From Vampirovibrio sp. (GTDB taxonomy: Bacteria; Cyanobacteriota; Vampirovibrionia; Vampirovibrionales; Vampirovibrionaceae), in contig DAIDMR010000082.1 in assembly GCA_027448865.1 (NCBI GenBank), positions 1-42,910 of the forward strand: DNA of 42,910 nt, read 5' to 3'. A program made the position numbers and the translations under genes. Positions within the stretch are counted from its first letter, which is position 1. Each line of letters opens with the position of its first letter. Below are positions 1 to 42,910 of this stretch, piece after piece. The notes under the pieces were generated by a model. It was not told where the DNA came from. It saw nothing but the letters and a program-made list of their open reading frames with translations, and ran no database searches.

Positions 1-180
1 CCCAAGGAAAATCCGGCAGTGAAAGCCGCAGCGGTGACCGCGCTGGGTTATATCGATCGTCCCAACGATCCGGTGATCAAGGGGCTGCTGAATCGGGCGG
101 CTAAAGATCCCAATCAGGATGTTAAAAATGCCGTTCAACAGGTCAAATCCGGTTTGATGGGCGCAGCGGTACAAGGTTAA
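1..180 (+). CDS. HEAT-repeat-like protein, C-terminal fragment (truncated by window start)
   Basis: Open frame from base 1: PKENPAVKAAAVTALGYIDRPNDPVIKGLLNRAAKDPNQDVKNAVQQVKSGLMGAAVQG*; repeat-like helix pairs. Confidence 0.7.
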   Translation, partial: PKENPAVKAAAVTALGYIDRPNDPVIKGLLNRAAKDPNQDVKNAVQQVKSGLMGAAVQG

Positions 181-238
181 TCTACCCAGTTCACCGGTTG
201 CTTCCGTCCCAACGGGATTTGCTCAGTCAAATAAACGG

Positions 239-273
239 ACAAAGTCGAAAGTCTAGAGGATTTTCGACTTTGT
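239..273. terminator. Terminator-like hairpin after HEAT gene
   Basis: Perfect 12-bp inverted repeat ACAAAGTCGAAA / TTTCGACTTTGT with 11-nt loop, 59 nt after the stop; T-tract poor. Confidence 0.5.
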
Positions 274-569
274 TTACTTGAAATGAACAGAATCAGGCAT
301 TATGATAGAGAATGAGAAGCACATCAGTATCCATTTTTTGGTCATTCACCATTTCAGGAACAATCGGAGGGGCGTATGACCCGGGTTGTTTCAAGCCGGT
401 GACAATTGCTGCCGTTATTGATCTGCCGCTGCGGGTGTTTTTCGCCGAAGCATGCCCGCACTCCGGTAAAGGACAATGCCGCGATTCGATATGCTGCTCC
501 GCAATTCCGTTGTTTGCTCTAAGATGCCAATCATGCTGAACGCCTGCAATCAGGAGGACTGGACTCATT

Positions 570-2102
570 TTGAAGGCCTACTGTCTCAATCGGCTGTTGC
601 TGCGGAGCGCCCAGGTGCTTTTGAACGCGGTTGTCCTGATAGCGGTGCTTTCCACAGGGGCCGAGGCTCAGCGACCCTCGCCGGTACCGGTGGCGGCAAC
701 GCTACATAAGTTGCAATTTCTGGAGTCCGGGACACATACCCAGCTGGTTTTAACCCTGAGTCGCTCCCCGGAGGCCTTGGTGGTTCAGGATGATCCGGGC
801 AAGCCCATGACCATCAGCTTCAAGGCCGCCGCTTCCCCGGGCGACTTTCCGCAAAACCGAACGTTCAATCAGCCCAACCTCAAAGGGGTATTTATCGAAA
901 GCCGCAATGGGCGCATCCAGATCTTCGTCAAGCGTGTTTTGCCGGGCTCGGTCACGCTGGCTCGGCAAAATAGCCGATTAACCCTGAATATGCCTCATTT
1001 TTTGAGTCAGCCTGGCAATTCTCCAGAGAAGGCCAGCAGTCCCGGTCCGGAGCTTGCCCCGGGCATTCAGCACAGGCAATTGACGGAACGGCTACCAGCC
1101 GGGCCGGTTCGGGTGAACGTGCTGGAAATTGATCCGCAAAACCCCTCTGTGACCATTACACCGGCTTTGGCCTCCAACCGGATGGGAGCCAAGGCCAATG
1201 TGGCGGCCATGGTGGCAGGCCATCAGGCCGTTGCCGGAATCAATGGCTCTTTTTTCAAACAGGACAAAGGGATTCCGCTGGGCATCCTGATCATTAATCA
1301 GGAACTCATTTCCGGGCCGATTTACGATCGGGTGGCTATGGGTATTACGCCCAACAACGAGATCGTCATGGACCGGGTACGGCTGGGCGGCGAGGTTCTG
1401 TTGCCCGACCGCCGCCGGGTGCCTATCCACACCATTAACCAACCTCGGGTGAAGAGCAACCAGACCGTTTTATATACCTCCCGTTGGGGCAAGCAAGCAC
1501 CGCCCGTTCCTGAGGATGGATTGCAGATCCTGATTCGCCAGGATCGGGTTGCTGCAGTCTCCCAAACCGAAGCTCTTCCCATTCCGCAGGACGGTATGGT
1601 CCTGTCTGGCCCAGCCAGCCCGGAAATGCTGGCGCTAGGCAGTCTAAACCCGAATATACCGCTCAGCCTGAATGTGTATACACTGCCCGACTGGTCAGGA
1701 ATGAAGCATGCGGTGGGCGGAGGCCCCTGGCTGGTGAGGAACGGGACGCCCTATGTTGACCTTCAGGCGCAGCACTTTACCAGCAGAAGTCTGGGGAGTC
1801 GGGAGCCCCGCAGTGCCGTTGGGGTGACCGCACAGGGCAAAATGCTTCTGGTCACCGTGGATGGTCGACAAAAAGGTGTTTCCATCGGTATGACCCTGTA
1901 TGAGATGGCCTATCTGATGAAAAAATTGGGCGCCATCAACGCCATGAACCTGGATGGGGGGAGTTCCACCCAAATGTCGGTTTACGGGCGGACGGTCAAC
2001 CGCCCTTCAGCCGGTTCCATTGGGGTCAGTAACTCCTTGATCATTAAAACCGCCCCAACGGACACGGCAAGCAATCCGTCAGCGCCCCTGCCGGTCAAAT
2101 GA
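570..2102 (+). CDS. Phosphodiester glycosidase (NAGPA-like) family protein with AMIN-like N-terminal region
   Basis: 510 aa ORF; signal-like N-terminus; GINGSFFKQDKGIPLGILI, RSAVGVTAQGKMLLVTVDGR and AMNLDGGSSTQM motifs typical of the family; TTG start. Confidence 0.8.
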   Translation: MKAYCLNRLLLRSAQVLLNAVVLIAVLSTGAEAQRPSPVPVAATLHKLQFLESGTHTQLVLTLSRSPEALVVQDDPGKPMTISFKAAASPGDFPQNRTFNQPNLKGVFIESRNGRIQIFVKRVLPGSVTLARQNSRLTLNMPHFLSQPGNSPEKASSPGPELAPGIQHRQLTERLPAGPVRVNVLEIDPQNPSVTITPALASNRMGAKANVAAMVAGHQAVAGINGSFFKQDKGIPLGILIINQELISGPIYDRVAMGITPNNEIVMDRVRLGGEVLLPDRRRVPIHTINQPRVKSNQTVLYTSRWGKQAPPVPEDGLQILIRQDRVAAVSQTEALPIPQDGMVLSGPASPEMLALGSLNPNIPLSLNVYTLPDWSGMKHAVGGGPWLVRNGTPYVDLQAQHFTSRSLGSREPRSAVGVTAQGKMLLVTVDGRQKGVSIGMTLYEMAYLMKKLGAINAMNLDGGSSTQMSVYGRTVNRPSAGSIGVSNSLIIKTAPTDTASNPSAPLPVK

Positions 2103-2195
2103 GTGGACAGGGGTGAACAGAGGGGAGAGATTCCGCCGTTGGGGATGGGGGACTGTGTGGCCTCCAGTAAGATTATTCGATACGGATAAAAATGG

Positions 2196-2201
2196 TATAC
2201 T
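2196..2201 (+). promoter_or_regulatory. Putative extended -10 promoter (TGG-TATACT) for the 2476 gene
   Basis: TGGTATACT; -35 (TTATTC) is poor. Confidence 0.4.
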
Positions 2202-2475
2202 AGATCAGGTTATAAAGCGGGAATACTGCGTCCTAACCTGATAAGGCCCCTTTCTGGCGCTGCCCGATCCGTCTGCGCCTGACTTCCGCTAAAAGTCTGT
2301 CAGCCCGGCTTCGAACCGGCTTCGAAAAAGTTGAAGAAGAAAAACAGGATCGAGGCATCGGGCAGTTAGCATCATCAGTATTAATGGAACTCAGGGAAAC
2401 TCAGGAACTCATTTTATAGGCGCGTGAATCATCGCCAGTCCGTGTTCTAAACGGTATCAGCCGGGGCATTATCAG

Positions 2476-5106
2476 ATGAATTTTAAGGATTCCACGAAGT
2501 TGAACAGCAGCATGGTGTCACTTTCTAGACAAATATCCCTGATTAGCCTCACCGGTTTGGCCCTGCTTTGTCTGGTCAATCCGGTATGGGCCGTGGATGG
2601 CAGGATTCAGGATATTCGCTATGACGCGGCCAGTCGGCATTTTCAAATCAATTCCGCCGGAAATGTAAAAGCCACGGTCAACACCCTGAATATCGCCGGG
2701 CACAAGCGCATTATCATTGACATTGACAATGCCGAAATTGGCACGGAGCTGCCCCGGGATGTCCAATTGCTGCACACGCTGTCTCGGCAGTTGCCGGCCC
2801 TGAAGAATGTAACCGTCAACCAGTACGCTGGAAACGGACGTCCCATTGTCCGTATTTTGTTTGACATTGAAGGCGAGCCCGGTACCATTCGTCTGGTGCG
2901 CAATCAGGGGGCTCAAATTGAGCTGGAATTCAACGAGTCTGCCAACTGGACAGCGGCCCGCAGCACGTATGGCCCGCCGATGACTTCCAGAAACCGGACG
3001 GAAACCCCTCAGCCCGTTCAAAGCGACTATACGGACGTTGACTTGCGCCGTACCCTGGCCATCATGAACCAGAAGTATGACCTGCTGGCCCAGGAAAACC
3101 AATACCTCAAGACCCGGCTTTTATCCCTGGAGCAAAATAGCGGCGCTCAGCAAAGCCAGCAACAAAACAATCGGGAAGAGCAAATCCGGTTAAAAAGTGA
3201 ACTGGAACGGCTCAAGGCTGAAAATGGTAATCTGCAAACGCGCCTGATGTCGCTTTCTGCGGAAAAGCAGCGACCTGATCCGGCGCTGTATGCCAAAGAT
3301 TCCGAAATTAATCGGCTAAAAACCGAAAATCAGGCGCTGAATAGTCGATTGACTGCGGCCTTGAGCGCCAGTAACGAGTCTGGTTTATCGGCCATGAAGC
3401 AGAGTCTGGCGGAACTCAATCGGCGTTATGAGTTACTGGTCAGTGAAAATCAGGGCCTGAAAAGTAAATTGAGCGCACAAAGTGGTCAAACCAGTAGCGC
3501 GCAGACCTACAAAGCGGAAGTCGAGCGCCTCAGCCAAAGCTATCAGTCTCTATTGACCGAGAATAACCGCTTGAAGTCTGAACTGGGTCAAAGCAAAGCC
3601 ACGGCGGCCAAGACTCCCCCCATCAAGGACACTGACCTGGCGGCCCTGAGAAGCCAGCTGGTTACGGCGCAAACGTCACTGGGAGAGTCGATACAGACCA
3701 TCAACCAGCAAAACAAGGAAATCGCGTTTTTAAAGAATCAGGTGAATCAGGTTAAAAACGGGCTGAACGCTTCCTCCAAAGAGCAAATCGCCACGCTGCA
3801 AGCCGAAATTGATACCTTGCGCAAGAATGCGGCATCCAGTAAAGTCAGTAACGCCGACAAGCAAGTCATCGAGCAGCTCAGGCAGGATAAGCTGGCCATG
3901 CAAAACGAGCTGGAGGCTTTGCGCAAGAGCGCCTCTGCCAGCAAGGGCAACAGTGCCGATCAACAGCGGATTGCGCAATTAACGCAAGACAAACAGACTC
4001 TGCAAAACGAGCTGGACTCCCTGCGCAAGAGCGCCCTTGCCAGCAAGGGCAAAAACGCCGATAAGCAGCTGATCGCCCAGTTAACGCAAGACAAACACGC
4101 CCTGCAAAGCGAGCTGGAACGCCTGAGCGCAAGCCAGAGTCAGGCTGCGGAGAATCAGGAGAAAGCCGCTCAACTGCAATCGCAAGTGGCCAGTTTGCAA
4201 TCGGACTTGTCCAGCCCGAAAGCGCAGTATGAAAAAGCCAGTCAGGAGGCCTTACAAGCTAAACAGGCCCTGAAAGCGGCAAACAGCAAAACCGCCACGG
4301 CGTCCGGCTCGACCAAGACCACCTCAAGCCCGACCCAGCAAAAGCAAATCCAGAGCCTGACCCAGCAATTGGCCAGTCTGAAGCAGGAAAACAGTAGTCT
4401 GCGGGAGAGTTTAAGCAACGCCAGCGTCAGTAATCGCAAGTCTGGCCCCACCAACGCCGAAGCGGAACAGAATTATCAGGCCGGAAAAACGGCCATTGGC
4501 GAGAAAAAGATGAGTGTGGCTCTGGATAGCCTGAAGAAGGCCACCCTTCTGGATCAGGACAACAGCAAATACGTGGTGGACTACAGCATTGCATTGGCCG
4601 AAGACCGCCAGTTCGCCGAGGCCATTGATGTACTCCGCCGCTACATCCAGCGCAATCCGGGAGATCGGGAGGCCTACAACCAGCTGGGTAAAATATACCT
4701 GCTGAATGACCAGCCCGATGCCGCCAATCAGGCTTTTACCCGGGCCATCCCGGTCAGCGTGCTGAACAACTACGCCACGTCTCTTAAAAAACTGGGCAGT
4801 ACCGCCGAAGCGGAATCCATTTTCAAGCTGGCTCTGAGCATCAACCCCAAGGATAGTGAAATTCTGTTTAACCTGGGCAACCTTTACAATGCGGAAAACA
4901 AGCTGGAGGAGGCCCGGAACAAGTATCTGGAAGCCATTCAGATACGGCCCGGCTTTGCCGAGGCCCACTATAACCTGGGCCTGATTTTTTCCAAGCTGGG
5001 CGATAACCCCAAAGCGGTTCAGCATCTGGAAAAATATTTGCAACTATCCCCCAATGCCCGCAATGCGGAGACTATTCGGGCTTATATGCAAAAGTTAAAA
5101 GCCTAA
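2476..5106 (+). CDS. Secreted AMIN-like / coiled-coil / TPR protein
   Basis: 876 aa; signal peptide, AMIN-like beta region, long coiled coil, C-terminal TPRs (AEAHYNLGLIFSKLGDNPKAVQHLEKYLQLSPNA). Confidence 0.8.
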   Translation: MNFKDSTKLNSSMVSLSRQISLISLTGLALLCLVNPVWAVDGRIQDIRYDAASRHFQINSAGNVKATVNTLNIAGHKRIIIDIDNAEIGTELPRDVQLLHTLSRQLPALKNVTVNQYAGNGRPIVRILFDIEGEPGTIRLVRNQGAQIELEFNESANWTAARSTYGPPMTSRNRTETPQPVQSDYTDVDLRRTLAIMNQKYDLLAQENQYLKTRLLSLEQNSGAQQSQQQNNREEQIRLKSELERLKAENGNLQTRLMSLSAEKQRPDPALYAKDSEINRLKTENQALNSRLTAALSASNESGLSAMKQSLAELNRRYELLVSENQGLKSKLSAQSGQTSSAQTYKAEVERLSQSYQSLLTENNRLKSELGQSKATAAKTPPIKDTDLAALRSQLVTAQTSLGESIQTINQQNKEIAFLKNQVNQVKNGLNASSKEQIATLQAEIDTLRKNAASSKVSNADKQVIEQLRQDKLAMQNELEALRKSASASKGNSADQQRIAQLTQDKQTLQNELDSLRKSALASKGKNADKQLIAQLTQDKHALQSELERLSASQSQAAENQEKAAQLQSQVASLQSDLSSPKAQYEKASQEALQAKQALKAANSKTATASGSTKTTSSPTQQKQIQSLTQQLASLKQENSSLRESLSNASVSNRKSGPTNAEAEQNYQAGKTAIGEKKMSVALDSLKKATLLDQDNSKYVVDYSIALAEDRQFAEAIDVLRRYIQRNPGDREAYNQLGKIYLLNDQPDAANQAFTRAIPVSVLNNYATSLKKLGSTAEAESIFKLALSINPKDSEILFNLGNLYNAENKLEEARNKYLEAIQIRPGFAEAHYNLGLIFSKLGDNPKAVQHLEKYLQLSPNARNAETIRAYMQKLKA
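3796..4125 (+). repeat. Tandem 102-bp (34-aa) coding repeat, about 3.2 copies
   Basis: Protein units starting at 3796, 3898, 4000 and partial at 4102: LQNELxxLRKSAxASKGxxADxQxIAQLTQDKxx. Confidence 0.85.
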
Positions 5107-5120
5107 CCTGAGGGTAATCA

Positions 5121-7217
5121 GTGGGTGAGTTGAGGAGACAAACCCTTAAAATTTCAGCGCTTTGCCTGCTGTCCGGTTTAGGCTGGGCGGCTCTGGCCGC
5201 CGTGTGGGGAGAGGGCACCAACCAGATCACTGATATTCAGCTGACACCCAACGGGAACCTCTCTTTTACAGTGAACGGGGCGGGATTTGATCCGCTGTTG
5301 CTGGTGCGCCCTGTTCCTCAGGGGCGTTACCAGATTACCATCGCCTCCCGGGAGGCCCGATTGAATGGCCCCCGGGAACGCCCACTGGCCGAGCAGATTC
5401 AAGCCCGGATTCCTGCCATTGAGTCTATCCTGTTATCCGGGGATGACACGGGTTTTCAGTTGAACCTGACCAGCTGGCAAAAACTCCAGCCTCAAATTCT
5501 CAGCAATACGCCCGGCCAGATTGTGGTGACCCTGGTGGGAAACCATCAGCGTCCCCCTCAAAATCAAGCCCGGTCTGCCTCTCACAGTCGGCCAGAGCCT
5601 GTGCCCCCGATCAAGCCCCCTGCCAGCTCACAGGCGGCTGTAAAGCCTCCAGGGCCTGCCAGCGCCCAGGTGAAGCCCCTTCCCGTGAAAGCCGCCCCGC
5701 CTCAGTCCAGTGCGGAAGTGGCCTTGGAAAAGTCCGCTCCTGCGCCAGCGGCTGAAAAAAGGGAAAGTCAGCGGGTCTTACCTGTAAAAGCGGCTCCCAA
5801 GTTGAAGGAGGCTTCTTCTTCCGCTACTTCTGCCAATGCCACAGCAGCCCCATCCTCCGCTCCTTCGACCACAGCGGCCCCTTCGGGGTCTGCCAGCGTG
5901 AAAGCGGCTGAGCCGGTAAGGAGACACCCGGTCGTGCCTGTCGCCGCATCCCCCCTCAAGGCGGGCTCAGACATCCAGCGTGCCTCTGTGCCCGTTAGAC
6001 TGACTTCCATTGCGCCGAAAGCCCTTGAAATGGACTGGTTACCCCTTCAACGCACATCCGGGAAGTCCGGGTTGCCTGAAATGACGCATCCCGACCCTAC
6101 ACTGGAAGCGTTGAATTTCCTCAGTCAGGGTGAACCGGCGAAGCCCACAAACACGGCTTCAGGCACGTCCTCAGACACGTCCTCAATCTTGCCGAACGCG
6201 CCGGAGGCATTCCCCTTGCGCTTACAGAAAACCCCGGCTGGCTATCAACTCCCCACGGCCACACCAGGGCAACCCGATACGGTCAGTCAGGGCGTCGATG
6301 CCCTGATTTTGGGTAATGAATACAGTGTGCTTCAGGAACCGACCCTGCAACGGGCGGCGGACGATGTTCGAAACGGGCGACTGGACAACGCCGAAGTCAC
6401 CTTGCAAGGCTTTCTGGCCCGGGAGCCGGATCATCCGCAGGCCAATTATTTGCTGGCCCTGATCTATCTATCACCCGCCAATCCAGTGACGCCCAACGAG
6501 GCTGGCAACAGTCGCCAGCAGCAGGCGCAACGTTTACTGGAAACCCTTCAAGCCCGGCAGCCCCGTCTGCCGGTTTACCAGCAACTGATTGGGCTGGCCA
6601 TAACGCAAAATCAGGCTGAGACTGCCTCGGATCTTCTCAAGGAGGCTCTACGACAGTTTCCGGACAATGCCTGGCTGTGGTACCTGCAAGGAAGGGGGCT
6701 GGAGGAGGTCAAACACTGGGAGGCGGCAAAATCGGCCTACACACAGGCATTGGCACTGGATGGCAATCACCCGGAGTATCTCTACCGGCTGGCCCTGATG
6801 CATATGAAACAGGAAAACTGGGCGGCCTGTGCCCGGGTCTTGAATCGGGCGCTGGCCATCGCCCCGGACGATGCCCGCTTTCTGAAGTTGATGGGCTACC
6901 TGAGCGAGAAGCAGGGTGTTCCCTCGGCGGCGGGCCATTATTACCAAGCGGCCCTGCAAACGGATGTCATGCTCTACTATGGGCGTTTGCTGCTGCATCA
7001 GAAACGAACCGCCGAAGCGCTGTCTTTTTATCAGGCTGTCGAGAGTGTGGCGGAGAATGATCCTGATCTGCTCCTGAGCCTGGGCACCCTGTACACCGAG
7101 GCCAAGGCGGCTCAGCGCGCCCAAACTGTGTTAAAGCGGTTGATCCAGCTGGTGCCCGACGCCAAGGATCCCCGGCAAGGTCAGGCCAGAGCCATGCTGA
7201 GGCAGGCCAGAAACTAG
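5121..7217 (+). CDS. TPR protein with AMIN-like N-terminus and Pro/Ala-rich linker
   Basis: 698 aa ORF; C-terminal TPR units (HWEAAKSAYTQALALDGNHPEYLYRLALMHMKQENWAACARVLNRALAIAPDD). Confidence 0.8.
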   Translation: MGELRRQTLKISALCLLSGLGWAALAAVWGEGTNQITDIQLTPNGNLSFTVNGAGFDPLLLVRPVPQGRYQITIASREARLNGPRERPLAEQIQARIPAIESILLSGDDTGFQLNLTSWQKLQPQILSNTPGQIVVTLVGNHQRPPQNQARSASHSRPEPVPPIKPPASSQAAVKPPGPASAQVKPLPVKAAPPQSSAEVALEKSAPAPAAEKRESQRVLPVKAAPKLKEASSSATSANATAAPSSAPSTTAAPSGSASVKAAEPVRRHPVVPVAASPLKAGSDIQRASVPVRLTSIAPKALEMDWLPLQRTSGKSGLPEMTHPDPTLEALNFLSQGEPAKPTNTASGTSSDTSSILPNAPEAFPLRLQKTPAGYQLPTATPGQPDTVSQGVDALILGNEYSVLQEPTLQRAADDVRNGRLDNAEVTLQGFLAREPDHPQANYLLALIYLSPANPVTPNEAGNSRQQQAQRLLETLQARQPRLPVYQQLIGLAITQNQAETASDLLKEALRQFPDNAWLWYLQGRGLEEVKHWEAAKSAYTQALALDGNHPEYLYRLALMHMKQENWAACARVLNRALAIAPDDARFLKLMGYLSEKQGVPSAAGHYYQAALQTDVMLYYGRLLLHQKRTAEALSFYQAVESVAENDPDLLLSLGTLYTEAKAAQRAQTVLKRLIQLVPDAKDPRQGQARAMLRQARN

Positions 7218-7238
7218 TTCAAGGGCCAGCTGACACCA

Positions 7239-8504
7239 TCAGCACTGCTCCGGCCCGGAGAAGGTTCCGCCAGCCACATCATCCACATACCGGGTCAATC
7301 GCTGATAATCTTTCTCTCCCAGCCGATGGTGGGTGTCCTCCCAGATCGACAGCCTTTTTTGACCAGGGTGCCTGTAAAACGGGCTAGCGGTCTGTGAGCC
7401 CGTCGCTTCAAACATCTGCTCAACCTGCCGCATGGGGATGTACTTGTCATTTCGGCCCCGCACAAAGTGTACCGGCGTTTTGGTGAGCTGCCTCAAGGGG
7501 GTGACCCCATCCATATCCAGCCGAATGCGATTCTCATTCAGCAGCCAGCCCAGCTTGAAGCGATCCCGAATGTGGACAAATACCTGTTTGAATGAAGGCA
7601 GCGGGTTGACCAGAATCAGTGCTTTCAAGGGGTTTTCATCCATTTGTTCCAGAACGCGAGCCGTATAAGCGCCTACCATGCTACCCAGTGAATTGCCCAC
7701 ATGAATTTGCCGGGAAAGTGGAATGTCCAGTCCGCGACTGCTTTTGGCGTACAGGCTTACCGCCACGCCTGATTTGTTCAGGGCGTCCGGGGTGGCGATG
7801 CCCCCACTGCGTCCAAAGCCGGGGTAATCATAGAGCAACAGGCCCAGCTTTCTTTGCCGAAAAACCTGCATAACCCGCTCTAGGTGCATCATGTTACTGC
7901 CGCGTCCATGATGGAGAACCACCGTGGGCCGTCCGGCGGGGGCGGGGATATGCCAGGCGTGAATTTTCAACTTGTCCAGTGTGGCATCCAGTTCTACACC
8001 GGCTTTGACCAGACACGCACGGTTTTCCTCCAGAACCTGTTTCATGTTGATGTATCGTTCCTGAACCAACGCTCCTAGCGTGGTGTCTTTCAGGTATCTC
8101 AGATCCGGCTTTTCCTTGGGCCCGGTTAAAAAGCGGTGCGCCGACAGTTTCTCAATGCGGGTGGATAAGGCTTTGGGCAGAGGCACAAAGATCAGCGACC
8201 ACAGGCACAAGCCACCCAGCATCTTCATCCAGTCCACGGCGTAACGCAGGGAGAGCAGACCGCCGATTGAAGTTTTTCGCAACCGCTGCGGTAATTTTCG
8301 CCAGAAACACGGTTGTGCTTTCCCGCTTGCCTCCGGGGAATCGTGAGGGACACGCTGGCCGATGCCCGCCGTGGAAGGCCGCTGAGAAGTCGCCGCCGGG
8401 TGGGGTGTGGACGTGGCCACAGCCGCACGCTGATGAGATGAATTCGGGGTTCCGGTCTGTGGTGATGAGACAGCGGAGACGGACAATTGACTCACGATTG
8501 ACAC
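7239..8504 (-). CDS. Alpha/beta hydrolase family protein
   Basis: PTVVLHHGRGSNMMHLERV, LLYDYPGFGRSGG and HVGNSLGSMVGAY (nucleophile elbow); late HH. Confidence 0.8.
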   Translation of the reverse strand: MSIVSQLSVSAVSSPQTGTPNSSHQRAAVATSTPHPAATSQRPSTAGIGQRVPHDSPEASGKAQPCFWRKLPQRLRKTSIGGLLSLRYAVDWMKMLGGLCLWSLIFVPLPKALSTRIEKLSAHRFLTGPKEKPDLRYLKDTTLGALVQERYINMKQVLEENRACLVKAGVELDATLDKLKIHAWHIPAPAGRPTVVLHHGRGSNMMHLERVMQVFRQRKLGLLLYDYPGFGRSGGIATPDALNKSGVAVSLYAKSSRGLDIPLSRQIHVGNSLGSMVGAYTARVLEQMDENPLKALILVNPLPSFKQVFVHIRDRFKLGWLLNENRIRLDMDGVTPLRQLTKTPVHFVRGRNDKYIPMRQVEQMFEATGSQTASPFYRHPGQKRLSIWEDTHHRLGEKDYQRLTRYVDDVAGGTFSGPEQC

Positions 8505-8772
8505 TCTACGATTCAGCTTGTGATGGGGGTAATTACATGAACGTAAAACATGATTTTTAATGCCCGCCGGAGTTGCCTGCCAGATCGGCCTGATTCGGGT
8601 AATCCGACCGATTACAGACTTGCCTGTTCACTTTGCGTAGCCAATTGCTTATAGTGGGTGTACGCTGTTACGGTGCAAGCTTGGCATATCCGCTGGCATA
8701 CCCGCGCCTCAGCCCCATCTTTTCAATAGGCAGTCACTTGTTAGTCTTGAGTCAGGGACACGGTCCGACGGC

Positions 8773-10464
8773 ATGCGTGAGACAAAATCCGATAATCCCA
8801 AGGCGTGGCCAGACTGGTCGCTTCTGCTTCTGGCGCTTGTTTTTGCACTGGGTCTGGCATTGTGGGTGGAACGTCGGGTTTTTAGCGATCCGGCGGCCCT
8901 GAACGATGATGTGCGTAACCAAATCTACTGGATGGCTCGTATTGCAAACCCCTCCGCCTTCAGTGAGGACTACATCGCCCGGTACTTCACACAGCCTATG
9001 CTTATCTCGCCGGTGCTGTGGCTTCTGTACCTGCTGGGTGGGCAATGGCTGACCCCTGCCCAGCTCTCCCAGATCTTACCGTTCGGGATGGTTGTGTTGA
9101 CCACCTTTTTGTTATTCCAGTACGCCAAACGCTACCAGAATGGTTTGTACGCCTTCTGGGTCTGCTTTTCCTTCAACTGCGCCCTGTGGATCTTCAAAAA
9201 TATGGCGGGCGGGCTTTCCCGTTCGTTTATTTACCCTCTATTGTTTTGGACGCTTTGGCAATTACACCTGAAAAACTGGTACTGGCTGGGGCTGGGACTG
9301 GTTCTCAGCGCCATGATCTATCCTCCGGCTTTCTTTTTGGGCTTTATTCTCCTGATCATTGAAACGATTTATCTGGCCAATCGGGATGGCATGCTCAAAG
9401 ATCGGCTGATATGCCTGCTGGGGAGCTTTGCGGGAAGTCTGGGATTGCTGTTCTGGCGTTCGGCCAATAGCGCCGAAACCGGGCCCCTGTTTGGCCCGCT
9501 GAATACCAACCAGTCCATTGCCGGACTGCCCGATTTTGCCAGTGGGGGGCGGGTGGTTCTGTTTCCCTGGGGCAATTTTTCGGAAAGCTGGGTTGCGCCC
9601 CTGCAATGGGTCGGGCACATATTGGAGCGGCTGCCTCATCTTTATATCCTGATTCCCACGGCGGGCTTTGGTCTGGCTCTGCTGTTCTACAACCGCTTTG
9701 CCAAAAAGCACTGGGGGCCGTTGCTGATTCCTCCGCAGGTCTGGCGTCTGCTGATCAGCTCTTCGATTTTGTACAGTATCGCCTGGGTTTTCCTGTTCTA
9801 TTTTTATGTGCCGGAGCGCTACTTTCAGTACACCCTGCCCCTCATTCCCACCTTTATGGTGGGGGCCATGATCTATCAGCTTCAGCGGCGCTACAGCACG
9901 GCCAAACGCTGGGCCTATCTGGGTTTGGCAGCACTGGGTCTGTTGATCACCAGCTTTTTCTGGCGCGCCGATCTGATGAACCCCAAAGAGACTGAGCGCA
10001 GCCTGTACAAGTTCCTGGCCCAAACTCCGGCTCACAGTATGATTGCGGCCTCCCCCGGATTGGCCAGCAATATCCCCCTGTACGCTTACCGCAGTGTCTA
10101 TATCAGCAACGAGGCCTACATTCCTTTTCATCAGGAGTACTTCAAGGTCATCAAGGATCGCCTGAAGTCTTTCCTGACGGCTTATTATGCCGTTGACGCC
10201 CAATTGCTGGCCGATTTTGTGCGACAGAACCGCGTTGACTACTTTGTGGTGCAAACCATCGACTTTAAGGAGCCCCGCCTGAGCGAGCTGCCCAAACGGT
10301 ATTATTATGCCTTTGACACCCTGTTTTTTGAGTTCCTGAAGCAGGCAAACCCGCAGCAGTATCTGCTGATCCAGACGCCGGATCGCTGCGTTCCCTTTCA
10401 GACCCGAGGCTTGAAAGTCATCGAGATGCCTTGCCTGATCAAGGCGCTGCAGCCTGACCTGTGA
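8773..10464 (+). CDS. Multi-pass membrane protein (glycosyltransferase-like or unknown)
   Basis: 563 aa with many hydrophobic helices. Confidence 0.7.
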   Translation: MRETKSDNPKAWPDWSLLLLALVFALGLALWVERRVFSDPAALNDDVRNQIYWMARIANPSAFSEDYIARYFTQPMLISPVLWLLYLLGGQWLTPAQLSQILPFGMVVLTTFLLFQYAKRYQNGLYAFWVCFSFNCALWIFKNMAGGLSRSFIYPLLFWTLWQLHLKNWYWLGLGLVLSAMIYPPAFFLGFILLIIETIYLANRDGMLKDRLICLLGSFAGSLGLLFWRSANSAETGPLFGPLNTNQSIAGLPDFASGGRVVLFPWGNFSESWVAPLQWVGHILERLPHLYILIPTAGFGLALLFYNRFAKKHWGPLLIPPQVWRLLISSSILYSIAWVFLFYFYVPERYFQYTLPLIPTFMVGAMIYQLQRRYSTAKRWAYLGLAALGLLITSFFWRADLMNPKETERSLYKFLAQTPAHSMIAASPGLASNIPLYAYRSVYISNEAYIPFHQEYFKVIKDRLKSFLTAYYAVDAQLLADFVRQNRVDYFVVQTIDFKEPRLSELPKRYYYAFDTLFFEFLKQANPQQYLLIQTPDRCVPFQTRGLKVIEMPCLIKALQPDL

Positions 10465-11733
10465 TTATTCGGGGTTACCTTGCAGAAGAAGGGCGTACGG
10501 CACCACTCGCTGTTCCTTGCTGGCCAGATTTTTCAGTTGCACTTCGCCACTGTGGACTTCCGCCGAGCCTAAAATCAGGGCTTGTCGGGCATTCAGCTTG
10601 GCGGCCCGTTCCAGTTGCTTGCCAAAGCCCTTGCCAGACAGATCCACTTCCACTTTGTAGTCCTGGGCCCGCAGTTGTTCCGCCAGATCAAAGGCCGCCG
10701 CATGCTGATCGGTCACAAGGTAGTAATCCAGCGGCTTGACTGGTAATTCGCCCACCAGGGCCATGAGCCGCTCCATGCCCAGCGCCCAGCCGATGGCAGG
10801 GGTTTCCGGCCCGCCCAGATCTTCCACCAGCGTATTGTAACGTCCGCCCCCACAGACGGCGTTTTGTGCCCCCAGATTGGTGGAGGTAATCTCGAATACG
10901 GTTTTGGTGTAATAGTCCAACCCCCGCACCAGCATAAAATTCCGGTGGTAGGGAACTTTCAGGGCGTCCAGCAGTTTCAGGAGTTCGGCAAAATGGGCCT
11001 GACAGTCCTCGCTGGTAAAGTCGGTCTGTAAGAAGGCTTGCAGATCCGGTTGAGCGTAAATGGCCTGACACCCGGGATTTTTACAGTCCAGCATGCGCAG
11101 GGGGTTGCTGCCGTAGCGGGTCTGACAGTCCAGGCACAGTTGGGTCAGTATCGGGGCCAACAGGGCTTTGAATCCGGCCTTAAAGCGCTCCCGGCACTCG
11201 GCGGTGCCAATGTTGTTGATTTGCAGCGATAGATTGGGCAGGCCCAGTTGTTCAAACAGGCGCATGGCCATTAAAATGGCTTCGGCGTCAGCGGCGGGGG
11301 TGTCCAGCCCGAACAGTTCCAGCCCCACCTGATGAAATTGGCGCTGGCGGCCCGCTTGAGGGCGCTCGTATCGGAACATGGGCCCCATGTAATATAACTT
11401 GACCGGCTTGGGCCAGCGGGCCATGCCTTGCTCGATAAAGGCCCGCACCACCCCGGCGGTGCCCTCCGGGCGCAGGGACAGGCGACGTTCGCTTTTCTCG
11501 AAGGTGTACATTTCCTTGTTGACAATGTCGGTGCCTTCGCCCACGCCCCGTTCAAACAGTTCGGTATGCTCGAACACCGGGGTACGCACCTCCTGATAAC
11601 CGGCATTCTGAAAGTGCAGACGACAGAGCGATTCCACCGACTCCCAGCGCTCTACCTCAGTTCCAAAAAGATCCTGAGTTCCTTTGGGACGTTGAATCAG
11701 TTCTCGGCGAGATTTTTGCGAGGTGCCAGTCAT
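10465..11733 (-). CDS. hisS: Histidyl-tRNA synthetase
   Basis: RPKGTQDLFG; class II motifs LRPEGTAGVVRA, QFHQVGLELFG, LVRGLDYYTKTVFE, GGGRYNTLVEDLGG. Confidence 0.95.
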   Translation of the reverse strand: MTGTSQKSRRELIQRPKGTQDLFGTEVERWESVESLCRLHFQNAGYQEVRTPVFEHTELFERGVGEGTDIVNKEMYTFEKSERRLSLRPEGTAGVVRAFIEQGMARWPKPVKLYYMGPMFRYERPQAGRQRQFHQVGLELFGLDTPAADAEAILMAMRLFEQLGLPNLSLQINNIGTAECRERFKAGFKALLAPILTQLCLDCQTRYGSNPLRMLDCKNPGCQAIYAQPDLQAFLQTDFTSEDCQAHFAELLKLLDALKVPYHRNFMLVRGLDYYTKTVFEITSTNLGAQNAVCGGGRYNTLVEDLGGPETPAIGWALGMERLMALVGELPVKPLDYYLVTDQHAAAFDLAEQLRAQDYKVEVDLSGKGFGKQLERAAKLNARQALILGSAEVHSGEVQLKNLASKEQRVVPYALLLQGNPE

Positions 11734-11785
11734 GGGGTCAGTCTTTCTAGTTTAGCAACTTGTTTTTTGTTTTTTTTATCAGGAG

Positions 11786-12544
11786 TTAAAGGGCTTCCAC
11801 CGGAAGCGACGTGCCTGTTGCCTGAGCCAGTGCGCTTTGCTGCTCGGCGAAGAGTTGCTGGATCCCCGCTTCCGCCAGGTCGACCAGCCGGTTCAGTTGA
11901 ACCCGGCTGAGGGGAGAACGCTCACTGCTGAGTTGCAGCTCGATCAACTGCCCTTCAGCGTTCATCACCACATTGGCGTCCACTTCCGCGGTGGAGTCTT
12001 CATCGTAGTTCAGATCCAGAATTTCAAGGCCTTCTACCAGCCCCACGCTGACAGCGGCCACCGGGTTCAGGGGCGGCAGTTCCGCCAGCATGCCATCGGC
12101 TACCAGCTTGTTGAGGCAATCCACCAGGGCCACATACCCGCCGGTAATGGCGGCCACCCGGGTGCCGCCATCGGCCTGAATGACATCGGCATCAATGGTG
12201 ATGGTGCGGGAACCGACTTTGGTCAAGTCCACGCTGGCCCGTAAGGTACGCCCAATCAGGCGTTGAATTTCCGCGGTGCGCCCCGAGACTTTCTGCCGTT
12301 CCCGCTGGGTACGCTGGTTGGTGGCCCCCGGCAACATGGAGTACTCGGCTGTCAACCAGCCCGTGTTTTCTTCCTTCAGGATATGAATATGGCGGGGCAC
12401 CCGTTCTTCTACGGTGGCCGTCACAAGAACCTGGGTATCCCCGAAACAGACCAGTACCGACCCGTGGGCGTGCTTGGTGAAATGACGGAGGATGCGAATG
12501 GGCCGAAGCTGGTTGGCGGAGCGCTGATCGGGTCTGATGAACAT
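11786..12544 (-). CDS. rph: Ribonuclease PH
   Basis: SVLVCFGDTQVLVTATVEERVP, GWLTAEYSMLPGAT, RTITIDADVIQADGGTRVAAITG. Confidence 0.95.
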   Translation of the reverse strand: MFIRPDQRSANQLRPIRILRHFTKHAHGSVLVCFGDTQVLVTATVEERVPRHIHILKEENTGWLTAEYSMLPGATNQRTQRERQKVSGRTAEIQRLIGRTLRASVDLTKVGSRTITIDADVIQADGGTRVAAITGGYVALVDCLNKLVADGMLAELPPLNPVAAVSVGLVEGLEILDLNYDEDSTAEVDANVVMNAEGQLIELQLSSERSPLSRVQLNRLVDLAEAGIQQLFAEQQSALAQATGTSLPVEAL

Positions 12545-12658
12545 GGATACCCTTCTCTCTGGAAGATAAACACACAGGTGTTTATCATAGCAAAAAAGAG
12601 CGGCGTCTGGCCCGCTGGCCCAGATGAGCTGAACGAGGCCACGGGTATTTGCGCCTGT

Positions 12659-13432
12659 TTAATACCAGGTGGGGGTCACGAAGTGATCGGGCTTCAGGGT
12701 GATCCGCTGGGAGACGGGGGCAAAGTGGGGGGAACGAAGCTGCATCTCCAGCTCGATCGGCCATTGATTGGGGTGTTTGGATAAATAGGACAGCAAATTG
12801 ATTCTCCCTAGAGAGAGGAGCTGATCCTCGCCCGGGGCGATGGCTGAAACGGTGATCGTCTCCGGGCCGGAGAGGGTTTTCCAGCGGGCGGATTGCTGCA
12901 AATGCGCCCAGTCTGTCATCTGGATGGCCGGGTTGACCCGTAAGTCTCCCATTCTGGCCCGCACGGTGACCTGCACAGGGACGTTCAAATACGCCTTCTG
13001 ACCATCATTGAACAAATGGGCCTTGAGCGACAATACCCAAGGGTTTGGCCCCCCATGATATTGCCACTGTTTCAGCACCTCTTCCACGCCAGCCTTGTCA
13101 TAGGCCTGATCGGCGAAAATTTGGGCCTGCTCCGGGCTCAATTCCCCACGATGCTCGGATTGCCACTGGTTTTTCAGGGCAATAAAGGAAGCCTTTTCAT
13201 CCAGACGGTAATAAAAATCGGCGCTGGCCACCTGTAGTCCCTGATTGGCTGACCGTGGACGGGCAGGGACACTCCGGCTGACGGTACCCGTCAGGCTACC
13301 GCTGAACACATTATCAGCCTTTGCGGACAACAGCGTCAGGGCCTGCGATAAGAGCAGCAGGCCCAACACCAGCCAGATTAATACAGTTTGTTGCATGACT
13401 TGATTATAAAGTGCCCACTGTGAGACTTTCAC
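12659..13432 (-). CDS. Hypothetical membrane-anchored or secreted protein
   Basis: 257 aa ORF with N-terminal hydrophobic segment. Confidence 0.6.
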   Translation of the reverse strand: MKVSQWALYNQVMQQTVLIWLVLGLLLLSQALTLLSAKADNVFSGSLTGTVSRSVPARPRSANQGLQVASADFYYRLDEKASFIALKNQWQSEHRGELSPEQAQIFADQAYDKAGVEEVLKQWQYHGGPNPWVLSLKAHLFNDGQKAYLNVPVQVTVRARMGDLRVNPAIQMTDWAHLQQSARWKTLSGPETITVSAIAPGEDQLLSLGRINLLSYLSKHPNQWPIELEMQLRSPHFAPVSQRITLKPDHFVTPTWY

Positions 13433-13595
13433 CGTTTACTTGCAGGATTAGGCAAAACCCGCTTCCGCAGCCCGTTTGGCAGGTAATCAAGCGTTCCCGG
13501 AACCAGTGCAGAGCTTTGGCGCGTAAAAATATGTAACGCTTTCCCCTAAAATCCCAAAGTTCAGCCTTCCTCCGCCGATACCCGATACACAGCGT

Positions 13596-15206
13596 GTGAA
13601 GGGGATACCTGCCATGAGCCAAAAAACGCCTGAGACAGATTCAAGCCTGCAAGCGGTGTGTGATGGGGTGGCTCGCCAAAGTTGCGGCGTGGCTGATGCG
13701 TATTATCTAAGCCACTTTAACCCCACGGTTGAGGAAAATCAGCTCCCGCTGGCTCTGAACGAATACGCCCGGGCCTTGGAACAATCGCCGGACGCGGTAG
13801 AGATTGTGGTGAAAATGGCCCAGATCCAGCTCAGGCAAGGCCTGTTCAGTAAGGCGGAACAATCGGTCAAGCGCGCCCTTGCCTTGCATGAGGGAGGAAA
13901 GTTGCTCTCCAGAGAGGTTTTGGGCACAGCCTACCAGGTGTTGGGGATTGTCGCCTATCACCGGGATGATTATGAATCCGCTAGACGTTTACTGGGCAAG
14001 TCCATCCGGACTTTTCCTCCGGCACAGGCCCTGGCCAGGATTTACCTTTTCAGGCTGGAGCGGGACTTTGTTCTGGAAAACTGGAAAAACCCCTGTTCAC
14101 TCTGGAAAGTGCTTTATGGCCTTCTGTGCCTGTTAATGGCCATCATCACCGCACCGTATTCCAGACAGCGCATGGGACTTGGGCACGGCTTATTACTCTT
14201 GCCCCAGCTGATTCAAGCCTGGTTTCTGGAAGAATTCGACCGGGACGAGCAGGCTTTGCCCCACTATCTTAAAATTTATCAACAATTCCCTGGACTTCCC
14301 GGCCTAATGGTTATCATTGGCGAACTGTACCGGGAGACGGGACATCCCGAGGAGGCCCGCTACTGGTTTGAAAAAGCCCTGGAACGGCATCCCGATTATA
14401 TGAACGGATACTATCATTTGGCCCGCCTGCTGGAAGAGCAGGAAAATTATCCGCAGATGGCCAAGGTCTATGAGACCATCGTCCAGATGACACCCCATCA
14501 GCCGGACGCCCATTGTCATCTGGGCAACGCCTATTATTACATGAATGATTTTACACAGGCGGTTTGTCACTACGCCACCGCCCTGCAACTGGGCAAGGAT
14601 AACCAATGGAAGGCCATGGTGGCTCAAAGCATGGCCAACATCCACGCGGATTACCTGCGAAACACTCAGGCGGCCATTGCCTATTACGATATGGCCAGCG
14701 TTTTGAACCCGGAGGATGTAGAAAACTACATTCAGATGGGCCTGTTATACTTCCAGAAGGAAGACTTTGCCAACGCGGAGTCTGTGTACCTGAAGGCCAT
14801 AAAGGCCAGCCCCAAAATGCCCAAGCTCTATTCCAACCTGGGGTATCTGCGCTGGATGGCCAACGATGTGGAGCAGGCCATTACCTACTACAAGCGGGCC
14901 ATTGAGCTGGATGACACTTATGAAATCCCGGTCAACAACCTGGGGGTCATTCATCTGGATCTGCTGGGGGATGTGGAGAGTGCCATTGGTTATTTCCGGC
15001 AGGCCATCGCCCTGAACGCCGATTACGCCCTGGCCTATTACAACCTGGGGAGAGCCTACAGCTTTCTGGGAAACCGTCTGGATGCCGCTAACTGTTTTAA
15101 AACCGCTCAGGCCCTGAATCTGGAAAGTAAGGATCTGGACAACGACGAGTTGAGCGCCCGCATCCGCAGTTTGTTTGACTCCTGCGAGATAGAATTGCTG
15201 GATTGA
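13596..15206 (+). CDS. TPR repeat protein
   Basis: 536 aa, repeated TPR units (AIGYFRQAIALNADYALAYYNLGRAYSFLGNRLDAANCFKTA). Confidence 0.85.
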   Translation: MKGIPAMSQKTPETDSSLQAVCDGVARQSCGVADAYYLSHFNPTVEENQLPLALNEYARALEQSPDAVEIVVKMAQIQLRQGLFSKAEQSVKRALALHEGGKLLSREVLGTAYQVLGIVAYHRDDYESARRLLGKSIRTFPPAQALARIYLFRLERDFVLENWKNPCSLWKVLYGLLCLLMAIITAPYSRQRMGLGHGLLLLPQLIQAWFLEEFDRDEQALPHYLKIYQQFPGLPGLMVIIGELYRETGHPEEARYWFEKALERHPDYMNGYYHLARLLEEQENYPQMAKVYETIVQMTPHQPDAHCHLGNAYYYMNDFTQAVCHYATALQLGKDNQWKAMVAQSMANIHADYLRNTQAAIAYYDMASVLNPEDVENYIQMGLLYFQKEDFANAESVYLKAIKASPKMPKLYSNLGYLRWMANDVEQAITYYKRAIELDDTYEIPVNNLGVIHLDLLGDVESAIGYFRQAIALNADYALAYYNLGRAYSFLGNRLDAANCFKTAQALNLESKDLDNDELSARIRSLFDSCEIELLD

Positions 15207-15235
15207 GGGGTAGGGACTCCGCTTGATCTTTTCTT

Positions 15236-15263
15236 TTGCCACGGGGTCAATTTTTTGTATAAT
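15236..15263 (+). promoter_or_regulatory. Putative sigma70 promoter upstream of tRNA-Ser
   Basis: TTGCCA - 16 bp - TATAAT. Confidence 0.65.
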
Positions 15264-15402
15264 GACGGAGAAAAAAGGCAAGTAACTAGGCGGTGTTTGG
15301 CGTTTCACGTCCCCAATGACAACTGGTGACTCCTGTGGGCGTGAAGTCCAGTTCATAAGCCCGGGCAGCTTTTTTCCTGAATTCAATATGTTTCCTTAAC
15401 TT

Positions 15403-15484
15403 GGAAGTGATCCGAATGGTTAGGGAGCCGCCTCGAAAGCGGTCGCCCCGTAAGGGGTTGCAGGTTCGACTCCTGTCACTTCCG
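15403..15484 (+). tRNA. tRNA-Ser (anticodon CGA)
   Basis: Acceptor GGAAGTG/CACTTCC, anticodon stem GCCGC-CTCGAAA-GCGGT, long variable arm CCCCGTAAGGGG, T-arm GCAGGTTCGACTCCTGT. Confidence 0.95.
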
Positions 15485-16945
15485 ACTTTTTATTATCTCG
15501 TTAGTTTTCTTGAGGGAATCAAACACCGGATGAAGCTCTAGGTGTGGGATTCCGCCTGTTAGAAAAAAGTTCGACCTTAAAAAATTTAAAATAAGACGCT
15601 TCTCTTCCAGTTCCGCTGAAAACCATTCTCCCTTGAGGATTTCCGGGAGTTCTACCGCAAGATCTGCCATTTGCCTGTAATCGGTATCGGCTTCCGTGAT
15701 TTTTGATTTCTGAGCCTCAACGCCAGCGATTTCCAACAAGCAATCCTGATCAACTGCCCGGTACATGTCAGCATCAATAATCCCGGACAGCCTGTCCTCA
15801 TAAATAGCTCGGCGCTTATTGTGGAGTTTTTTCAGTACCCCTTCCAGCCGGTTCCGTTCGGCTTGTCCGATTTTGTAAATCTCCTGGTGATGCCGCCGCA
15901 CACTGTCCCGGATGACCTGTTTGGCATCCTCTGGAAACACCATACTCCCCAGGGTGGCCTCAACAACCTCAGTAATCCGTGATTCGGGTATATATTTTTC
16001 AGTACAGCCGTTTTTCACCCCGGAACACCGATAGTAAATGTACTTGGATTTTTTAAGCTCCCCAACAATGGCAGAACCGCAATGGCCGCACGTTATCATT
16101 CCCTTGTACAGGAAATCCCGCCTGGACAATGAACAGGGCTTGTTGTCCTTCCTGAACGCCAGCTGGACGGCCCGCCAGGTTTCCCCGTCAATCAGGGGAG
16201 GGTGAGTGCCATCGTAAACTTCACCTTGAAACGGGATTTTTCCGATGTAAGCCACATTTTGAAGCATACTGTGCAACTTTGAGCGGTTTATACGACGGGT
16301 CTGGGGGCGATAGGCAAAGCCTTCTTTGTCCAGCTTGTCAATGACCGCCTCAAGCGAGTAAACCCCAGTTGCGTACAACTGAAAGGCCCGGATGACAAAC
16401 GGGGCCTGCTCCGGGTTGGGAATAATGGTTCGGGTGTTCTTGTCATTTTTGTACCCAAACGGGGCCAGGGTATGCCAGCCCCCGGCCAGTACCTTTTGAC
16501 GCCTGCCCTTCCTGACCTCTTCCGATAGGTTATCCACGTACCGCTTGGCCAATAAAGCGTTCAGGCCGTCAATGAACAACTCAAAACTTTTTGAGTCCCG
16601 GCTGATGACCATGTTTTCCTTGACTTTGTGGACTTCGGCATCGCTATCGCTGATTACGTGCGAGATCAACACATAGTCGTCAAGGTTTCTCAATAGCCTA
16701 TCGGTCTTTTCAACCAGGATAGCCATTCTTCCCGCTTTGTTTTTTGCGCGGACAAAGTCCACCATGGCCGAGAACTGATCACGGCCTGACTTTTTGGCTG
16801 TTTCCGCCTCTGTGAACTCATGAAGTACGGTGAAGCCATTGGCTTGGGCATACCGGCGCAGCAGCTCAAGTTGGGCGGGGATGCTGTACCCTTCCCGTTC
16901 CTGCTCTTTACTGGAAACGCGAGCGTAAACCACGCAGGGTTTCAT
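15476..16945 (-). CDS. Large serine recombinase / integrase
   Basis: VVYARVSSKEQEREGYSIPAQ catalytic N-terminus; recombinase domain; zinc ribbon ITCGHCGSAIVG...YYRCSG...C; coiled coil. Confidence 0.93.
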   Translation of the reverse strand: MKPCVVYARVSSKEQEREGYSIPAQLELLRRYAQANGFTVLHEFTEAETAKKSGRDQFSAMVDFVRAKNKAGRMAILVEKTDRLLRNLDDYVLISHVISDSDAEVHKVKENMVISRDSKSFELFIDGLNALLAKRYVDNLSEEVRKGRRQKVLAGGWHTLAPFGYKNDKNTRTIIPNPEQAPFVIRAFQLYATGVYSLEAVIDKLDKEGFAYRPQTRRINRSKLHSMLQNVAYIGKIPFQGEVYDGTHPPLIDGETWRAVQLAFRKDNKPCSLSRRDFLYKGMITCGHCGSAIVGELKKSKYIYYRCSGVKNGCTEKYIPESRITEVVEATLGSMVFPEDAKQVIRDSVRRHHQEIYKIGQAERNRLEGVLKKLHNKRRAIYEDRLSGIIDADMYRAVDQDCLLEIAGVEAQKSKITEADTDYRQMADLAVELPEILKGEWFSAELEEKRLILNFLRSNFFLTGGIPHLELHPVFDSLKKTNEIIKSRK

Positions 16946-16969
16946 TTTGAACCTTTCTTGACCGTGGGT

Positions 16970-17323
16970 TTATTTCCCTAATGGAATGTCATGCCAACTT
17001 AAATGAGGCACGATGGTAAAGACAGTACCCGCCAATAGTATAATGAAAGCAATAATCAAGGAGTATAAAACTGGCATGTGGATACCCATTGACGTTTGGT
17101 ATGCTTGGAATGCGGTACTTGTGGTATCGGTTTTTTTGGCCACCTCTTGCATTTGGCTGGCTATCGCTTCCAGATTCTCTTTTAAGATCTGAATCTGAGA
17201 GTCGGTTTCATCAAGCCTGTGATTGAGCCTTCTTTGGGTGTCATCCATTTGCAGGTCAATGTGGGCACGAAGGCCGCTGATGAGTTGTTGCTGTTCAGGC
17301 GTGTAGGCCATTTTTTCTTTCAA
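16970..17323 (-). CDS. Small coiled-coil protein with C-terminal TM helix
   Basis: 117 aa; HMPVLYSLIIAFIILLAGTVFTIV. Confidence 0.6.
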   Translation of the reverse strand: MKEKMAYTPEQQQLISGLRAHIDLQMDDTQRRLNHRLDETDSQIQILKENLEAIASQMQEVAKKTDTTSTAFQAYQTSMGIHMPVLYSLIIAFIILLAGTVFTIVPHLSWHDIPLGK

Positions 17324-17344
17324 ACCTCGTAAACGCTTTCAGAT

Positions 17345-17860
17345 CTAACGACCCAATAGCCGCAAAAACAAATTCCCGTACCCGGTGACTGTATCCAGTT
17401 GATCATGGTCTTGACGGTTTACGTTGTAACTGTAATTGTTTGTTTTTAAATTTTGGTTGGTGTTTATGTTTTGATCAACGTACTGCCGCTGGTTCTGGTC
17501 AAGCCGCACATTTGCATCATAGGGAGGCCTGTAATTCGCCTGGGCGTTGATAACGTTTGGCTGCTGCGGGTATTGTTGTCCCTGATAACTTTGGGGTAAA
17601 GGCTGTGAGCCAGGTTGAGTTGGGTAAAGCTGGGTGAACTGGGGAGCTACTGAGGGCGCTTGTGGTTGTGATGGTTGGGCCGTCTGGACAATGGGAATAA
17701 ACTTTCCATCTTTTATAAATCCCTGTTGATGGGAGCCATCAGGCATTACGACTTCTATTACCTGTTGAGGCTTTGCCGGTAGGAGTCCATCGGCATTAAC
17801 TGGCGGGATGGTGGATGTTGAAAGTAAAAACAAGGCGGAAAAGAGGGCGATACGTTTCAT
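17345..17860 (-). CDS. Secreted Gln/Pro/Asn-rich protein
   Basis: Signal peptide MKRIALFSALFLLSTSTIPPVNADG. Confidence 0.6.
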   Translation of the reverse strand: MKRIALFSALFLLSTSTIPPVNADGLLPAKPQQVIEVVMPDGSHQQGFIKDGKFIPIVQTAQPSQPQAPSVAPQFTQLYPTQPGSQPLPQSYQGQQYPQQPNVINAQANYRPPYDANVRLDQNQRQYVDQNINTNQNLKTNNYSYNVNRQDHDQLDTVTGYGNLFLRLLGR

Positions 17861-18273
17861 TTTACGATCTCCATATTTGAGAAGCTGTTTTTTATCTTGA
17901 TAGATAAATCACAGGCTATTGAGTGATTCGCTTCATCCACCTTTTTAGAGATGTCAATCATCTCAATCCAGGTTATAACTTTGAATATAAAAGCTGTAAT
18001 TACCCCAATGAAAATAAATGCCAAAAAAAGATTCATAAAACAAATAAAAATGTACAATATGCCTCTATTGCTATTCCCTAAGTAAAAATGATGAGCCCCA
18101 AGATCTCCAATAAATATACCCAAAAGCAGAGCCGCTGTTGTATTCTTTTTTCTTTTTTTGTATTCACTCAAAAAATACATCTTCTGCTGATCGTCAAAAT
18201 CTTTAACAAGCTGCATTTCGGCATAGCCAAGCTCGTTAAGCATTGACATTGTTAAATAATCATTAGAGTTCAT
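17857..18273 (-). CDS. TM2-domain-like membrane protein
   Basis: TTAALLLGIFIGDLGAHHFYLGNSNRGILYIFICF; RBS AAGGG upstream; ATGA overlap with next gene. Confidence 0.75.
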   Translation of the reverse strand: MNSNDYLTMSMLNELGYAEMQLVKDFDDQQKMYFLSEYKKRKKNTTAALLLGIFIGDLGAHHFYLGNSNRGILYIFICFMNLFLAFIFIGVITAFIFKVITWIEMIDISKKVDEANHSIACDLSIKIKNSFSNMEIVK

Positions 18274-18323
18274 CCCGTACCCTTCTTGAAAAATTGAGTT
18301 TTTTGGTGCTAAAAAGCATGGTA

Positions 18324-18355
18324 TTGACTATAGAATTTTTGTTCGATAGTATCAA
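18324..18355. promoter_or_regulatory. Face-to-face overlapping promoter pair (left side of repressor)
   Basis: + strand TTGACT(18324-18329)-17-TAGTAT(18347-18352); - strand TTGATA(18355-18350)-17-TATAGT(18332-18327). Confidence 0.6.
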
Positions 18356-18384
18356 GTATAGCTCAGCTGTAAAACAGGTTTCAA

Positions 18385-18546
18385 ATGATAAACGACGTAG
18401 GGGGCTCTGTGGACGAAACTTTAAAAGTTGCAATTGATTCATTTGATGATGCTGAGCTTATCCGTTTTATTGCTTTGGCAGAGCTTTTTTCTTTTGCTCC
18501 TCCACCTTGTCTTTCAGCACTGGATTTGCAGAATAAAGCTCTTTAA
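18385..18546 (+). CDS. Candidate 53-aa protein, antisense to the repressor gene 3' end
   Basis: ATG ORF MINDVGGSVDETLKVAIDSFDDAELIRFIALAELFSFAPPPCLSALDLQNKAL*; about 33 nt after a consensus-like promoter. Confidence 0.4.
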   Translation: MINDVGGSVDETLKVAIDSFDDAELIRFIALAELFSFAPPPCLSALDLQNKAL

Positions 18547-18880
18547 AGGCAACTTCAAAACTTTCTTTTGGGATATGTTCACTTGCCCACCAGTACGCCA
18601 ATGTGGCGTAATCCAAACCTAACGTTTCAGACTGGGAAAACTTTTTGAGTAGTTCCATTATCGTAGAGACTTTAGGATCGCGCTTTCCATTTATCCAATT
18701 GCTTACTAAGGTAGTATCAGCGCCAGTTTCCTGAGCGATCTTGTGCGGGGACGTACCCATACTTTTGCAGTACGCCTTGAACTTCTCCACAAACATATCC
18801 ATAACAAGCATTGTCGTCATCACTAACAAAAAATTCAATTTCACTATTGACTTGTTATAAGTAGGAACTATAATATTCAT
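18467..18880 (-). CDS. Phage HTH repressor (CI-like role); true start probably internal, about 18796-18820
   Basis: HTH SPHKIAQETGADTTLVSNWINGKRDPKVSTIMELL; divergent from early genes. Confidence 0.75.
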   Translation of the reverse strand: MNIIVPTYNKSIVKLNFLLVMTTMLVMDMFVEKFKAYCKSMGTSPHKIAQETGADTTLVSNWINGKRDPKVSTIMELLKKFSQSETLGLDYATLAYWWASEHIPKESFEVAFKELYSANPVLKDKVEEQKKKALPKQ

Positions 18881-18902
18881 AAGTTGTTAGTTATAACAAG
18901 TC
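18847..18902. promoter_or_regulatory. Lysis-lysogeny switch: 12-bp inverted operators over overlapping divergent promoters
   Basis: GACTTGTTATAA (18849-18860) and TTATAACAAGTC (18891-18902); + TTGACT-16-TATAAT; - TTGTTA-18-TATTAT. Confidence 0.7.
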
Positions 18903-18915
18903 GAAAGAGCGAACA

Positions 18916-19062
18916 GTGAAACAGCCATTAACAACAGTAGCGATTTCGCCAGAGGACCTTCAGCATCTTCGGGAGATTGCGGAAGAAGAAAAACGTTCCA
19001 TGATCCAGCAAATCAGCTACTGGATTAAGCAGCATCGAGAGAACAAGCGCCAATCGGCATAG
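18916..19062 (+). CDS. Small protein resembling ribbon-helix-helix (Arc/CopG-like), first early gene
   Basis: GTG start, MKQPLTTVAISPEDLQHLREIAEEEKRSMIQQISYWIKQHRENKRQSA* (48 aa). Confidence 0.6.
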   Translation: MKQPLTTVAISPEDLQHLREIAEEEKRSMIQQISYWIKQHRENKRQSA

Positions 19063-19111
19063 TTGACTCCTTTCAAAACTTAAATCAAGCAAACAAAAAA
19101 GGACTCTGAAA

Positions 19112-19279
19112 GTGACAGCACCATCGGTAAATCCAATTCAAAAAATATACGAAGAGGCCGGTTTTTGTGCCGAGGGCGCACGACGACTCGCCGGACTATT
19201 TGAAGTGGTTCAAAAGATTCGAGCCAGACGCAAACAGCAAGCCGCCTCTGAACAAAACAATTCAGAGATGCCTGGATAA
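19112..19279 (+). CDS. Small hypothetical protein
   Basis: GTG start after AAAAAAGGA; MTAPSVNPIQKIYEEAGFCAEGARRLAGLFEVVQKIRARRKQQAASEQNNSEMPG*. Confidence 0.5.
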   Translation: MTAPSVNPIQKIYEEAGFCAEGARRLAGLFEVVQKIRARRKQQAASEQNNSEMPG

Positions 19280-19330
19280 ATACCAAGTAAAAGTTACATT
19301 CATTTCATACGCACCCGAAAGGTTATCACG

Positions 19331-19441
19331 ATGTTTCCAACTTATCAACAAGTTAAAAGTTTCCTTAAAGAATTGGCTTACGGCATTTTTATCACGTTAT
19401 GCCTGGCAGGCCCTTGGTTCGTTCCTGATTTAACGCCCTAA
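19331..19441 (+). CDS. Candidate 36-aa hydrophobic small protein
   Basis: MFPTYQQVKSFLKELAYGIFITLCLAGPWFVPDLTP*. Confidence 0.35.
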   Translation: MFPTYQQVKSFLKELAYGIFITLCLAGPWFVPDLTP

Positions 19442-19476
19442 CTACCTCCTTAAAAATGCACTTCTTTCCAAAAACC

Positions 19477-19519
19477 CCTCAGGCTATGGCCTGGCTTTAG
19501 CCTGAGGATTTTTCTTTTA
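19477..19519 (+). terminator. Rho-independent terminator in early region
   Basis: CCTCAGGCTA (19477-19486) / TAGCCTGAGG (19498-19507) followed by ATTTTTCTTTT. Confidence 0.85.
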
Positions 19520-19554
19520 CCAATTTTTGCCCATACCCAAAAAGGAATTTCCCG

Positions 19555-19818
19555 ATGTTAAACGAGCAAATCAAAGATTACGAAACCAAGTTGAAAGCGG
19601 CAAACATGCTGAAGTATGAGGCTGAAGCGCTTGCTGGGCTTATGAAAGAGATTAAATCCGGACATATCGCATCCGTTCACGTTTCCCCCGCTTTGGCCAG
19701 TCAATTTTTAGAGAGGCAAGAACATAGCATCCACTATTACACCCAGCGCGTTCTTGAGAATCAGGCCATTTTATCCGCCCTGATCAAATCCGGTGAAACC
19801 GAGAAGGTAAGCGCGTAA
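19555..19818 (+). CDS. Hypothetical phage protein
   Basis: 87 aa ORF after terminator; helical. Confidence 0.6.
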   Translation: MLNEQIKDYETKLKAANMLKYEAEALAGLMKEIKSGHIASVHVSPALASQFLERQEHSIHYYTQRVLENQAILSALIKSGETEKVSA

Positions 19819-19955
19819 TGTCTGTGCCCGTTATGCCTGATAACAGCGGCTACTTTGACCCCGCCGATTTACCAGAACCGTTCGATCCCTTTGAGTCCGA
19901 TGACTACATCCAGTGGGTCATCCACACCGGCCAAATTCCCACAGAAACCCCATAG
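19818..19955 (+). CDS. Small hypothetical protein
   Basis: TAATG coupling with upstream stop; MSVPVMPDNSGYFDPADLPEPFDPFESDDYIQWVIHTGQIPTETP*. Confidence 0.5.
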   Translation: MSVPVMPDNSGYFDPADLPEPFDPFESDDYIQWVIHTGQIPTETP

Positions 19956-19978
19956 CCCTTAAAAGAGGAGGAATACCC

Positions 19979-20134
19979 CTGAACAAAGGAACCAGAGAGT
20001 CAGAGAGAAAAGAGTTTTCAAAGCTGGTAGTCAAACCCCTAACCGACCGAATTCAGAAGCTAGACCGGTTGGATAAAAGTCAAAAAAAGAAGGAGAAACC
20101 CGGTTATGTCACAAAGCCAACTGTGGGCCGATAA
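19979..20134 (+). CDS. Small basic protein, possible CTG start
   Basis: Strong SD AGAGGAGG just upstream of in-frame CTG; no ATG/GTG/TTG near it; (M)NKGTRESERKEFSKLVVKPLTDRIQKLDRLDKSQKKKEKPGYVTKPTVGR*. Confidence 0.4.
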   Translation: MNKGTRESERKEFSKLVVKPLTDRIQKLDRLDKSQKKKEKPGYVTKPTVGR

Positions 20135-20534
20135 GCTCCACGAAATCCAGAACCAAAAACGCCTGCTGGAAATGCAGGAAGCAGACGCAAAAACAAACTT
20201 GGCTCAGGCCATGCTGACTGAAGATGTTACGGAAACATTGGGCAGTTTTGGCCAAAAGTATCAATTGTCTCGCCCCCCGTCCCGGTACATTTTCCAATTG
20301 CCCAGGGAAGAGTTTGAGCGCTTGGGAATTCTGGACATCTGCACCCCTCCAGCGCCGGAACCCAAGCTGACCAAAGCCACTTTGGACAAGCTGCTGAAAA
20401 ATCGGGCGGTGGATGACCTGACCGTTGCGGAATGGCAAACCAAGGGGTGGTATGTGGTGGATCGGTCTGACGAAATCACCGTAAAGCAAGTGACGACCAA
20501 GTTAGAAGAGTTAAAAAGCGCCGTTGGTTTCTAG
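20106..20534 (+). CDS. Hypothetical phage early protein
   Basis: 142 aa ORF in operon. Confidence 0.65.
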   Translation: MSQSQLWADKLHEIQNQKRLLEMQEADAKTNLAQAMLTEDVTETLGSFGQKYQLSRPPSRYIFQLPREEFERLGILDICTPPAPEPKLTKATLDKLLKNRAVDDLTVAEWQTKGWYVVDRSDEITVKQVTTKLEELKSAVGF

Positions 20535-20562
20535 CCACCGGATTTAACCAGATATCAAATTA

Positions 20563-21276
20563 ATGAAAGGAAAACGGAAAATGTCAAATTCTGTCAATCT
20601 TGAAGTCGGATTAAAAGACGGGAAAAACACCGTCAAGGCCTATATTTGCACCGCATCAGCCAGTGAAGCGGTTAGTGAGTATGACCGCTTGTTAGAGCGC
20701 TTTCAGAATGGGCCCGCTCCTACCCCCGCCAAAGGGAAAAAAGCCGATACTCAGACCGAAACTGAAGTTGAGGAAACAGAATCTCATGCACCCACTGAAA
20801 AGAACGTGGTGGAAATCAAGACCGGAACACGCGCCGCCAAAAAAATATTCGCTCAGCAAGCGGTTGAACTGAACGAAATCGCCATTGAGTGGGCCAAGCG
20901 GTTTGGGGTGGTCATTCGGGAATACAAGGATTACTCCCCGCAACAAATCGTGGAACACCTGAATTTCAAAAAGCCCATGGCCACCATGGAAATTGAGGAA
21001 TTGCAGGAGGTGATCAAGCTCATCAAGTCCACCTTGGCGCAATACTCTGTGAACAATGCCGGGGCTGGCGCTTTCCTGAAAGTCATGAACGTGATCGACG
21101 GGCTGAAAACCGGAACGCCTGAAGAGTGGGCGGAAGCCAGAGAAGCTATCTCCGGTGAAGATTGGGCTTTCCTTGGCCAGCCCGGCAATACCGACATGCT
21201 GGATTTTGCGAAGGGTCAATTGGTCAATCGTCAAAACCTTTTGCAGGCTGCTAATCTGGCCGCTGAAGCTGGCTAA
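20563..21276 (+). CDS. Hypothetical phage early protein (start may be 20581)
   Basis: 237 aa ORF; AAAGGA before second ATG. Confidence 0.65.
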   Translation: MKGKRKMSNSVNLEVGLKDGKNTVKAYICTASASEAVSEYDRLLERFQNGPAPTPAKGKKADTQTETEVEETESHAPTEKNVVEIKTGTRAAKKIFAQQAVELNEIAIEWAKRFGVVIREYKDYSPQQIVEHLNFKKPMATMEIEELQEVIKLIKSTLAQYSVNNAGAGAFLKVMNVIDGLKTGTPEEWAEAREAISGEDWAFLGQPGNTDMLDFAKGQLVNRQNLLQAANLAAEAG

Positions 21277-21341
21277 ACCTACCGGGAAAAACTCATCGGG
21301 AAAAACGTTATTTATTAAATTTTGAAAAGGAACCGTTAAAA

Positions 21342-22463
21342 ATGTCTGATTTTATGAACGACTTACTGGGGTTTGTGGATGCGGATCAGCTTTCCTATAC
21401 CGAGGAGGCACGGGAAGGCTTGAACCGTGGCCGCTTGATTCAGGGTAACCCGGAATTCGAAAAAGACGCGGCGTTAAACCAGACTGTGCGTTACCTGGGC
21501 GGCATCGGCTTGTCCACCGAGGGTCTTTCGGAAGAAGTAATCAAAAAAGGCACCATCGTTACTATCAATGAAAAGGACTATGTGACCTTTACGAGTTTGG
21601 AAGTGGTGGTACTGGCATCTTCCCGGATTCGCCGTTTCTATGCCGAAATTGATGGAAACCAGCGCTTAGCCTGTGGCACAAACCAGGATGGTCAAAATGC
21701 AAAAGGTTGGAGCGGATTAAGTTGCAAAATCTGCCAATATTTTACAAAAAATTTCGTGGCCGCTGGTGGCAAAAAGGACGATAGTTGCCGTGCTAATGTG
21801 GCCGCCCTGGTTTACATTCCGGCGCTGGATCATGTTGCCATCTTATCCTTCCACGGGGCCAGCTACATGGAGGCCACCGCCTGGCTTGACCAAATCGCTA
21901 AGCTGTCCCGTGCCTTTGCCCAGAAGCCAGAGGTGCAAGCGAAAAACCCAGGCTTGGCCCGTGTGAACAGTTGGTTTTTCAGAACCACATTGAGCGCTGG
22001 AAGCTTTGAAAAAGGTGATGACAATAACCAGTTCCAACGCTTGTCCTACACCAAGGCGGAACAGCCGTTCAACTGGGAATCCCTGATGAACACCCCGGGC
22101 ACCCTGAAGCGTGTAAAAGAGGTCTGGGCCGATCTGGAATCCCTGTGGAAACAGGTCTACGTTGACCACAACCCGAACGCGGTAATGGCTTTGCCAAGTG
22201 CTGAGGCCGTGGCCGCATTACCCGCGAATAGTTCAGCAACTCAGCCAATCGCAGGCTTGGTAAGTCAGGTAACTGTTCCGACTCCTCCTGTTGCTCCTGC
22301 TGAACAGGCACCGGCAAGTCCGGCCCCCGGGGTAACGGTTTCCGCTATTTCCATTGACGGTTTGGATGACGTGACCCCTGCCCCAGCTCCTGTTCCGGTC
22401 GCCCCACAACCGACCCCTGAGGCTCAGGCGTTGCAGCCTGTTACTGTCCCCATGGGCTTCTAG
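21342..22463 (+). CDS. Hypothetical phage protein with Cys-containing core and long Pro/Ala/Val linker
   Basis: 373 aa; C-rich LSCKICQYF...DDSC; tail ...QPVTVPMGF. Confidence 0.65.
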   Translation: MSDFMNDLLGFVDADQLSYTEEAREGLNRGRLIQGNPEFEKDAALNQTVRYLGGIGLSTEGLSEEVIKKGTIVTINEKDYVTFTSLEVVVLASSRIRRFYAEIDGNQRLACGTNQDGQNAKGWSGLSCKICQYFTKNFVAAGGKKDDSCRANVAALVYIPALDHVAILSFHGASYMEATAWLDQIAKLSRAFAQKPEVQAKNPGLARVNSWFFRTTLSAGSFEKGDDNNQFQRLSYTKAEQPFNWESLMNTPGTLKRVKEVWADLESLWKQVYVDHNPNAVMALPSAEAVAALPANSSATQPIAGLVSQVTVPTPPVAPAEQAPASPAPGVTVSAISIDGLDDVTPAPAPVPVAPQPTPEAQALQPVTVPMGF

Positions 22464-22506
22464 TCTGACTCCGTAAAAGCCGTTAAAAAGGATACCTGTA
22501 CCCACC

Positions 22507-24540
22507 ATGGCCGTTGAAATTAACGCTCCCCCCTTTGGGGGCCACAATCCAGAAAAAGCCCCTGTTGTCCATATCGGGGTGGAACGGTTCTACTCCACGC
22601 TTCAATCTCGCCTGGCCGGGTTTGAAAAGCGGAAAGAACAGTACGAATTGACCGCCGCTATTGCCGGATGCCTGGAAAACAAAACCCACTTGGCCGCCCA
22701 GGCTCCCACCGGAACGGGTAAATCGTTCGCGGTAGGTGGGGCCATCATTGCCGCCTTTCACGGTAAGGGCAAGCGGGCCATCATTGCTACTGCAAACAAC
22801 TCTTTGTTGGAGCAATACGCCTCAAAAGATTTGCCGTTTCTCCAATCAATGTTCCCGGATATGACCTGGGCCCGGGCCAAGGGGAAAAACAATTATGCCT
22901 GCATCGATAAGGGCGAAAAGGTTTTTGGTCAACAAACCCTGTTTGACCAATCCAATGGCCTGAAGCGGTTGCGGGAGTGGTACGAAACCACACAGACCGG
23001 AGACAAAGAAGAAATCACCTTTAACGTATTGGAAATGGACTGGAACAAAATCAATGCTGATGATTCTTGCACTGGACGTAAATGCCCCTTTTATTCCGAA
23101 TGTCACTATTACCGGGCTAAATCGGAAGTACAGAAGGCTGAAATCATCGTTACGAACTTTGACTTGCTGTTGCTCGATCTGTTCAACCCTGAAATTGAGA
23201 TTTTTCCGGCGTATGACGCGCTCATTCTGGACGAGGCTCACCAGTTGGAAGAAAAAGCCATCAGCAAACTAGAACAAAGCCTGACTGAACACCAGGTTTT
23301 GGGGTACATCAACAAGGCCAAAACCGAATATGGAGTAAAAGATCCCACGTTTTTAGCGGGAATTACTGAGCCTGTGGCGGCATTGTTCCGGGCTTACCGG
23401 GGGTTGCTGGTGGCTGGAAAAGAGAAGGAAAGCATCATCCCCAGCCAGGAGTTGATTGATCTGACCGAAGATTTCCAGCGGGCCATGGGCAACCTGTCCA
23501 ATGAAATCTGGCAGTTCAAAACCGCAGAAGGCAGCCGGGAGCGTAAGGCTCAGGACAACCTGATGAGCCGTTGCGTGGGCGCGGGATTGGCTGCTATGGC
23601 CGCTGTGACCAATACGCCTAAAACGGTCTCCTGGGTGGAACAGACCAAGACAGACATCAAAGTGGTGACCTGCCCTTATATCGTGGCCGGGAACCTTTAC
23701 CAATCGTTGTTTTCCAACCCTGAAATCTCAGTAATCTGCCTTTCCGCTACATTGGGAATCAAGGGCAAAAAGCCACAGTTGACCGCTACCAATGCAGGCG
23801 TTCAGCCCGTGGCCATGTTTGACCAGTTTAGGACGCGGGTGGGTATGGTATTGGCCGGTGAGTTTGATTGCCCCAGCCCATTCAGCTATTCCCAGAATTG
23901 CGTTTTGTACATACCGACACCGCCCCCAGCCGTGGCCCAACAAAAGGGAACCCCCAAGGGCGTGGAATATCAGTTGTGGATGCAAGACCAGATTTTGCAG
24001 CTGGTGAACCTTTCCCGGGGCCGGGCCTTGATCCTGACCACATCCAATCAGGCGTTAAAGGAAATCTCTGGGTTTCTGGCCCGGGAATGCGTGTTTCCGG
24101 TCAAAGCTCAATCCCCGGAAATGCCAAACTCCAAGCTGATCGAATGGTTTAAGAGTACCGATAACGCCGTTTTGGTTGGGACTTCCAGCTTTTGGGAAGG
24201 GATTTCGATTGAGGGTGACGATCTGAAGCTGGTCATCATTGACAAGATCCCCTTTCCCAACAACCGGGAACCCATTCACCAGGCCCGGGAAAATCGCTAC
24301 CGAACCACGCCAGCATTGGTCAATAAGGCCTTTACGGATTTGAGCATTTACCCTGCTGTGATCCGTTTACTGCAAGGCTTCGGGCGGTTAATCCGAACCA
24401 AAAGTGACACCGGCGCGGTGGCCATTCTGGACCCTCGCCTGACCACGGCACATTACAAAGGAACCTTCTTGAACAGCTTCCCCAAGGCTTACCGGACAAG
24501 CCTTATCCAAGATCAGCGTTTAGTAGAAATTTTGAGGTAA
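22507..24540 (+). CDS. DinG/XPD-like superfamily 2 helicase
   Basis: Walker A QAPTGTGKSFAVGGA, LILDEAHQLEEKA, four-Cys region C...CTGRKCPFYSEC, VGTSSFWEGISIEGDDLKLVIIDKIPFP, QGFGRLIRT. Confidence 0.88.
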   Translation: MAVEINAPPFGGHNPEKAPVVHIGVERFYSTLQSRLAGFEKRKEQYELTAAIAGCLENKTHLAAQAPTGTGKSFAVGGAIIAAFHGKGKRAIIATANNSLLEQYASKDLPFLQSMFPDMTWARAKGKNNYACIDKGEKVFGQQTLFDQSNGLKRLREWYETTQTGDKEEITFNVLEMDWNKINADDSCTGRKCPFYSECHYYRAKSEVQKAEIIVTNFDLLLLDLFNPEIEIFPAYDALILDEAHQLEEKAISKLEQSLTEHQVLGYINKAKTEYGVKDPTFLAGITEPVAALFRAYRGLLVAGKEKESIIPSQELIDLTEDFQRAMGNLSNEIWQFKTAEGSRERKAQDNLMSRCVGAGLAAMAAVTNTPKTVSWVEQTKTDIKVVTCPYIVAGNLYQSLFSNPEISVICLSATLGIKGKKPQLTATNAGVQPVAMFDQFRTRVGMVLAGEFDCPSPFSYSQNCVLYIPTPPPAVAQQKGTPKGVEYQLWMQDQILQLVNLSRGRALILTTSNQALKEISGFLARECVFPVKAQSPEMPNSKLIEWFKSTDNAVLVGTSSFWEGISIEGDDLKLVIIDKIPFPNNREPIHQARENRYRTTPALVNKAFTDLSIYPAVIRLLQGFGRLIRTKSDTGAVAILDPRLTTAHYKGTFLNSFPKAYRTSLIQDQRLVEILR

Positions 24541-24546
24541 TTTCCC

Positions 24547-24828
24547 GTGGCCGAAAACACCAAGTACAGCATCAAAATTTTTCCGAGTTGGGCCGTGGTT
24601 GTCAAGCCAGATGGAACAGATATGGCCACTTTTAGAAGGTTTGAGGATGCGGTCAAAACTGTGGCGTTACTGAACGCTGAAATAAACGTGTCTTCTGATT
24701 CGGTTTTATTGGCCGATTACCACGACTGGTTAACCGACAACAACCGGTACTATACCAAACCCTGCCCGAGCAGCTCAAAAGAGGCTCAAGGGGCAGCAAA
24801 GCGGATTTTAAGCCTGGCATCTAAATGA
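24547..24828 (+). CDS. Hypothetical phage protein
   Basis: 93 aa, GTG start, coupled to neighbours. Confidence 0.55.
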   Translation: MAENTKYSIKIFPSWAVVVKPDGTDMATFRRFEDAVKTVALLNAEINVSSDSVLLADYHDWLTDNNRYYTKPCPSSSKEAQGAAKRILSLASK

Positions 24829-25028
24829 AAATGACGCATTACCGCCGCAAAGCTGAAAAACCGTCGTGTCACATTTGCGGCCAGGATATGAATCAGCCGG
24901 GAACCTATATGGCCATTGATGGATGGAAATACTGCTGTACAGCATGCTGGAATTTCCTTCCCCTGTGCGGCCAATGCGGAAAAGGAACAGCGAAACAGTT
25001 TTGTAGAGAGTGTATCGGTAAAAAATAA
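24825..25028 (+). CDS. Small zinc-ribbon-like protein
   Basis: CHICGQDM...CCTACW...CGQCGKGTAKQFCREC; ATGA overlap. Confidence 0.6.
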   Translation: MKMTHYRRKAEKPSCHICGQDMNQPGTYMAIDGWKYCCTACWNFLPLCGQCGKGTAKQFCRECIGKK

Positions 25029-25076
25029 CAACCATTCCAGAGAGTTAAACCCCAGAGAAATGGAAGAGAGTTTGAA

Positions 25077-27779
25077 GTGAACCACGAAGTTGAGGCGGTT
25101 AAGCGGCTGGTTACGATTGGCAGCTTGCTAAACACCAGCAAAAACAAAATAAAATGTCCCCTGCCCGGGCATGTGGATAAAAACCCCTCTTGTGATGTGG
25201 ATCATGAGGCTGGTTTCTGGCACTGCAAAGTGTGCGATGAAGGCGGGGATATTTTTTCCCTTTTGATGAAGCGCGATCGGCTTACTTTCCCTGAAGCCCT
25301 TACCCAATTAGCAGAAATGGCCGGGGTAAAACTGGGCAAGAAATCGGATGAGGCCCAAGCGGAATGGGAGCAGGCCCAGCGTACCTATAAAGCGCTTGCG
25401 TATGCCACGGATTACTATCACAGCACATTGCTGGATTCAGCAGGCGGTATGGCCTGGCTGGAAAATCGGGGATTTACCCTGAAAACCATCCAAGATTTAA
25501 AAATTGGTCTTTCCGATGGTAATTTGGTGCGCTCTGTAAAACGGGCCAACCTGGAACCCCTGGGAATTACCGTAGATGACTTTGTGAAGGCTGGGCTCAT
25601 CATGCCGGGCATTTACCAAGCCGATACCCACCGTGATTTTTTTCGGGATCGCGTCATGTTCCCGCTGATTATCCGGGGCCGTGTCCTGAATATGTCTGGC
25701 CGCGCCCTGACTGATATCAAGCCAAAATACCTTCACTTGGGAAACCTGCCCACGGAAAATTTTTACAATGAGGATGCCATTGGGGAAAACGTGTGGCTAT
25801 TTGAAGGTCACCCGGATACGGTAACTGGTGTTCAAGTTGGCTTGCCAGCCGTTGGGGTCATCGGCACCAGTGGCATGACCCGCCCGGAAAAGCTAAAGCG
25901 GGCCAAAACCATTTACATTTGCGGGGACGCCGATTCTGCCGGACAAAAAGCCACGGACAAATGGGCATCAGAGATCTTAAAGCACAACCCAAATGCCAAT
26001 ATTCAGTTTGTCACCCTGACAGGCGGGGCAAAGGATTTCAACGAGTGGTACGTTGCCAATCGGGAACAATTTTCCACGAAGTTTGATGTTCTGATGGAGT
26101 CAGCCAAGGGTCTGATCGAATACAAAATTTCCAAACTAAAAAGCTCTGAAGATCTGGTTTTGATATGGCCCTTCTTGCAGAATTTGCCGGAAATCACCCG
26201 TGAAGGCTATTACCAGAAAATCAAGCTCCAGTTAAAAGGTTGTTCAATCGCCCTTTTGCGGCGCAGTTACAAGGAGTGGTTTGCCCAGCGGCTGGCGGAA
26301 AACCCCACCCAGTTAAGCACCATTGAAGGGGATTCGTTCCGAAAAGGCACCGGCCCGGTTCCCGCCAATAACGGGTATGACCTTGAAAAAATGACCGGCC
26401 ACGTCTGCCTGTTTGCCGACGTTCACCGGAACGTTGACGGTAAGACCCAATCCACCTATGAACCCGTTGCGATTCAGTCAACCATTGATCCCGATACTGG
26501 TACTTACCAGGCTCAGACGGTTTACTTGTCAGAACAGCCTGAACGATTCAACCCGTCCAGTATACCTCTGCCCTATGTGGTCAGTGGTCGGTGGAGCCCT
26601 GAGGGTATTGCCAGCTTCAGACAGGGTAGAGAAGGCGAAAATACCGCCGAATTACTAAAGGATTTGACTGCCTATTTCTCCCGGTATATCTGGCATCGGG
26701 ATCCGGTAACCCATGAAGTTTTAGCGTTATACACCATGGGAACCTATGTGGCCCGGTTGTTCCAGGCGTTTCCTTATTTGTCCCTAAACGGTTTGGCTGG
26801 AAGCGGTAAAACAAACACCCTTGAACTACTGGAACAGCTTTGTTTTAACGCCATCATGGCCGCCAATGTATCCCTGCCTGCAATGTTCCGAATGATTGAA
26901 AAGTGCTTCTCAACGTACATCAGGGATGAGGCGGAACAATTTAACAAAAAGACCCCTGAAAATCAGGATGAATTATTAGTTTTAAACTCTGGCTACAAGG
27001 CCGGGGGAATGGTTTCCCGCGTAGAAAAAGGCAAGAACGGGGAAATGGACATTCAGTATTTTAACGTCTACTCCCCCAAGATTTTTGCCGGTATCAACAT
27101 GCTGAACGATACCCTGAATACCCGTTCCATATTGATCACCATGCACAAAGCACCAGGGGCAGAGGTCAAAAAACTGGTCAGTATGGCCCGGTTTCCTGAG
27201 CAATGGAAAGGGCAAGCCGGGACTTTGCGGGATCGCCTGTACAAATGGGCCTTAACCAAATTTCACTTGGTGTCCCAAGCTTACCAGGAATTCCCGGCAC
27301 AAGAGAAAATTACCAACCGGGACTGGGAAGTGTGGGCTCCTTTGCTTGCCATTGCCATCCTGGCCGATAACGAGAACGCCCAGGAGCAAGAGGAACCGTT
27401 TTCTTTGCGGGTGCTTCGCTTTGCTGAAAAGAAAGTGTTTGAGAAAAAGCAGGAAGCCAAAGACAACGCCATTGAATTAAAGGTGCTGGATACTATCCTG
27501 TTGCTGATGGATGAATTTGAGATTGCTCCAATTTTCGGCCATCCCGATTGGTATGTGATCGGCTCTGTGGCCAAGGCCATTAGTACCAAACTGGTAGAAG
27601 AGGGCTATTTCAAAGACACCAAGGAAATCTCCCCACGTTGCCTTACTAAAATTCTCAAACAAACCCAGGTCATTACAGATCAGGAATCTCAAATACGGAA
27701 TATCAAAGACGGACACAAGGCCAAAAAAAGCGTTTACATGCCCAGGCCAGCAATAGATGCGGCTATAGGCCTTTTGTAA
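25077..27779 (+). CDS. Phage primase with CHC2 zinc finger, TOPRIM-like region and C-terminal P-loop ATPase
   Basis: CPLPGHVDKNPSCDVD...WHCKVCDEGGDIFSLL; VWLFEGHPDTVTGVQVGLPAVGVIGTSGM; LNGLAGSGKTNTLELLEQL; GTG start. Confidence 0.85.
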   Translation: MNHEVEAVKRLVTIGSLLNTSKNKIKCPLPGHVDKNPSCDVDHEAGFWHCKVCDEGGDIFSLLMKRDRLTFPEALTQLAEMAGVKLGKKSDEAQAEWEQAQRTYKALAYATDYYHSTLLDSAGGMAWLENRGFTLKTIQDLKIGLSDGNLVRSVKRANLEPLGITVDDFVKAGLIMPGIYQADTHRDFFRDRVMFPLIIRGRVLNMSGRALTDIKPKYLHLGNLPTENFYNEDAIGENVWLFEGHPDTVTGVQVGLPAVGVIGTSGMTRPEKLKRAKTIYICGDADSAGQKATDKWASEILKHNPNANIQFVTLTGGAKDFNEWYVANREQFSTKFDVLMESAKGLIEYKISKLKSSEDLVLIWPFLQNLPEITREGYYQKIKLQLKGCSIALLRRSYKEWFAQRLAENPTQLSTIEGDSFRKGTGPVPANNGYDLEKMTGHVCLFADVHRNVDGKTQSTYEPVAIQSTIDPDTGTYQAQTVYLSEQPERFNPSSIPLPYVVSGRWSPEGIASFRQGREGENTAELLKDLTAYFSRYIWHRDPVTHEVLALYTMGTYVARLFQAFPYLSLNGLAGSGKTNTLELLEQLCFNAIMAANVSLPAMFRMIEKCFSTYIRDEAEQFNKKTPENQDELLVLNSGYKAGGMVSRVEKGKNGEMDIQYFNVYSPKIFAGINMLNDTLNTRSILITMHKAPGAEVKKLVSMARFPEQWKGQAGTLRDRLYKWALTKFHLVSQAYQEFPAQEKITNRDWEVWAPLLAIAILADNENAQEQEEPFSLRVLRFAEKKVFEKKQEAKDNAIELKVLDTILLLMDEFEIAPIFGHPDWYVIGSVAKAISTKLVEEGYFKDTKEISPRCLTKILKQTQVITDQESQIRNIKDGHKAKKSVYMPRPAIDAAIGLL

Positions 27780-27795
27780 ACAAGTGTTAATTTTT

Positions 27796-27845
27796 CGGTA
27801 ACCGTCGGTAACCATAGTAACCGCTCAGTAACTTTCGGTAACCGC
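27796..27845. repeat. Five GTAAC iterons at about 10-bp spacing
   Basis: GTAAC at 27798, 27808, 27817, 27828, 27838; inverted GTTAC at 27884. Confidence 0.75.
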
Positions 27846-27919
27846 ACTCCCTGACAGCGTTTAAGGCAAAAATCCCGCAAAAAGTTACCAAAACCCAACC
27901 CCGTAAAAGGAAACCCGTT

Positions 27920-28783
27920 ATGTCTAAAAAACTAAACTTCAACTTCCTGGAAGAGGTCCAAACCCGCACCCAGTTAGCGCTAGCAACCAATAACGGCGCG
28001 GCTGTTCGGCAAGATACTACCAACGAACAGGAGTATTCACAGGATATATCAAACGGCAAAAACACTTACCCTGTTTCGCCCTACTACAACGATGTAGAGT
28101 CCGAAGGAAGTTTTAAGACTTGGAACCCTGTAGTGGAGTTCGAGCGCTTCCAGGGGCCGGTTTTCAGGCTTTTGAGCGATCCGGAACTTGCCGATAACTA
28201 CCAACACGCAAAAGCCGCTAAGCTGTTCGATTTTGACTACTGGCTGGGAGTGAATCGCAAGCACACAGAGGGATTTGAAAGAGCGGAGCTATTTGGCGTT
28301 AAAGACTTACAAAAAAACGTCATCTTTAAACTACACGATCTGTACAAACGCTATGCGGCCCAAGCTTTAGCACTGGGTAAAAGTGGCTCAATGGTAGATG
28401 TAGTGGCGTTAGTTCCGGATTTATCAAAAAACTCTGAAAACGCTGATCTGGTGGTAGTCCAAAAAATGGAACAGTTGATAAAAGTGGAGTTTACGGAATA
28501 TTGCTTTTCAAAGCGAGTCCACGCTTTGTATTGGTGGCTTTGGTATTCCGTAATGGGCCTTCAGGTGGAGAGAATCAACGAATTTGAGCATTGGATCGAG
28601 ATGATGAGCTGTTCTTGCTGTCCTGTCCATTTGGAAAATGTTTCGATTTGTATACAAGCACTCGGGGGGCATCGGGTGGAGGACCGGGATTCCTTCTTGG
28701 CGAAATTGCGGCCTCATTTTCAAAATCACGTTACCCGACTCACCGCTAAAACCATTACTTGTGACTGTGCCGAGGGTTTGTAA
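27920..28783 (+). CDS. Hypothetical phage protein
   Basis: 287 aa ORF, RBS AAAGGAAA. Confidence 0.65.
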   Translation: MSKKLNFNFLEEVQTRTQLALATNNGAAVRQDTTNEQEYSQDISNGKNTYPVSPYYNDVESEGSFKTWNPVVEFERFQGPVFRLLSDPELADNYQHAKAAKLFDFDYWLGVNRKHTEGFERAELFGVKDLQKNVIFKLHDLYKRYAAQALALGKSGSMVDVVALVPDLSKNSENADLVVVQKMEQLIKVEFTEYCFSKRVHALYWWLWYSVMGLQVERINEFEHWIEMMSCSCCPVHLENVSICIQALGGHRVEDRDSFLAKLRPHFQNHVTRLTAKTITCDCAEGL

Positions 28784-28843
28784 CCCAGTTTACCCAGTTG
28801 TTCCCGTAAACCCATAAAGAGAGAGAAAGAGAGATCGTAAAAA

Positions 28844-29035
28844 ATGAAACTAAATTTCAAGTTACTAGAGTTTTCATCCTTGGCTTGGCTTGTGATCGCC
28901 GTCCTGTTTTCAGTAGAGGGGCAATTTCGCCATCATGACCATATGCAACAGGTAACGTATTGCCTTGTTGTCTTCGTGGCTCACCGTGTTTTCCTACTGG
29001 ACTTGTGGTTGAAAAATACCGGGAAGCGGGGCTAG
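28844..29035 (+). CDS. Small membrane protein
   Basis: 63 aa with hydrophobic segment. Confidence 0.45.
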   Translation: MKLNFKLLEFSSLAWLVIAVLFSVEGQFRHHDHMQQVTYCLVVFVAHRVFLLDLWLKNTGKRG

Positions 29036-29041
29036 TCCAAT

Positions 29042-29512
29042 ATGAAATCAAAGTTAACGCCTCCTCCTCCCCTGATCGCGGTCGATACCCGTGAACAACT
29101 GCCCTACGAGTTCCCGCCTGAATGGGTCACTATCCGCAAAACCCTTCCCTCTGGTGACTATTCATTGGTGGGGTATGAATCGGAATTTGCCATTGAGCGG
29201 AAATCTCAGACTGACTTACTGGGATGTTGGCATACCGATCGCTTTAAACGGGAATTAGAACGCCTTTCAGGGTTTAAAAAGGCATTTCTGGTCATTGAGT
29301 CCACCGTCTGGAAAATAGAACACGACCGTTTTTACAAAGGAAACCCCAAGTCTGTCCTGGGCTTCCTGCAATCAGTCCCTTTGCGGTTCGGGGTTCATGT
29401 CATGTTTTTGGATAGCCGGGAAACAGCCCAGGAATGGGTGAAAGGTGTTATTGGAAAGTTTAACTTGTACTCATTGAACGATAGAAGAGGAAATCATGAA
29501 GCGGAAAAGTAA
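29042..29512 (+). CDS. ERCC4-type nuclease
   Basis: VDTREQLPYEF...LPSGDYSLVGYESEFAIERKSQTDLLGCW matches the ERCC4 active-site pattern. Confidence 0.85.
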   Translation: MKSKLTPPPPLIAVDTREQLPYEFPPEWVTIRKTLPSGDYSLVGYESEFAIERKSQTDLLGCWHTDRFKRELERLSGFKKAFLVIESTVWKIEHDRFYKGNPKSVLGFLQSVPLRFGVHVMFLDSRETAQEWVKGVIGKFNLYSLNDRRGNHEAEK

Positions 29513-29849
29513 TAAGGGTGATAGTGAAATGGGATATGTTGTCATTGCCCTGCTAGTCATTACAGGTTTTTCGACTTGGGAAAGTGGATGTTTTGACCCT
29601 GAGCCAGTAAAGCAAGCTCGTAAAAAGGAAGAGGTCAAGCGTGAAAGACTACGGTGCGAACCTAAATTGGTTTCCAGCACCGGTGGACTGAAGCTGTACC
29701 GGGTAGATGATAACTGTGTTGGAAATTCATACCCTGTTTTTTTCTCCAAAAACGGGACGGAAACAACCCAAAGCTGGACAACCCGATCGGGCAAAATAAC
29801 CCATACCCAATACCGCACTGTTCAAGTGCCAAATGCAATAAGCCAATAA
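29496..29849 (+). CDS. Hypothetical membrane protein
   Basis: 117 aa, one TM; overlaps upstream ORF. Confidence 0.5.
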   Translation: MKRKSNKGDSEMGYVVIALLVITGFSTWESGCFDPEPVKQARKKEEVKRERLRCEPKLVSSTGGLKLYRVDDNCVGNSYPVFFSKNGTETTQSWTTRSGKITHTQYRTVQVPNAISQ

Positions 29850-29870
29850 GCACCAGAAAGCGAGATAGCC

Positions 29871-30242
29871 ATGAATCAAGATAATGTCATCCAACAACCA
29901 GACCCAACGCAAATAACCCTTAGAGGGGCCATTTTGGAACATGCCAAGCGCTTAACTGAGGGAGACCGTAACAAGGTATATGGCGATCCAGACTCGAATA
30001 TGAGTTGTTTTGCTCATCTGGTAGATGCCTACTTGGGAGGGCTTTATTCAGCTGGACGTTCAGGTTTAAACGCTACTGACGGGGCTATGATTCTGGCCCT
30101 GTTAAAAATTTCCCGTGTCGCCGCAAATCAAACTCATTGGGATAGTTACATTGACTTGGCCGCTTACGCTGCAATCGGCGGAGAATGTGCCGGTGTAACC
30201 AAACCAGTAGACCAACTGAGAGAAGGCGGTAAAAATGCTTAG
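29871..30242 (+). CDS. DUF6378-like phage protein
   Basis: ILEHAKRLTEGDRNKVYGDPDSNMSCFAHLVDAYL...WDSYIDLAAYAAIGGE. Confidence 0.6.
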   Translation: MNQDNVIQQPDPTQITLRGAILEHAKRLTEGDRNKVYGDPDSNMSCFAHLVDAYLGGLYSAGRSGLNATDGAMILALLKISRVAANQTHWDSYIDLAAYAAIGGECAGVTKPVDQLREGGKNA

Positions 30243-30729
30243 AACGTTAAAAGAAGGCGCCAAGGCCACCGGTGAAGCATGGCGGGACAACTACCGAACC
30301 CCCGCTTACATTATCGACCGGGTAAATGCGGTATTTCCTGACGGGTGGCTTGACCCCTGCCCGGAAAACCCCTTACCCGGTATGGACGGTTTGGGAATGT
30401 ACAGCTTCCAGAATCGGTATGTGAATCCGCCATTCTCCCAGTACCAGAAATGGGTTGACCACTGGTTATACCAACCGGGTGAACAGATTTGGATATGCCA
30501 CACCAATAATTCATCCGGCTGGTTCAAGCAACTGATGGCTGAGGCTTCCGCCTTATGCCTCCTATTCAAGAGAGTGATTTTCATAGACCCGAGAACCGGG
30601 GAGCCCTGCAAGAATTCCTCTTACGGAAAAAGTCAATCGGTGATTTATGTCGGGGATCGTCCGGAGGTTTTCATTGGGGAATTTTCAAAACTGGGATATT
30701 CGTTTTTGACAAATAAAGGGAATTGCTAA
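30235..30729 (+). CDS. Phage DNA N-6-adenine methyltransferase-like (Dam) protein
   Basis: YRTPAYIIDRVNAVFPDGWLDPCPENP, NRYVNPPFSQYQKWVDHWL. Confidence 0.75.
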   Translation: MLRTLKEGAKATGEAWRDNYRTPAYIIDRVNAVFPDGWLDPCPENPLPGMDGLGMYSFQNRYVNPPFSQYQKWVDHWLYQPGEQIWICHTNNSSGWFKQLMAEASALCLLFKRVIFIDPRTGEPCKNSSYGKSQSVIYVGDRPEVFIGEFSKLGYSFLTNKGNC

Positions 30730-31053
30730 ATGGATCAAAAATACTCCGCTATTCTCAAAATTTCTCCAACTGATGAAAACCTGCGATTCCCGGTTGGCTA
30801 CGAGGAAGTCAATTGGGGTAACAGCCGCGGGCAAGGCAAGCGATCGGGCAGGATGGTTCGGGGAGGCATGGCTGACCCGCCGAGAGGTAAGCGCCGCTAC
30901 ATCCGGTATTTGGCAAACATCCCTGAAGCGATTACACACCCAGAAGATTTTAACGGCTTTCAGGATGAAATGTTTTTGCGTTACTGGCAGTGTCGAAACG
31001 CTGGAGGGACGCACGAGGAGGCTATTTGTTTTGTATTTTTACAGGAGCGATAA
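30730..31053 (+). CDS. Hypothetical phage protein
   Basis: 107 aa, immediately downstream in operon. Confidence 0.5.
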   Translation: MDQKYSAILKISPTDENLRFPVGYEEVNWGNSRGQGKRSGRMVRGGMADPPRGKRRYIRYLANIPEAITHPEDFNGFQDEMFLRYWQCRNAGGTHEEAICFVFLQER

Positions 31054-31055
31054 CT

Positions 31056-31451
31056 ATGAACATTGAAACCATCAAAGCCCTATGCCCGGAGTTTGAGTAT
31101 ATCGAACGCACTTTAAACCGACAGGGGCCAAAGTGCCAAGATTTTTACGAAGGCCATATTCGGGATTTAAAGACGCATGTTTTGAATTTGGGGAAAGCCC
31201 TCGCCGAGGCAAGGCAGGCGCTGGAGTGGAGGCCGATTAGCGAGTATGACGGTGAATCGCTTGCTGTTTTTTGCCTACAGGTTATCAATACCGGAAACGA
31301 GCAAAAACAATGGGACGTGCTTGTCGGAATGCCTGATGCGAGTGGTCAAGTGGTGGCTGTAGATGGCGACGATTTAGGGTGGGGATTAGAAGACGTTGAG
31401 TTCTTTAAGTATGTCACCTTCCCCATCCCGCCAAGCGGCAAGGAGGGCTAG
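31056..31451 (+). CDS. Hypothetical phage protein (DUF551-like core possible)
   Basis: ATG after ACAGGAGCG; contains EWRPISEYDGE. Confidence 0.55.
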   Translation: MNIETIKALCPEFEYIERTLNRQGPKCQDFYEGHIRDLKTHVLNLGKALAEARQALEWRPISEYDGESLAVFCLQVINTGNEQKQWDVLVGMPDASGQVVAVDGDDLGWGLEDVEFFKYVTFPIPPSGKEG

Positions 31452-31455
31452 GCGG

Positions 31456-31668
31456 ATGGCTGACATGGACGCAATTGTTGAAGGCGCTGCAATGGATATA
31501 GCCGATCTGTTTTGGCAGCACATGGAAAAATTTGGAACTCCAAGGGTGTCAATACCGCATAAAGGCTGGCCCGAGCTGGACACTCAAAAAGCCCTCGTGA
31601 AGTTTTTAGACAAATTAAAGAAAGCAGGCAAAAATGATTCATACTTTGATCAAAAAGCACGATCCTAA
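31456..31668 (+). CDS. Small hypothetical protein
   Basis: SD AAGGAGG; MADMDAIVEGAAMDIADLF. Confidence 0.5.
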   Translation: MADMDAIVEGAAMDIADLFWQHMEKFGTPRVSIPHKGWPELDTQKALVKFLDKLKKAGKNDSYFDQKARS

Positions 31669-31963
31669 TATGTATTGGCATAAATGCACGTATGCCATAA
31701 CTTTAATGGTGTGGGAATACTCAAAAATCTTTGAAGTTGAAGTTGGCGGCAATGTGCGGGGTTTTGACTTGTTAGAAACTGCCGTTGGGGTGCTATACAG
31801 CGATTTAGAATCAGATGACGATGGCCGGGCATATATTGAACTCGTAGACCCAGACGGTAACACGCTTTTTTGCGAAGATGATGAAGGTAAAGAAGAGGAC
31901 TGGGTTAAAGAAATGGTGGTTTCTGTTGTTTTACTTAAACAGGAAAAGGATAATTTGCGCTAA
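31634..31963 (+). CDS. Hypothetical protein
   Basis: 109 aa, TAATG coupling to next gene. Confidence 0.5.
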   Translation: MIHTLIKKHDPNMYWHKCTYAITLMVWEYSKIFEVEVGGNVRGFDLLETAVGVLYSDLESDDDGRAYIELVDPDGNTLFCEDDEGKEEDWVKEMVVSVVLLKQEKDNLR

Positions 31964-32580
31964 TGACTAACGAACAAACCCAAGCCGAGAGGCTGGCAAA
32001 AAAGTTTCTGGACACCCACGCCACTATGACCAGTCCTGAATACTCAGGAACGGCCCGCTACGAATCCAACAGAATACAAGTGAATTGGCTTACGGACTTA
32101 ATCACCCAAGCCACCGCCGAGTTGCGGGCGGAGAATGAGCGGTTGGAAAATTTCGGCAAGATTCACGCCAAAGCAGCCGATCACGAAATACTGGCATTAA
32201 GGAAAAAATTAAGTCAGGCGGAAACCGAGCGTGACCAAGCCCAAGCGCAAGTGGCGGCGTTGGTTTCAGATCTTGAGAAAATAAGAGAAGATTTGAGCAA
32301 AGCACCGGCTCAAGGCTACGTTTTTCAAGCTGATGCAAGGGCGCAAATTGCTATCCGTGATTATCAAGCCTCCGCTGAAGCCCACGACGCCAAGGTGCGG
32401 CGGGATGCGATTGAGGAGTGTATTAGGGCGGTACAGGACAAGCATGATGCAATGAAGAAAAACATCATGAGTCCGTCGCCTAGCTCCAGTATGTTTATGG
32501 GTTTCTACAGAGCTATTGACGCCCTCCAATCCCTCCTGCCCGAACCGGCAGAGGCGGATGAGAAAGGCGGTGAAGCGTGA
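31963..32580 (+). CDS. Coiled-coil Ead/Ea22-like phage protein
   Basis: 205 aa with AELRAENERLENF heptads. Confidence 0.55.
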   Translation: MTNEQTQAERLAKKFLDTHATMTSPEYSGTARYESNRIQVNWLTDLITQATAELRAENERLENFGKIHAKAADHEILALRKKLSQAETERDQAQAQVAALVSDLEKIREDLSKAPAQGYVFQADARAQIAIRDYQASAEAHDAKVRRDAIEECIRAVQDKHDAMKKNIMSPSPSSSMFMGFYRAIDALQSLLPEPAEADEKGGEA

Positions 32581-32744
32581 ACATCCCAGACGACATCAAG
32601 GCCGTGGCTAAAGCGGCGGTTGAACTGCATAACGTATGGCATAAAGATTATGACCCGTTTAAAGTCGAGGAGGCCGGATTACGAGTGGCGGCTTCTGTGA
32701 AAGCCCTCTCTCCCGAATCCCGAAAGATGATTGAGGAGGCGTGA
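32577..32744 (+). CDS. Small hypothetical protein
   Basis: GTGA overlap at both ends; MNIPDDIKAVAKAAVELHNVWHKDYDPFKVEEAGLRVAASVKALSPESRKMIEEA*. Confidence 0.55.
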   Translation: MNIPDDIKAVAKAAVELHNVWHKDYDPFKVEEAGLRVAASVKALSPESRKMIEEA

Positions 32745-33022
32745 TGGACAGGCTCATCCCCTTTGTACGCAAAAAGAATTTAAAATCTGTTGAAGATACT
32801 GCGCTAAAGGCGTCAGGCTACCTAGTGGACGCTTTTGTTGATAATCAGGGCGCTGTGGACATGCACGGCATAGAAACAGCACTTGTTGTCATGGTGGCTC
32901 AGTACTTTAAGCACTTAACAAGGGTTAAAGGTAAATCCTTCGCTCTAGACGCTTTTAACCAGTTTGCTGACCATTTAAGAATTACCACTTTAGACTGCAT
33001 CAAGGATAAGGAACCCACCTAA
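32744..33022 (+). CDS. Hypothetical protein
   Basis: TGATG-coupled ORF (track start 32741). Confidence 0.5.
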   Translation: MDRLIPFVRKKNLKSVEDTALKASGYLVDAFVDNQGAVDMHGIETALVVMVAQYFKHLTRVKGKSFALDAFNQFADHLRITTLDCIKDKEPT

Positions 33023-33285
33023 TGACCAAAACTTTTAAATATGTATACGTTGTCAAATATGCGCTTACTACCGGTATTTTTAAGCTGAGAGAGGCCAACA
33101 GGTTTAATGTGGATGTGGGCGTTTGGAGAGGTAAAGGTCACTCGAGGGCCTATCTTGACCGGGAAGTTGCCTTCACCGAGGATGAGGCGCTCCAAAAAGC
33201 AGACGAAATGCGGCGCAAAAAAATAGAATTGCTCAAAAAGCAGATTGCAAGGTTAGAAAAGATGGAATTTGAGGTGAAAGAATGA
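33022..33285 (+). CDS. Hypothetical protein
   Basis: Coupled ORF, 87 aa. Confidence 0.5.
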   Translation: MTKTFKYVYVVKYALTTGIFKLREANRFNVDVGVWRGKGHSRAYLDREVAFTEDEALQKADEMRRKKIELLKKQIARLEKMEFEVKE

Positions 33286-33590
33286 CCCCAGACGAACTAA
33301 AAGCCGAACTCGCCCAGCTGGCCGAGGAAAATGGGAGGTTGCGGGAGGCCTTGGAAATATGCGCCTCTGAAAATGCTGATCTTGTACCAAGCCCTTACTA
33401 TAAAAGCCTCACCATTGGCCGGAAATCGGCATTAGAAGCCCTCCAAACCCCACCAACCCCCGGCCTTGGTGCTGCGATGGTAAGGGCGGTGGAGGCGGTT
33501 AATAGTGACATAGTCAATTACGGAGATTCTTGCGTTCCAAAAAAAACCTTGGAAGCCGTACAAGCCCTGAACGAACTGGAGGGAAAGTGA
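33282..33590 (+). CDS. Coiled-coil hypothetical protein
   Basis: ATGA-coupled ORF; LAEENGRLREALE. Confidence 0.5.
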   Translation: MTPDELKAELAQLAEENGRLREALEICASENADLVPSPYYKSLTIGRKSALEALQTPPTPGLGAAMVRAVEAVNSDIVNYGDSCVPKKTLEAVQALNELEGK

Positions 33591-33826
33591 TGGACGATGT
33601 AATAACAATAATTGGTTATATCGGATTTGGTTTTGTGATGGGGTTTATAACTTGTTTGAAACAATTAGGAGATTTGTCAAACACAATAAACGCCAGTACC
33701 AACAAGCAATCGGAAATTTTTGATGCGTGGACAAAAGCCGTAACAGACATGACAAATGTACTTTTGGCCGGAAACAAAAAGGGAAGGCAAGATAATGAGA
33801 AACCTGAATTCAAAACGCCATTCTGA
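33590..33826 (+). CDS. Small membrane protein
   Basis: TGATG-coupled; MDDVITIIGYIGFGFVMGFITCL. Confidence 0.5.
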   Translation: MDDVITIIGYIGFGFVMGFITCLKQLGDLSNTINASTNKQSEIFDAWTKAVTDMTNVLLAGNKKGRQDNEKPEFKTPF

Positions 33827-34040
33827 CGAAGTTGTTGATTTTCTGTTTGAAGTTGGCTACCAGGTGAACCGGGCCCGGATGAAAAAACGAATGACTCAAG
33901 CACAACTGGCCGAGGCTGTTGGAATTGCCAGGACCTCAATCACCTTGATGGAATCTGGACAAAAAGACACTCCCTTATCCCAGTTGTACCAAGTGGCCAA
34001 GGTTTTACAGATTGACATAAAAACGCTTTTCCAGACGTAA
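33795..34040 (+). CDS. XRE/Cro-type HTH regulator
   Basis: RMKKRMTQAQLAEAVGIARTSITLMESGQKDTPLSQLYQVAKVLQI. Confidence 0.85.
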   Translation: MRNLNSKRHSDEVVDFLFEVGYQVNRARMKKRMTQAQLAEAVGIARTSITLMESGQKDTPLSQLYQVAKVLQIDIKTLFQT

Positions 34041-34052
34041 AAACAACAGTAT

Positions 34053-34087
34053 GGGCGAGTTTTCAGAAACTCAGCCCTTTTCTTTAT
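34053..34087 (+). terminator. Rho-independent terminator
   Basis: GGGCGAGTTT-tcag-AAACTCaGCCC followed by TTTTCTTT. Confidence 0.8.
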
Positions 34088-34138
34088 GTAAATTTTTATC
34101 GGTAAAATAAAAAGGCGCGGAAATACGAGGTATGAGAA

Positions 34139-34417
34139 ATGAGGCCAAGAATTACAACCGGTTCGCTTGCCCGTGAATTGATGCAAATCTTCCCACAGAT
34201 TACCGATGATATGGTACGGAAAGACGCGGAAGACGGCACACTGAAAACATTCCCAAGGTTTAACAATCGTGGCTGGTGGTATGTAGACCCAGACGGTTTG
34301 CCGGAATATATCCACCAAAAAAGCAAAAATCTGGACATCCCAAAAACGGTAATCCGCGAATTGATATTTCGCCTTAACCCACAAATGAATCAGGTCAAAC
34401 TAACGCTTATTGCATAA
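34139..34417 (+). CDS. Hypothetical protein, possible DNA-binding regulator
   Basis: 92 aa with GAGG SD; lies between two terminators. Confidence 0.6.
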   Translation: MRPRITTGSLARELMQIFPQITDDMVRKDAEDGTLKTFPRFNNRGWWYVDPDGLPEYIHQKSKNLDIPKTVIRELIFRLNPQMNQVKLTLIA

Positions 34418-34435
34418 ACCGAGGTGAGATCGAAT

Positions 34436-34461
34436 ACCGGCCAGCGAGCCGGTTTTTTTTT
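34436..34461 (+). terminator. Rho-independent terminator
   Basis: ACCGGC-cagcga-GCCGGT followed by a run of eight or more T. Confidence 0.9.
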
Positions 34462-34556
34462 ACCGCTTTTAAACGCTACTTAAAAAGTCAAATTCTCCAG
34501 ATTTCCAGAAGTTAAAAAACCCAAATACAAAACAGTCATATAGTCACCAGCCTAGT

Positions 34557-34584
34557 TTGTGAGTCGGTCAGAAAAGTGTATTTT
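34557..34584 (+). promoter_or_regulatory. Candidate late promoter
   Basis: TTGTGA - 16 bp - TATTTT downstream of terminator. Confidence 0.35.
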
Positions 34585-34586
34585 GC

Positions 34587-34748
34587 CCCGGTGAAAATTG
34601 ATAACCTGATTCCATAACTGAGCCAGGGCGACTGGCAAACAACCATTTACCGGGTGCTAGTATTTTCGGTCAAGCCGGGAAGAATGAGGAACGTATTTGG
34701 GGATTCCGTGCGGTAACGCAAACCTCGGAGAAAGGGTTCAGCCTAACT
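34587..34748 (+). ncRNA. Candidate structured leader RNA
   Basis: CCCGGT/ACCGGG closing helix around GCCAG-ggcga-CTGGC; TGCG-GTAA-CGCA with GNRA-type loop. Confidence 0.35.
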
Positions 34749-35129
34749 ATGCTCACACTTGAACACAAACTGGAATGTGCCTCTTGCAAGAACGCTTTCC
34801 CTCCGTGCAACACTTACCGCCTGTCCTCAAATGATGAGTGTTACCGTTACCAGTTGTTTATGGATGGCATTTGCCCCCAGTGCCAAGGAGACGTATTGGC
34901 CTGGGTTGGTCTGGACGCCAAAGGGAACGGGAAAAACTATTTTCCTATCTCCCGAAAGCACTCCCGCAAATGGTACGACCGCCTTGATAGCGACCTCAAA
35001 AAACACAGAGCCGATTTTAAAATTGACCGTAAAAAACACTCAAGTTATCGGTGTGAAAACGTAACAGGCTCCGTTTACGATGTGCGCTCTGGCAAATACG
35101 CTTATCGGGACAACATTCCCGTCCGCTAA
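34749..35129 (+). CDS. Zinc-ribbon-like hypothetical protein
   Basis: ECASCKNAFPPC...ICPQCQGD. Confidence 0.6.
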   Translation: MLTLEHKLECASCKNAFPPCNTYRLSSNDECYRYQLFMDGICPQCQGDVLAWVGLDAKGNGKNYFPISRKHSRKWYDRLDSDLKKHRADFKIDRKKHSSYRCENVTGSVYDVRSGKYAYRDNIPVR

Positions 35130-35248
35130 ATAGATATGGATTGCATGCTAACATCGGCAACCTGTTTACAGACTTAACCGTCCATCGGTAAGTTTGTTTT
35201 GCGGTGTGACGCCCAGGAGAGACTGGGTTAAACCTCATTTCAACGCAC

Positions 35249-35304
35249 TCACCCCAGCTTTTACCAATCCCAACCGGACCGGTAAATCTGGGGTGAAATT
35301 TTTT
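35249..35304 (+). terminator. Terminator-like long hairpin upstream of terS
   Basis: TCACCCCAG/CTGGGGTGA (35249-35257/35288-35296), inner TTTACC/GGTAAA, then T6. Confidence 0.75.
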
Positions 35305-35332
35305 ACTCATTGCCCGGAGGCTTGGATTTTGC

Positions 35333-35989
35333 GTGACCTTATCCGAAAAACAACGCCGCTTTGTAGATGAGTATCTTATTGACTTAAACGGCACTCAGGC
35401 AGCTATTAGAGCCGGGTACAGTCCCCGGACAGCCAATGAGCAAGCCGCCAGACTGTTAGCTAAAGTCAGTATACAAACTGAAGTAAAACGACTAAAAGCC
35501 ATTAAGGCGGAAGAGAACAAAGTAACAGCCGACCGAATCATTGAAGAACTGGCGTTAATCGCCTTTGCGGATATGGCCGATTTTGCCAGTGTGAATGATG
35601 ATGGCGCCATTCAGTTCAAACGGTTTGACCAGATTCCCCAGAGTGGCACTAGAATCATTAAAAAAATCAAAGAGTCGGTTACAACACTCTCAAAGGGTGA
35701 CGATTGCACTGTCATCCAGACAAAGCCACAGCTTGAGCTTCACGACAAAATGAAAGCCCTTGAGCTACTGGGCAAGCATTTTGGCCTATTTAACGACAAG
35801 AAGCCAGAAGCGCCGGAAGCAGGGCCGGATCCGTTACTGGATGCGATTGGGGATTCAGCGGCTAGCGATTGGTCAGAACCAGAGGATGAGCCAGACAATG
35901 AGCTTACCGAGCCCGAGCCATCATCCCCAGCCGTTGAAACTCCTGCCGAAGCCGGAACGGAAAAAACCGAAGGTAGTCCCCTTTTCTAG
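35333..35989 (+). CDS. Terminase small subunit
   Basis: LSEKQRRFVDEYLIDLNGTQAAIRAGYSPRTANEQAARLLA; GTG start. Confidence 0.9.
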   Translation: MTLSEKQRRFVDEYLIDLNGTQAAIRAGYSPRTANEQAARLLAKVSIQTEVKRLKAIKAEENKVTADRIIEELALIAFADMADFASVNDDGAIQFKRFDQIPQSGTRIIKKIKESVTTLSKGDDCTVIQTKPQLELHDKMKALELLGKHFGLFNDKKPEAPEAGPDPLLDAIGDSAASDWSEPEDEPDNELTEPEPSSPAVETPAEAGTEKTEGSPLF

Positions 35990-37220
35990 GAAGCAGCGCC
36001 AGTTGATGAACTGGTGGCATCCTAACAGCCCGGTTTGTGAGTCAGACGGAATTATTGCGGATGGGTCAATCCGGGCGGGTAAAACCTTCCCCATGTCCAT
36101 CAGCTTTATCGAGTGGGCTTTCTTTTACTTTGAGGACGAAGCCTTTGCGATATGCGGTAAAACGGTTGGTTCTGTACGCCGGAATATTTTATTTTGGCTA
36201 TTGCCGCTCCTCAAAAAGCGGGGATATACCATCGTTGAGAAGCGAAGCGGGAGCGAAAACTACTTTGACGCTACGAAAAACGGTAAGACCAATCGGTTTT
36301 ACATTTTCGGTGGAAGGGATGAATCTTCCCAAGACTTAATCCAGGGTTTAACACTGGCCGGTGTTTTACTGGACGAAGTGGCGTTAATGCCGGAATCGTT
36401 TGTTAACCAGGCAACGGGCCGGTGTTCTGTTGAGGGCGCCAAGTTTTGGTTTAACTGCAACCCGGGCTCTCCGTCCCACTGGTTTAAAACCAAATGGCTG
36501 GACGTTCACCGGGACAAAAACCTTTTACACCTCCATTTTGTAATGACAGATAACCCTAGCTTGACCGAGAGGACACGCAAACGTTATCAGTCGATGTATT
36601 CCGGGGTGTTCTTTAAGCGCTTCATCCTGGGCCTGTGGGTCATGGCTGAGGGCGCAATCTATGACATGTTTGGCGATGCCAATCAGTACGACACCATCCC
36701 ACTGGATGAGCATACCTGGTTAAACGCCACCCATTACATCAACGTGGACTATGGCACACAGAACGCCTGTGTGTTCCAGCACATGATTGATGACGGCGAA
36801 AACCTGTGGATTGAAGAGGAATACTATTACAGCGGGCGGGACAAAGGTATACAGAAAACCGATTCCCAGTATGCCGATGACCTTGAGGCCTTCATTGGCC
36901 AAAAGCCAGTTTCGTTCGTGATTGTTGACCCTTCAGCGGCCAGCTTTAAGGCTGAGTTGCGGAATCGGGGCATCTTAACCAAGGATGCCGATAACGACGT
37001 GCTGGACGGTATTCGCTTAACGTCTACCCTGCTGAGCCTGAACATCCTCCGTATAAACCGCCGGTGTAAAAACACCATTCGGGAGATACAAAGCTACGTT
37101 TGGGATCCGAAACCCACTGAGAGAGGTAAGGAACAGCCGTTAAAACGGGATGACCACGGGCCGGATGCTTTGAGATACGGAGTAAAAACCATCTTTAAAG
37201 AGTGGAGATTGGCGGCATGA
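35760..37220 (+). CDS. Terminase large subunit (true start uncertain, likely in 35886-36003)
   Basis: DGSIRAGKTFPMSISFIEWAF Walker A-like, LTLAGVLLDEVALMPESFVNQ Walker B, nuclease domain INVDYGT...VIVDPSA...DHGPDALRYG. Confidence 0.9.
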   Translation: MSYWASILAYLTTRSQKRRKQGRIRYWMRLGIQRLAIGQNQRMSQTMSLPSPSHHPQPLKLLPKPERKKPKVVPFSRKQRQLMNWWHPNSPVCESDGIIADGSIRAGKTFPMSISFIEWAFFYFEDEAFAICGKTVGSVRRNILFWLLPLLKKRGYTIVEKRSGSENYFDATKNGKTNRFYIFGGRDESSQDLIQGLTLAGVLLDEVALMPESFVNQATGRCSVEGAKFWFNCNPGSPSHWFKTKWLDVHRDKNLLHLHFVMTDNPSLTERTRKRYQSMYSGVFFKRFILGLWVMAEGAIYDMFGDANQYDTIPLDEHTWLNATHYINVDYGTQNACVFQHMIDDGENLWIEEEYYYSGRDKGIQKTDSQYADDLEAFIGQKPVSFVIVDPSAASFKAELRNRGILTKDADNDVLDGIRLTSTLLSLNILRINRRCKNTIREIQSYVWDPKPTERGKEQPLKRDDHGPDALRYGVKTIFKEWRLAA

Positions 37221-37285
37221 CGGAAACCCTGTTAGTTGATGTTATAGGCCGCCTCATCCGCTGGCTGAATGGAGATTTTTCCTGA
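37217..37285 (+). CDS. Candidate 22-aa micro-ORF coupled to TerL and next gene
   Basis: MTETLLVDVIGRLIRWLNGDFS*; ATGA overlap upstream and TGATG overlap downstream. Confidence 0.4.
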   Translation: MTETLLVDVIGRLIRWLNGDFS

Positions 37286-37866
37286 TGCCCTCCCCGGAAT
37301 TGATTATTTTCGGATGCTCTCCGTTCATTAACCAGGTGGATATCCCGCCGTTACTGGAACGGTATGACACCATCGGGATTAACAATTTCGCCCGGTATTA
37401 TCCGGTTGATGTTGTTTTCTCGTTTGATGACCGTATACCCGGGCACAGGGCGCTGCATGCTTTTGTTCCGAATTATTTAGCCAAGGATGGGGAAATCCCT
37501 TATATTCCCGTTTCTTCAGACAGCCCATTGCAGGGATGGCAGAGGGAAAAAGGTGTTGTAAAACTTGGCTTTAAGCATTTCACTGTCTCCCTTGCCGTTA
37601 ACTGGGCCTTACTCAAGGGATATAAAAAGATTTATCTGATTGGGGTTGACCACGTTGAGACAGTTACCAGCTTTACCGACTTTGACGGCACCTATCATCC
37701 AGCCGAATTGACCCAAGACGCCCACCGGGGACTAAAACAGTTTATCTACCGGTGCGCGGAACAATGTGAAATCTACCAGTGCAACCCAGCGGTCAGAGAC
37801 TTTTGGGAATTGCCGTTTAAGGATGTGAGCGATTTATATGCCAAAGAAGAGAAAACACCGGGATAG
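37285..37866 (+). CDS. Rossmann-like hypothetical protein in packaging module (DUF115/glycosyltransferase-like appearance)
   Basis: LIIFGCSPFINQVDIPPLLERYDTIGINNFARYYPVDVVFSFDDR; KKIYLIGVDHVE. Confidence 0.5.
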   Translation: MPSPELIIFGCSPFINQVDIPPLLERYDTIGINNFARYYPVDVVFSFDDRIPGHRALHAFVPNYLAKDGEIPYIPVSSDSPLQGWQREKGVVKLGFKHFTVSLAVNWALLKGYKKIYLIGVDHVETVTSFTDFDGTYHPAELTQDAHRGLKQFIYRCAEQCEIYQCNPAVRDFWELPFKDVSDLYAKEEKTPG

Positions 37867-39310
37867 CGCTCCAAATACCCAGACGGTATCCACTCCAATG
37901 TCAAATCGTGAAGCGTTCGCCAGCGCCATTAACGGGATGGCCACTTTTGACGCTTTCATGAACACCATGGCCCGTACCGGCTTTGGCCAACCGAACCACA
38001 TGGAAGGCACGTCCTATCCCATGACTCGGTTTACCCAGAACTACGCAATGATGAACTCCCTTTACCGGGGCAGTTGGATCACCCGCCGGATTATCGACAT
38101 CATCCCCAAGGATATGATGAAAAACGGCTGGAAATACCTTTGCGACATCAACCCAGACGAAATCAACCTATTGCAACGCGCCCAGCGTTTAACCCGGCTT
38201 AACAAAGCATTGCTGAAGGGGTTGAACTGGGGCCGTTTGTACGGTGGCGCTGCTGGTTTGATGATGATTGATGGGCAAGAGGATCAACTAGACCAGCCCT
38301 TAGACCTTGACGCGATTGAACTGGGAGACTTCCGGGGACTGCTGATTATGGATCGCTGGTCTGGTGTCTACCCAGATATGGGCCTTGTTACCGATATCTC
38401 CAGCCCTGATTTTGGCACCCCTGAGTATTACCAGCTGGGTGATAAGTCCCAAATGGACATGCAACGGGTACACCATACCCGGATTGTGCGTTTTGAAGGG
38501 GATGACCTGCCTGAGTGGGAACGCTTGGCTGAAAACTACTGGGGCGCTTCCAAAATGGAATCTGTCCTGGAGGAGTTGAAAAAGCGGGATAACACCAGCG
38601 CTAACATTGCCGGTTTGATCTTCCTGGCCAATCTCCGGATTCTGAAAATGGAGGACTTGGGCCAGATGCTTTCCGGCACCAATGCCAAGGTACAAGCGAA
38701 CCTGTTCAACACGATTCAATCCCAAAACTGGCTGCAGTCCAACTTCGGGATGTACGTCATGTCCAAGGATGACGAATTCCAGAGTATCCGGACTTCGTTC
38801 AGTGACCTAGACGACATATACGAGTGCTTTATGATGGACATTGCCGGGGCCGCTCAGATTCCGGTGACCAAGTTGTTTGGCCGCTCACCCGCTGGGATGA
38901 ACGCAACCGGGGAAAGCGATCTCCAAAACTACTATGATGTCATCGATCAGGAGCAACACGCCCACCTGACCCCTATCCTGGACAAAATCTTGCCGGTAAT
39001 GTTCCAGTCCACCCTAGGATATATCCCGGATGACCTGGACTATATGTACAATCCGGTCAGGACGCCAAATGACAAGGAATTGGGGGAACAGGTCAAGTGG
39101 AAAACCGAGGCCATCTACGGAGCGCATGACCGTGCTATTATTTCGGATCGTGTAGCACTGAAGGAATTGCGCCAGCTGTCCGATGATACCGGACTATTCA
39201 GCAATATCACGGATGACGACATCAACGCCGCCAGTGATAAGCCGTCAACGCCAATTCCGCCGATGGAAGAAGATCCCCTTGAAACGGAACCCCCCGAAAC
39301 CGAACCCTAA
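37838..39310 (+). CDS. Portal protein, DUF1073-like
   Basis: YRGSWITRRIIDIIPKDMMKNGW; GAAQIPVTKLFGRSPAGMNATGESDLQNYYD. Confidence 0.85.
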   Translation: MPKKRKHRDSAPNTQTVSTPMSNREAFASAINGMATFDAFMNTMARTGFGQPNHMEGTSYPMTRFTQNYAMMNSLYRGSWITRRIIDIIPKDMMKNGWKYLCDINPDEINLLQRAQRLTRLNKALLKGLNWGRLYGGAAGLMMIDGQEDQLDQPLDLDAIELGDFRGLLIMDRWSGVYPDMGLVTDISSPDFGTPEYYQLGDKSQMDMQRVHHTRIVRFEGDDLPEWERLAENYWGASKMESVLEELKKRDNTSANIAGLIFLANLRILKMEDLGQMLSGTNAKVQANLFNTIQSQNWLQSNFGMYVMSKDDEFQSIRTSFSDLDDIYECFMMDIAGAAQIPVTKLFGRSPAGMNATGESDLQNYYDVIDQEQHAHLTPILDKILPVMFQSTLGYIPDDLDYMYNPVRTPNDKELGEQVKWKTEAIYGAHDRAIISDRVALKELRQLSDDTGLFSNITDDDINAASDKPSTPIPPMEEDPLETEPPETEP

Positions 39311-39437
39311 CAAGGAACGGGATGAGCAATTCATACGCGATATGTACGAAGGTATTGAATTCTCAGATTTTGAAATGCGCCAAGCTATCCGGGAACACCG
39401 GGTATTGATTGACGCTTTCTTTGACCCTGACCTATAA
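39183..39437 (+). CDS. Small hypothetical protein, start uncertain
   Basis: C-terminal EQFIRDMYEGIEFSDFEMRQAIREHRVLIDAFFDPDL looks coding; overlaps portal end. Confidence 0.4.
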   Translation: MIPDYSAISRMTTSTPPVISRQRQFRRWKKIPLKRNPPKPNPNKERDEQFIRDMYEGIEFSDFEMRQAIREHRVLIDAFFDPDL

Positions 39438-39465
39438 CCAGCTTTGCCTTTTAAGGGGTAAAAGT

Positions 39466-40299
39466 ATGAAACGGAAGAATTTCCGGAGACTTTCCGCGAC
39501 TGAAAGACGCTATGAAATCAGCTTGCGGCAAGCGGCCCAGGAAATCACCCGTTCCATCAAGCGGCTGAAAACGGTTAACGAAATCATTTCAGCGCTGACC
39601 CGATATACCGAAAATCCAAAATGGGTGGAGTATGCTAACCGGGAAGCCCTCCGAATGGTCAAGTCGGTGATGGTTGAGAATGCTGTAAGCTGGCGGGAAG
39701 CGGCACGAAAAGGGCAAAACGGAAGCGAGATTTACCGCTTGCTCAAAAATGAATTTGCCGGAAATCCCAAGTTTAACGCCCTGGTGGAGCAAAACGCCAA
39801 TTACATCAAGCTGTTACCGGCCAACGTGGCCAAGTCCATTACTGCAAAGGCTTCCAAGTCAGCAATGGCAGGGGTCAGGCCCGAGGCTATTCTGAGGCAA
39901 ATCCAAGAGGAGGCCCCTGAACTGGCCGAATGGCAAGCCACCCGCATCGCCAGGACAGAGGTCAGCAAAGCCCAGGCATCAATCACCTCAATGAGGAGCC
40001 AAGCGATCGGGCTTGACTTCTACGTCTGGAAAACATCTTCGGATCAGCGGGTTCGTTCATCTCATAAGCACATGGAAGGCGTTATTTGCTCTTTCAGCAA
40101 TCCCCCAAACCCGGAAGCCATCCTGGGCGTCAAGTCAGGGCTTGGCAACTATGGGCCGGGGGAATGCCCGAATTGCAGGTGTTACGCCGAACCGATTATT
40201 GACCCAGACTTTGAAACTTGGCCAAAGAAAATAGCCCAGGGAAACAAAATCGTCAGTATCGGGAAAAAGGATTTCCTGAAACTCCAGGATTCCCCATAA
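39466..40299 (+). CDS. Mu F-like minor head protein
   Basis: EWQATRIARTEVSKAQASI...VWKTSSDQRVRSSHKHMEGVI...CPNCRCYAEPI. Confidence 0.85.
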   Translation: MKRKNFRRLSATERRYEISLRQAAQEITRSIKRLKTVNEIISALTRYTENPKWVEYANREALRMVKSVMVENAVSWREAARKGQNGSEIYRLLKNEFAGNPKFNALVEQNANYIKLLPANVAKSITAKASKSAMAGVRPEAILRQIQEEAPELAEWQATRIARTEVSKAQASITSMRSQAIGLDFYVWKTSSDQRVRSSHKHMEGVICSFSNPPNPEAILGVKSGLGNYGPGECPNCRCYAEPIIDPDFETWPKKIAQGNKIVSIGKKDFLKLQDSP

Positions 40300-40325
40300 C
40301 CGGGAAAGGTTAAAAGCGGTAAAAA

Positions 40326-41597
40326 ATGCCAAATCACAATGATATGGCCTTCCTTGGTTCGTCCATTTCTCAGAATATGGCCAAAACCCCGGAAGGCTTT
40401 TTAATTTGCTATGACGTTCCGATTGCCCGGCTGGGCGTACAGGAGTATTACGGGCAAGAGATGGGCATTGCCAGCCGCGTTAACCTAAAAACTAAAGCCT
40501 ACCGATTGGCCGATGATGTTTTTAACGAGCAGGCTTTGAGGAGCTTTGAGGGAAAACCGGTTGTAGACGATCACCCTTCAGAGGGTTTCGTAACCCCTGA
40601 GAACCATCAGCGGGTCAGTAAGGGGCACGTTCAGAACATACGCACGAAGGGCGAGTATGTTATTGCCGACCTGATGATAAAGGATGCCGACCTGATCAGG
40701 AAAATCGAATCGGGGAAGCGGGAAGTCTCTGCCGGGTATAGCTGCAATTACCAGCCATATCAAGACGGGTACAGGCAAATTAATATCACAGCCAATCATG
40801 TGGCGGTTGTGGACAAGGGCAGGGCGGGCCCAAAGGTCAGAATCAATGATAAGAAAAGCGTTTTAAGTAAAAATGGAGCCAAAAAACCAATGAAAAAAGA
40901 ACAGGCCATGAAAAAGATGTTCGCCTCCTGGGTAAAGGATGCCGAGCCGGAAGAAATCGCTGAAATGCTGGAAGTGATGAACGACAGCCAGCCGGAAAAA
41001 CCTGAATCTCCAAAAACTGAAAATAGCAAGGCTGGAAACGGTTTATTGAAAGCAATGCTGGGTTTTGCCTTTGCAAAAGATGAGGATTCCGAGAAGCCGA
41101 AAGAAAAATCCGAAACGGAAGATGAGGATGAGGACTCCGACAAACCCAAGGAAACCAAAGATTCCAAACTCCCTGCTGCTATTGAGGCCCGTATTTCCGG
41201 GTTGGAAAAAACCATGGATTCCATCGCTAAGGCCTTGAATATCACCGCAGACGAAGATTCTGACGAGGATGAAGACGACAAGACCAAAGCGGAAGATGAA
41301 GATTCTGACGAGGACAAGGCCACCGAAGAAGAGCAAAAAGCCAATGACGCCGCCATTTTAAAGGGTGTCATGGACAGTATGAAGCCTTTCTTTGCCACTT
41401 TGCCCGAAGCCCAGCGGAAACAGGCAAAAGACGCTTTGCGTAAGCAATTGCGGGGCGGAAAAGCTGCCACTGTGTATGGCGCAATTGCCCGAAATACCGC
41501 CAAGGCTGCCCAGGTCAATGATGCTCAAGCCACCGACTGGAAATCTTTCGGGGCGGATCTGATGGCCAAGCACAACGCCCAGCTCAAAAAAGCGTAA
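40326..41597 (+). CDS. DUF2213-like prohead protease fused to acidic scaffold-like tail
   Basis: KPVVDDHPSEGFVTPENHQRVSKGHV...REVSAGYSCNY...NHVAVVDKGRAG; acidic C-terminal region. Confidence 0.85.
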   Translation: MPNHNDMAFLGSSISQNMAKTPEGFLICYDVPIARLGVQEYYGQEMGIASRVNLKTKAYRLADDVFNEQALRSFEGKPVVDDHPSEGFVTPENHQRVSKGHVQNIRTKGEYVIADLMIKDADLIRKIESGKREVSAGYSCNYQPYQDGYRQINITANHVAVVDKGRAGPKVRINDKKSVLSKNGAKKPMKKEQAMKKMFASWVKDAEPEEIAEMLEVMNDSQPEKPESPKTENSKAGNGLLKAMLGFAFAKDEDSEKPKEKSETEDEDEDSDKPKETKDSKLPAAIEARISGLEKTMDSIAKALNITADEDSDEDEDDKTKAEDEDSDEDKATEEEQKANDAAILKGVMDSMKPFFATLPEAQRKQAKDALRKQLRGGKAATVYGAIARNTAKAAQVNDAQATDWKSFGADLMAKHNAQLKKA

Positions 41598-41627
41598 TTT
41601 GACATTTAGAAATAGGAGATAAACTCT

Positions 41628-42149
41628 ATGCCAGGTTCTACTATCGGGCTTTCCCTTCCGTACGGTTTTGCGGGCAATGTTTCCCACGAATCTTCCCCCA
41701 AGATTGAAAATCGGGTGGTTAAATCCACTTCTGCCGCTATTCCGTTTGGGGCCGCTGTCATCCTGAACGCCGACAACACGGTTAGCTTGGCCGATGCCAC
41801 TCTGACCGCTGATAACTTTGGCGGTATTGCGGTTGCTGAAGTCAAGCAGTTGACCACTTACCCTAACACCACAGGCAGCACCAACGGCGCATACCAACCG
41901 GGCCAGCCTTGCGACTTCGTGAAAGAAGGCGTTGTAAACGTTTTGGCCGGTCGGGGCACTTTGACCGCTGGCGGGAAGGTTTACGTTCGGACGGTATTGT
42001 CTACCGCTTACCCCGCCGCCAAGATTGGCGACCTGGAAGCGGATTCGGACGCAGGTAAAAACGTTTTGATTCCCAACCTTGCTTGGCACACTGGCAAGAA
42101 GGACTCCAACGGTATCACCACGCTGAAACTGAAATACCCCAATAACTAA
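41628..42149 (+). CDS. DUF2190-like capsid decoration/structural protein
   Basis: RVVKSTSAAIPFGAAVILNADNTVSLADATLTADNFGGIAVAEVKQ. Confidence 0.7.
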   Translation: MPGSTIGLSLPYGFAGNVSHESSPKIENRVVKSTSAAIPFGAAVILNADNTVSLADATLTADNFGGIAVAEVKQLTTYPNTTGSTNGAYQPGQPCDFVKEGVVNVLAGRGTLTAGGKVYVRTVLSTAYPAAKIGDLEADSDAGKNVLIPNLAWHTGKKDSNGITTLKLKYPNN

Positions 42150-42166
42150 CATCACCTAGCGATAGC

Positions 42167-42205
42167 AAAAAGCGCTCTTTCCCTAACCGGAAGGGGCGCT
42201 TTTTT
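42167..42205 (+). terminator. Rho-independent terminator between decoration and capsid genes
   Basis: AAAAAGCGC (42167-42175) / GCGCTTTTT (42196-42204), inner TTCC/GGAA. Confidence 0.85.
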
Positions 42206-42249
42206 AATGCCAATTTTCAAAATTATTTAATGATGGAGAATCAAACGAA

Positions 42250-42910
42250 ATGCTTCCATTCCTGATGAATGACGCCGCTATTGCTTCCGGGCAGGCGTTT
42301 TTGGTGGGGGAACTTGAAAAACAAAAGAAGGCTATTAACGAGCCTTTGAGTAGCTTTACCTGGTCCCGCGATATCCCCTTTGATATGGGCGGCGGTGCTG
42401 TCGAATTCGTGTCCAACATGTACGCTGAATTCGCTACCTCTGGCACCAATGAGGACGGGATTGTAAACAGCGCAACCAACGTCATCCCGATCATTCAAGC
42501 CAATTTGTCCAAAGATCGGGCCCAAGTGTTCCCCTGGATGAACAACTTGCGGATCACCTTCCTGGACACCTACAAAATGCAGACCGCTGGCAAAAGCATT
42601 GAACCGGTGCTTCAAAGTGGCTTACAGCTGGCCTGGAATAAAACTCTGGATAAGAGTTGCTACACCGGTTTCAGCGCTTTCGGCACCACTGGCTTGGTCA
42701 ACAGTCCTCTGGTAAACGCCGCCAACGTTGCACAGAACGCAGGCGCTACCAGCCGCTTGTGGATCAATAAAACCGCTGATGAAATCCTGGCCGATATCAA
42801 TACCTTGTTAAGCGCTCAATGGGCCGCTGTTGAATACTCCGATGGTGATATTGCCAACCAGATCAACATCGCCCCTGAAAAATACGGTTACCTGGTAGGC
42901 CGTAAAGTGT
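42250..42910 (+). CDS. Major capsid protein, DUF2184-like (truncated by window end)
   Basis: Open frame MLPFLMNDAAIASGQAFLVGELEKQKKAINEPLSSFTWSRDIPFDMGGGAVEFVSNMYAEFATSG... to window end. Confidence 0.7.
   Translation, partial: MLPFLMNDAAIASGQAFLVGELEKQKKAINEPLSSFTWSRDIPFDMGGGAVEFVSNMYAEFATSGTNEDGIVNSATNVIPIIQANLSKDRAQVFPWMNNLRITFLDTYKMQTAGKSIEPVLQSGLQLAWNKTLDKSCYTGFSAFGTTGLVNSPLVNAANVAQNAGATSRLWINKTADEILADINTLLSAQWAAVEYSDGDIANQINIAPEKYGYLVGRKV

Follow-up and report, generated by a model that had tools for sequence, protein, structure and literature searches.

A probable host LexA box within overlapping promoters beside a Vampirovibrio prophage repressor gene, and a candidate SOS-induced antirepressor

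In a prophage of Vampirovibrio sp., two overlapping promoters between the repressor gene and the recombinase operon are centred on a 20-bp palindrome which, on evidence that we regard as well established from the sequence, is almost certainly a LexA box of the host. Our overall reading, to which we attach moderate probability, is that relief from LexA through the SOS response switches on a small rightward gene, probably encoding an antirepressor, and in this prophage perhaps the recombinase operon too. The window (the whole stretch of DNA analysed, 42,910 nucleotides) is the entire contig C82 of a genome of 2.69 Mb in 353 contigs. The prophage is laid out in the order tRNA-Ser, serine recombinase, leftward operon, HTH_3 repressor and rightward early genes (helicase, primase), and the promoters and LexA box sit in the gap between the operon start at 18273 and the repressor 3' end at 18467. 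The relevant features are as follows.

15402-15486, + strand: tRNA-Ser(cga), directly adjoining the 3' end of the recombinase; likely the attachment site
15476-16945, - strand: large serine recombinase (phage integrase) with Resolvase, Recombinase and Zn_ribbon_recom domains; phrog_95 integrase, 3.8e-78
16970-17323, - strand: 117-aa protein, coiled coil plus membrane anchor
17345-17860, - strand: predicted secreted Pro/Gln-rich protein, no Pfam or PHROGs match
17857-18273, - strand: TM2-domain protein, encoded first in the leftward operon
18324-18352, + strand: rightward promoter TTGACT-17-TAGTAT, 9/12 consensus, with the LexA box within its spacer
18355-18327, - strand: leftward promoter TTGATA-17-TATAGT, 10/12 consensus, also covered by the LexA box
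18384-18355, - strand: alternative leftward promoter TTGAAA-18-TATACT, 10/12 consensus, whose start site the LexA box would cover
18329-18348, no strand: LexA box TATAGAATTTTTGTTCGATA, the palindrome at the centre of the promoter pair
18399-18404, + strand: Shine-Dalgarno-like AGGGGG preceding the GTG of the small ORF; its counterpart is AAGGGG in the homologous prophages C208 and L139
18409-18546, + strand: small ORF, 45 aa from GTG or 53 aa from ATG at 18385; candidate SOS-induced antirepressor
18467-18880 (longest ORF), - strand: phage repressor, HTH_3, no peptidase S24 domain
18844-18907, no strand: pair 1, a large palindrome between the repressor and the early genes, with exact ACTTGTTATAA half-sites at 18850 and 18891, overlapped by promoters facing each way

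Contigs of Candidatus Gastranaerophilales are among those with recombinases related to that of the window, and no relatives of the window's repressor, recombinase or TM2 protein were found in IMG/VR.

The core of the palindrome resembled a Bacillus-type LexA box, and the promoter of the host lexA gene was examined for this reason. It carries the box ATAGAATTTACGTTCGAT (C69:8877-8894), and across 20 positions the window palindrome is identical to the lexA-promoter box ATAGAATTTACGTTCGATAG at 18 and differs at 2. A scoring matrix was trained on host LexA sites with the window site left out. By this measure the palindrome reaches 24.3 bits, on a scale where the training sites span 18.1-27.3, a level comparable to that of the sites preceding lexA, recA, dinB and two umuD-like genes in the host. 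No other site in the window exceeds 10.4 bits. The associated p-value is 3.4e-9 per position, so that 1.5e-4 sites this good would be expected in the window, which holds just the one, and about 0.01 genome-wide assuming average composition, or 0.09 assuming that of the gap.

The host LexA itself has both a LexA_DNA_bind domain (4e-18) and a cleavage-type catalytic domain (Peptidase_S24, 4e-29), and aligns across both with solved LexA repressors. Tandem boxes are present in the lexA promoters of its own genome and of four genomes of the same genus. The genomic background was assessed using pattern searches with a reversed-motif control, in which ATMGAAN6TTCKAT matched four places exactly in the host genome versus one for the control, and 24 versus four when one mismatch was allowed. 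Non-coding copies lie upstream of host lexA, recA, dinB and two umuD-like S24 genes, one of the latter beside an SRAP gene, and copies in relatives precede dinB, umuD or recA. In seven relatives no lexA was detected; exact boxes are absent from five of these, and G006 has two and G013 one. The promoters of the two umuD-like host genes with LexA boxes upstream (L124 1357-2592 and L128 1514-1915, one of them divergent from an SRAP-like gene) have the form TTGCCA-box-TACAAT and TTGACT-box-TATAGT.

The first-pass annotation had described the promoter pair at 18324-18355, and both members are present exactly as it gave them; it had missed the third leftward match at 18384-18355 and the central palindrome. 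Single promoter-like matches are ordinary in this DNA (12 observed versus 9.9 expected in 10 kb), and at least one appears in 35% of shuffles of the gap. When the 193-bp gap between repressor and operon is dinucleotide-shuffled, 0.1-0.23% of the shuffles give pairs overlapping by at least 26 bp. Shuffling the whole window gave such a pair once in 30 trials, and the pair described here is the sole instance of its type in the window. When the palindrome was held fixed and its flanks shuffled, a rightward promoter over the palindrome was recovered in 21% of cases, a leftward one in 6% and the full pair in only 0.035%, showing that the palindrome alone does not generate the pair. The two promoters face outwards with predicted starts approximately 39 bp apart, and each -10 overlaps the -35 of the opposite promoter. 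In their pseudo-symmetric sequence and divergent output they resemble the symmetric -10 bidirectional promoters (PMC12825309), but the two -10 hexamers here (18327-18332 and 18347-18352) do not overlap one another, and the symmetry comes mostly from the LexA palindrome together with the flanking TTGA/TCAA. Both the promoter matches and a comparison of register with host promoters place the LexA box over the promoter core; LexA would be expected to bind there, and the promoters are predicted to be active.

Comparison with related prophages reveals which side of this arrangement is conserved. Two are especially informative.

C208 (L063, G000:C208), 1-9585: another, diverged member of this prophage family, also found in the host genome, in which a BRCT protein replaces the TM2 operon genes
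L139 (IMGVR_UViG_3300048597_000654, IMG/VR): a third prophage of the family

The C208 fragment shares 47% identity with the window in its recombinase and 60% in its helicase. In each, the gap separating the repressor tail from the recombinase operon contains a LexA-box match, scoring 22.4 bits in C208 and 17.9 bits in L139 (chance expectation per gap 5e-5 and 4e-4, respectively). The first operon genes of the three prophages are unrelated, encoding a TM2 protein, a BRCT protein and a 271-aa membrane protein. In all three, a small gene of 37-53 codons (37-47 in C208 and L139 alone) lies directly downstream of the box and converges on the repressor tail; in C208 and L139 it follows a conserved leader, ACGTAAGAAnATGAAGGGGTTTCA, and runs into the repressor tail. 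The TTG of a -35 directed towards the small ORF is found at box position -5/-4 in the window, C208, L139 and an element of genome G007, and in the opposite direction in none of the four. In the window, the rightward -35 and -10 span -5 to +24 of the box, which is the register of the host umuD-like promoters and likewise of recA. The rightward -10 (TAGTAT) is weak in the window and its equivalents in C208 and L139 are weaker still. The window's leftward -35 and -10 are absent from both. As read from these alignments, the recurrent and conserved side across the three prophages is the rightward one, comprising the -35, the Shine-Dalgarno leader and the small ORF.

Other relatives extend this comparison. 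A fourth homologous prophage, L138, has no LexA box in the equivalent place, and no box lies near the repressor relatives in G005, G010 and G016 (no lexA was detected in G005, and the contig of G016 terminates nearby). A search with the leader pattern TCGATA..ACGTAAGAA..AGGGG matched C208, G007, L139 and the IMG/VR contig L187; the last of these has neither a LexA box nor a small ORF and was rejected as a chance match. The G007 locus (L070, G007:C23, 2562-2720) has a perfect LexA box followed by this leader and a 35-codon ORF, with HTH-like and NYN-like genes near. Elsewhere in the host genome, a partial copy of the window primase (L064, G000:C16, 8136-9482; 52% identical) suggests another prophage fragment.

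The protein encoded by the small ORF of the window begins VDETLKVAIDSFDDAELIRFIALAEL, and the last 80 nt of the ORF are antisense to the repressor gene. The spacing of its Shine-Dalgarno sequence is short, at 4 nt. It is only weakly similar to the small proteins of C208 and L139, a resemblance that is not significant in shuffles, and we therefore treat it as their counterpart on the basis of position. Searches of phage records returned chance matches only, and there was no Pfam match above the cut-off. The C208 and L139 proteins align with one another, with none of 1000 shuffles aligning as well. In a core of 14 codons (VALLTNEELQHWLK and LALLTDSEIKEWLG), 9.5 of 9.5 synonymous sites differ compared with 11.5 of 32.5 nonsynonymous sites, in a block that was picked for protein similarity and so provides support rather than proof. 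Each of the other five frames contains stops in at least one of the two sequences, such that this frame is the only one open in both. These codon substitutions are good evidence that the C208 and L139 small ORFs encode real proteins; the window copy is too diverged from them for the same analysis. The first-pass annotation had placed a regulatory site between the repressor 3' end and the TM2/secreted/recombinase operon, and this is supported, with output plausible in both directions. The rightward output, which it described as running antisense into the repressor, is probably not antisense RNA alone: in two homologous prophages the same place is occupied by a small ORF whose Shine-Dalgarno sequence is strong.

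The repressor returned matches to HTH families only, with no S24 self-cleavage domain, and its direct inactivation by RecA is consequently not expected. Its longest ORF opens within its own promoter region (18796-18880), and its real start probably lies close to 18802. The palindrome of pair 1 is probably the repressor's own operator and contains no LexA box. As the palindromes differ in this way, pair 1 and the pair at 18324-18355 (pair 2) would be read by different proteins. A repressor operator at 18324 was also considered and rejected, the pair 1 half-site being unmatched in the gap between repressor and operon.

We propose that the prophage uses a LexA operator of its host as an SOS sensor. 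In the undamaged lysogen, LexA would occupy the promoter spacer and block firing; upon DNA damage, self-cleavage would remove LexA from 18329-18348 and the promoter would fire. The main output would be rightward, as a short transcript from approximately 18359 which encodes the 45-53 aa protein and enters the 3' end of the repressor gene. The small protein would then inactivate the non-cleavable repressor, in the manner of Tum and GfoA, releasing the lytic operon to the right of 18847. In this prophage the leftward promoter, covered by the same box, would probably also raise expression of the TM2/.../recombinase operon for excision. These steps are not equally secure. SOS control of the rightward gene is likely, and the assignment of its product as an antirepressor, made by analogy, is an evenly balanced call. 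More tentative is the possibility of a two-way SOS switch, in which one box gates both the excision operon to the left and the antirepressor to the right, the mRNA of the latter being antisense to the repressor.

A different way of reading the same operator is that it serves solely for SOS induction of the leftward TM2/secreted/recombinase operon, with the rightward promoter and ORF as by-products of the palindrome. The leftward promoter is the closer of the two to consensus and has a second leftward promoter upstream of it, and 56 nt separate the box from the start of the TM2 gene, which has a good Shine-Dalgarno sequence. However, the boxes of C208 and L139 lie 236 and 99 nt from their operon starts with no leftward promoter in register, and it is the rightward elements and the small ORF that recur in these prophages, making this reading rather unlikely. 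A role for the small SOS-induced protein in some other SOS-timed phage function, for example as a recombination directionality factor for the serine recombinase, would fit its linkage to the recombinase operon in three of three prophages and the fact that no other such factor was recognised in the prophage; we nevertheless consider it unlikely, given that a repressor without S24 needs some route of inactivation and that the small gene abuts the repressor.

Two further alternatives assign the rightward transcript a role as RNA or as a transcription event. A LexA-controlled bidirectional promoter might yield an antisense RNA, or transcription collision on the repressor mRNA, from an untranslated ORF, and a rightward transcript would indeed run antisense into the repressor gene. 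Yet the small ORF is conserved between C208 and L139 at the protein level, as is its Shine-Dalgarno leader, and this explanation appears quite improbable. The circuit put forward in the first-pass annotation, in which the two bidirectional promoters flanking the repressor are coupled by RNA-polymerase exclusion so that transcription of the integrase operon prevents antisense silencing, gains from a promoter pair that is exact and rarer than chance. The unrelated operators at the two sites count against it, and C208 and L139 do not share the leftward promoter. Basal transcription at the five E. coli bidirectional promoters tested was, moreover, too low for polymerase competition (PMC12825309), which also speaks against such a circuit, and we regard it as very improbable.

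SOS control of a small antirepressor gene has precedents. The Gifsy phages of Salmonella have 136-aa repressors which lack the cleavage motif and are not cleaved, together with small antirepressors under direct LexA control, and LexA-controlled antirepressors include GfoA and GfhA of Gifsy, Tum of coliphage 186 and AntC of N15 (PMC3121763). The window prophage resembles these systems in its short repressor without a self-cleavage domain, its small gene under predicted LexA control and a predicted route from SOS to antirepressor. With a non-cleavable repressor and these precedents, a LexA-controlled small antirepressor is the economical reading. There are also differences: the window gene runs towards the repressor tail and overlaps it, whereas the Gifsy antirepressor genes lie outside the immunity region, and the small protein, for which an antirepressor role is a prediction, has no detectable sequence relation to GfoA/GfhA, Tum or AntC and is preceded by a different LexA motif. 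Known SOS boxes include the Bacillus type, CGAAC-N4-GTTCG, and the Nostoc type, RGTAC-N3-DGTWCB (PMC3091678). The motif here shares with the Bacillus type a pseudo-palindromic form, a GAA...TTC core and an overlap with the promoter, but as TATMGAA-N6-TTCKATA, with extended A/T arms, it is distinct from both. In phage GIL01, the lysogenic promoter P1 is repressed by host LexA together with the phage protein gp7 (PMC4551915). Direct action of host LexA on a phage promoter is predicted here as well; unlike GIL01, the window prophage has a separate HTH_3 repressor.

The literature searched contained no description of an SOS motif or core SOS regulon for the host lineage, and the analysis yields both in testable form (lexA, recA, dinB, umuD-like and SRAP genes). 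For prophages of this lineage it predicts DNA-damage sensing despite repressors that are incapable of self-cleavage. A two-way switch, if true, would hit the repressor protein and the repressor mRNA together, and would be a compact induction module which recurs in this prophage family and employs small antirepressors of a family not described before. The analysis also nominates as antirepressors a family of overlooked proteins of 37-53 aa, encoded opposite the repressor tail and small enough for gene callers to miss.
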